Of a stretch of DNA of 35,164 bases, positions 1-35,164 are shown piece by piece. This DNA is from Calditrichaceae bacterium (GTDB lineage: Bacteria; Calditrichota; Calditrichia; Calditrichales; Calditrichaceae), in contig JAFGKZ010000121.1 in NCBI GenBank assembly GCA_016928315.1, forward strand, positions 1-35,164, written 5' to 3'. Below the pieces are notes generated by a model. It was not told the DNA's origin and did no database searches. It worked only from the letters and a program-made list of their open reading frames with translations. Each line of letters starts with the position of its first letter. Within the stretch, counting starts at the first letter, position 1. The position numbers and the translations under genes were made by a program.

Positions 1-328
1 GCCATCCCTATTTCCTGTATTAATTACAGCCCTTAATATAATAAATTTTCCCGCTAAAATCTCAACTAAAACTTTAAAAATGAGACCTAATTTTAAATTT
101 TTTTACATATTTAAGGTGTTTTTGTGTACACCGCAATATAATCCAACTTTCAATTAAAGCAAGCCTATTTTTATAGTCTATCCGGGTATTAATAATATTT
201 TTATCATTCTGAGAAGTGATATAATGAAGAGTCAAAATTACTAACTACAAGAATTTGTTATTTCAAAATTGATTTAAATTTATGTTTCGATTAGATTTAT
301 TGGTACCATTTATTAAACAAGGGAATTC
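1..328. other. Intergenic region upstream of selD
   Basis: No convincing coding sequence was found here; the stretch is very AT-rich with many stops. A TATAAT hexamer lies at 220-225, about 100 bases before the selD start, and could be a -10 box. The -35 position (around 197-202) is only T-rich, so the promoter call is weak. The first 200 bases may hold the end of a neighbouring gene's terminator region, but no clear hairpin with a U-tract is visible. Confidence 0.4.
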
Positions 329-1378
329 ATGACAGACAGACAGATTAAACGCCTGACTGAAACAGTCAAGTGTGCTGGCTGAGCGTCCAAACTTAACCTA
401 ACGGTGTTAGGTAATGTATTAAAGGAATTGCCCGTTTCGGCGGATAAAAATCTTCTGGTCGGGCATAATACGGCGGACGATGCCGGCGTTTACAAACTGA
501 CAGATGAAATTGCGCTAATCCAAACGGTAGATTTTTTTACACCGATTGTCGATGATCCGTATACCTATGGCCAAATTGCCGCGGCGAATTCATTAAGCGA
601 TGTCTACGCCATGGGCGGCAAACCATTGACAGCCATGAATGTTGTTGCTTTCTCCACAAACATTTTTCCGAATGAAGTATTGACAGAAATTCTTAAAGGA
701 GGCGCTGATAAAGTTATCGAAGCAGGCGCGGTGACCGTTGGCGGGCATACTATTTCTGATGATGAGTTGAAATATGGTTTGGCTGTAAGCGGTACAGTGC
801 ATCCGGATAAGATTGTAAGAAACAGTACGGCAAAACCAGGGGATAAGCTGATTCTTACCAAACCCATCGGAACAGGAATTATAACGACGGCTTTAAAATC
901 CGGCAAGGAACTGGGTGAATTGTATGACCGTGTTTGCCGGGTGATGATGACCTTAAACGATAAAGCCAGTATTGCCATGCAAACAATTGGCGTGAATGCC
1001 TGCACGGATATTACCGGCTTTGGTTTAATAGGCCATGCCATGGAAATGGCCAAAGGCAGTAATGTCGGTATTGAAATCAATGGTAAGTCGGTTCCAATCT
1101 TTGAAGAAGCTCTTGGCCTGATTAAAGACGGTTACATTCCGGGCGGTACGCGCTCCAATGAGCTTTATTCCAGAATAGACATGGATATTAAAGGTAATTA
1201 TACATCTGAACAAATCACTTTATTTCATGATGCCCAGACATCTGGGGGATTATTGATATCGGTGACTGAAAATAAACTGGATGCATTGATTAAGGAACTT
1301 AAAAGATTAAAAGTTGAGACAATTGCAGTAATTGGTCAGGTAACCAAATCCCATCCTGTCAAAATTTCCATTATTTAA
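329..1378 (+). CDS. selD: Selenide, water dikinase SelD (selenocysteine-containing)
   Basis: SelD makes selenophosphate from selenide and ATP, the selenium donor for selenocysteine and selenouridine synthesis. The frame opens with ATG at 329 behind an AAGGGA Shine-Dalgarno. Codon 18 is TGA (380-382), within the N-terminal active-site motif read as C-A-G-U-A-S-K, where the family has Cys or Sec at the last catalytic position. With TGA read as Sec the protein is 349 residues, the usual family length. Later family motifs follow in order: a GHT-containing segment (VGGHTISDDELKYG), the TDITGFGLIGH segment and a C-terminal AQTSGGLL segment. A start at the GTG at 404 would remove the catalytic loop and leave 324 residues, so it is rejected. 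The gene converges on the ASKHA protein at 1473-2996. Because the enzyme is itself a selenoprotein, SelA, SelB and tRNA-Sec must exist elsewhere in the genome. Confidence 0.95.
380..414 (+). promoter_or_regulatory. Bacterial SECIS element in selD
   Basis: Directly after the in-frame TGA (380-382) the RNA can form a hairpin. ACCTAAC (396-402) pairs perfectly with GTTAGGT (406-412) across a GGU loop (403-405), and TT/AA pairs extend the stem past a bulged A. The loop begins about 21 bases after the UGA, within the 16-37 base window known for bacterial SECIS apical loops, and has the expected G in the loop. This supports Sec insertion rather than termination. Confidence 0.8.
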
Positions 1379-1387
1379 GCTGTCTTG

Positions 1388-1467
1388 CCACGAAGATACA
1401 CAAAGTATCACAGAGAAAGAATTTGAAAACCATATAAACTTTTTGAGCCTTTTGTGCTTTTTCGTGG
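1388..1467. repeat. Imperfect inverted repeat (CCACGAAG...CTTTTTCGTGG) between convergent genes
   Basis: The 94-base gap between the convergent selD and ASKHA genes is almost filled by an imperfect inverted repeat. Its left arm begins CCACGAAGATACACAAAG and its right arm ends CTTTTGTGCTTTTTCGTGG. It resembles the dispersed 'cacaaag/cctttgtg...cttcgtgg' intergenic repeats seen in many environmental genomes. Related wording recurs at about 18947-18975 and 33640-33662. It may serve as a bidirectional terminator; that is inference. Confidence 0.5.
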
Positions 1468-1472
1468 TTAAT

Positions 1473-2996
1473 TTATTGCTGCGGAAACAGCATATGATTC
1501 ACAAAGGTATCCTGAAAGGCGGGATGTTCGCCAAGGTTTACTACGGTTAATTTTGTCTGAAACTGTTTTACCCGCTTTTGATATTTTATATTAGCCAGGC
1601 TTAAGATAGCTCCCCGCCCGGCTCCATTATCAACAAACTCAATTTTATTAATTGGCAGATTGGGAATCAAACCTGTCGTTATCGCCGATTCTATTTTAAT
1701 ATGATTGCCGAATGACCCTGTAATATAAAACTTGTCAATCAGATCATATTTGATTTTAGCTTCAGCACAAAGAATTTCTATCCCCGCGGCAATCGCGCCC
1801 TTGGCCAGCTGAAATTTTCGGATATCCTCCTGCGTAATCCGGATATTTTCTTTATTTGCAATGGGTAACCAGTAGTCTTTTCCTTTCTTGGTAGTATTAA
1901 TCAATCCGGTTTCATCAATAATGCCGTTTCTGAACATATAAGCAATCAGTGAAATATAGCCCGATCCGCAAATACCTTTGGCATCACCGTCGTTAATAAT
2001 ACAAATATTACTTTTTTTTGAAATACCTTCAATAGCGCCTGAAACGGCCGGCATGCCCGAGAACATACTCATCCCGTCAAATGCCGGACCCGCTGCCGCT
2101 GATGTTGCGTAAAATGTACCATCCACAGACAATACAATCTCACCATTCGTACCCAAATCAACCAGCAGATTAGTGCCTTTTCTGGTATCCAGATCAACAG
2201 CCGAAATAGCCGCTATGGTATCTCCTCCAATAAACCCATGAAGAACCGGGAAAAACTTTCCTTTGCAAGACGATGGAAGCAATATTTCTGCCGGATCAAA
2301 TGCCAGCCAGCCTTTTTCCTGCAGAGAACTGATAAATGGTTTTTGCTCCAAACCAGCCGCATCCTGTTTGAGAAATAAATGAGTCATCACGGAATTACCG
2401 GCAATAGATACCTCACGGATAGATTCCGGTTTTAATGTATTCCCTTTTAAAATGGATACTATTGATTTACCAATCTCGGCATTAATCAAATAATTTAACT
2501 GATCCAGGCCGCCGTCTTCCATGGCCCGTTTAAGCCGGCTCATCACATCCCCGCCAATAACCGCCTGCGGATTGATAAAACTTGTCTGATCAAGAATTTT
2601 CCCGGATTTTAAATTGACCAAATATAAGGCAACGGTCGTGGTACCCAAATCAATGGCGATGCCATAGCCTTTGGATTTTGAAGAAATGTGCAGACCGGAT
2701 ACACGTTTTACATTCGTTGTTTCAGTAGTAATTGGTAAAGCAATAATGCAGTTCTGTTTCATTATATGCTGGCAGGCCATACGATACGTACTGTCCTTAC
2801 CAAATAAATTAGATTCTACCCGCTTCATCTTAGGCGGTTCGGAAATAAACTCAACCCTGCAGTTAGAGCAAATGCCCGCTCCGCCGCAGTTATCCGGAAA
2901 TAAAAAACCTTCCCGCTCCAGAGCCGCTTTTATGGTTTCCTTACCGTTGGTTGTAAGTATTTTCCCCTGAGGTTCAATTTTAATTTGGTATGGCAT
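1473..2996 (-). CDS. ASKHA domain protein with N-terminal 2Fe-2S ferredoxin domain (RACo/DUF4445-like)
   Basis: The 507-residue protein starts with a plant-type ferredoxin domain: Cys37, Cys43, Cys46 and Cys75 fit C-x5-C-x2-C-x28-C, which binds a 2Fe-2S cluster. An ASKHA ATPase core follows, with phosphate-1 motif AIDLGTTTVALYLV near residue 115, phosphate-2 motif LVDLGTNGEIVL near residue 280, and a GAGRGA motif near the C-terminus. This architecture is that of the reductive activators of corrinoid proteins (RACo), which use ATP to drive one-electron reduction of Co(II) cobalamin so that methyltransferases stay active. No corrinoid protein or methyltransferase partner is in the window, so the substrate is unknown. 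The family also occurs beside Fe-S enzymes of unknown role. The gene is monocistronic here and converges on selD. Confidence 0.85.
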   Translation of the reverse strand: MPYQIKIEPQGKILTTNGKETIKAALEREGFLFPDNCGGAGICSNCRVEFISEPPKMKRVESNLFGKDSTYRMACQHIMKQNCIIALPITTETTNVKRVSGLHISSKSKGYGIAIDLGTTTVALYLVNLKSGKILDQTSFINPQAVIGGDVMSRLKRAMEDGGLDQLNYLINAEIGKSIVSILKGNTLKPESIREVSIAGNSVMTHLFLKQDAAGLEQKPFISSLQEKGWLAFDPAEILLPSSCKGKFFPVLHGFIGGDTIAAISAVDLDTRKGTNLLVDLGTNGEIVLSVDGTFYATSAAAGPAFDGMSMFSGMPAVSGAIEGISKKSNICIINDGDAKGICGSGYISLIAYMFRNGIIDETGLINTTKKGKDYWLPIANKENIRITQEDIRKFQLAKGAIAAGIEILCAEAKIKYDLIDKFYITGSFGNHIKIESAITTGLIPNLPINKIEFVDNGAGRGAILSLANIKYQKRVKQFQTKLTVVNLGEHPAFQDTFVNHMLFPQQ

Positions 2997-3240
2997 TATC
3001 CAGTCTCAATTGTTATTGTCGTGTAAGAAAAATGAATTTAACTAAAAAACATGTCTATTTATTCGCGATTATTTAAAATTTCCAATCCAGCAAAAAAATA
3101 ACGAAATCAGTAAATATCTGCAAAAGAAAAAATCCTTAATTCTCAACATTTTATAAAATTTCTTTTCTTCTGTTTTCTCTTGGAATTCATTTCAAATCAT
3201 ACTAACTTTTTTCTGATTCTGAAATTTATTATGGCTATCT

Positions 3241-3804
3241 ATGAATTTTGATTTTAACCGGCATACTATAGGCATGGCGCTGCGATTCTATGCACGGGGT
3301 TTGTCATTTCCCTATGATGAGCTGATTCACGAACTGCATCATCTGTTTCGTGAAATAGAGAAAACCATTGATACGGATATAGATAACACCGTTGCTTCAC
3401 GTATTCTGGATGTGATTAATTTTTACCAGGGTGAGGAACAGGCAGATTTACATGCTGAATATGCCCGGCTTTTTTCCTTTGTACGCGACGAAGAACCTTT
3501 GGTCTCAATTCAATTATCTCAGATTAATGCTAATATTGATCAAGGGCGGCTGATGGATGAAATCGCTCATTCTACCAGCATGCTGGGCGTTGATGAAGCG
3601 GAAGATGCCGTTCCAAACATCCTTGATCTTTTCTCTTCCTATATCGAAATGGAAGATGAAACATATATTGAATCCTTTTTTGATTCATTTATAGCCAGCG
3701 GAATTCCCGTTTTCTGTGAACAGCTTTATCAGGTTACCAGTCTAAATTTTTATAAAGAGATTGCCAAGGGATTGAATGAACTGGTGTTTTTGCTGAAAGA
3801 GTAA
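3241..3804 (+). CDS. TorD/DmsD-family redox enzyme maturation chaperone
   Basis: This 187-residue, all-helical, acidic protein has the LHAEYARLF segment (about residues 70-78) that is the hallmark of TorD-like chaperones. The second half contains a helix pair (ILDLFSSYIEMEDETYIESFF) typical of the family. Such chaperones bind the Tat signal peptide or the apo-form of molybdopterin oxidoreductases and hold them until cofactor insertion. No molybdoenzyme is encoded in the window, so the client is unknown; a Sec-containing formate dehydrogenase would fit with nearby selD, but that is speculation. The start has no clear Shine-Dalgarno. The gene is followed by a foldable repeat and then a helicase gene, and appears to be a single-gene unit. 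Confidence 0.75.
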   Translation: MNFDFNRHTIGMALRFYARGLSFPYDELIHELHHLFREIEKTIDTDIDNTVASRILDVINFYQGEEQADLHAEYARLFSFVRDEEPLVSIQLSQINANIDQGRLMDEIAHSTSMLGVDEAEDAVPNILDLFSSYIEMEDETYIESFFDSFIASGIPVFCEQLYQVTSLNFYKEIAKGLNELVFLLKE

Positions 3805-3844
3805 GTTTTATAAGATTTATGGTAGATTTCTAACCCACCCTTTT

Positions 3845-3896
3845 CCCTCCCTAATATATTAGGGATGGATGTCCTGTTTCGATGGGACAGGGAGGG
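3845..3896. repeat. Foldable palindromic element (CCCTCCCT...AGGGAGGG)
   Basis: The outer arms CCCTCCCT (3845-3852) and AGGGAGGG (3889-3896) are exact complements. Inside lie an 18-base perfect palindrome (3848-3865, core TAATATATTA) and a second small hairpin (TGTCC...GGACA). The same outer arms occur at 13075-13099. This looks like a REP-type dispersed element rather than a simple terminator, although it follows the TorD gene and could stop transcription. Confidence 0.55.
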
Positions 3897-3967
3897 TCAG
3901 TTGTAATTAATTTTAAATCATTGAATATTTTATATCGAATTCCGATAAACTAATAGTATTATCTATT

Positions 3968-6376
3968 ATGGCCATTAAAATTGAAGATAACCGTATTTCC
4001 CTAAATGTCCGGGATTTGGTTTTCCAATCCCGACCGCCGCAGATGTTGTCTTCCTTCCCTTTGCCTCAACGAGGCATGCTCGGCCGGCAGGCTCAGACCA
4101 AAATTCAGACAACCAAAAACAAACGATTCGGCTTGCTGCACAGTGAATATGTTGTACATCGCGAATACCCCTATAAAGATTATGTCTTTGATGTGCAGGG
4201 CCGCATCGACGGGGTGTACCAGCTAAAGAATCGTGTTGAAATTGAAGAGATCAAATCGGTAATTCTAAGTGCATCTGAATTCAAGTCCATTCATCCCGAA
4301 TTATTTCCTGAATTTTCCGAACAGCTTTTATTTTACGCCTACCTTTTGCAGGATGAGTTGAAAGGTATAGAGGTTGTTACTTATTTAATCATTGTCAATC
4401 TGGTAAATGACGCCAGCCGTTCATTTTCCATATCATACAATCGCATGGCCATAGAAAATCTGCTTATGCAGCGATTTGAATCCATCACGGCCGGGATCGA
4501 ACGCGACAAAATGGAAAAACAGAGACGGCAGGCCGAAATAAGCCTGATTGACTTCAGCATGCCGGAAAAACGTCCCCAGCAGCAAACCATGATGGATACC
4601 GTCAATCAGGTTTTGAATGATAAAATGCATCTGTTGGTATCGGCGCCAACCGGAACCGGTAAAACAGCCGCCTCCTTGTATCCGGCTATCCATTATGCCT
4701 ATGCCAATCAGAAAAAAATATTTTTTGTCACTTCAAAAACCACCCAGCAAAATATTGTGCAGGAAACCGTTCTGCCGCTCGCTGAACAGGGATTCGATTT
4801 TAAGGTTTTGTATCTGCGGGCGGCGGAAAAGATGTGCGCCAATGATGTTTATTTTTGCCATGAAGCCCACTGCCCCTATGCAAAAGATTATCACGATCGT
4901 CTGCTGGAAAGCAATATTATTTCAGAGTTACTTCAAAACTCTATTCTTCAGCCGGATGCGATTTATGCCAAGGCGGTTGAACACATCCTGTGCCCGTTTG
5001 AAGTATCGCTTGATCTTAGTTTTCATATCGACCTGCTGGTTGGTGATTTCAATTATGTCTTCGATCCGACGGTTTACCTGCGCCGCTTGTTCGCCAAAAA
5101 AGATTACTCGGACTGGATATTGATTATCGATGAAGCGCATAACCTTTATGAACGGGGTATGCAGTATTTATCGCCCCAATTGAAAAAAGCAACGGTTGCC
5201 GGTTTAATCAATCAAAATAAAGATAAAAAAAGTAAAGTCTTTAAAGTTTTGACCTCGGCGTTACAAGAAATACATACTATTTTAAATGAATTAAATCTGG
5301 AAGGCGAAATTCATTTTGCCGGCCGCCGGTATTTTGAAACAGATTTGAATATCCAATCCTGGGACAGCGGGCTTTGTTTGTATGAACAGGCTTTTATCAA
5401 GTATCTGATTGAAAAAATAAAAAAGCGCTGGTTGATCATTGATGATCCTCTGGATGGATTCTATTTTAACCTGAGGCGATTTGTGCAGATCGCCCGGATT
5501 CAGGATCGGGCCTTTGTACCTTTCTATGATGCCGATGAAGGGGGTATTCTTAAAATTCAGTGCTGCGATCCATCCCAGTATTTGCAGCAGCGCATCGAAG
5601 GATTTCATTCCGTGATTGCCATGTCGGCCACGCTGGATCCCATCGATTTTTATCAGAACGTGCTGGGCTTCCCGGAATACCGGACGGAAAAATTACAGCT
5701 GGATTCCCCCTTTCCGAATGAGCATCGGAAAATCATTGTAGTGCCCGGCGTATCGACCCGCTATAAAGACCGGATGCAGAATTATCCGCATATTGCCCAG
5801 ATAATTGAAGAGGTTATCCGGCAGCAGCAAGGCAACTACCTGGTATTTTTTCCGAGTTTTGATTTTATTCAAAACGTTAATGTATTTCTCGGCAAGGTAA
5901 AGCATAATAAAATTTTACAAAAACCGGGCATGAAGGATGAAGACCGCAATCTGGTGTTGCATGAATTAAGAAAGAAAGATCAGCAAAACCTGCTGCTGGC
6001 AGTCATGGGCGGAATCTTCTCCGAGGGGGTGGATTATTTTGGCGATATGGCCATCGGGGTGATTGTGATCAGCCCGGCCCTGCCGCTTGTCAGTTTTGAA
6101 CGGGAGTTATTACGGCAGTATTATGAAGAAAAGCAACATGCCGGAATGGAATACGCTTATATTTTTCCCGGGATGAATAAAGTGATTCAATCCGTTGGCC
6201 GGTTAATCCGCTCCGCCACAGATAAAGGTATCGTAGTTTTGATCGGTGAGCGCTTTGCCGATGATCAGTTTAATAACATTCTTCCGGAGTACTGGTTTAA
6301 GCGGCAGGGTGACATCGAGATTACAGATGATTTTATCCCGGTGATTAAGGAATTCTGGGAAAGAACACGTTCTTAA
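3968..6376 (+). CDS. XPD/DinG-type Fe-S DNA helicase with N-terminal PD-(D/E)XK-like domain
   Basis: This 802-residue superfamily 2 helicase has Walker A SAPTGTGKTAAS near residues 224-235 and the DEAH box IIDEAHNLYE near 386-395. Between them are four cysteines at about 289, 296, 301 and 342 (C-x6-C-x4-C-x40-C), the 4Fe-4S domain of XPD, DinG and Rad3 enzymes. C-terminal helicase motifs include MSATLDP and QSVGRLIRS. The first 150 residues contain a D-x-x-G-R-I-D-G-V run followed by E-I-E-E-I-K-S (about 74-98), the spacing of a Cas4/RecB-type PD-(D/E)XK nuclease core. The protein is therefore predicted to be a 5'-3' helicase joined to a nuclease, acting in DNA repair or damage processing. 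This fused family is known from other bacteria and the activity here is inferred. The start is the ATG at 3968. The gene stands alone, convergent with the metallophosphoesterase. Confidence 0.85.
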   Translation: MAIKIEDNRISLNVRDLVFQSRPPQMLSSFPLPQRGMLGRQAQTKIQTTKNKRFGLLHSEYVVHREYPYKDYVFDVQGRIDGVYQLKNRVEIEEIKSVILSASEFKSIHPELFPEFSEQLLFYAYLLQDELKGIEVVTYLIIVNLVNDASRSFSISYNRMAIENLLMQRFESITAGIERDKMEKQRRQAEISLIDFSMPEKRPQQQTMMDTVNQVLNDKMHLLVSAPTGTGKTAASLYPAIHYAYANQKKIFFVTSKTTQQNIVQETVLPLAEQGFDFKVLYLRAAEKMCANDVYFCHEAHCPYAKDYHDRLLESNIISELLQNSILQPDAIYAKAVEHILCPFEVSLDLSFHIDLLVGDFNYVFDPTVYLRRLFAKKDYSDWILIIDEAHNLYERGMQYLSPQLKKATVAGLINQNKDKKSKVFKVLTSALQEIHTILNELNLEGEIHFAGRRYFETDLNIQSWDSGLCLYEQAFIKYLIEKIKKRWLIIDDPLDGFYFNLRRFVQIARIQDRAFVPFYDADEGGILKIQCCDPSQYLQQRIEGFHSVIAMSATLDPIDFYQNVLGFPEYRTEKLQLDSPFPNEHRKIIVVPGVSTRYKDRMQNYPHIAQIIEEVIRQQQGNYLVFFPSFDFIQNVNVFLGKVKHNKILQKPGMKDEDRNLVLHELRKKDQQNLLLAVMGGIFSEGVDYFGDMAIGVIVISPALPLVSFERELLRQYYEEKQHAGMEYAYIFPGMNKVIQSVGRLIRSATDKGIVVLIGERFADDQFNNILPEYWFKRQGDIEITDDFIPVIKEFWERTRS

Positions 6377-6538
6377 ATCCCAAATTACAAGCGCCAAATT
6401 TCAAAAACATGTTACGATCCAATTCCAAAATTCCAAACAAAATACCTTATGGTTTAGAACAGTCCATTTTGAGAATTGTATGGTGTTGCTTTAAATTTGT
6501 TTGGTATTTGTGATCTGCCATTGGGATTGGCTTTTAAT
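6377..6538. repeat. AT-rich inverted-repeat-like spacer between convergent genes
   Basis: The spacer between the helicase and the metallophosphoesterase begins TCCCAAATTACAAG and ends with the roughly complementary GTTTGGTATTTGTGATC...ATTGGGA. It contains repeated CCAAATTxCAAA/CCAAAATTCCAAA wording. This resembles the 'aattccaaatccca' type of intergenic repeat and may form a long weak stem acting as a shared terminator. No coding potential is seen. Confidence 0.35.
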
Positions 6539-7270
6539 TTAGGCTCTGCCTGTACGAAGCCACCGTGCCCAGTCTTCCCGTTTATTCTTCTCGGCAGCCA
6601 GGGCGGCATTTTCGTAATCGTATGAGACAGCAACATGCTCTATGGTTAAATTTCTATCCAGATCGATAATACAATAACGGGCTTTCGGACTGTAATTCTC
6701 TATTTTATGGGGCATAGGCAGTTCATCATCATAGGCAGGCAGACCAACACTGCCCGGATTAATGATGAGTCTTTCCTGTGTTTCAACCAGACCCGGTTTA
6801 TGGCTGTGTCCGCAAATTATAATTTTTTGCTTTACATCGGCCAATAATATTTCTATTTGGTTATAGTCCTTGATACCCACAAAATTATCATGCAGCTGTT
6901 CCAGCAAATAACCGGAATCATTGGCCGGCGTCCCATGGCAAAGATAAATTTGATCATGAACTATTCTGCAGGCAGGCAATTCCTCAAGCCAGAGCATGGC
7001 TTTTTCAGACAATTGGTTTTTCACATATTTTAGAGTCGGGTTTATTTCCGGACTATCCGCATTTTCAATAATTATGCGATCCTGATTGCCGCAGACGCTT
7101 TCTATTTTCCAATCCGCCAACAGATGATAGGTTCCTTTCGGATCCAGAGGACCGTAAAGGCTGTCGCCCAGATCATAAATTTCTTTAATTCCCTTTTCTT
7201 TGATATCATCCAAGACGGCTCTTAATGCCCAGGCATTGCCGTGAATATCAGAAATGAATGCAATTTTCAT
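6539..7270 (-). CDS. Calcineurin-like metallophosphoesterase (YfcE/MPP family)
   Basis: The 243-residue protein has the metal-binding motifs of the superfamily in order: SDIHGN with Asp8 and His10, LGDSLYG with Asp36, GNQDR near residue 63 (the family usually has GNHD, so the His is replaced by Gln), and CGHSHKPG near residue 155. The enzyme probably hydrolyses a phosphomonoester or phosphodiester in the cytoplasm; the substrate cannot be read from sequence. There is no signal peptide. The start ATG at 7270 gives the family's typical N-terminus, MKIAFISDIHGN. The C-terminus, after about residue 200, carries an extra segment with a basic tail. The gene is convergent with the helicase, and the SemiSWEET gene lies 106 bases upstream on the same strand, so they may be separate units. 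Confidence 0.85.
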   Translation of the reverse strand: MKIAFISDIHGNAWALRAVLDDIKEKGIKEIYDLGDSLYGPLDPKGTYHLLADWKIESVCGNQDRIIIENADSPEINPTLKYVKNQLSEKAMLWLEELPACRIVHDQIYLCHGTPANDSGYLLEQLHDNFVGIKDYNQIEILLADVKQKIIICGHSHKPGLVETQERLIINPGSVGLPAYDDELPMPHKIENYSPKARYCIIDLDRNLTIEHVAVSYDYENAALAAEKNKREDWARWLRTGRA

Positions 7271-7376
7271 AGTACCCTGGTATTTTTAGTGTAACTTTAA
7301 AAGCATTTTAATTTTAATAATCATAAATGGCAAATAAGTTTCATATTATTTATAATTATTATATAAAACAAGAGAC

Positions 7377-7649
7377 TCACTCAGCCGGTTGATGATTGGA
7401 ATATTTAATGATATAAATCAAAATTACCGTTGATAAAAGAAGCGTTATGCCGTTGGCAATAATCACCGGAATATCATAAATAAGAAATCCGTAAACAAAC
7501 CAGAGTAAAACGCCCGTCACAAAAAACGCATACATTCCAAGAGATAAATCCTTGGTGTGTTTGGTTTTAATTATTTTGATAACCTGGGGTAAAAATGAGA
7601 TGGTTGTAAAAACGGCCGCTGTAAATCCAACAATTGAAATAGCTTCCAT
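7377..7649 (-). CDS. SemiSWEET-type sugar transporter (PQ-loop)
   Basis: The 90-residue protein has three predicted membrane helices, at about residues 4-22, 40-58 and 62-83. The first helix carries the PQ motif (FLPQVIKIIKTKHTKDLS). Length and pattern match bacterial SemiSWEETs, which dimerise to make a sugar uniporter in the inner membrane. The loop TKHTKDLSLGMYAFFVTGVL is typical of the family. An AAAGG Shine-Dalgarno precedes the ATG at 7649. The transported sugar is unknown and no sugar-metabolism gene is adjacent. Confidence 0.85.
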   Translation of the reverse strand: MEAISIVGFTAAVFTTISFLPQVIKIIKTKHTKDLSLGMYAFFVTGVLLWFVYGFLIYDIPVIIANGITLLLSTVILIYIIKYSNHQPAE

Positions 7650-8110
7650 ATCGGTACCTTTATGTAAAATCGGTATTAATCATTTTTTTTAAAGAGATTG
7701 AAATTAGTTATTATTTCGATTTGTTAAAAATATTAATTACACAGACCGAACTTATCTTTTGTCCGGGACCTATTTATCAGGGTCGATGATTTAAACATAT
7801 ACCAAGCCGGTTTAAATATGCTGTAATTACAATTATAATTTTTCGGATTATTTGAAAAGTATAAAACAGGCGTAATTTTAGATATCCGGCGATTCGGTCG
7901 GACTTTTAATTTTATTGATGGAATAGGGCCAAACATGGGTATAAATCTGTGTAGTTTTTGTGTAAGCCATACCAGGGGATATTTATGATTTACCCAGCCT
8001 GATTATCGGTTTTACGTTTAGGTTATAATTTGCCTATGATTTATTGTCAATTAGCATTTTAGTATTTAAATTGCATACTACACGAATAAAAAGGATATAA
8101 CCTATAATCC

Positions 8111-8134
8111 CGATAAACGAATATTCGTTTATCG
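8111..8134. repeat. 24-base perfect palindrome
   Basis: The sequence CGATAAACGAAT followed by its exact reverse complement forms a perfect dyad centred at 8122/8123. It sits just left of the inverted repeat that begins the accessory island, about 80 bases before the membrane protein start. It could be an operator for a dimeric regulator or part of a recombination or attachment structure. No U-tract follows, which argues against a terminator. Confidence 0.6.
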
Positions 8135-8138
8135 AGAC

Positions 8139-8177
8139 GTTGTGCCCAATTAGTGAGAACGATGCAAGCATGGGCAC
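8139..8177. repeat. Inverted repeat, putative cassette boundary (left)
   Basis: GTGCCCA (8142-8148) is complementary to TGGGCAC (8171-8177) across a 22-base loop. The longer GTTGTGCCCA (8139-8148) is the exact reverse complement of TGGGCACAAC at 8953-8962, just after the stop of the enclosed gene. This flanking pair suggests a mobile unit or a cassette-type recombination boundary. It does not match a standard integron attC consensus. Confidence 0.45.
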
Positions 8178-8213
8178 TAAATTTTAATCTGAGACGTTTT
8201 TTATAAAAAAGAT

Positions 8214-8951
8214 ATGACAGTATTACCATTTAAAACCAGACAAAATATAATAGCGACTTTGCCAATATTACTGATTGGATTTGGAATTACTGGTGGTTGC
8301 TTGATTGCAGGTGGAGCCTGCTTTGAGATACCTTCATGGCGACTTTATTCTGGAATTGTGTTTGGTGGATTAATATCTCTATTTATTGGATTTGTTGGAG
8401 TTCTTGGTTTGATAAAAAAAATTCCAGATTGGAGTATAATATGGATTGCAATTTCTGTGATTGGTTTCTTGGTACTGATAAATTTTGCTTCGTCATTCGG
8501 ATTACCGTCTTTCATTGAGATTATAGTACTATTATTTTCAATCATCACTGGGCTGACTATTTTGTACTTGATTTCAAAAAAATCATGGCAAATTGCTGGA
8601 CTATTTGGAATTGGTTTGTCTACAGCTTTGTCCTTGATTTTGTTTTTTATGGCTACTAATATATCGCACGATGTGATTAAAATAGGATACTTTGATTTGT
8701 TAATTGGACTTGTAATGAGCGGATTGATATTTTTATACTTGAGAAGCACAAATCAAATTAAAGTATTGACACTTTTTGTTTTTATGATTTTAAATAGCGT
8801 TCTGATTTTCATATTTGATAATAGCATGCTAAAACTAAATCATGAGAGCCAATTGATTTATTTAATAATATTCTCAAATGGATTACTTTTTAGTGGAATT
8901 GCATTTCATTATGTGATTCGATTGATAAACAGACTGATAAGAAAGAAATAA
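8214..8951 (+). CDS. Hypothetical multi-pass membrane protein
   Basis: This 245-residue, strongly hydrophobic protein has about seven predicted membrane helices, near residues 14-34, 42-66, 73-92, 97-116, 124-145, 155-172 and 180-240 (the last stretch may be two helices). It ends in a basic tail (RLINRLIRKK). I recognise no family. Codon use is markedly more AT-rich than in genes outside the island. The gene is flanked by exact 10-base inverted repeats (8139-8148 and 8953-8962), so it looks like an acquired single-gene cassette. No adjacent gene suggests a function, and the start ATG lacks a good Shine-Dalgarno. Confidence 0.6.
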   Translation: MTVLPFKTRQNIIATLPILLIGFGITGGCLIAGGACFEIPSWRLYSGIVFGGLISLFIGFVGVLGLIKKIPDWSIIWIAISVIGFLVLINFASSFGLPSFIEIIVLLFSIITGLTILYLISKKSWQIAGLFGIGLSTALSLILFFMATNISHDVIKIGYFDLLIGLVMSGLIFLYLRSTNQIKVLTLFVFMILNSVLIFIFDNSMLKLNHESQLIYLIIFSNGLLFSGIAFHYVIRLINRLIRKK

Positions 8952-8952
8952 C

Positions 8953-9138
8953 TGGGCACAACACACAATATAGCCAATAAGGATTTCGGTTGTATGCGAA
9001 GGATTGCAGCCCGCTTCAATCCGCCGGCTGGCGGATGCAACCTGATAGAAAATCGCCCGCACCCGGCAACTTTTCATACCGCCAACCGCTGCAGGCAAGC
9101 CTGACGAACCGCAGTGCAATCAAGAAACAGATTATAAG
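8953..9138. repeat. Structured intergenic cassette-type repeat, copy A
   Basis: This 186-base spacer opens with TGGGCACAACAC and contains a CCGCCggctGGCGG hairpin near 9021-9034. It carries GCAACtTTTCATACCGCCAA at 9066-9085. The spacer at 10466-10645 has the same landmarks: ACAACAC at 10480-10486 (here 8958-8964), and the 20-base motif with one mismatch at 10582-10601. Spacing between landmarks is nearly equal (108 and 102 bases). The two spacers are diverged copies of one structured element, similar in style to integron-type cassette junctions. Confidence 0.55.
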
Positions 9139-9879
9139 ATGATCTTAGCATCAGGACAGACAAAACCAAAACAAGGAGATATTGAATCCAATTTGATTGA
9201 CCATTATAAGATGATTGATTTGGCTTCAAAAAACAATGTCGATTTGATTGTCTTTCCCGAAATGTCAATAACCGGATACGAAAGAGAAAAAGCAAGGAAT
9301 TTGGCATTTACCAAAACCGATTCAAGATTAGATAAGTTGCGCCAATTATCGGTTGATAAAAAAATGATTCTGATTGTCGGCGCACCAGTTCTGATTAATG
9401 ATAAATTATACATTGGAGCATTTGTTTTAAAACCAGACCATTCTATTTCAATTTACACGAAACAGCATCTACATTCAGGAGAAGAAAAATTTTTCGACTC
9501 CTCATTTGATAATAATCCATTGATTAACTTAAAGAATGAGAAAATTTCTATTGCAATTTGTGCTGATATTGTAAATCCGAAACATGCTGACAATGCAAAT
9601 AAGAATGGCTCCACACTTTATATTGCGAGCATTTTTTTTACGCCAAATGGGATTGCGGATGCTCATAAAACACTTTCTGATTATTCAAAACAATATAGCA
9701 TGAATGTATTAATGGCGAATTATTGCGGACAATCATGGGGTCTTGATTCTGGTGGACAGAGTGCATTTTGGGATAATAATGGTAATTTGATAGCAAACTT
9801 GGATAAAACAGATTCTGGACTATTAATCGTTGAAAACGCTAATAATAAATGGATTGGAATAACTTTAAACTATGAGTAA
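9139..9879 (+). CDS. Carbon-nitrogen hydrolase (nitrilase superfamily)
   Basis: The 246-residue protein has the nitrilase-fold catalytic triad in its usual settings: Glu41 in VFPEMSITGY, Lys108 in YTKQHLH and Cys141 in ICADIVNPKH. The enzyme should cleave a non-peptide C-N bond (amidase or carbamoylase type) in the cytoplasm; the substrate is unknown. The family often runs 260-300 residues, so this is a compact member. The start ATG at 9139 gives MILASGQTKPKQGDIESNL, matching the family's first strand and GDI motif. No Shine-Dalgarno is visible, as expected for a cassette-borne gene. It overlaps the next gene by 8 bases, suggesting translational coupling and a shared task. AT-rich codon use suggests transfer. 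Confidence 0.85.
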   Translation: MILASGQTKPKQGDIESNLIDHYKMIDLASKNNVDLIVFPEMSITGYEREKARNLAFTKTDSRLDKLRQLSVDKKMILIVGAPVLINDKLYIGAFVLKPDHSISIYTKQHLHSGEEKFFDSSFDNNPLINLKNEKISIAICADIVNPKHADNANKNGSTLYIASIFFTPNGIADAHKTLSDYSKQYSMNVLMANYCGQSWGLDSGGQSAFWDNNGNLIANLDKTDSGLLIVENANNKWIGITLNYE

Positions 9880-10465
9880 AAAAGTAATATTATTTCTTGC
9901 ACAAGGATTTGAAGAATATGAAGCTGGAGTTTTTACCGATGTTATTGGCTGGAGTCGAGTGGTGGGGACAGAACCAGTTGAAATGATTACAACGGGGCTT
10001 AGACCTGAGATAAAATGTAAATGGAATTTCAATGTTCGCCCTGAATTAGAATTTGACGAAATAAACCCAAAAGATTATGATGCATTGGCAATTCCAGGAG
10101 GATTTGAAGACGCAGGATTCTATGAAGATGCTTATGATGAACGGTTTCTTAACTTGATACGGGAGTTTGATAAAGATGAAAAGATAATCGCGGCTGTTTG
10201 TGCAGCTGCCATGCCAGTTGGAAAATCAGGTGTTTTAACAGGTAGAAAAGCAACTACCTATGATTTATGTGATGGCTTAAGGAGAAAACAACTTGCGGAT
10301 TTTGGGGCAAATGTTCAAGATAAGCATATAGTAATTGATGAGAACATTATAACATCGACTGGACCGGCAACTGGTTTAGATGTTGCATTTAAACTATTGG
10401 AAATGTTGACATCAATAAAAAATGTAGATGAAATAAAAATTCACATGAGATTTACGAATAAATGA
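9872..10465 (+). CDS. DJ-1/PfpI-family protein
   Basis: The 197-residue protein has the class I glutamine-amidotransferase-like fold of the DJ-1/PfpI family. It begins with KVILFLAQGFEEYEA (conserved acidic residue of the nucleophile site) and has the nucleophile elbow AAVCAAAMP with Cys110. A TGRKATTYDLC segment and a TSTGPATGLDVAFKLLE segment follow, which are hallmarks of the YajL/DJ-1 branch. Proposed roles in the family include glyoxalase, deglycase and chaperone activity, so no single function is safe. The ATG lies inside the end of the nitrilase gene, so both are probably made from one message. The length is normal for the family. Confidence 0.85.
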   Translation: MSKKVILFLAQGFEEYEAGVFTDVIGWSRVVGTEPVEMITTGLRPEIKCKWNFNVRPELEFDEINPKDYDALAIPGGFEDAGFYEDAYDERFLNLIREFDKDEKIIAAVCAAAMPVGKSGVLTGRKATTYDLCDGLRRKQLADFGANVQDKHIVIDENIITSTGPATGLDVAFKLLEMLTSIKNVDEIKIHMRFTNK

Positions 10466-10645
10466 CAAAAGACCAGCCTACAACACGCGGTCATAAAACA
10501 TTGCGCAGATAGTGCTATATTTGAACGAAATAACATTTAATTAAAAGCTTAGCGGGTTGATAAATTTGAGCTTCGAAATGCGCAACGTTTCATACCGCCA
10601 AACCCTTAGTGGAAATAAACCGGAACACACCATCTTTTAAAAATT
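10466..10645. repeat. Structured intergenic cassette-type repeat, copy B
   Basis: This spacer shares its start motif (ACAACAC, 10480-10486) and the 20-base GCAACgTTTCATACCGCCAA motif (10582-10601) with the spacer at 8953-9138, at nearly the same spacing. It marks the right edge of the AT-rich cassette island. The middle portion has diverged completely from copy A, as expected when structure rather than sequence is conserved. Confidence 0.55.
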
Positions 10646-11428
10646 ATGAAAATTATAAAAACAGCCTTAGATAAAATTAATAAATACCGGACGGATTATT
10701 TAAATTCATTACCTGAATTCCAGGAATTGTTCATAGAGTTAATGATTCCTGCATCCGATTGCTATTCCCTGCAAGTGGATAACAAAGAGATTGGTTATGC
10801 GATCCGGAATAAGGAAGGCGTTCTGATTGAGTTCTATGTAATCAATAAATTCATACCGGACAGTAACAAATATTTTAAACAGGTTCTAAATGAATTATCT
10901 ATAAGCGATATTTATTGTAAATCATTTGATGCTCTTTTACTAAGCAATTGTCTGTTAAATTCTCTACCCTATTCAATTCTGGGTGTATTGTATCGCGATT
11001 TTACTGAGCCATTAGTAAAGATAGATACACAGCTAAAAATGCAAAAGGCTGACCTTTCATCCGCGGAGTTTTTACAGATACAGGATGATTCTATCAAGGT
11101 ACTTTTCGAAACAGATCAGCAATTAATTGATTTCATTACAAATGAGAATGTTTTAGAGTTTTACACAAATGATGAATTTGTTGGCTGTGGTATGGTACTC
11201 CGGACACACGCTGACTGGAATTATTGTGATCTGGGCGTATGGGTTAAGTCTGAAAAAAGAGGGAATGGTATTGGTTCTCAGATCGTTTTAAAGCTGAGAG
11301 CGTTTGCTGTCAACCATAACATGAAACCAAGCTGCGGATGCGCCATAGAGAATATGGCATCGCAAAAAATGATTGAAAAAAGCGGATTTGTAAGCAGGTA
11401 TAAACTGATTAATTTTAAAGTAAAATGA
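10646..11428 (+). CDS. GNAT-family N-acetyltransferase
   Basis: The 260-residue protein has an N-terminal region of about 140 residues without recognised motifs and a C-terminal GNAT domain at about 150-255. The acetyl-CoA binding signature is seen as VWVKSEKRGNGIGSQIVLKLR (R/Q-x-x-G-x-G/A pattern as RGNGIG), followed by a strand and the helix CAIENMASQKMIEKSGF, where Asn and the GF ending are typical. The acceptor substrate is unknown. The N-terminal half may be a degenerate second GNAT domain, as such tandem forms are common, but I cannot confirm this. The gene begins just after cassette repeat B and precedes a DUF4256 gene on the same strand. Confidence 0.75.
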   Translation: MKIIKTALDKINKYRTDYLNSLPEFQELFIELMIPASDCYSLQVDNKEIGYAIRNKEGVLIEFYVINKFIPDSNKYFKQVLNELSISDIYCKSFDALLLSNCLLNSLPYSILGVLYRDFTEPLVKIDTQLKMQKADLSSAEFLQIQDDSIKVLFETDQQLIDFITNENVLEFYTNDEFVGCGMVLRTHADWNYCDLGVWVKSEKRGNGIGSQIVLKLRAFAVNHNMKPSCGCAIENMASQKMIEKSGFVSRYKLINFKVK

Positions 11429-11488
11429 ATTACAATTTTTTATCATTGCAGGCACATCGAGGTAACATACTTTGGTAATGGGGGAAAT

Positions 11489-12040
11489 ATGAAGTTATCG
11501 CCAGAACAAGTCGGGGTATTAATCGGAACATTAAAAACCCGGTTTGAGAAAAACATAACCCGTCACAAAGATTTTGCTTGGGCTAAAATTCAGGCAAGCC
11601 TGGAAGCCAATCCGGAAAAACTGTGGCCACTCAGCGAAATGGAAAGAACGGGCGGTGAACCCGATGTGGTGGATTATAATGATAAGTCGGGTGAGTTCAT
11701 TTTTTACGATTGTTCGGCGGAAAGTCCCGCAGGACGCAGAAGTGTGTGTTATGACCCGGAGGCCCTTGAGTCCAGAAAAGAACATAAACCCAAACACAGC
11801 GCGATTGGCATGGCGATCGAAATGGGTATTGAGCTTCTAACGGAAGAACAGTACCGGCGCCTGCAACAACTTGGCAAGTTCGACACAAAATCATCCAGCT
11901 GGGTTAAAACCCCGGCTGAAATCAGGAAATTGGGCGGCGCCCTCTTTTGTGACCGCCGCTATGATCATGTATTCTTGTATCATAATGGCGCGGAATCCTA
12001 CTATGCCGCGAGGGGATTCCGGGGATTGCTGAAGGTTTAA
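11489..12040 (+). CDS. DUF4256 family protein
   Basis: The 183-residue soluble protein matches my memory of the DUF4256 family across its length, with GEPDVVDYNDKSGEFIFYDCSAESPAGRRS near residues 55-85, MAIEMGIELLTEEQYRRLQ near 110-128 and LGGALFCDRRYDHVFLYHNGAESYYAARGFRG at the C-terminus. The function of the family is unknown. There are no signal peptide and no membrane segments. A GGGGG run about 6 bases before the ATG serves as Shine-Dalgarno. Base composition is higher in GC than the cassette island to the left, so the gene looks like part of the resident chromosome. It converges on the AraC regulator, 23 bases away. Confidence 0.75.
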   Translation: MKLSPEQVGVLIGTLKTRFEKNITRHKDFAWAKIQASLEANPEKLWPLSEMERTGGEPDVVDYNDKSGEFIFYDCSAESPAGRRSVCYDPEALESRKEHKPKHSAIGMAIEMGIELLTEEQYRRLQQLGKFDTKSSSWVKTPAEIRKLGGALFCDRRYDHVFLYHNGAESYYAARGFRGLLKV

Positions 12041-12063
12041 TATTATTACAAACATTTTTGGAT

Positions 12064-12927
12064 TCATTCAACCGGAATATAAATTTCACTTTCGGATTCG
12101 GGATTGTAAGGTCCTAAGCATTTTTCACCATAAAATTCAAAATTAAACGATTTGGTAAGTTTATATTCTGTTTCCGGTAAAAACTGATTATAGATGTATT
12201 TGTAAGTATAGCCTACTTTATTGGCCAATCCTTTATGAATAAAACGCAAATATTTGGATTTTGGTATGATTTTAATAACAAACTGAGGCGGTACTTCATT
12301 GATATCACTTATCTCTGCCCCAATGAAAAAATACAATCCCCCTAATTCCTGATTCTCAGACCAATATTGAACCTGATAAAATCGTTCAGGTATTAAACGA
12401 CTTTTAATATTTTGCACTTCCTGCATCAGTTGATTCCATTCTATTGACAGATCCATAATTTTTGAATCATCCGCAATAAAAAATGCTATACCGGTTAATA
12501 TTATCTGCGGTAATTCGATAAGTTCAGGCGGTGTGTTTTTAGTTTTCTCTGATTGATACATGTATTCTTCTGTTATCGGATTTACTGCAGGCAAACTGGC
12601 TAATGAAATCCCATTTCTAATCTGGCTCGGACTGATGCCAAACTGTTTTTTGAATGAACGTGTAAAAGCCTCATGACTGTTAAACTGATAATCATAGGCA
12701 ATTTCAATGATCTTTCTGTCGGGATTTTTTAAATCCTTTATAGATTCAGTCAGGCGTCGCTGTTGCAAATAGGTCTTCGGGGAAAATCCAGTTACTGACT
12801 GGAACAGGCGGATAAAATGATAAAGCGAATAATAAATTGAATTAGCCATATCCAGAACGCTGATGTCGTTTTTTAAATTACTTTCTATAAATTGCACTGA
12901 TTTTAGAATGATATTTTTATTATTCAT
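12064..12927 (-). CDS. AraC-family regulator with GyrI-like effector domain
   Basis: The 287-residue protein has an N-terminal AraC DNA-binding domain (about residues 1-107), with two helix-turn-helix units. The second is marked by IIEIAYDYQFNSHEAFTRSFKKQFGISPSQIR. The C-terminal half (about 130-287) resembles the GyrI/Rob effector-binding domain and ends with FEFYGEKCLGPYNPESESEIYIPVE. This arrangement is that of Rob/SoxS-like and MarA-like multidrug or stress regulators, in which a small hydrophobic ligand is sensed by the GyrI-like fold. Targets cannot be deduced; the neighbouring minus-strand genes lie upstream of it and are separated by a repeat. Confidence 0.85.
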   Translation of the reverse strand: MNNKNIILKSVQFIESNLKNDISVLDMANSIYYSLYHFIRLFQSVTGFSPKTYLQQRRLTESIKDLKNPDRKIIEIAYDYQFNSHEAFTRSFKKQFGISPSQIRNGISLASLPAVNPITEEYMYQSEKTKNTPPELIELPQIILTGIAFFIADDSKIMDLSIEWNQLMQEVQNIKSRLIPERFYQVQYWSENQELGGLYFFIGAEISDINEVPPQFVIKIIPKSKYLRFIHKGLANKVGYTYKYIYNQFLPETEYKLTKSFNFEFYGEKCLGPYNPESESEIYIPVE

Positions 12928-13054
12928 TATTTGATTCCATAATAACTGACATGCAAATTAAATTTAAAGTCCCTCTGTTACAAGAGACAGTGTTAATCTC
13001 TTTAATATAAAAACGGAAAAATATTATTATTGAATGTTTTAAATAACCCTCCTC

Positions 13055-13099
13055 ATTCGCCAACTGGCGAATTCCCCCTCCCTGATTTTCAGGGAGGGG
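13055..13099. repeat. Twin hairpin palindromic element (CCCCTCCCTGA...TCAGGGAGGGG)
   Basis: There are two adjacent perfect stems. ATTCGCCA/TGGCGAAT (13055-13062 with 13065-13072) comes first, then an 11-base stem 13075-13085 with 13089-13099 and a TTT loop. The second stem shares its CCCTCCCT/AGGGAGGG core with the element at 3845-3896. The element lies between TrmO-like and AraC genes, both on the minus strand. A further inverted GGCGGCGCC run follows at about 13111-13119. It looks like a REP-type dispersed element. Confidence 0.55.
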
Positions 13100-13200
13100 C
13101 AGGCTTGTCCGGCGGCGCCAGCCAGACGAAGGTAGGTTGTTCAATCATACTCAAATTCAAGTTTTGCATAATTGTAATTTATTCAAACTAACAAAAACCT

Positions 13201-13677
13201 TTAAAAATTAAACTCGGCTGCCCAGTTAAATTCAGCCGTATCCTCATCCCACTCCGGCCAGTGTTTGCACCAGTCAGGAACTGTGCAGTCTTTTACTCGC
13301 TCACTTTTATGATAGGGTTTAATATCTATCACCGGCGTTCCATCCTCGGCGTCGATATAGGGTGTCTCTATAATCCCTTTTTCATAATCGATTTTTTGTA
13401 CAAATATATTGGTAATGAGCACCGGATTCGGACGAACCGGCGAACGGGTTGCAAAGATGCCAATTTTATCCGGTCCTGTTTTATAGGGTTTTTCTCCAAC
13501 GAGCATGGCTCGATGCTCCGGTGTTGCATAAAGATGGCCCCACCAGATCACCTGCAAATGACTGAATCCATCCAGATTTGTTAAGGCTGGTTTGAATTCC
13601 TTATTTAGTTCAATTTGAAAAGAACCATTTTTTGATCGGACAAATCCGATGGGTTTGATGTCTATTTTAGTTTCCAT
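13201..13677 (-). CDS. trmO: TrmO/TsaA-family tRNA methyltransferase
   Basis: The 158-residue protein is a single TsaA-like beta-barrel domain. It has the IGFVRS start, the LDGFSHLQVIWWGHL core, the GIFATRSPVRPNP signature (residues about 80-92) and the DGTPVIDIKPY segment. TrmO uses S-adenosylmethionine to N6-methylate t6A37 in certain tRNAs. Canonical E. coli TrmO has a C-terminal extension (about 235 residues); this version is the short form, found in archaea and many bacteria, so activity is likely but not certain. A GGAGG Shine-Dalgarno lies 5-6 bases before the ATG at 13677. No partner genes are evident. Confidence 0.8.
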   Translation of the reverse strand: METKIDIKPIGFVRSKNGSFQIELNKEFKPALTNLDGFSHLQVIWWGHLYATPEHRAMLVGEKPYKTGPDKIGIFATRSPVRPNPVLITNIFVQKIDYEKGIIETPYIDAEDGTPVIDIKPYHKSERVKDCTVPDWCKHWPEWDEDTAEFNWAAEFNF

Positions 13678-13872
13678 GTTTCCTCCATTATGGTTTATTT
13701 GCCACTGAGAGCACTGAGTAATCTTTAAATATAATATCCTTCTCTGTATACTCTATGGCTGGTTTTATTATTGATTACCTGATAACTGTGGAAAAAATAG
13801 GTAAGCAAAATTATATAAGCTTGATATGGATTGCTAAAATGGTATAGACTAATTGATAATTATTGCGGATTT

Positions 13873-14616
13873 TTAATATTCAGGTTTATGGCAGATAAAA
13901 ACCCGGGTCAGGTATTCGCCCTCTTGCATAAGAGAATCATCATACAAATGATTCGGTCGTTCCTGTTTTACCTGGAATCCTGTTTCGTTAAACAATCTCA
14001 ACCATGTATCAAGATCAAACAAACCGAGCTTAAACGAAGCGATGAATATCTCCGGTTTGCCCGATTTTCTGACCAGACAGGCAACCGTTGACTCATAGGT
14101 ATTATTGAATGGTTCGGGAATTTAGTTGTTTTCAAACATAGTGATTTCAAGGTTGTCTTTTTTACCGGAATAGACAAAATTATTGGCTTTGAATTCTTCT
14201 TTAATATGGCCAAGAATGATACAAAGTCCTCCCGGCTTCAAATGCTGATACGCAGTTCGGATTGCTGATCTTAACTCCTGAACAGTCTGCGTGTGATCTA
14301 TAGAATCTGGAATAGCCACAGCATCAAATAGTGTCTCCAGTTTAACCGAGCGCATATCATCGCAATAATAATCGACTTCCGGATTTATTTCCCTGGCTAT
14401 TTTTGGCATGTCAGGACTCAGGTCAACTCCCGTTACCTCGAAATGTTTTTTGAACGTATGATCGTGAAATCCGGTGCCGCAGCCAAAATGAAGAAGACTT
14501 TTAACTTCCAGTTTAGCATTTTTCTTAATGATATTACAGAGGGCTTCTACCTCTTCCGCCGCATCCTGAGGTGAAGAAAGAATGGCGTCAATCCAGGTCA
14601 AATCATAATAAAGCAT
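13873..14616 (-). pseudogene. Class I SAM-dependent methyltransferase interrupted by an in-frame TAA
   Basis: The N-terminal part has the Rossmann methyltransferase motifs: LLHFGCGTGFHDHTF (SAM-binding loop, about residues 38-52), VTGVDLSPDMPKIA (motif post I), YYCDDMRSVKL, and LKPGGLCIILGH. The frame stops at TAA (14122-14124) after ITMFENN. Reading straight through it gives 83 further residues without another stop, beginning IPEPFNNTYESTVACLV and ending RVFICHKPEY, with its own stop at 13873-13875. The downstream sequence is that expected for the C-terminal beta-sheet cap of such enzymes. A single base change (for example AAA or CAA to TAA) would explain it. The gene is probably inactive or freshly broken; sequencing error is the other explanation. 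TAA is not a recoding codon, so Sec or Pyl insertion is not considered. The start is taken at ATG 14616. Confidence 0.75.
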
Positions 14617-14691
14617 TACCAATATTTTTATCCGGCATCATTATCCCCAATTTTACTTGAAATTAAAAAATGATTTATCACCATTATTGAA

Positions 14692-15183
14692 TTACAGTTC
14701 CTTCAGCATAATATGATCATTCTCATTTGTTCTGATTATTTTGAAACCTGTTCTCTGATATAAATTAACCGCCGGATTGCGTTTATCCACACTTAAGGAA
14801 ATTGAATTAAAACCAGATCCATTTAAATACTTATAAAATGCGCCCAACAACAGTGTGCCGACACCTTTATTTCTGTATGACTTATCAACCGCAATGGAAA
14901 GTTCCGGAATATCTTCAGATACATATACAAAACCCTTGTTATTTTCATTATATAACCGGCACCAGACAGCCCCGATCTTTTCGCCTTTATATTCTGCGAT
15001 CAGACAATGATCGCCAGATCTGCCCCAGTTTTTATAATATTTACATAGTTCCGGCAGGTTAATAATATCTTTCGGAGCTGGCGGTTCATTTTTAAGAACA
15101 AAAACAGACTGGTAGGTCATTTCCTTTAAAAAGACAGATTCATCCTGGTTTAGTTCTCGTATTTGGATTTTTGATAGGTTCAT
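14692..15183 (-). CDS. GNAT-family N-acetyltransferase
   Basis: The protein is about 163 residues long and has the GNAT acetyl-CoA binding motif SYRNKGVGTLLLGAFYKYL in its middle and the helix-strand ending SLSVDKRNPAVNLYQRTGFKII, both hallmarks of the family. The acceptor is unknown. A longer reading would begin at 15207 inside the preceding glycosyltransferase gene (MANIFEIIM...). I prefer the ATG at 15183 (MNLSKIQIRELNQ), which begins just after that gene's stop and starts at the first family strand. The gene follows the GT39 gene by 2 bases, so the two are probably co-transcribed, and the broken methyltransferase lies 75 bases further on. Confidence 0.8.
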   Translation of the reverse strand: MNLSKIQIRELNQDESVFLKEMTYQSVFVLKNEPPAPKDIINLPELCKYYKNWGRSGDHCLIAEYKGEKIGAVWCRLYNENNKGFVYVSEDIPELSIAVDKSYRNKGVGTLLLGAFYKYLNGSGFNSISLSVDKRNPAVNLYQRTGFKIIRTNENDHIMLKEL

Positions 15184-15185
15184 TA

Positions 15186-16784
15186 TTATTTCAAAGATAT
15201 TTGCCAAACGGGATAAAGATGCTTCATTTCCAGTGAATCCATCCTGGAACCAAATTGCCCTTTCAGATTTCCAATCAGATCTTTTGACGCATGAATAACA
15301 AATACAGCTTCATAATCATTACCTGCGATCTTTTCTTCAACATTGGCGATATCCGGGGAAGCATAAAGTACATCAATATTATCCGAATCACACTCATTTA
15401 GTACTACCATAAAATTGTTCAAATGCTTAACAAAATCCGTAATGACCAGAGTATGATTCGAGCGAGTTAGTAATTGAGCATCGCTGAGATCTTCTTTGCA
15501 GTCATGACGGGTCATCCAGCACCGGTCCTGAGATAAGATTCGGATAGAAGATAAACCCAATAAGATAATTACCGTAAAGATGATGAAATGAACTAATTTA
15601 CCATCCTTAATTTTACCGCCCAGATAATTAGCCATCAATAATACTATTCCGGTAAGACTGATCAGTTGATAGCGCCACATAGCTGATAACCAGCTGTTCC
15701 GGATAAGATCCAGTATATAGTAGAATAACATACTTGGCAGGATCGTAATCAGAATAAAGTATTTTACTTCCCGGGATGACTTCCTGAATAAATAAATAAA
15801 AGCAATTATCAGACAGACCAGTGTTGCAACCATTAGTAAAAATGAAATCCCCATCATCGGATCCTGAAATCCTGTCGGGCCGCCAGTATATTGGCTCCAA
15901 TCAACCAGATATGAAAAGAGTTGCGTGGCTCCCATTAACTGCACTATCAATAGGATTATAGGATTCAATCCGGAATCTTTATTAATTTGCCAGGACATGG
16001 CCTGAATTATTTCACTCCGATTTACAAACATGGAATATATCCAAGGGGAGTAAATTAAAAGCATTATACCGACACTTATTCCAAAATGCAGCCTCGACTC
16101 TCGTTTGAAGATCAGCATATATAATAAGTGTCCCAATATTACAATCCCGGAAATGACCGAAGTATAGAAGGATAGAATGCCTGCTATAGTGTATAGAATC
16201 CACCATTTTAACTGATTATGCTCCAATGCCTTTAAAAACAGATAATGAGAAAGTATGATGAATAAAGCCCACAAAATATAATAACGGGATTCCCGGGCAA
16301 ACAGGTGGAACGTCGGAGATACCGAGTATAAACTAATGGTAACCCAGGCCATCAAATCCGATTTAAAAAGTTGTTTTGCTAATAAAAATAAAACCGGCAG
16401 AGAGATGATAAAAATAAATATGGAGAACAAACGATAATCCATGGGACTATCGCCAATTAGGCGATACCAGATCATCAAGGGCACATAGTGCAGCGGCGTT
16501 AAATGGGTGTCTGAAAACAATCCCACAAGCTGGTTTCCGATCGAATAATTCTGAGTATTCAGATGAAGCAGATCATTATACATTTTACTGCTGTTAATTT
16601 CATTTTGGGGGATTAGTTTATCGTATTGACTTAATGGGATACCGGAGGTATGAAGCATAGTGGATATCTCATCTTCCCAGAAAAGCCGGTTATCGATTTG
16701 ATGGAATTTCAAACTGACGCCGATTAAAGTAATAATGATGTAAAGATAAGGACGCTTTAGAAAATCTTTAGTTGAATTGATCAA
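15186..16784 (-). CDS. GT39-like (PMT/ArnT-type) membrane glycosyltransferase
   Basis: The 532-residue protein has about 11-12 predicted membrane helices. The first is at about residues 12-29, followed by FHQIDNRLFWEDEISTML with the acidic WEDE motif in the first periplasmic loop, where GT39/GT83 enzymes carry their catalytic Asp/Glu. A periplasmic-type loop region with LHYVPLMIWYRLIGDSPMDYRLFS (about 95-120) matches the LHPPLYY/RL-S pattern. The C-terminal 110 residues are soluble. Such enzymes transfer sugars from a polyprenyl-phosphate donor to lipids or proteins on the outer face of the inner membrane; donor and acceptor are unknown. The start is TTG at 16784, backed by AAAGGG 7 bases upstream, with no nearby in-frame ATG. 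Confidence 0.8.
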   Translation of the reverse strand: MINSTKDFLKRPYLYIIITLIGVSLKFHQIDNRLFWEDEISTMLHTSGIPLSQYDKLIPQNEINSSKMYNDLLHLNTQNYSIGNQLVGLFSDTHLTPLHYVPLMIWYRLIGDSPMDYRLFSIFIFIISLPVLFLLAKQLFKSDLMAWVTISLYSVSPTFHLFARESRYYILWALFIILSHYLFLKALEHNQLKWWILYTIAGILSFYTSVISGIVILGHLLYMLIFKRESRLHFGISVGIMLLIYSPWIYSMFVNRSEIIQAMSWQINKDSGLNPIILLIVQLMGATQLFSYLVDWSQYTGGPTGFQDPMMGISFLLMVATLVCLIIAFIYLFRKSSREVKYFILITILPSMLFYYILDLIRNSWLSAMWRYQLISLTGIVLLMANYLGGKIKDGKLVHFIIFTVIILLGLSSIRILSQDRCWMTRHDCKEDLSDAQLLTRSNHTLVITDFVKHLNNFMVVLNECDSDNIDVLYASPDIANVEEKIAGNDYEAVFVIHASKDLIGNLKGQFGSRMDSLEMKHLYPVWQISLK

Positions 16785-16855
16785 TAGACTACCCTTTGTA
16801 TGACGATAAAGTATTTAATGACTTTCCGAATTTATAAAAATTTTTAGAATTACTA

Positions 16856-17482
16856 TTAATCGTTTTTCACAGCCAGTCTTAATCCTAATGCAATCATAAT
16901 CGTTCCGCTGATATATCTCAAAATACTTTGAATAGATTTATTCCGTTTTAAAAATCCTCCGGCAGTTCCTGCAAAATAACCAATAAGCCCAAACCATAGA
17001 ATTGCCATCAGGGAAAAGATACATCCCAGACAAAGGAATTGCGATATATGATTTGATACATTCACTTCCACAAATTGTGGTAAAAATGCCATAAAAGTTA
17101 CAATAGCCTTGGGATTAAATATATTCGTTAAAACCGCTTGTTTAAATATTTTCCCATTTTTATTGAGACTAGTTACATTGGATGATTCTACATTTGCTTT
17201 AGTGATGATTGCTTTTATCCCGATGTAAATCAGGTATGCGGCGCCAATATATTTTATAATTAAATAAGCGACTCTGGAAGTCTGAATAATAGCGGATAAT
17301 CCAAAGGCTGCAAACATGGTATGTATCAAAAGGCCAACACAAACACCTATCGCTGATAGGATACCTGCCTTATTGCCGTCCGAAATACTCCGGGTGGTCA
17401 CGTAAATAAAATCAGGTCCCGGCGCTATAATAATCATAATAGATGATATAAAAAATAGTGGTAGATTTATAATGCCTTCCAT
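16856..17482 (-). CDS. LysE/RhtB-family amino-acid exporter
   Basis: The 208-residue membrane protein has six predicted helices and the family's N-terminal signature APGPDFIYVTTRS (about residues 20-32), followed by GNKAGILSAIGVCVGLLIHTMFAAFGLS. The middle segment FNPKAIVTFMAFLPQFV (near residues 116-132) is a second hallmark. LysE/RhtB proteins export amino acids or derivatives such as lysine, threonine and homoserine lactone by proton exchange; the substrate here cannot be told. An AAAGGA Shine-Dalgarno precedes the ATG at 17482. The gene lies 71 bases upstream of the glycosyltransferase on the same strand. Confidence 0.9.
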   Translation of the reverse strand: MEGIINLPLFFISSIMIIIAPGPDFIYVTTRSISDGNKAGILSAIGVCVGLLIHTMFAAFGLSAIIQTSRVAYLIIKYIGAAYLIYIGIKAIITKANVESSNVTSLNKNGKIFKQAVLTNIFNPKAIVTFMAFLPQFVEVNVSNHISQFLCLGCIFSLMAILWFGLIGYFAGTAGGFLKRNKSIQSILRYISGTIMIALGLRLAVKND

Positions 17483-17699
17483 TGATTCCTTTCAAGAAGT
17501 GATATTTAAATCTTATTTTCCCTGATCATCAAATAATGGAATAAGTGGTTCAAAATAAGATTATTTAAAGTCCGAAAAAAGTACATTACTTAACGTATTT
17601 TTAAAACTGAAGTTTCTCAGATTTTGTATTTTAATGTTTTTTTAATTTAAAAGTGGAAAAATGGCATGTCATTCCACAGAGAATATTTTACAACTGGAT

Positions 17700-18443
17700 T
17701 TAGGAGATGGCCAAATTCATTTCTTTTACCCATGCTTCATCCATCTTAATTAACCTGTTTTTCTTCAGATTCTCTTTTAGAATCCACCGGATATCTTTGT
17801 CTTCAATTTTCGCAAGTACTGCGAAGGCTTGTTTCCCCTTCTCAGGAAAAGCAACAACTGCAACGCTCAATCCATAGGCTAAACCTTTTTTCAACACCCG
17901 GAATGATTCATCCTTTCGGTTTTCAATTTTTGAGAAATTTTGAATTATTTCAGTCAGAATATCCAGTACCTGTCCAGCATGATTGTGGTTTTTAATTAAG
18001 ACTGGTTCACATAATCCGGCAACAATGGCCCGCTGAACAAATAAATTTTCTTTCATCCATTTTTTCATCTCAGTCAGCAATAAATCCATTTTCTGTTTCC
18101 CGATATATTGAAGGGCAAAGGCGACGCCTTCGCGAACCCGCCAGCGATTATCTGCAGCCAGTTTTTTTAATTGTTCGAAATATTCCGTCTTAGCTTCGGC
18201 AATCAGCTTGCCCAGACCGGCTGCGCCACAGGTGGCCACAAATTCGCCCGGTGTATTTGTGGGCGCTACAGATTCATTATATTTCAAACATTTGAAGAAA
18301 AATGATTCATCGCCGACTTCCTGCACAGCAAATAAAAGTTCTAGATTACCACGCGGCCCCGGCAGATTGGAATGATCCATCAAATATCGGATACGATCGT
18401 TCGTTTTTAAAAATTCATTTGTATATAATTCAATTTTGCTCAT
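17700..18443 (-). CDS. HEAT/armadillo-like repeat protein
   Basis: The 247-residue, mostly helical protein has repeated helix pairs, for example ADNRWRVREGVAFALQYIGK and KMDLLLTEMKKWMKENLFVQRAIVAGLCEP, typical of HEAT or DNA-alkylation-repair-like (AlkD) folds. The segment RWRVREGVAFALQ matches the DxxWRVREAxA pattern common to HEAT proteins of bacteria. No catalytic motif is visible, so a scaffold or DNA-binding role is equally possible. Its ATG shares one base with the stop of the upstream tautomerase gene (TAATG), so the two are translationally coupled. There are no signal peptide and no membrane segment. Confidence 0.6.
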   Translation of the reverse strand: MSKIELYTNEFLKTNDRIRYLMDHSNLPGPRGNLELLFAVQEVGDESFFFKCLKYNESVAPTNTPGEFVATCGAAGLGKLIAEAKTEYFEQLKKLAADNRWRVREGVAFALQYIGKQKMDLLLTEMKKWMKENLFVQRAIVAGLCEPVLIKNHNHAGQVLDILTEIIQNFSKIENRKDESFRVLKKGLAYGLSVAVVAFPEKGKQAFAVLAKIEDKDIRWILKENLKKNRLIKMDEAWVKEMNLAIS

Positions 18444-18832
18444 TATACTTTGATCTCAAATCCCATATCAATTTCACTGGCGGGCTTGCCTTTAATGCCC
18501 CAGTTTTCCATTTCCGGTTCATTCAGGTACATAAGAATGTCAGACTCATCAATTCCCGGATTGGCTTTTAGATTTTGAAATATTTCTTTGTACAATTTCC
18601 GTTTAGCCTCAAGACTTCTTCCCTTGAATGCTGTAATTTCAATTATGGTAAAGTTTGCTGTTTTATTGGATCGCCGCTCGAAATTTTCTTCATCCAGCTC
18701 ATAAATTCTTTGATTGCGGTCATCAGCAGGAATTTTGAAAGCGGATACCAGGGCTTCATGAACGCCATCCAAAATGGCTTTTTTATAGGCTTTCGATTTT
18801 CCTTTGTAAATCTCTACACGTATTAATGGCAT
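18443..18832 (-). CDS. Tautomerase-family protein (4-oxalocrotonate tautomerase-like)
   Basis: The protein has 129 residues when started at ATG 18832, giving MPLIRVEIYKGKS. After Met removal, Pro1 would be the catalytic base of the tautomerase superfamily. A GGAG Shine-Dalgarno lies 6 bases before this ATG, so it is preferred to an upstream ATG at 18844 that would bury the proline. Residues about 60-90 (FTIIEITAFKGRSLEAKRKLYKEIF) resemble the second beta-alpha unit of the family, so this is a fused or elongated member of the 130-residue class. The substrate is unknown. The gene is coupled to the HEAT-like gene downstream by a one-base overlap. Confidence 0.8.
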   Translation of the reverse strand: MPLIRVEIYKGKSKAYKKAILDGVHEALVSAFKIPADDRNQRIYELDEENFERRSNKTANFTIIEITAFKGRSLEAKRKLYKEIFQNLKANPGIDESDILMYLNEPEMENWGIKGKPASEIDMGFEIKV

Positions 18833-18998
18833 GTTCATCTCCAACTAAATATAAATATTTTAGTCATTTCTGTTTATCTTTTTAGTAAGTCTATTTCTAT
18901 CTGGCATGGATTCCCGTTTTCACGGTAATGACAAACATTTAATTTTTCTTTGTGGTCCTTGTGTCTTCGTGTGAAAATAATGTATTACAAAAATCCAA

Positions 18999-19790
18999 TT
19001 ATTCAGGAAAATTGATCGCCTGGATCAGGGCTTCAAAATTCTCTTCCCAGGCTTCCTCAGGACTATTATCCGGCAGTTCCAGTGTAACGGTTGGAATCCG
19101 GCCTTCCACACCGGCATAAGCGCCTAACGATCCGGGTGTAGGATAGCCGATATTCGATTCAATGTGGTACCCATTGTAATCAGCCATCCGCAGAACCAAA
19201 TCCTTTGCCGGGCCGTCATAGTTTAATACATGCAAATCCGAATGAATGACAATGAGTTTTTCCGGTTGATACAAATTAATCAACTCCATTACTGCCTGTG
19301 TTTCTTTTTCCGAGCCTGCTTCATAACCGGGATTATATTTGTGCTTTTCATAAATGGGCCGCCAGTTTTCTGTTGGAAAATTTCGGTTAATGTCAACCTT
19401 ATTTGCATTAATACGTTCATTACGTAACAGTCCATCCGGATTAACAACAGGCACAATCACAACCTTGCTGTTGATTAATTCTGGTTTGGTATGAATGGTA
19501 TCCGCCAGCTTAACAGCGAGATGAAAGGTATTTTGTTCATCTCCATGCATGGCTGCCAGAATTAGAGTTGTGGATTCACCCTTGCCCTGTTCGAACAAAT
19601 AAATATCTCTGCCCTGTTCTGATTTGGCAAAAATCTTCCAGGGCAGCGGACTACTTTTTATTGATGCGTACAATTTTTTTGTTTCCTGATGCAGTTTGAG
19701 ATGTTTGATAAATGGAACGGCAAAATAATAGATAATAACCATAATCAAAATTATTAATACTAATATGACATATTTATTGGTAAACGGCAT
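18999..19790 (-). CDS. Membrane-anchored M14-family zinc carboxypeptidase-like protein
   Basis: The 263-residue protein has an N-terminal hydrophobic helix (about residues 7-27) that should anchor it in the membrane with the domain outside. The M14 peptidase motifs follow: AAMHGDEQNTF (H-x-x-E zinc ligands), VVNPDGLLRNERINANKVDINRNFP (NPDG and the DxNRNF substrate-site motif), VIHSDLH (third zinc His), and VTLELPD near the C-terminus, where the Glu is the catalytic base. Its size and motifs fit the MpaA-like group that trims murein peptides or small amides. An AAAGGA Shine-Dalgarno precedes the ATG. It is transcribed away from the BMC operon, from which it is separated by the palindromic repeat at 19886-19977. 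Confidence 0.85.
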   Translation of the reverse strand: MPFTNKYVILVLIILIMVIIYYFAVPFIKHLKLHQETKKLYASIKSSPLPWKIFAKSEQGRDIYLFEQGKGESTTLILAAMHGDEQNTFHLAVKLADTIHTKPELINSKVVIVPVVNPDGLLRNERINANKVDINRNFPTENWRPIYEKHKYNPGYEAGSEKETQAVMELINLYQPEKLIVIHSDLHVLNYDGPAKDLVLRMADYNGYHIESNIGYPTPGSLGAYAGVEGRIPTVTLELPDNSPEEAWEENFEALIQAINFPE

Positions 19791-19885
19791 CCGACAAGTC
19801 CTTTATATGTATTGAAAGATAAAAGTTAATATTTTTTTGATTTGATTCAAATACATTTAATCTTTTCAAATAGAATGTCCACTTC

Positions 19886-19977
19886 GGGCTAAAGCCCTGA
19901 AAAAAATGATTTCACTAACACCTGCCTTAAGGCAGGTGTTAGTTACACTAAGTTATTGTTAATGGCCTTTAAGCCAT
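19886..19977. repeat. Triple-hairpin palindromic element upstream of the BMC operon
   Basis: Three stems lie in a row: GGGCT-AA-AGCCC (886-897 of 19 kb), a 30-base perfect palindrome at 19914-19943 with TTAA at its centre (arms CACCTGCC/GGCAGGTG), and ATGGC-CTTTAA-GCCAT (19962-19977). It separates the divergent M14 and BMC transcripts. The style matches REP-like elements (compare 'gggctaaagccc' motifs in other genomes); no transposase is near. It could also act as an operator or affect BMC expression. Confidence 0.6.
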
Positions 19978-20076
19978 ATACATAAATGTATATTTTTAAA
20001 ATATCTACATGCAAATCTTTTATATAGAGTTTTTATGGCTTGATTGTAACCTAAATATTTGTTTAATTTAACGCTT

Positions 20077-20643
20077 ATGGAATCAGCTTATGGCTTTATC
20101 GAAACCCGCGGACTTACGGCTGCCATCGAGGCGGCTGATGCGATGGTAAAAGCTGCAAAAATTGACATAATCAAGTATCAAAAAACCGGCGGCGCCCTGG
20201 TTACCATTTTAATTGAGGGTGATTTAGCTGCCTGCCAGTCTGCTGTTGCTGCCGGAAGCGCTGCGGCAGAGCGTGTCGGTGAACTCATTTCAGCCCATGT
20301 TATTCCCCGCCCGGTTGATGAGGTCAGAAATCTTTATGGTTATGTAATAACGCCGGCCAGATCAAAAGAAGAGAAAACCACTACACCTGTTATCAAAAAG
20401 CCCGCGGAAAAACCACCATCAAAAAATAAGAAAAAGACGGTTGTAAAATCTTCCCATGAAACGGGTGATTTACTGGACTGGCTGTCAGCTCAAAAAAATG
20501 GAACCAATATCAATCAGATAGCTGTTTATTTGAAACAGGATAATGCGGTTGCCCGACGGATCGTCAAACAATTAATGGATGACGGCTTAATCGAGAAAGT
20601 GCAACAGAAATATTTTTTTCTGACTAAACGGAAAAGCAAATGA
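20077..20643 (+). CDS. EutK-like microcompartment shell protein: BMC-H domain fused to a winged helix
   Basis: The protein has 188 residues from ATG 20077; a TTG at 20059 would add six residues before the domain and is rejected. Residues 1-91 are a complete BMC-H shell domain (GFIETRGLTAAIEAADAMVKAA, pore motif KTGGA at 36-40, HVIPRPVDEV). Residues 92-131 form a Lys/Pro-rich linker. Residues 132-188 form a winged-helix-like domain (LLDWLSAQKNG, IAVYLKQDNAVARRIVKQLMDDGLIEK, KYFFL wing, basic end TKRKSK). E. coli EutK has the same architecture, and its C-terminal domain was shown to be a helix-turn-helix. BMC-H domains form hexamer tiles of the protein shell, so this tile would carry six copies of a possible DNA-binding domain. 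The stop overlaps the ParA start in ATGA. It is the first gene of the BMC operon. Confidence 0.9.
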   Translation: MESAYGFIETRGLTAAIEAADAMVKAAKIDIIKYQKTGGALVTILIEGDLAACQSAVAAGSAAAERVGELISAHVIPRPVDEVRNLYGYVITPARSKEEKTTTPVIKKPAEKPPSKNKKKTVVKSSHETGDLLDWLSAQKNGTNINQIAVYLKQDNAVARRIVKQLMDDGLIEKVQQKYFFLTKRKSK

Positions 20644-21401
20644 AGCTGATTGTGGTAATTAACAATAAAGGCGGTGTTGGTAAAACAACCAGTGTGGTTA
20701 ATCTGGCTGCCAGCTTTGCCCGGTTGGGTAAAAAGACTCTGCTCGTGGATCTCGATCCTTCCGCCAGCGCATCTATTCATCTTGGATTTGATAAAGTCAT
20801 TACTAATCATAAAACATTATGTGATTACCTGTTATCGGAAAATCGTATATTAAAAGATTATATTTATCCGACTTCCGAGAATAATTTATTCTGCCTGCCT
20901 TCGGAAACTGCTTTGAGCGAATTTTATGATGAAATTTTGCAGGAAGAAGAAGTGGAACTTTTTTTGAATCGCAAGGATTTTCCGAAAGAGAATGATATCG
21001 TGATTTTTGATACGCCGCCCAATATGGGCAACCTGGCCATGAATGCCCTGGCCATTACGGATTATGCGCTGATACCAATTCAGACACAGCATATGGCTTT
21101 AACCGGTCTTGATTTGACTATCAAACTGGTTGAAAAAGCTCAGCGGCATTTAAACCCGAAACTGGAAATTCTCGGTTACTTCGGCACCAATTATGACCGC
21201 CGCACCAATGTTGCTAAAGAAGTCTACGCATCAATTCAATCGCGATTCGGTAATAAAGTCTTCAATACGGTTATCGGCATAAACAGTAAACTGATTGAAG
21301 CGTACGGTGCGCAAAAGCCCATCCTGGCCTACGCACCTTCCGCGCGGGGTACAAAAGAATATAAAGCCCTGGCCGGTGAAATCATTAAACGATTAAAATA
21401 G
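20640..21401 (+). CDS. ParA-family ATPase (BMC-associated)
   Basis: The 253-residue protein has the deviant Walker A of ParA/Soj ATPases, NNKGGVGKTTS (signature Lys10, Lys15). Walker A' is LLVDLDPSASAS, and the Walker B region is IVIFDTPPNMGN. There is no N-terminal DNA-binding extension, so it belongs to the small type Ib/McdA-like group. Such ATPases bind nucleoid DNA nonspecifically as ATP dimers and move or space cargo when an adaptor triggers hydrolysis; in cyanobacteria the ParA-like McdA does this for carboxysomes. The start ATG lies within the stop of the EutK-like gene, so the two proteins are probably made together. No parB is present. I infer that it positions or partitions the microcompartment. 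A plasmid or chromosome partition role is less likely given the operon. Confidence 0.9.
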   Translation: MKLIVVINNKGGVGKTTSVVNLAASFARLGKKTLLVDLDPSASASIHLGFDKVITNHKTLCDYLLSENRILKDYIYPTSENNLFCLPSETALSEFYDEILQEEEVELFLNRKDFPKENDIVIFDTPPNMGNLAMNALAITDYALIPIQTQHMALTGLDLTIKLVEKAQRHLNPKLEILGYFGTNYDRRTNVAKEVYASIQSRFGNKVFNTVIGINSKLIEAYGAQKPILAYAPSARGTKEYKALAGEIIKRLK

Positions 21402-21413
21402 ACTGGATATATT

Positions 21414-21710
21414 ATGAAACGTCTTATTTCTGCCATAACCGTAAATGAAGCAAAAAAATCGGGAAAACTTGAAATTATCATTGGTGGAAAATCAACCATA
21501 ATTACCGATGAAGCCAGAGATTTGGCAAAAAAGTATGGTATCAAGTTTGTTGAATCAGCCACAATTCCGGCACAAGACACACAGGAATTTGACCGAAATA
21601 CAATTAAACTGATTGTTGAAAAAACACTGGAACGGCTGCCGCCGGAAAAACGGGATATGAATGCTGTAACCGAAGCCGTATTAAAAGTACTGAACAATTA
21701 TAATAAATAA
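21414..21710 (+). CDS. Small BMC-associated protein with EutQ-N-like motif and amphipathic C-terminal helices
   Basis: The protein has 98 residues. The N-terminal half reads MKRLISAITVNEAKKSGK and later STIITDEARDLAKKYGIKFVE. The same 'IITP-AR-LA' type of segment starts EutQ and EutT-like proteins, so I compare it with that domain with moderate confidence. The C-terminal part (residues about 62-98) holds two short amphipathic helices, NTIKLIVEKTLERL and AVTEAVLKVLNNY, which look like the encapsulation helices that target cargo into BMC shells. It lies 12 bases after parA and 21 bases before the phosphotransacetylase gene. Possible roles are cargo adaptor, ParA regulator or cofactor-handling subunit; none is proved. 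Confidence 0.55.
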   Translation: MKRLISAITVNEAKKSGKLEIIIGGKSTIITDEARDLAKKYGIKFVESATIPAQDTQEFDRNTIKLIVEKTLERLPPEKRDMNAVTEAVLKVLNNYNK

Positions 21711-21731
21711 ACTGTTCTTTTAAAGCGATCC

Positions 21732-22709
21732 ATGTCCGAATTGATTGAGACATTTAAGCAGCAATGCAAGCGTAAGCAGAAGCGAATTGTCTTTACGGAT
21801 GCCCTGGATATTCGTGTGCTCGAAGCATCCAGGCAGCTTTTCGATCAAAAACTGGCTGTTCCGATCCTGTTAGGAACACCTTCGGATATCCGGGCTTTTG
21901 CAGAAAAACAGGGCATACATACGCGCGGCTTACGCATACATCATCCCATGCACATGGATAACTTGCGTACAATGGTCAATGATTTGTTTTTTATCAGACA
22001 GCTTAAAGGGATGACACGGTTTGACGCGGAAAACAGTTTACATGATCCTCTGACTATGGGCGCTATGATGATCCGGCATAAACAGGCTGATTTGTGCATC
22101 AGTGGAAACCTTACCAACACAGCAAAAGTACTACAGACGGCTATTCAACTGGTTGGGCTAAAAAAAAATCATAAAACGGTTTCCGGATATATTTTATTAA
22201 TATCACCGGATGATGAAAAAGTTTTTGCCTTTGCCGATTGTTCAGTTATCCCCAGGCCAACCCCGCAGCAACTGGTTGATATCGCTATTGACACCGCTGA
22301 AAACTATTCGCGTTTGACAAATATCGAACCCCGAGCAGCCATGCTTTCTTTCTCAACCAGCCAAAGTGCTGATCACGAAATGACATTGAAGGTGCGCCAG
22401 GCTGTTCAATTAGCCAAACAGCAAAAACCTGAGTTGATACTTGACGGCGAAGTTCAGTTTGATGCCGCCATTGTTCCCAAAGTTTTCAGACAGAAGGCCC
22501 CGAACTGCCGCCTTGAAGGAAGAGCCAATGTATTTGTATTCCCTTCGCTTAATGCAGCCAATATTGGTTATAAAATTGCCCGATATCTGGTTGGATACAA
22601 AGGCGTTGGACCTGTGCTGCAGGGACTTAACGGGAATATGCAAAGTATCTCAATAGGATGCTGTACAGAAGATATTATTAATCTTGCTCTGATTGCATCT
22701 TGTTCGTAA
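21732..22709 (+). CDS. Phosphate acetyltransferase (EutD/Pta-type, PTA_PTB family)
   Basis: The 325-residue protein matches the catalytic C-terminal domain of Pta, as in EutD. It starts with KRIVFTDALDIRVLEASRQL, has LCISGNLTNTAKVLQTAIQLVGL in the middle, and the strong signature ILDGEVQFDAAIVPKV, LEGRANVFVFPSLNAANIGYKIARYL and GPVLQGLNGNM near the C-terminus. It interconverts acetyl-CoA (or a short acyl-CoA) and acyl-phosphate, releasing CoA inside the compartment and yielding acyl-phosphate for ATP synthesis. The BMC-specific PduL phosphotransacylase is absent here, so this protein is the likely replacement. The N-terminus is no longer than that of normal EutD, so no clear encapsulation peptide is seen. 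Confidence 0.9.
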   Translation: MSELIETFKQQCKRKQKRIVFTDALDIRVLEASRQLFDQKLAVPILLGTPSDIRAFAEKQGIHTRGLRIHHPMHMDNLRTMVNDLFFIRQLKGMTRFDAENSLHDPLTMGAMMIRHKQADLCISGNLTNTAKVLQTAIQLVGLKKNHKTVSGYILLISPDDEKVFAFADCSVIPRPTPQQLVDIAIDTAENYSRLTNIEPRAAMLSFSTSQSADHEMTLKVRQAVQLAKQQKPELILDGEVQFDAAIVPKVFRQKAPNCRLEGRANVFVFPSLNAANIGYKIARYLVGYKGVGPVLQGLNGNMQSISIGCCTEDIINLALIASCS

Positions 22710-22835
22710 AATACAAGAAAGTAAGTGAAATTATTGAACGGTGGAATATTATGGATAGTTTTTATAACCATACTTCCATCATTCCAAAATTCCATTAATG
22801 TTTTAATAAATATATAATAATTTAAGGAGTGGTAA

Positions 22836-23120
22836 ATGGAAGCATTGGGCATGATTGAGACAAAAGGTTTGGTCGGATTGATTGAAGCTTCTGACGCGAT
22901 GGTTAAAGCCGCCCGGGTCAAACTGGTAGCCTGGCAGCAAATTGGCGGCGGCTATGTAACGGCTCTGGTTCGCGGCGATGTTGCCGCCTGTAAAGCCGCA
23001 ACTGATGCCGGCGCTGCAGCCGCCGAGCGTGTGGGTGAGCTGGTTGCTGTGCACGTAATCCCGCGTCCGCATGGCGATCTTGAGGATGTATTCCCGATTA
23101 AGCTTCCGGGTACTAAATAG
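22836..23120 (+). CDS. BMC-H shell protein (PduA/CcmK-like)
   Basis: The 94-residue single BMC domain ([21 protein letters not shown], pore motif QIGGG around 35-39, [21 protein letters not shown]) forms the hexameric tiles that make up most facets of the shell. The small-residue pore is typical of tiles that pass polar metabolites. AAGGAG at 22824-22829, 6 bases before the ATG, is the best Shine-Dalgarno in the locus and fits the high copy number expected of the main shell protein. It is close to the EutK-like BMC domain in sequence, so the latter could assemble into mixed sheets with it. The 126-base gap upstream may allow separate regulation. Confidence 0.95.
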
Positions 23121-23287
23121 GTTCATTAGTTAAGTTCGATACCTCAGGAAAATTGATTCTATTTATCCATCCTGATTGAAGGCATGGTAAATGCATGATC
23201 AGCTTTACGATCAACTGATTGGTTTTGGGTTCGGACTTATTTTTTTCTGATATTAAATTATTAGCCTTTCAGAAATAGGATAATTTC

Positions 23288-24700
23288 ATGGAATTAAAAT
23301 CGGATGATATTAATCAGATCGTCCGTTCCGTTATGGATAGACTGGATGGTAAAACATCCAGGTCAGTTTCTACCGGGCAGTTAACTGTTGGTATTTTTAC
23401 CTCTCTGGATGAGGCTGTGAATGCCGCGGCTGAGTCACAGAAAAAAATCCGCAATCTGGAATTCAGAGCAAAGATAGTTCAGGCGATGCGTGAAACCGGA
23501 AAAAAATACGCCCGTGAGTTAGCTGAATATGCCGTCGCAGAAACCGGTATGGGCCGGGTGGAAGACAAATTTCAGAAAAATTTTTCACAAGCCGAAAAAA
23601 CGCCGGGCATCGAAGATTTACGACCTGAAGCGCTGAGCGGAGACCATGGTTTGACCCTGACCGAAAATGCCGCCTGGGGTGTAATTGCTTCCGTTACGCC
23701 ATCCACCAATCCGGCTGCTACGGTGATTAATAATTCGATCAGTATGATAGCCTCCGGTAATGCCGTGGTATTTGCGCCACATCCGGCGGCAAAAAAAGTA
23801 ACCCAGAAAACCATTTCGCTTTTAAATCAAGCTATTACAGGAATTGACGGCCCGCCTAATTTATTAACCACCGTTGCTGAACCGAGTATCGAGATCGCTC
23901 AACAGTTATTTAAGTATCCCGGCATTGATTTGCTCGTAGTAACCGGTGGTGAAGCGGTTGTGGAAGCTGCCCGTAAAAACACCAATAAACGATTGATGGC
24001 CGCCGGCGCCGGGAATCCTCCTGTGGTTGTGGATGAAACAGCTGATATTGCCAGAGCGGCTAAGGATATTGTTTGGGGCGCCTCATTTGATAATAATATC
24101 GTTTGCGCGGATGAAAAAATTATTATCAGTGTGGATAGCATCACCAATCAGTTAATGAATGAAATGGAAAAGAATAATGCGGTTCGGTTATCCGCGGATC
24201 AGGCTGAGCAATTAGCCAAAGTGATTCTGGAAAATTATCCCGGACCAAATGCTAAAATCAGCCGGAAATGGGTGGGCCGTGATGCGGTTAAAATTGCCAA
24301 AGAAATTGGTTTGAATGTACCCCCTGCAACACGCCTGCTTTTTACCGAAACCGATAAAAATCATCCTTTTGCTGTTTTAGAATTAATGATGCCGGTAATT
24401 TCAGTCGTACGCGCGTCCAACGCGGATAAGGCTATTGATATTGCTATTGAGCTGGAACGAGGTCTGCACCACACCGCGGCGCTGCATTCAAAAAATATCG
24501 ATGTTATGCACCGCATGGCCAATGAAATTAATACCAGCATTTTTGTTAAAAACGGACCCTGCTTAGCTGGACTGGGATTTGGCGGCGAAGGCTGGACGTC
24601 AATGACGATTACAACGCCAACCGGCGAAGGGGTTACTTCCGCCCGATCATTTGTGCGTTTACGGCGTTGTGTTGTGGTTGATCATTTCAGGATTGTATAA
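23288..24700 (+). CDS. CoA-acylating aldehyde dehydrogenase (EutE/PduP-like)
   Basis: The 470-residue enzyme of the aldehyde dehydrogenase superfamily has catalytic Cys273 in NNIVCADEK and family signatures VIASVTPSTNPAATVINNSI, AGAGNPPVVVDETADI and GLGFGGEGWTSMTITTPTGEG, as in EutE and PduP. It oxidises an aldehyde with NAD+ and CoA to acyl-CoA inside the microcompartment. Residues 2-20 (ELKSDDINQIVRSVMDRLD) form an amphipathic helix followed by a flexible linker, the known layout of BMC encapsulation peptides. The aldehyde substrate (acetaldehyde, propionaldehyde or another) cannot be read from sequence. The family is used in all aldehyde-generating BMC types, so it does not set the type of this locus. 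Confidence 0.95.
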   Translation: MELKSDDINQIVRSVMDRLDGKTSRSVSTGQLTVGIFTSLDEAVNAAAESQKKIRNLEFRAKIVQAMRETGKKYARELAEYAVAETGMGRVEDKFQKNFSQAEKTPGIEDLRPEALSGDHGLTLTENAAWGVIASVTPSTNPAATVINNSISMIASGNAVVFAPHPAAKKVTQKTISLLNQAITGIDGPPNLLTTVAEPSIEIAQQLFKYPGIDLLVVTGGEAVVEAARKNTNKRLMAAGAGNPPVVVDETADIARAAKDIVWGASFDNNIVCADEKIIISVDSITNQLMNEMEKNNAVRLSADQAEQLAKVILENYPGPNAKISRKWVGRDAVKIAKEIGLNVPPATRLLFTETDKNHPFAVLELMMPVISVVRASNADKAIDIAIELERGLHHTAALHSKNIDVMHRMANEINTSIFVKNGPCLAGLGFGGEGWTSMTITTPTGEGVTSARSFVRLRRCVVVDHFRIV

Positions 24701-24752
24701 ACTTCAATATTAAACACTTGCATGTAACTCACAATGTAATTACATTCAACCT

Positions 24753-25010
24753 ATGAAAACTAAAATTGTACGAATAGGTAATTCGCAGGGAATTCGGTTG
24801 CCAAAACTTATTCTCAATCAAATAGGGGCTGGAAGCGAAGTTGATCTTGAGGTAGATAATGATCGTATAATTATCAAACCAACCAATAAAATCAGAGACG
24901 GTTGGGCAGATGCTTTTCGTCAGATGGCCATAAATAGTGATGACAAATTAGTGGATAAAGAAACTACGTACACAAGCAGTACTTGGGATGAAGAAGAATG
25001 GGTTTGGTAG
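24753..25010 (+). CDS. MazE-like antitoxin (AbrB/SpoVT fold)
   Basis: The 85-residue protein has an N-terminal AbrB-type swapped-hairpin DNA-binding domain (TKIVRIGNSQGIRLPKLILNQIG, then EVDLEVDNDRIIIKP) and an acidic C-terminus (DDKLVDKETTY, WDEEEWVW) suited to bind the toxin. It overlaps the next gene by 13 bases, as usual for TA pairs. MazE-type proteins block the toxin and repress their own promoter by binding its operator. It lies 52 bases after the aldehyde dehydrogenase and is more AT-rich than the BMC genes around it, which suggests insertion. Confidence 0.9.
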   Translation: MKTKIVRIGNSQGIRLPKLILNQIGAGSEVDLEVDNDRIIIKPTNKIRDGWADAFRQMAINSDDKLVDKETTYTSSTWDEEEWVW

Positions 25011-25333
25011 TTCAAGTAGGCAGATTTGATGTATTCCTCATTAACTTAGATCCAACCATTGGAAAGGAGATTAAAAAAACACGTCCATGTTTAATTATCT
25101 CCCCTGATGAAATGAATGAGCACATTGCTACATTTATTGTTGCACCTATGACTTCTAAATCCAGAAATTATCCATCAAGAGTTAATTGTAAGTTTAAAGG
25201 TAAGCTGGGACAAATAGTATTAGATCAAATTAGAACGGTTGATAAAATTCGACTTGTAAAAAAACTGGGAGTGATCGACGAAAAATCACAAATAGATGTT
25301 ATAAAGTTCCTTCAAGAGATGTTTGCATTTTAA
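24998..25333 (+). CDS. MazF/PemK-like mRNA interferase toxin
   Basis: The 111-residue protein has the MazF/CcdB fold: GRFDVFLINLDPTIGKEIKKTRPCLIISP, AP-M-T-S (active-site Thr/Ser region), GQIVLDQIRTVDKIRL and a C-terminal helix. The Arg in KTRPC and the Thr/Ser in PMTSK fit the endoribonuclease site. Toxins of this family cut mRNA at short sequences and stop growth unless held by the antitoxin encoded just upstream. The pair sits inside the BMC operon, with pduS 18 bases further on, so all could be co-transcribed. The length is complete for the family and no inactivating change is visible. Confidence 0.9.
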   Translation: MGLVVQVGRFDVFLINLDPTIGKEIKKTRPCLIISPDEMNEHIATFIVAPMTSKSRNYPSRVNCKFKGKLGQIVLDQIRTVDKIRLVKKLGVIDEKSQIDVIKFLQEMFAF

Positions 25334-25351
25334 ATTAAAAAAACTTCTGTT

Positions 25352-26692
25352 ATGGTTAATCAGGATATTCTAAATAAAATTCGAAATGCCGGTGTGATTG
25401 GCGCGGGAGGCGCCGGTTTTCCCACCTATAAAAAACTGGAATCCCGGGTGGATCATATCATCGCCAATGGCGCCGAATGTGAGCCGCTGCTTTATAAAGA
25501 CCGGGAGACCATGCTGCAGGAAACCGAAGCCATGTTTCGCGGTTTGAAAATTATGCAGGAGTTAACCGGCGCTGCAAAAGTTACCATCGCCATTAAACGA
25601 AAAAATGCCGATCTGGAAAATCATTTCAAAAGTCTTCTTGACCAATATAAATTTAATTTGTTCATTTACAACGATGTTTATCCAGCCGGCGATGAATATG
25701 TTTTAGTTTATGAAATCACCGGCAAACGAATCCCCCCGGGCGGCATTCCACTGCAGGTTGGCTGTGTGGTTGATAACGTAGAAACCATTGTTAATATCGC
25801 TCACGCAGTTGAAAAAGATAAACCGGTAACGGAAAAATATATTACCATAACCGGCGCTGTTAAAAATGCCATAACTACCAAAGTGCCGGTTGGCGTTTCT
25901 TTTAATAATTGTATTACACTTGCCGGCGGTTTAACTACCGATAAACCCGTTGCTCTGACCGGCGGGCTGATGATGGGCGGCCTGGAGCACGACTTGTCAT
26001 TGCCCATATCCAAAACAATGGGCGGGCTGATTATTTTACCGGAAGATCATTATCTGGTTCAGCGAAAATCGCAATCCCGGCAAACCTATACGCGTATCGG
26101 TCACGGTCAATGCGATCAATGCTCGCTTTGCACGGAATTATGCCCGCGTTATATTCTCGGCTATCCGATTGAGCCGCATAAAGTCATGCGTACTTTGTTA
26201 ATGACCGGAGAAGCAAAAGAACGCGGCAGCCTGTGGGCTCAGTATTGTTGTGAGTGTAATGTTTGTTCATTAATCGCCTGTCCGGAAAGTCTGGATCCCA
26301 AGAATATCTGCGTGGATAGCAAACAGCTATTAAAGGAAAAAGGACTTTCATTTACGGAAGCTGAACTCGATCGGGTTTTTCGTGATGTGCATCCGGCGCG
26401 TGACGGCCGGGAAGTTCCGATTACAACCCTATATCAGCGATTGGGATTGACTCCTTATGACCGGCATGCACACTATATTGAAACTAATTTAAATCCGAAG
26501 GAAGTTGCGATTCCATTAAATTCTCATATCGGTCAGCCTGCACAGCCTATAGTTAAAGTCGGTGATACCATACGAAAAGACGATGTAATCGGAAATATGG
26601 AGAATGGTGCATTAGGTTGCCCGGTTCATGCCAGTATTGATGGAAAAATAATTTCTGTCAATAATGACGAAATTAAAATATCTGCAAGTTAA
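25352..26692 (+). CDS. pduS: PduS-like flavin/Fe-S electron-transfer protein
   Basis: The 446-residue protein has an RnfC/NuoF-like N-terminal domain with GVIGAGGAGFPTYKK (residues about 14-28) for FMN/NADH and NGAECEPLLYKDRETM. A SLBB-type domain follows (near residues 165-215). Two 4Fe-4S motifs come next: C-x2-C-x2-C-x3-C near residues 253-263 (CDQCSLCTELCP) and C-x2-C-x2-C-x4-C near 299-310. The C-terminal region (GQPAQPIVKVGDTIRKDDVIG) resembles a biotinyl/lipoyl-type barrel. In Pdu compartments PduS reduces cobalamin or passes electrons and binds PduT; here it would oxidise or reduce NAD(H) from the aldehyde dehydrogenase and pass electrons through the shell. There is no membrane segment. 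It is followed 11 bases later by the PduT-like gene, which strengthens the pairing. Confidence 0.9.
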   Translation: MVNQDILNKIRNAGVIGAGGAGFPTYKKLESRVDHIIANGAECEPLLYKDRETMLQETEAMFRGLKIMQELTGAAKVTIAIKRKNADLENHFKSLLDQYKFNLFIYNDVYPAGDEYVLVYEITGKRIPPGGIPLQVGCVVDNVETIVNIAHAVEKDKPVTEKYITITGAVKNAITTKVPVGVSFNNCITLAGGLTTDKPVALTGGLMMGGLEHDLSLPISKTMGGLIILPEDHYLVQRKSQSRQTYTRIGHGQCDQCSLCTELCPRYILGYPIEPHKVMRTLLMTGEAKERGSLWAQYCCECNVCSLIACPESLDPKNICVDSKQLLKEKGLSFTEAELDRVFRDVHPARDGREVPITTLYQRLGLTPYDRHAHYIETNLNPKEVAIPLNSHIGQPAQPIVKVGDTIRKDDVIGNMENGALGCPVHASIDGKIISVNNDEIKISAS

Positions 26693-26703
26693 TGAGGTAA
26701 TAT

Positions 26704-27258
26704 ATGTCAACAGGCTCAGCCATAGGAATAGTTGAGACATCCAGCCTGGCCAAAGGTTATCAGGTAGCCGATGCCGTGATGAAACGGGCTAATGTAAAAA
26801 TGGTCGTTAATCGGACTATCTGTCCCGGAAAATACATGGTGCTTATCGGCGGGGATGTGGATGCGGTTAGTGCCAGTATTGAAGCGGGGATTGAAGCCGG
26901 AGCGCACACTGTAGTTGATCATTTTGTCATCCCCAATGTACATCCCGATGTGTTTCCCGCTATCAGCGGAGTCGCTAAAATGCCTGAGTTGAAAGCCCTG
27001 GGTATTATTGAAGGTTTTTCAGTCGCTTCCATTATTGAAGCGGCCGATGCAGCTATAAAAGCGGCTGAAGTAGAACTGATCAGTATTCACCTGGCAATGG
27101 CCATTGGCGGCAAAGCGATTGTGACATTCACCGGTGAAGTCGGCGCTGTGGAATCTGCCGTGGAAGCCGGCGCTGAGGTCGTTGAAAAAAGAGGATTATT
27201 GGTAGAAAAAGTAATAATTCCTTCACCCCGCAAAGAAATTCTTTCCGAGTTAATCTAA
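26704..27258 (+). CDS. pduT: PduT-like tandem BMC shell protein with pore cysteine
   Basis: The 184-residue protein has two BMC domains in tandem (about residues 1-92 and 97-184), so it forms pseudo-hexameric trimers. The first domain has NRTICPGKYMVLIGGDV with Cys40 at the pore loop. In PduT the equivalent cysteine of three subunits holds a 4Fe-4S cluster in the trimer pore, giving a redox route through the shell. The adjacent PduS-like gene fits this role. The start is ATG 26704 with GAGGTA just upstream. It is the last gene of the operon; a terminator hairpin follows at 27265-27283. Confidence 0.9.
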   Translation: MSTGSAIGIVETSSLAKGYQVADAVMKRANVKMVVNRTICPGKYMVLIGGDVDAVSASIEAGIEAGAHTVVDHFVIPNVHPDVFPAISGVAKMPELKALGIIEGFSVASIIEAADAAIKAAEVELISIHLAMAIGGKAIVTFTGEVGAVESAVEAGAEVVEKRGLLVEKVIIPSPRKEILSELI

Positions 27259-27264
27259 AATAAA

Positions 27265-27283
27265 AGCCCCGCATTGCGAGGCT
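27265..27283. terminator. Bidirectional terminator between the BMC operon and the DHOD-like gene
   Basis: AGCCCCGC-att-GCGAGGCT forms an 8-base stem with one internal mismatch, flanked by an A-rich left side (AAAATAAA) and a short AAAA after the stem. It lies 6 bases after the PduT-like stop, between convergent genes, so it can serve both strands. Confidence 0.65.
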
Positions 27284-27313
27284 AAAATCACAACAACAAT
27301 TTAACAACTAATA

Positions 27314-28306
27314 CTATTTAATACTCTGAAGTGTTTTCATATAATTAGCGCGCGTATAAGCTGCAGGTTCAGCAACGGACTTATAACTCATACTGCCTTT
27401 CATTTGCTCAATAGACTCATATTCTTTTTCCTGCATCCATTTTTTCATATCATTGAGAATCACTTCAACCTGTTTTGCGCCTTTTTTCAACAAAACACTG
27501 GCAAGCTGAACCGCATCGGCGCCGGCCATAACAGCTTTCAGGACATCATCGGCTTCATGAATACCTGTAGTTGCAGCTAAACTGGCTTTTACTTTTCCAT
27601 GGAGAATGGCAATCCAGCGTAATGGGAAACGTAATTCATATGATGTGCTGAACTGCAGATCCGGAGTCACTTCCAGTGCATCTAAATTAATATCCGGCTG
27701 ATAAAAACGATTAAACAGAACCAGGCCATTGGCGCCGGCATCATCTAGTTTTACAGCCATATTAGCAAAAGAACTGAAATAGGGATTGAGTTTGACCGCT
27801 ACCGGAATGTCTATGTGGCTGCGAACGGTTTTCAAATCATCCAGATAGATTTTTTCAACTTCAACACCGGTCAGGAATGGATCGGTCGGGATATAATAGA
27901 TATTTAATTCCAGTGCATCAGCCCCTGCTTCCTGCATCTGTTTGGCATACTTCATCCATCCACCCGCGGAAACGCCGTTTAAACTGGCGATGATTGGAAT
28001 ATCAACTGTTTTTTTCAATGCAGCAATTTTATTTAAGTAATCTTCACCGCCAATACTGTGAAACTGATCCGGTTCCGGAAAATAGCTCATCGCTTCAGCA
28101 AAGCTCTCCGTACCTTGGGTCAAAAAGGTATCCAGCTCCCGGGCTTCATGATTAATTTGTTCTTCGAACAGAGAGTACATAACAATGGCGGCAGCGCCTT
28201 TATCTTCCAGCAACTTAACGGTATCAACATTATTGGAAAGCGGCGATGCTCCAGCTATGATAGGGTTTTTTAAATCAAGTCCTAAATATTTCGTAGTTAA
28301 ATCCAT
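27314..28306 (-). CDS. Dihydroorotate dehydrogenase-like protein (NifJ-associated)
   Basis: The 330-residue FMN-barrel protein is similar to PyrD (LGLDLKNPIIAGASPLSNN at the start, PIIASLNGVSAGGWMKYA, VAVKLNPYFSSFANMAVKLDDAGANGLVLFNRF, and AATTGIHEADDVLKAVMAGADAVQLASVLL). It belongs to the subgroup annotated as 'dihydroorotate dehydrogenase-like' that often lies next to pyruvate:ferredoxin oxidoreductase genes. Its true reaction is unknown, and a role in pyrimidine synthesis is doubtful because no pyr gene is near. A terminator for nifJ lies between the two genes (28336-28355), but read-through could still join them. A weak AAGGGAAA precedes the start. Confidence 0.85.
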   Translation of the reverse strand: MDLTTKYLGLDLKNPIIAGASPLSNNVDTVKLLEDKGAAAIVMYSLFEEQINHEARELDTFLTQGTESFAEAMSYFPEPDQFHSIGGEDYLNKIAALKKTVDIPIIASLNGVSAGGWMKYAKQMQEAGADALELNIYYIPTDPFLTGVEVEKIYLDDLKTVRSHIDIPVAVKLNPYFSSFANMAVKLDDAGANGLVLFNRFYQPDINLDALEVTPDLQFSTSYELRFPLRWIAILHGKVKASLAATTGIHEADDVLKAVMAGADAVQLASVLLKKGAKQVEVILNDMKKWMQEKEYESIEQMKGSMSYKSVAEPAAYTRANYMKTLQSIK

Positions 28307-28335
28307 AATGATTTCCCTTAATTTTTAATAAAAAA

Positions 28336-28355
28336 TGGGAGGATTTTACCTCCCA
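28336..28355 (-). terminator. Intrinsic terminator downstream of nifJ
   Basis: On the minus strand, TGGGAGG-taaaat-CCTCCCA forms a perfect 7-base stem followed by TTTTTTATT. It lies 11 bases after the nifJ stop, so it should end or attenuate nifJ transcription before the DHOD-like gene. Confidence 0.85.
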
Positions 28356-28365
28356 TATTCAATAT

Positions 28366-31300
28366 TTAACTGTTATTGTTGGAATAATCCATTTTTGCCA
28401 TGTTTTCGTATACTTTCCAGTTTTTGCTTACCTGTTTTTGTGCTCTTTCCAAGAACTCTTTTGCAGCATCCGGATTCATTTTAGTTACCATTTTGAAACG
28501 TGTTTCATTATACATATAATCCTGGATCGGAATACTTGGGGCTTTTGAATCCAGTTGTAACGGATTTTTGCCTTCAGCAGCTACTTCAGGATTATATCGG
28601 AACAATGGCCAGTGACCTGAATCAACCGCCAGTTTCTGCTGTTGTAAACCTTGTTTCAGATTATATCCATGGGCAATACAGTGAGAATAGGCGATTATAA
28701 TTGAAGGTCCGTCGTAACGTTCAGCTTCGATAAAGGCTTTCAAGGTCTGTGTATCACTGGCGCCTAAAGCAACACGGGCAACATAAACATTACCATAGGA
28801 CAGAGCCAATAATCCAAGATCTTTCTTAGGCAGCGGTTTACCGCCTGCAGCAAACTTGGCAACAGCACCGGTCGGTGTGGATTTTGACATTTGGCCGCCT
28901 GTGTTAGAGTAAACTTCCGTATCCAAGACTAAAATATTTACATTTTTCCCGGAAGCGATTACGTGATCAAGACCGCCGTAGCCAATATCATAAGCCCAGC
29001 CGTCACCGCCCATAATCCAGACGGATTTTTTAACCAGGTAGTCAGCAATACTCATCAATGATCTTGCTTCGGAACCGCTCATAGATTTTAATTTTGCTTT
29101 TAACTGTTCAACACGTTCTCTCTGTTCGGCGATATCGGCTTCATCAACTTGTTTTGCATTAATTAAATCATCAACTAGCTTTTGTCCGATTTGATTCTGC
29201 ATCGTTCGCAGCATTTCTTTAGCCTGTTCATTATGTTTATCAATTGTTAAACGGAAGCCCATACCAAATTCTGCATTATCTTCAAACAGTGAATTGGACC
29301 ATGCCGGGCCGCGGCCATTTTCGTCCTGAGCCCACGGGGTTGTAGGAAGGTTACCGCCATAAATAGAAGAACAGCCTGTAGCATTTGCTACAATCATACG
29401 ATCTCCGAATAACTGACTTGCCAGTTTAACATAAGGTGTTTCCCCACAACCAGCACAGGCGCCGGAGAATTCAAACAACGGACGCAAAAATTGTGCACCT
29501 TTTACCGTTTCGATTTTTAATTGAGAACGATCATAATCGGGGAGATGCAAAAAGAATTTCCAGTTTTCCTGTTCCTGTTCACGAATTGGAATCTGTTCTG
29601 CCATATTGATAGCTTTTTTACTGGTATCCACTTTATTTTTAACCGGGCAGACTTCAACGCAAAGCTCGCAGCCTGTACAATCTTCAACCGCAACCTGTAA
29701 GGTATACATAAAACCTTCCGGCCATTCTTTACCGCGTACAGGAGTAGATTTAAATGTTGCAGGCGCCTTATCCAGCAGTTTGCCATCATACACTTTCGGA
29801 CGGATACAGGCATGCGGACAAACGTTGGCACACTTATTACACTGGATACAAATATCCGGATCCCAAACGGGCACATCGAGAGCGACGTTACGTTTTTCCC
29901 ATTGAGTCGTAGCTGTAGGAAAGGTTCCATCGATCGGGAATTTGCTTGTCGGCAATTCATCGCCACGTCCGGCAATAATCATGGCCGTAACTTCCTGGAC
30001 AAAATCAGGCGCTTCCACAGGCACAGTTGGTTGCATTTCTATAGTGCTGGTTATCTGTTCCGGTACCTTTAATTCATGCAAGTTTGCCAGGGTTTGATCA
30101 ACCGCATTGTAGTTCATTTGAACAATTTGTTCACCCTTTTTACCATAGGTCTTTTTAATGGTTTCTTTAATCTTGGTAATCGCTTCTTCTCTGGGAAGTA
30201 CACCGGAAATTGCGAAGAAACAGGTCTGCATAATGGTGTTAATTCTGACACCCATACCAGTCTCTTTAGCAACATGGTAGGCATCAATCACATAAAACTT
30301 AAGCTTTTTATCAATGATTTCCTGTTGGACTTTTTTCGGTAACTTATTCCATGTTTCCTCTTTGGGATAGGGACTATTTAAGAGGAAAGTGGCGCCTTTC
30401 TGGGCATTTTTTAATACATCTATTTTTTCCAGAAATACCATCTGATGGCAGGCTATAAAGTTTGCCTTGGAAATCAGATAGGTGGAATGAATAGGTTGTT
30501 TACCAAAACGAAGATGTGAAATGGTCATTGAGCCTGATTTTTTTGAATCATAAACAAAATAACCCTGAGCATAATTTTCAGTTTCTTCGCCAATAATTTT
30601 TATTGAGTTTTTATTTGCACCAACCGTACCGTCAGCGCCCAAACCAAAGAACATTGCTCTTACAACATCATCACTTTCTGTCGAGAAATTGGGATCATAA
30701 TCCAGACTCGTTTTTGTAACATCTTCATTAATACCAACGGTAAAATGATTTTTAGATTTATCTTTTATCAACTCATCAAGTACAGCTTTAACCATGGCTG
30801 GTGTAAATTCTTTTGAAGAAAGACCATATCGACCGCCGATAACTTTTGGAAAGTTTGCGAATGGTAATTTACCTTCTGCCATTTGTTCAGTAAATGCACT
30901 CAACACATCCAGGTATAACGGTTCACCCATGGAACCTGGTTCTTTGGTCCTGTCTAATACGGCAACTGCTTTGGTAGATTTGGGAAAAGCAGCCATTAAA
31001 TGTTTAATTGAAAAAGGACGATATAAACGCACCTTTATTAAACCTACTTTTTCGCCTTTAGCGTTAAGATATTCAACCGCTTCTTCGGCAGTCTCAGCGC
31101 CGGAGCCCATCATTACGATAATGCGTTCCGCATTTGGATCACCAAAATAATCGAATAATTTATACTGACGGCCAGCAATCTTGGCAAATTTGTCCATATT
31201 TTTTTGCACGATATCAGCAGCTTTGTCGTAATAGGGATTCACTGTTTCGCGTGCCTGGAAAAAGACATCCGGGTTTTGAGCCGTACCTCGAAGCACCGGC

Positions 31301-31935
31301 TTTTCAGGATTCATTGCACGCTCCCGATGGGCGATCACCAAATCATCATCGATCATAGCCCGCATATCATCCATAGTGAGCTGCTCAATTTTCTGAACTT
31401 CATGTGAAGAACGAAATCCATCAAAGAAATGCACGAAAGGAATACGTGTTTCCAGGCTGGCGTTCTGCGTGATTAATGCAAAATCCATAATTTCCTGGAT
31501 TGAATTGGATGCAATCAAACCAAAACCTGTTTGACGTACAGCCATTACATCGCTATGATCACCAAAAATGGATAAAGCATGAGTAGCGACTGTTCTTGCT
31601 GATACATGAAACACCGTTGATGTGAGCTCACCGGCAATTTTATACATATTCGGGATCATCAACAATAAACCCTGTGAAGCCGTGAATGTTGTTGTTAACG
31701 CACCGGACTGTAAAGCGCCATGAACCGCACCTGAAGCTCCACCTTCACTTTGCATTTCGGTTACACTGGGGATTGTGCCCCATATGTTTTTTTGTCCTTT
31801 AGCGGAATATTCGTCCGCCCACTCACCCATATTTGACGATGGGGTGATTGGATAGATGGCAATAACTTCATTAATTTTATGCGCTACATATGCCGCAGCT
31901 TCATTACCGTCTATCGTTACCATTTTACGCTGCAT
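28366..31935 (-). CDS. nifJ: Pyruvate:ferredoxin (flavodoxin) oxidoreductase
   Basis: The 1189-residue single-chain enzyme is full length for the family. In order: the N-terminal pyrimidine-binding domain (DGNEAAAYVAHKINEVIAIYPITPSSNMGEWAD), domain II (MMGSGAETAEEAVEYLNAKGEKVGLIKVRLYRPF), the gamma domain (FFGLGADGTVGANKNSIKIIGE, near residue 430), a ferredoxin domain with two 4Fe-4S motifs (CIQCNKCANVCPHACIRP and CTGCELCVEVCPVKN, near 690-765), and the C-terminal thiamine-diphosphate domain (CAGCGETPYVKLASQLFGDR, GGDGWAYDIGYGGLDH, DTEVYSNTGGQMSKSTP). It turns pyruvate and CoA into acetyl-CoA and CO2 with reduced ferredoxin, a marker of anaerobic carbon metabolism. A GAGGGAG Shine-Dalgarno lies 6 bases before the ATG. 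The gene is divergent from the aminotransferase. Confidence 0.97.
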   Translation of the reverse strand: MQRKMVTIDGNEAAAYVAHKINEVIAIYPITPSSNMGEWADEYSAKGQKNIWGTIPSVTEMQSEGGASGAVHGALQSGALTTTFTASQGLLLMIPNMYKIAGELTSTVFHVSARTVATHALSIFGDHSDVMAVRQTGFGLIASNSIQEIMDFALITQNASLETRIPFVHFFDGFRSSHEVQKIEQLTMDDMRAMIDDDLVIAHRERAMNPEKPVLRGTAQNPDVFFQARETVNPYYDKAADIVQKNMDKFAKIAGRQYKLFDYFGDPNAERIIVMMGSGAETAEEAVEYLNAKGEKVGLIKVRLYRPFSIKHLMAAFPKSTKAVAVLDRTKEPGSMGEPLYLDVLSAFTEQMAEGKLPFANFPKVIGGRYGLSSKEFTPAMVKAVLDELIKDKSKNHFTVGINEDVTKTSLDYDPNFSTESDDVVRAMFFGLGADGTVGANKNSIKIIGEETENYAQGYFVYDSKKSGSMTISHLRFGKQPIHSTYLISKANFIACHQMVFLEKIDVLKNAQKGATFLLNSPYPKEETWNKLPKKVQQEIIDKKLKFYVIDAYHVAKETGMGVRINTIMQTCFFAISGVLPREEAITKIKETIKKTYGKKGEQIVQMNYNAVDQTLANLHELKVPEQITSTIEMQPTVPVEAPDFVQEVTAMIIAGRGDELPTSKFPIDGTFPTATTQWEKRNVALDVPVWDPDICIQCNKCANVCPHACIRPKVYDGKLLDKAPATFKSTPVRGKEWPEGFMYTLQVAVEDCTGCELCVEVCPVKNKVDTSKKAINMAEQIPIREQEQENWKFFLHLPDYDRSQLKIETVKGAQFLRPLFEFSGACAGCGETPYVKLASQLFGDRMIVANATGCSSIYGGNLPTTPWAQDENGRGPAWSNSLFEDNAEFGMGFRLTIDKHNEQAKEMLRTMQNQIGQKLVDDLINAKQVDEADIAEQRERVEQLKAKLKSMSGSEARSLMSIADYLVKKSVWIMGGDGWAYDIGYGGLDHVIASGKNVNILVLDTEVYSNTGGQMSKSTPTGAVAKFAAGGKPLPKKDLGLLALSYGNVYVARVALGASDTQTLKAFIEAERYDGPSIIIAYSHCIAHGYNLKQGLQQQKLAVDSGHWPLFRYNPEVAAEGKNPLQLDSKAPSIPIQDYMYNETRFKMVTKMNPDAAKEFLERAQKQVSKNWKVYENMAKMDYSNNNS

Positions 31936-32372
31936 ACTAAACTCCCTCTTTTGGAAATGAAGGTTTATCCTATAACTTACTTATCTTTAAAGATATTTTT
32001 CACTATTCTTATAATATAACAATAGAATCCTGAATTTACACAAAAAATATGCCAAACAAAAAAAATCTGATTGTTTTTTTTAAGCTTATATATTTATTGC
32101 ATTTAAATCTGTCAAATTTTGAAGAAAAAATCTGATTCACTTATCATTTTCTCCATTGATGATTATTATCGGCTCTATTTTCCTAATTTTAAGAACGATC
32201 ATTTAAAAGTATCCATTTTTATCCTTCTTTTGATGTCCCGAATTAATTTTTCTTAACTGAAGTTTGATACCTGAATTCAGTTTTTAGTCTGTGATATTAT
32301 CTATTTGATAACCCGAACGATTTCCTTTATATTTTCAGCGATGTAAAATATAAATTACTAAGGATGTAAAGA
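31936..32372. other. Intergenic region between divergent nifJ and aminotransferase genes
   Basis: No gene was found in these 437 AT-rich bases; they should hold the promoters for both flanking genes. AGGATG just before 32373 and GAGGGAG just before 31935 are the two ribosome sites. TATAAT at 32010-32015 is a possible -10 on the plus strand, but it is far from the aminotransferase start. Poly-T runs near 32068-32080 and poly-A runs near 32050 are visible, with no clear dyad. I see no riboswitch pattern. Confidence 0.4.
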
Positions 32373-33569
32373 ATGAAATTCATTTCAAACCGCGGACAAA
32401 TTATGCCTTCTTCGCCTATCCGGCGCCTGGTACCTTTTGCTGATCAGGCTGTGGAAAAAGGCAGACATGTCTATCATTTAAATATCGGACAACCCGATAT
32501 CCTGACACCGGATACTTTTTTAAATCCAATAAAAAATCTTGATATGCCGGTTATAGCATATGGACCATCTGCAGGATTTACATCCTTACGGAAAAAATTA
32601 GTGGATTATTATGCCCGATTTGATATTACTGTGGATTACTCAGAAATTCTTGTAACTACGGGTGGTAGTGAAGCCATCATTTTTACATTGATGAGTATCT
32701 GTGATGCCGGTGATGAAATTATTATACCAGAACCTTTTTATACTAATTATAATGGCTTCGCCGTTGAAGCCGGCGTTAACGTTGTTCCGATTACATCCTA
32801 TATTGAAAATGATTTTCAATTGCCGCCTATCGAATCCATAAAAGAAAAAATTACGCCTAAAACAAGAGCTATCTTAATTTGCAATCCCAACAATCCAACA
32901 GGTTACGTCTATTCTAAAGCCGAACTCAAAGCTCTGAGCAAAATAGTTCAGGAGCATAACTTATTTTTATTATCCGATGAAGTCTATCGGGAGTTTACCT
33001 ATGATGGTTTAAAACACACAACAGCCATGCATTTAAAGAATATTGAAGATCGGGTGATTATGCTGGATAGTGTTTCCAAACGTTACTCCGCCTGTGGCGC
33101 ACGTATTGGTATGATTGTTTCAAAAAATAAAGAAATTATTGAGACGGCTTTAAAATTTGGTATGGCCCGATTATGTCCTCCCAGCATCGAACAGGTTGGC
33201 GTTGAAGCCGGTGTGGACACGCCCAGGGAATATTTTGAGGAAGTAAACAAGGAATACACAGAGCGACGCAATACAATGGTCCGCCTGCTAAGAGAAATTC
33301 CTGGCGTGGTGGCTCCGAATCCCAAGGGCGCTTTTTATATGATTGTTCGTTTACCAGTAAAAGATTCCAACGATTTTGCCCAATGGCTTCTAACCGATTT
33401 CCATGTAAACAACGAAACTGTTCTGATAGCTCCTGCTGATGGATTTTACTCAAGGCCGGGCTTGGGAAAGGATGAAGTACGTATAGCTTATGTTCTGAAT
33501 GTGAATGATATCAAAAAAGCCATGCATATTCTATCCGAAGCGTTAAAAGTATATCCGGGACGTATTTAA
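32373..33569 (+). CDS. PLP-dependent aminotransferase (class I/II)
   Basis: The 398-residue protein is a fold-type I aminotransferase of the AspC family. Visible motifs are LNIGQPDILTP near residue 34, VTTGGSEAIIFTLM near 93, CNPNNPTGYVYSKAEL near 172 (substrate-site NPTG), LSDEVYREFTYDG near 203 (Asp for the pyridine nitrogen), and the Schiff-base lysine in DSVSKRYSACGARIG near 236. It transfers an amino group between an amino acid, probably aspartate or an aromatic or branched one, and an oxo-acid. The exact substrate is not clear. AAGGATG before the ATG is a fair Shine-Dalgarno. Divergent from nifJ. Confidence 0.9.
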   Translation: MKFISNRGQIMPSSPIRRLVPFADQAVEKGRHVYHLNIGQPDILTPDTFLNPIKNLDMPVIAYGPSAGFTSLRKKLVDYYARFDITVDYSEILVTTGGSEAIIFTLMSICDAGDEIIIPEPFYTNYNGFAVEAGVNVVPITSYIENDFQLPPIESIKEKITPKTRAILICNPNNPTGYVYSKAELKALSKIVQEHNLFLLSDEVYREFTYDGLKHTTAMHLKNIEDRVIMLDSVSKRYSACGARIGMIVSKNKEIIETALKFGMARLCPPSIEQVGVEAGVDTPREYFEEVNKEYTERRNTMVRLLREIPGVVAPNPKGAFYMIVRLPVKDSNDFAQWLLTDFHVNNETVLIAPADGFYSRPGLGKDEVRIAYVLNVNDIKKAMHILSEALKVYPGRI

Positions 33570-33672
33570 AAAGAAAAATGCGTCGTCAGCAATTGCAGTT
33601 TGCGGCAAGTCCTGTTTTATCTATTATTTGACTATATTAGCGCTCTTTGCGCCTTTGTGAGAGGTTTTAAAT

Positions 33673-34182
33673 TTGGGAATAAATATAGAAATAAAAGCGC
33701 GTTGTGATAATTTAGATGTTTTCAAATCAAAATTACTGCAATTGCCTGTTACCTTCGAAGGCGAAGATTTTCAAACGGACACGTTTTTTATAGTACCTCA
33801 CGGACGATTGAAACTGCGGGAATCTACATTATATGGCAATATTCTCATTCCATATCTTCGCCCGGATCAGGAAGGACCTAAACAATCTAATTATGAAATA
33901 ATCCCGCTTGCCGATTCTCAGAAAACAAAACTTTTACTTTCAAGTATACTTGGCATCAAAGGTGAAATAATTAAAAAACGCCAAATCTATTTATATGAAA
34001 ATGTTCGCGTCCATCTGGATGAAGTTGAAGGATTGGGTAGTTTTATCGAGTTTGAAGCCGTTATAGATGATGATTCAGAAATTGGGATAAATAAGGAAAA
34101 AATAGATTGGTTATTGTCCTATTTTAATATTGGTGCCGATCATCTGGTAAAAACCGCATACATAGAGTTGTTTGGAATTTAA
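33673..34182 (+). CDS. CYTH-domain protein (class IV adenylate cyclase-like)
   Basis: The 169-residue protein has the CYTH fold signs: the EXEXK-like opening NIEIKARC (residues 3-10), QTDTFFIVPHGRLKLRES near 40-57 with the basic strand, and a C-terminal EVEGLGSFIEFEAVID (E-x-E) strand. The family includes CyaB-type adenylate cyclase and thiamine or inorganic triphosphatases, which bind a triphosphate in a barrel with metal ions. No choice between them is safe. The start is TTG at 33673, with GAGAGG about 9 bases upstream; no in-frame ATG nearby preserves the EIKA motif. A short gap separates it from the aminotransferase, so co-transcription is possible. Confidence 0.8.
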   Translation: MGINIEIKARCDNLDVFKSKLLQLPVTFEGEDFQTDTFFIVPHGRLKLRESTLYGNILIPYLRPDQEGPKQSNYEIIPLADSQKTKLLLSSILGIKGEIIKKRQIYLYENVRVHLDEVEGLGSFIEFEAVIDDDSEIGINKEKIDWLLSYFNIGADHLVKTAYIELFGI

Positions 34183-34264
34183 ACTCGATTAAATCATATA
34201 ATAATTTTGCCTTAAATTATTACTTTTTTAAATTTGAGTATTATCTGAATATTGATTGGATTAC

Positions 34265-34735
34265 ATGTTAAGTAAAATTGAACAATTTATAAAATCGAAT
34301 TTTATGCTTGTCCAGGAGAAAAGCACACCGGATCAATTGGATCAAAAATTGAAAATTGCCACAACTGCATTATTTCTGGAAATGGCTTATATTGATTTTA
34401 ATTTAGAGCCTGAAGAAGAGGTGCAGATATCAAAAACCTTAACTGAATTGTTCGGTTTAGATTCCAGTAAGGTGGCAGATTTAATTGAAATTGCCAGAGA
34501 AGAACGTGAGGACAAATCTGATATCTGGACATTTGCCGGATTAATTAAATCTAATTTTACGCATGAACAAAAAATTCATATTCTTGAAAAATTATGGACA
34601 TTAATTTACACCGATGGTAAAGTTGATAAATTTGAAGATCGTTTAATTCGCAAAATTAGTACGCTGCTTGGATTGGAACATGGCGAAATGATCTCGGCAA
34701 AAATTAAGATACAAAAGAAATTAAATATTGAATAA
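34265..34735 (+). CDS. TerB-like helical protein
   Basis: The protein has 156 residues from ATG 34265 (MLSKIEQF); an upstream in-frame TTG at 34256 is possible but less natural. It is all-helical and acidic and resembles the TerB/TerB-like fold, seen in the pattern LKIATTALFLEMAYIDFNLEPEEEVQISKTL and the second repeat HILEKLWTLIYTDGKVDKFEDRLIRKISTLLGL, each with an acidic metal-binding loop (DxNxxPEE and DGKVDxxE). TerB-type domains bind divalent metal and occur in tellurite-resistance and stress systems, but many are of unknown role. A partial gene begins 21 bases downstream. Confidence 0.75.
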   Translation: MLSKIEQFIKSNFMLVQEKSTPDQLDQKLKIATTALFLEMAYIDFNLEPEEEVQISKTLTELFGLDSSKVADLIEIAREEREDKSDIWTFAGLIKSNFTHEQKIHILEKLWTLIYTDGKVDKFEDRLIRKISTLLGLEHGEMISAKIKIQKKLNIE

Positions 34736-34756
34736 TACTACATGAGGTAAATAAAA

Positions 34757-35164
34757 ATGAAACAATCATTTTATGAAATCGTGCTCGAAGGCAATTTTAT
34801 GCTGGTCCGAGGTTTTGTTGTTGGCTTTTTATCAGCAGTAAAACCAAACGGCTTATATTTTTTCCACCGTAAGGCAGGTATTCGCCGCGAAACATTAAAA
34901 GAGTTTCTGCGGGATTTTTTTGAAATGGATAATCATGTTCATTTTTGTCTGGAAGCCGATTTAGTTGATAATTTTAAAAAGGCTGTTGAATCTTCTGAAA
35001 AACAGACCGAGATGAAAGTACATTCCATAAAACTAATAAAAAGCGCGCGGTTTTCATTTGCCTATGAATTTTTCAATGAAGAATTAGCTCAAAAGACCAA
35101 AGAATTGCTTTCAAATTTACCCGAAGATTTGGTTATTAAAAATTACAAGCCCTATGAAAGTAAA
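34757..35164 (+). CDS. Hypothetical protein, C-terminus cut by window edge
   Basis: A frame opens at ATG 34757 with GAGGTAA about 7 bases upstream, and stays open for 136 codons to the end of the window. The protein begins MKQSFYEIVLEGNFMLVRGF and has alternating hydrophobic and charged segments, for example RRETLKEFLRDFFEM and VHFCLEADLVDNFKKAVESS. I recognise no family. There are no membrane segments or metal motifs. It lies 21 bases after the TerB-like gene on the same strand and is probably co-transcribed with it. Confidence 0.75.
   Translation, partial: MKQSFYEIVLEGNFMLVRGFVVGFLSAVKPNGLYFFHRKAGIRRETLKEFLRDFFEMDNHVHFCLEADLVDNFKKAVESSEKQTEMKVHSIKLIKSARFSFAYEFFNEELAQKTKELLSNLPEDLVIKNYKPYESK

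Follow-up and report, generated by a model that had tools for sequence, protein, structure and literature searches.

The region at positions 7873-10611 of the window, the whole stretch of 35,164 nucleotides analysed here from a Calditrichaceae bacterium, is very probably a worn array for integron-type gene capture, and a decayed member of a variant whose recombinase carries no IntI insert. In the scheme that we propose, an IntI-related tyrosine recombinase without this insert would have cut at GTT and inserted circular cassettes into an attI-like site adjacent to the recombinase gene. A cassette would run from the (G)TT of its own site to a long imperfect hairpin that forms its end and, by analogy with integrons, would be recognised as folded bottom-strand DNA. 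Two cassettes would remain, one for a 245-residue protein and one for a nitrilase and a DJ-1 protein, and later wear would have brought an internal deletion in the recombinase gene, a chimeric first site and the loss of GTT from both attC-like sites. Catalysis, the folding of single-stranded DNA and the identity of the acting enzyme are parts of this scheme that we infer. A preliminary description had proposed structurally conserved recombination sites around acquired genes, and this idea is supported by same-strand arrays, covariation, cassette-end complementarity, a nitrilase cassette in another phylum, and a recombinase remnant with an attI-like site. It is refined in three respects: the array begins one cassette earlier, with the gene at 8214-8951, the first spacer is a broken chimeric site, and the recombinase family is not canonical IntI.

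Organisation of the proposed array in the window

The search for a tyrosine recombinase that had been suggested in the preliminary description led to a remnant and an attI-like site just upstream of the two spacers. The remnant (7873-7973, minus strand) consists of the last 31 codons of an integrase gene, reading ..TTQIYTHVWPYSINKIKSPTESPDI and a stop, the remainder of the gene being deleted. It matches a fragment elsewhere in the same genome (L230) by tblastn (7973-7881, E 1.7e-8), and at the DNA level 7873-7957 is 82% identical over 85 bp to a fragment on contig C210 (blastn, E 1.6e-19). All further features lie on the plus strand. The attI-like site with its leader (8034-8141) contains a hairpin, CCCGATAAACG..CGTTTATCG, followed by GACGTT, in which GTT at 8139-8141 is the putative crossover triplet.

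Cassette 1 spans 8139-8962, and its ends match at ten of ten positions: the start (R′, GTTGTGCCCA, 8139-8148) is the exact reverse complement of the end (R″, TGGGCACAAC, 8953-8962). Its gene (8214-8951) encodes 245 amino acids with no Pfam match, hydrophobic and membrane-like by eye. attC-like site 1 follows at 8954-9096; it is chimeric and not self-pairing, with left and right halves of different subtypes. Cassette 2 spans 9088-10484, and its decayed start (R′, GCTGCAGGC, 9088-9096) agrees at seven of nine positions with the reverse complement of its end (R″, GCCTACAAC, 10476-10484). It holds the nitrilase-family and DJ-1/PfpI-family pair that had been recognised beforehand, namely a carbon-nitrogen hydrolase at 9139-9879 (PF00795) and a DJ-1/PfpI gene at 9872-10465 (PF01965); the pair is AT-rich as described, with a local GC content of ∼0.34-0.36 against ∼0.40-0.45 over much of the window. 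attC-like site 2 (10478-10611) is an imperfect inverted repeat with arms GCGGTCATAAAACATTGCGCA and TGCGCAACGTTTCATACCGC, bounded by CCTACAAC and a worn outer R′, CTTAGTG; no matching end CCACTAAC of a third cassette was found after it up to position 20000. CALINs are recognised by at least two attC sites with no integron integrase nearby, and the window holds two sites, one of them broken, plus a recombinase remnant. Outside the recognised cassettes, 12064-12927 (minus strand) encodes a protein of AraC type that matches the Pfam domain Cass2 (integron-associated effector binding).

The 20-base motif originally noticed in both spacers extends to a 25-nt repeat (9066-9090 and 10582-10606, 88% identical), and ACAACAC, starting at 8958 and 10480, lies 108 and 102 bases 5′ of it, as had been stated. 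Confinement of the motif to these two places had been named as a point against the preliminary description, and within the 3.69-Mb genome of the window, which is 87% complete, a 23-base motif with up to three mismatches is indeed found at these two places only; the site motif is rare in this genome yet common in others. A covariance-model search of the genome, also proposed at the outset, recovered spacer 2 at 109 bits (E 8e-22), a score that chance does not explain, and did not recover spacer 1 convincingly, at just 17 bits. Among plasmids, blastn with spacer 2 matched a single Persicobacter plasmid (84.7% over 117 bases), and with spacer 1 none. A comparison of gene order with relatives was abandoned, as too little is conserved: of 39 relatives, just one carries a homologue of a marker gene from the left flank (6539-7270), and in the 19 kb around that homologue none of 16 further window genes gave a match. 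GC-rich palindromes at 9020-9035 (TCCGCCGGCTGGCGGA), within the centre of site 1, and at 13060-13130 (a similar element) look like dispersed repeats.

A family of attC-like sites

The sites belong to a family, here termed R1, with the common plan CTAAC, arm, centre, arm, CGTTAG, which is also found in IMG/VR contigs and on the Persicobacter plasmid. An exact-pattern scan of a genome collection covering 84,980 species returned 82 stretches, mostly in records titled Bacteroidota, Bacteroidetes or their orders; not all of these are sites, some having no left arm and some being coding sequence. The R1 covariance model was built from 42 aligned sites, window site 2 among them, and scores that site at 109.4 bits. 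Sixteen paired positions covary strongly (for example, columns 28/108 are C-G in 24 sites and G-C in 16). Across the alignment 98.1% of cells are paired, against 83.9% after shuffling, with 66 two-sided changes (covarying cells) against 14.9; when partner columns are slid by one to three, the covariation signal is gone, with at most 18 two-sided changes. The centre is conserved in sequence as well. It is in covariation, and not in total folding energy, that the structure of the spacers is visible: whole top-strand folding compared with dinucleotide shuffles gave no excess stability for either spacer (z -0.40 and +0.59), and this measure, uninformative for both, was dropped as evidence of structure. 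Of 148 sites, which are related by descent and hence not independent trials, 122 are more stable when folded as the bottom strand, the mean advantage being 2.2 kcal/mol. At least part of this advantage comes from columns 18/118, where an invariant top-strand A/C mismatch becomes a G/T pair on the bottom strand. The conserved fold and strand asymmetry of attC are thus present in the family, and absent from site 1 of the window.

The question whether the same spacers stand beside other genes can be answered affirmatively, since in other genomes such sites flank unrelated genes in same-strand arrays. Bacteroidota have tandem series of R1 sites on one strand, and so does the order to which the window belongs. 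Seven Bacteroidota genomes gave 39, 6, 7, 7, 10, 73 and 10 matches (152 in all, with positions known for part of them); the Geofilum genome, G108, has the most, with 73, and its 31.3-kb contig C20 carries 23 sites, all on the plus strand. Nineteen of 60 relatives have R1 matches: 17/21 of the same family and order (the window's genome included), 2/19 in other families of the class and 0/20 outgroups. The set of 173 R1 matches includes some opposite-strand echoes of the symmetric hairpin.

Site variants occur in which the centre is mostly absent (L129:835-911, 77 nt; L154:7561-7631, 71 nt) or enlarged (L142:4236-4432, 197 nt). The same sites are seen in IMG/VR contigs classed as viral (L036, L042, L045, L083, L112, L113, L114, L116-L119), which are either phage-borne cassettes or misassigned contigs; one viral pattern scan returned mostly unrelated coding genes, and true sites were chosen from it by eye and later by model. 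Sites in metagenome-assembled genomes titled Desulfobulbaceae, Clostridia, Methylomirabilis, Acholeplasmataceae, Bacilli and Clostridiales (L128, L158, L169, L175, L179, L201) reflect transfer or binning error.

Cassette ends, orientation and cargo

In integrons, R″ and R′ bound the cassette and the cut lies at GTT, and the same arrangement is found here, with a cut point that we place from the sequence. For 66 Bacteroidota cassettes, a set that excludes both cassettes of the window and was taken from the best 150 of 188 matches as adjacent same-strand pairs 200-4000 bp apart with recognisable GTT and AAC, the seven bases that follow GTT were compared with the left box at the cassette's own end. 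A mean of 5.38 of the 7 positions agree, and 44/66 cassettes have six or seven. The same comparison between the two sides of one site gave 2.61, against 2.62 after shuffling, with a maximum of 3.17 in 2000. The complementarity therefore joins the ends of one cassette, not the sides of one site. Twelve cassettes of the window's clade showed a weaker end match (4.17 against 2.5). Cassettes are in tandem, mostly single-gene and on one strand: in the 55 shorter than 2.2 kb (median 985 bp), the longest open reading frame lies on the cassette strand in 46 and on the opposite strand in 4, with none in 5.

These observations bear on whether the spacers might be repeated RNA or terminator elements, REP-like or riboswitch-like, that spread between genes without a recombinase. 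Such elements also yield covarying intergenic hairpins, and the sequence conservation of the site centre would suit them. We nevertheless regard this account as very improbable: the end complementarity is specific to the gene unit and not to the element, orientation is fixed relative to the gene, a recombinase and attI adjoin the sites, and an Rfam search gave no match even at E up to 5, so that the RNA-element reading was set aside.

The cargo of cassette 2 points in the same direction as the integron-type reading. Its nitrilase is 80% identical in amino acids and 79% in nucleotides to the gene of a single-gene cassette in a Bacteroidales metagenome-assembled genome (L171), where complementary ends, GTTGTAGCCCA...GGGCTACAAC, are followed by an R1 site. 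The DNA similarity spans the nitrilase gene and stops within ∼10 bases of the gene ends; the DJ-1 gene is absent from the L171 cassette, and no nitrilase homologue was found in viral contigs. In 39 relatives, the best identity to this nitrilase is about 36-37%. The presence of the 23-base motif just twice in this genome might be taken to mean that the enclosed genes are native and that the spacers arose by local duplication. That origin is hardly credible given the contrast between the Bacteroidales cassette gene and the relatives' proteins, and given that spacer 2 and each half of spacer 1 are similar to site subtypes that differ from one another and occur in other phyla.

The attI-like site

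In integrons, attI lies beside the integrase gene and receives the first cassette. The window segment at ∼8017-8160 aligns with DNA just 5′ of insert-less recombinase genes at four of seven loci of the clade, and not at the other three; the four alignment scores are 46, 30, 32 and 29, against best values of 28, 25, 21 and 18 in 300 shuffles. In one relative, G016, the attI-like site ends in GATGTTGTACGCA beside an insert-less recombinase gene, and is followed by a 995-bp cassette with ends GTTGTACGCA and GTTGTACGCT; next comes an R1 site with a left box whose complement is GTTGTACGCT. As read from its sequence, G016 thus has a predicted attI, a first cassette and an attC that keep register with one another next to an insert-less recombinase, and the window carries the same attI motif. 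The putative link between enzyme and sites comes from position together with this one register-perfect case. No such attI motif was recognised beside the Bacteroidota recombinases.

The insert-less recombinase

Forty-nine genomes with the site pattern, drawn from 50 hand-picked among the 82 pattern loci (L142 was left out), were searched with the IntI model. Matches exceeded the cut-off in two; in the remaining genomes, recombinases match TIGR02249 at ∼1-180 and 238-315, below the cut-off, and the stretch without a match is the IntI insert of ∼41 residues. The recombinases beside the arrays thus do not carry the additional domain of IntI, and the window holds a remnant only. The spacing from KGxxDR to HxxRH is 65-66 residues in the insert-less proteins (19/26 with the motif pair found), 107-109 in ten canonical IntI and 74 in four other proteins; by a second motif definition it is 64-65 in most insert-less proteins.

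Among the matches listed for the seven Bacteroidota genomes, eight of the 12 recombinases scoring more than 220 bits have an R1 site no further than 4 kb away and four have none, compared with 0/16 of the weaker ones (Fisher p 1.6e-4), sites being taken from contigs with a recombinase match. Two of the eight near-site recombinases, both in G080, have a spacing of 74 and lie apart from the main group. Gene and array are divergently arranged, as is usual for integrons, in G101, G080 and G092 (contig C16); in G108 and G085 the gene points toward the array. In a tree of the recombinases, with a root placed for drawing only and many weak inner branches, canonical IntI form one group (100/99) among the insert-less proteins, Xer proteins stand apart (100/100), and two fragments from the window's genome fall inside the insert-less group of the clade (100/100).

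No complete recombinase of the family was found in the window's own genome assembly, which has two 3′ fragments at contig ends (G000:C210:8046-8276 and G000:C252:5-235). Since these share the same starting bases, they suggest a multi-copy gene at which the assembly broke. Among other Bacteroidota recombinases, a small N-terminal domain is apparently present several times in L210, L214, L233 and L234, and the catalytic region of L233 is apparently doubled. At L285 (G010:C165), the gene of an insert-less recombinase adjoins a canonical IntI gene in back-to-back orientation.

It is possible that canonical IntI acts in trans in the window's clade, with mixed use of enzymes, because 13 of its 19 site-bearing genomes, drafts with broken contigs, show no insert-less recombinase, and 10/19 have a split IntI-like match (classes assigned partly by match pattern only). 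Taken further, the array would be an ordinary CALIN, its sites worked in trans by canonical IntI with the insert, and the insert-less recombinase a bystander. Canonical IntI is present in the clade (spacing 107-109, eight clade loci measured), and CALINs are described as common and without intI in the consulted parts of two papers (PMC8618304, PMC9668308). We nevertheless consider such an origin unlikely, in view of the two genomes in 49 that exceed the IntI cut-off, the absence of any R1 site in the 8-19 kb around ten canonical IntI loci (L228, L229, L281, L285, L287, L290, L291, L293-L295), the absence of canonical IntI over the cut-off from the window's genome, and the assignment of the window's remnant and attI to the insert-less group.

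Probable decay of the array

Returning to the integron-type reading, several features suggest that the array has been degraded. The left half of site 1 belongs to one subtype (L239; score 38, against 17 for the right half), and the right half to another (L190; score 41, against 11 for the left half). Because these halves no longer pair, spacer 1 scores poorly with the covariance model; its arm complementarity is 6, compared with a median of 14 over 148 sites. Site 1 is probably the product of homologous recombination between two neighbouring sites at their similar centres, with the intervening DNA lost and the outer boxes kept. The crossover triplets of both attC-like sites are altered, to GCT and CTT, and GTT is lost. 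The integrase remnant ends 60-77 bp left of the aligned attI block, whereas in the relative G006 the equivalent blocks occur in the same order ∼740 bp apart; the window copy would therefore have lost the middle of the recombinase gene. With its recombinase internally deleted, site 1 chimeric and GTT gone from both attC-like sites, the array is probably frozen.

Comparison with known systems

Integrons are among the main routes by which genes are captured, and a survey reports almost none in Bacteroidota, the consulted part naming one complete Bacteroidetes integron, in Salinibacter ruber (PMC9024848). The 11 taxon models named in the consulted part of another study do not include Bacteroidota (PMC8352920). 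Genomes with up to 73 sites, and cassettes common to several phyla, would change the integron count of Bacteroidota. A paper cited by a 2008 survey reportedly holds, by its title, that the additional domain is necessary for integrase activity. That survey selected integrase genes by this domain, as stated in the part consulted (PMC2426708). An integron-like subgroup of tyrosine recombinases has been described (PMC8138268), and the model NF040815, titled site-specific tyrosine recombinase/integron integrase, matches three of the insert-less proteins at 215-232 bits (cut-off 220); neither the consulted text of PMC8138268 nor NF040815 was found to link insert-less members to attC-like cassette arrays. 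In the open literature, at the level of titles and abstract openings and outside subscription papers and preprints, we found no description of arrays of this kind, or of cassettes accompanied by integron recombinases that have no insert.

The layout follows that of the integron and is already known; we regard the variant without the IntI insert as new and not as a strict member, because integron integrases are chosen by the additional domain. We lean towards the broader view that there is a whole class of integrons, abundant among Bacteroidota and also present in the phylum of the window, whose IntI-like recombinases do without the insert that is considered indispensable for recognising attC, and which has its own long attC family and attI. 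Integron surveys, which select for the insert, would have missed this class; some of its branches lie close to the root of the canonical IntI group, and it may therefore have kept an evolutionary step from Xer-like enzymes to integron integrases. With a recombinase that uses hairpins and has no insert, one could test how the integron reaction arose, and whether attC recognition is created by the insert or simply improved by it.

Compared with integrons (IntI, attI and attC, CALINs included), the present system shares tandem same-strand cassettes, complementary R′ and R″ with a crossover placed at GTT, imperfect hairpins with an unpaired spacer and bulges that fold better on the bottom strand, and an attI beside the recombinase gene, which in the window's clade is divergent. 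It differs in a recombinase without the IntI-defining insert (spacing 65-66, against 107-109 in IntI), in sites of ∼130 nt whose centre is conserved among Bacteroidota, and in the recombinase gene pointing toward the array in some Bacteroidota loci. The V. cholerae superintegron repeats (VCR) probably differ in sequence from R1 sites. The two are alike in their many sites per genome, as in Geofilum, and in long sites with a large terminal structure, as the consulted part of PMC2727003 describes for VCR, and they differ in recombinase class.
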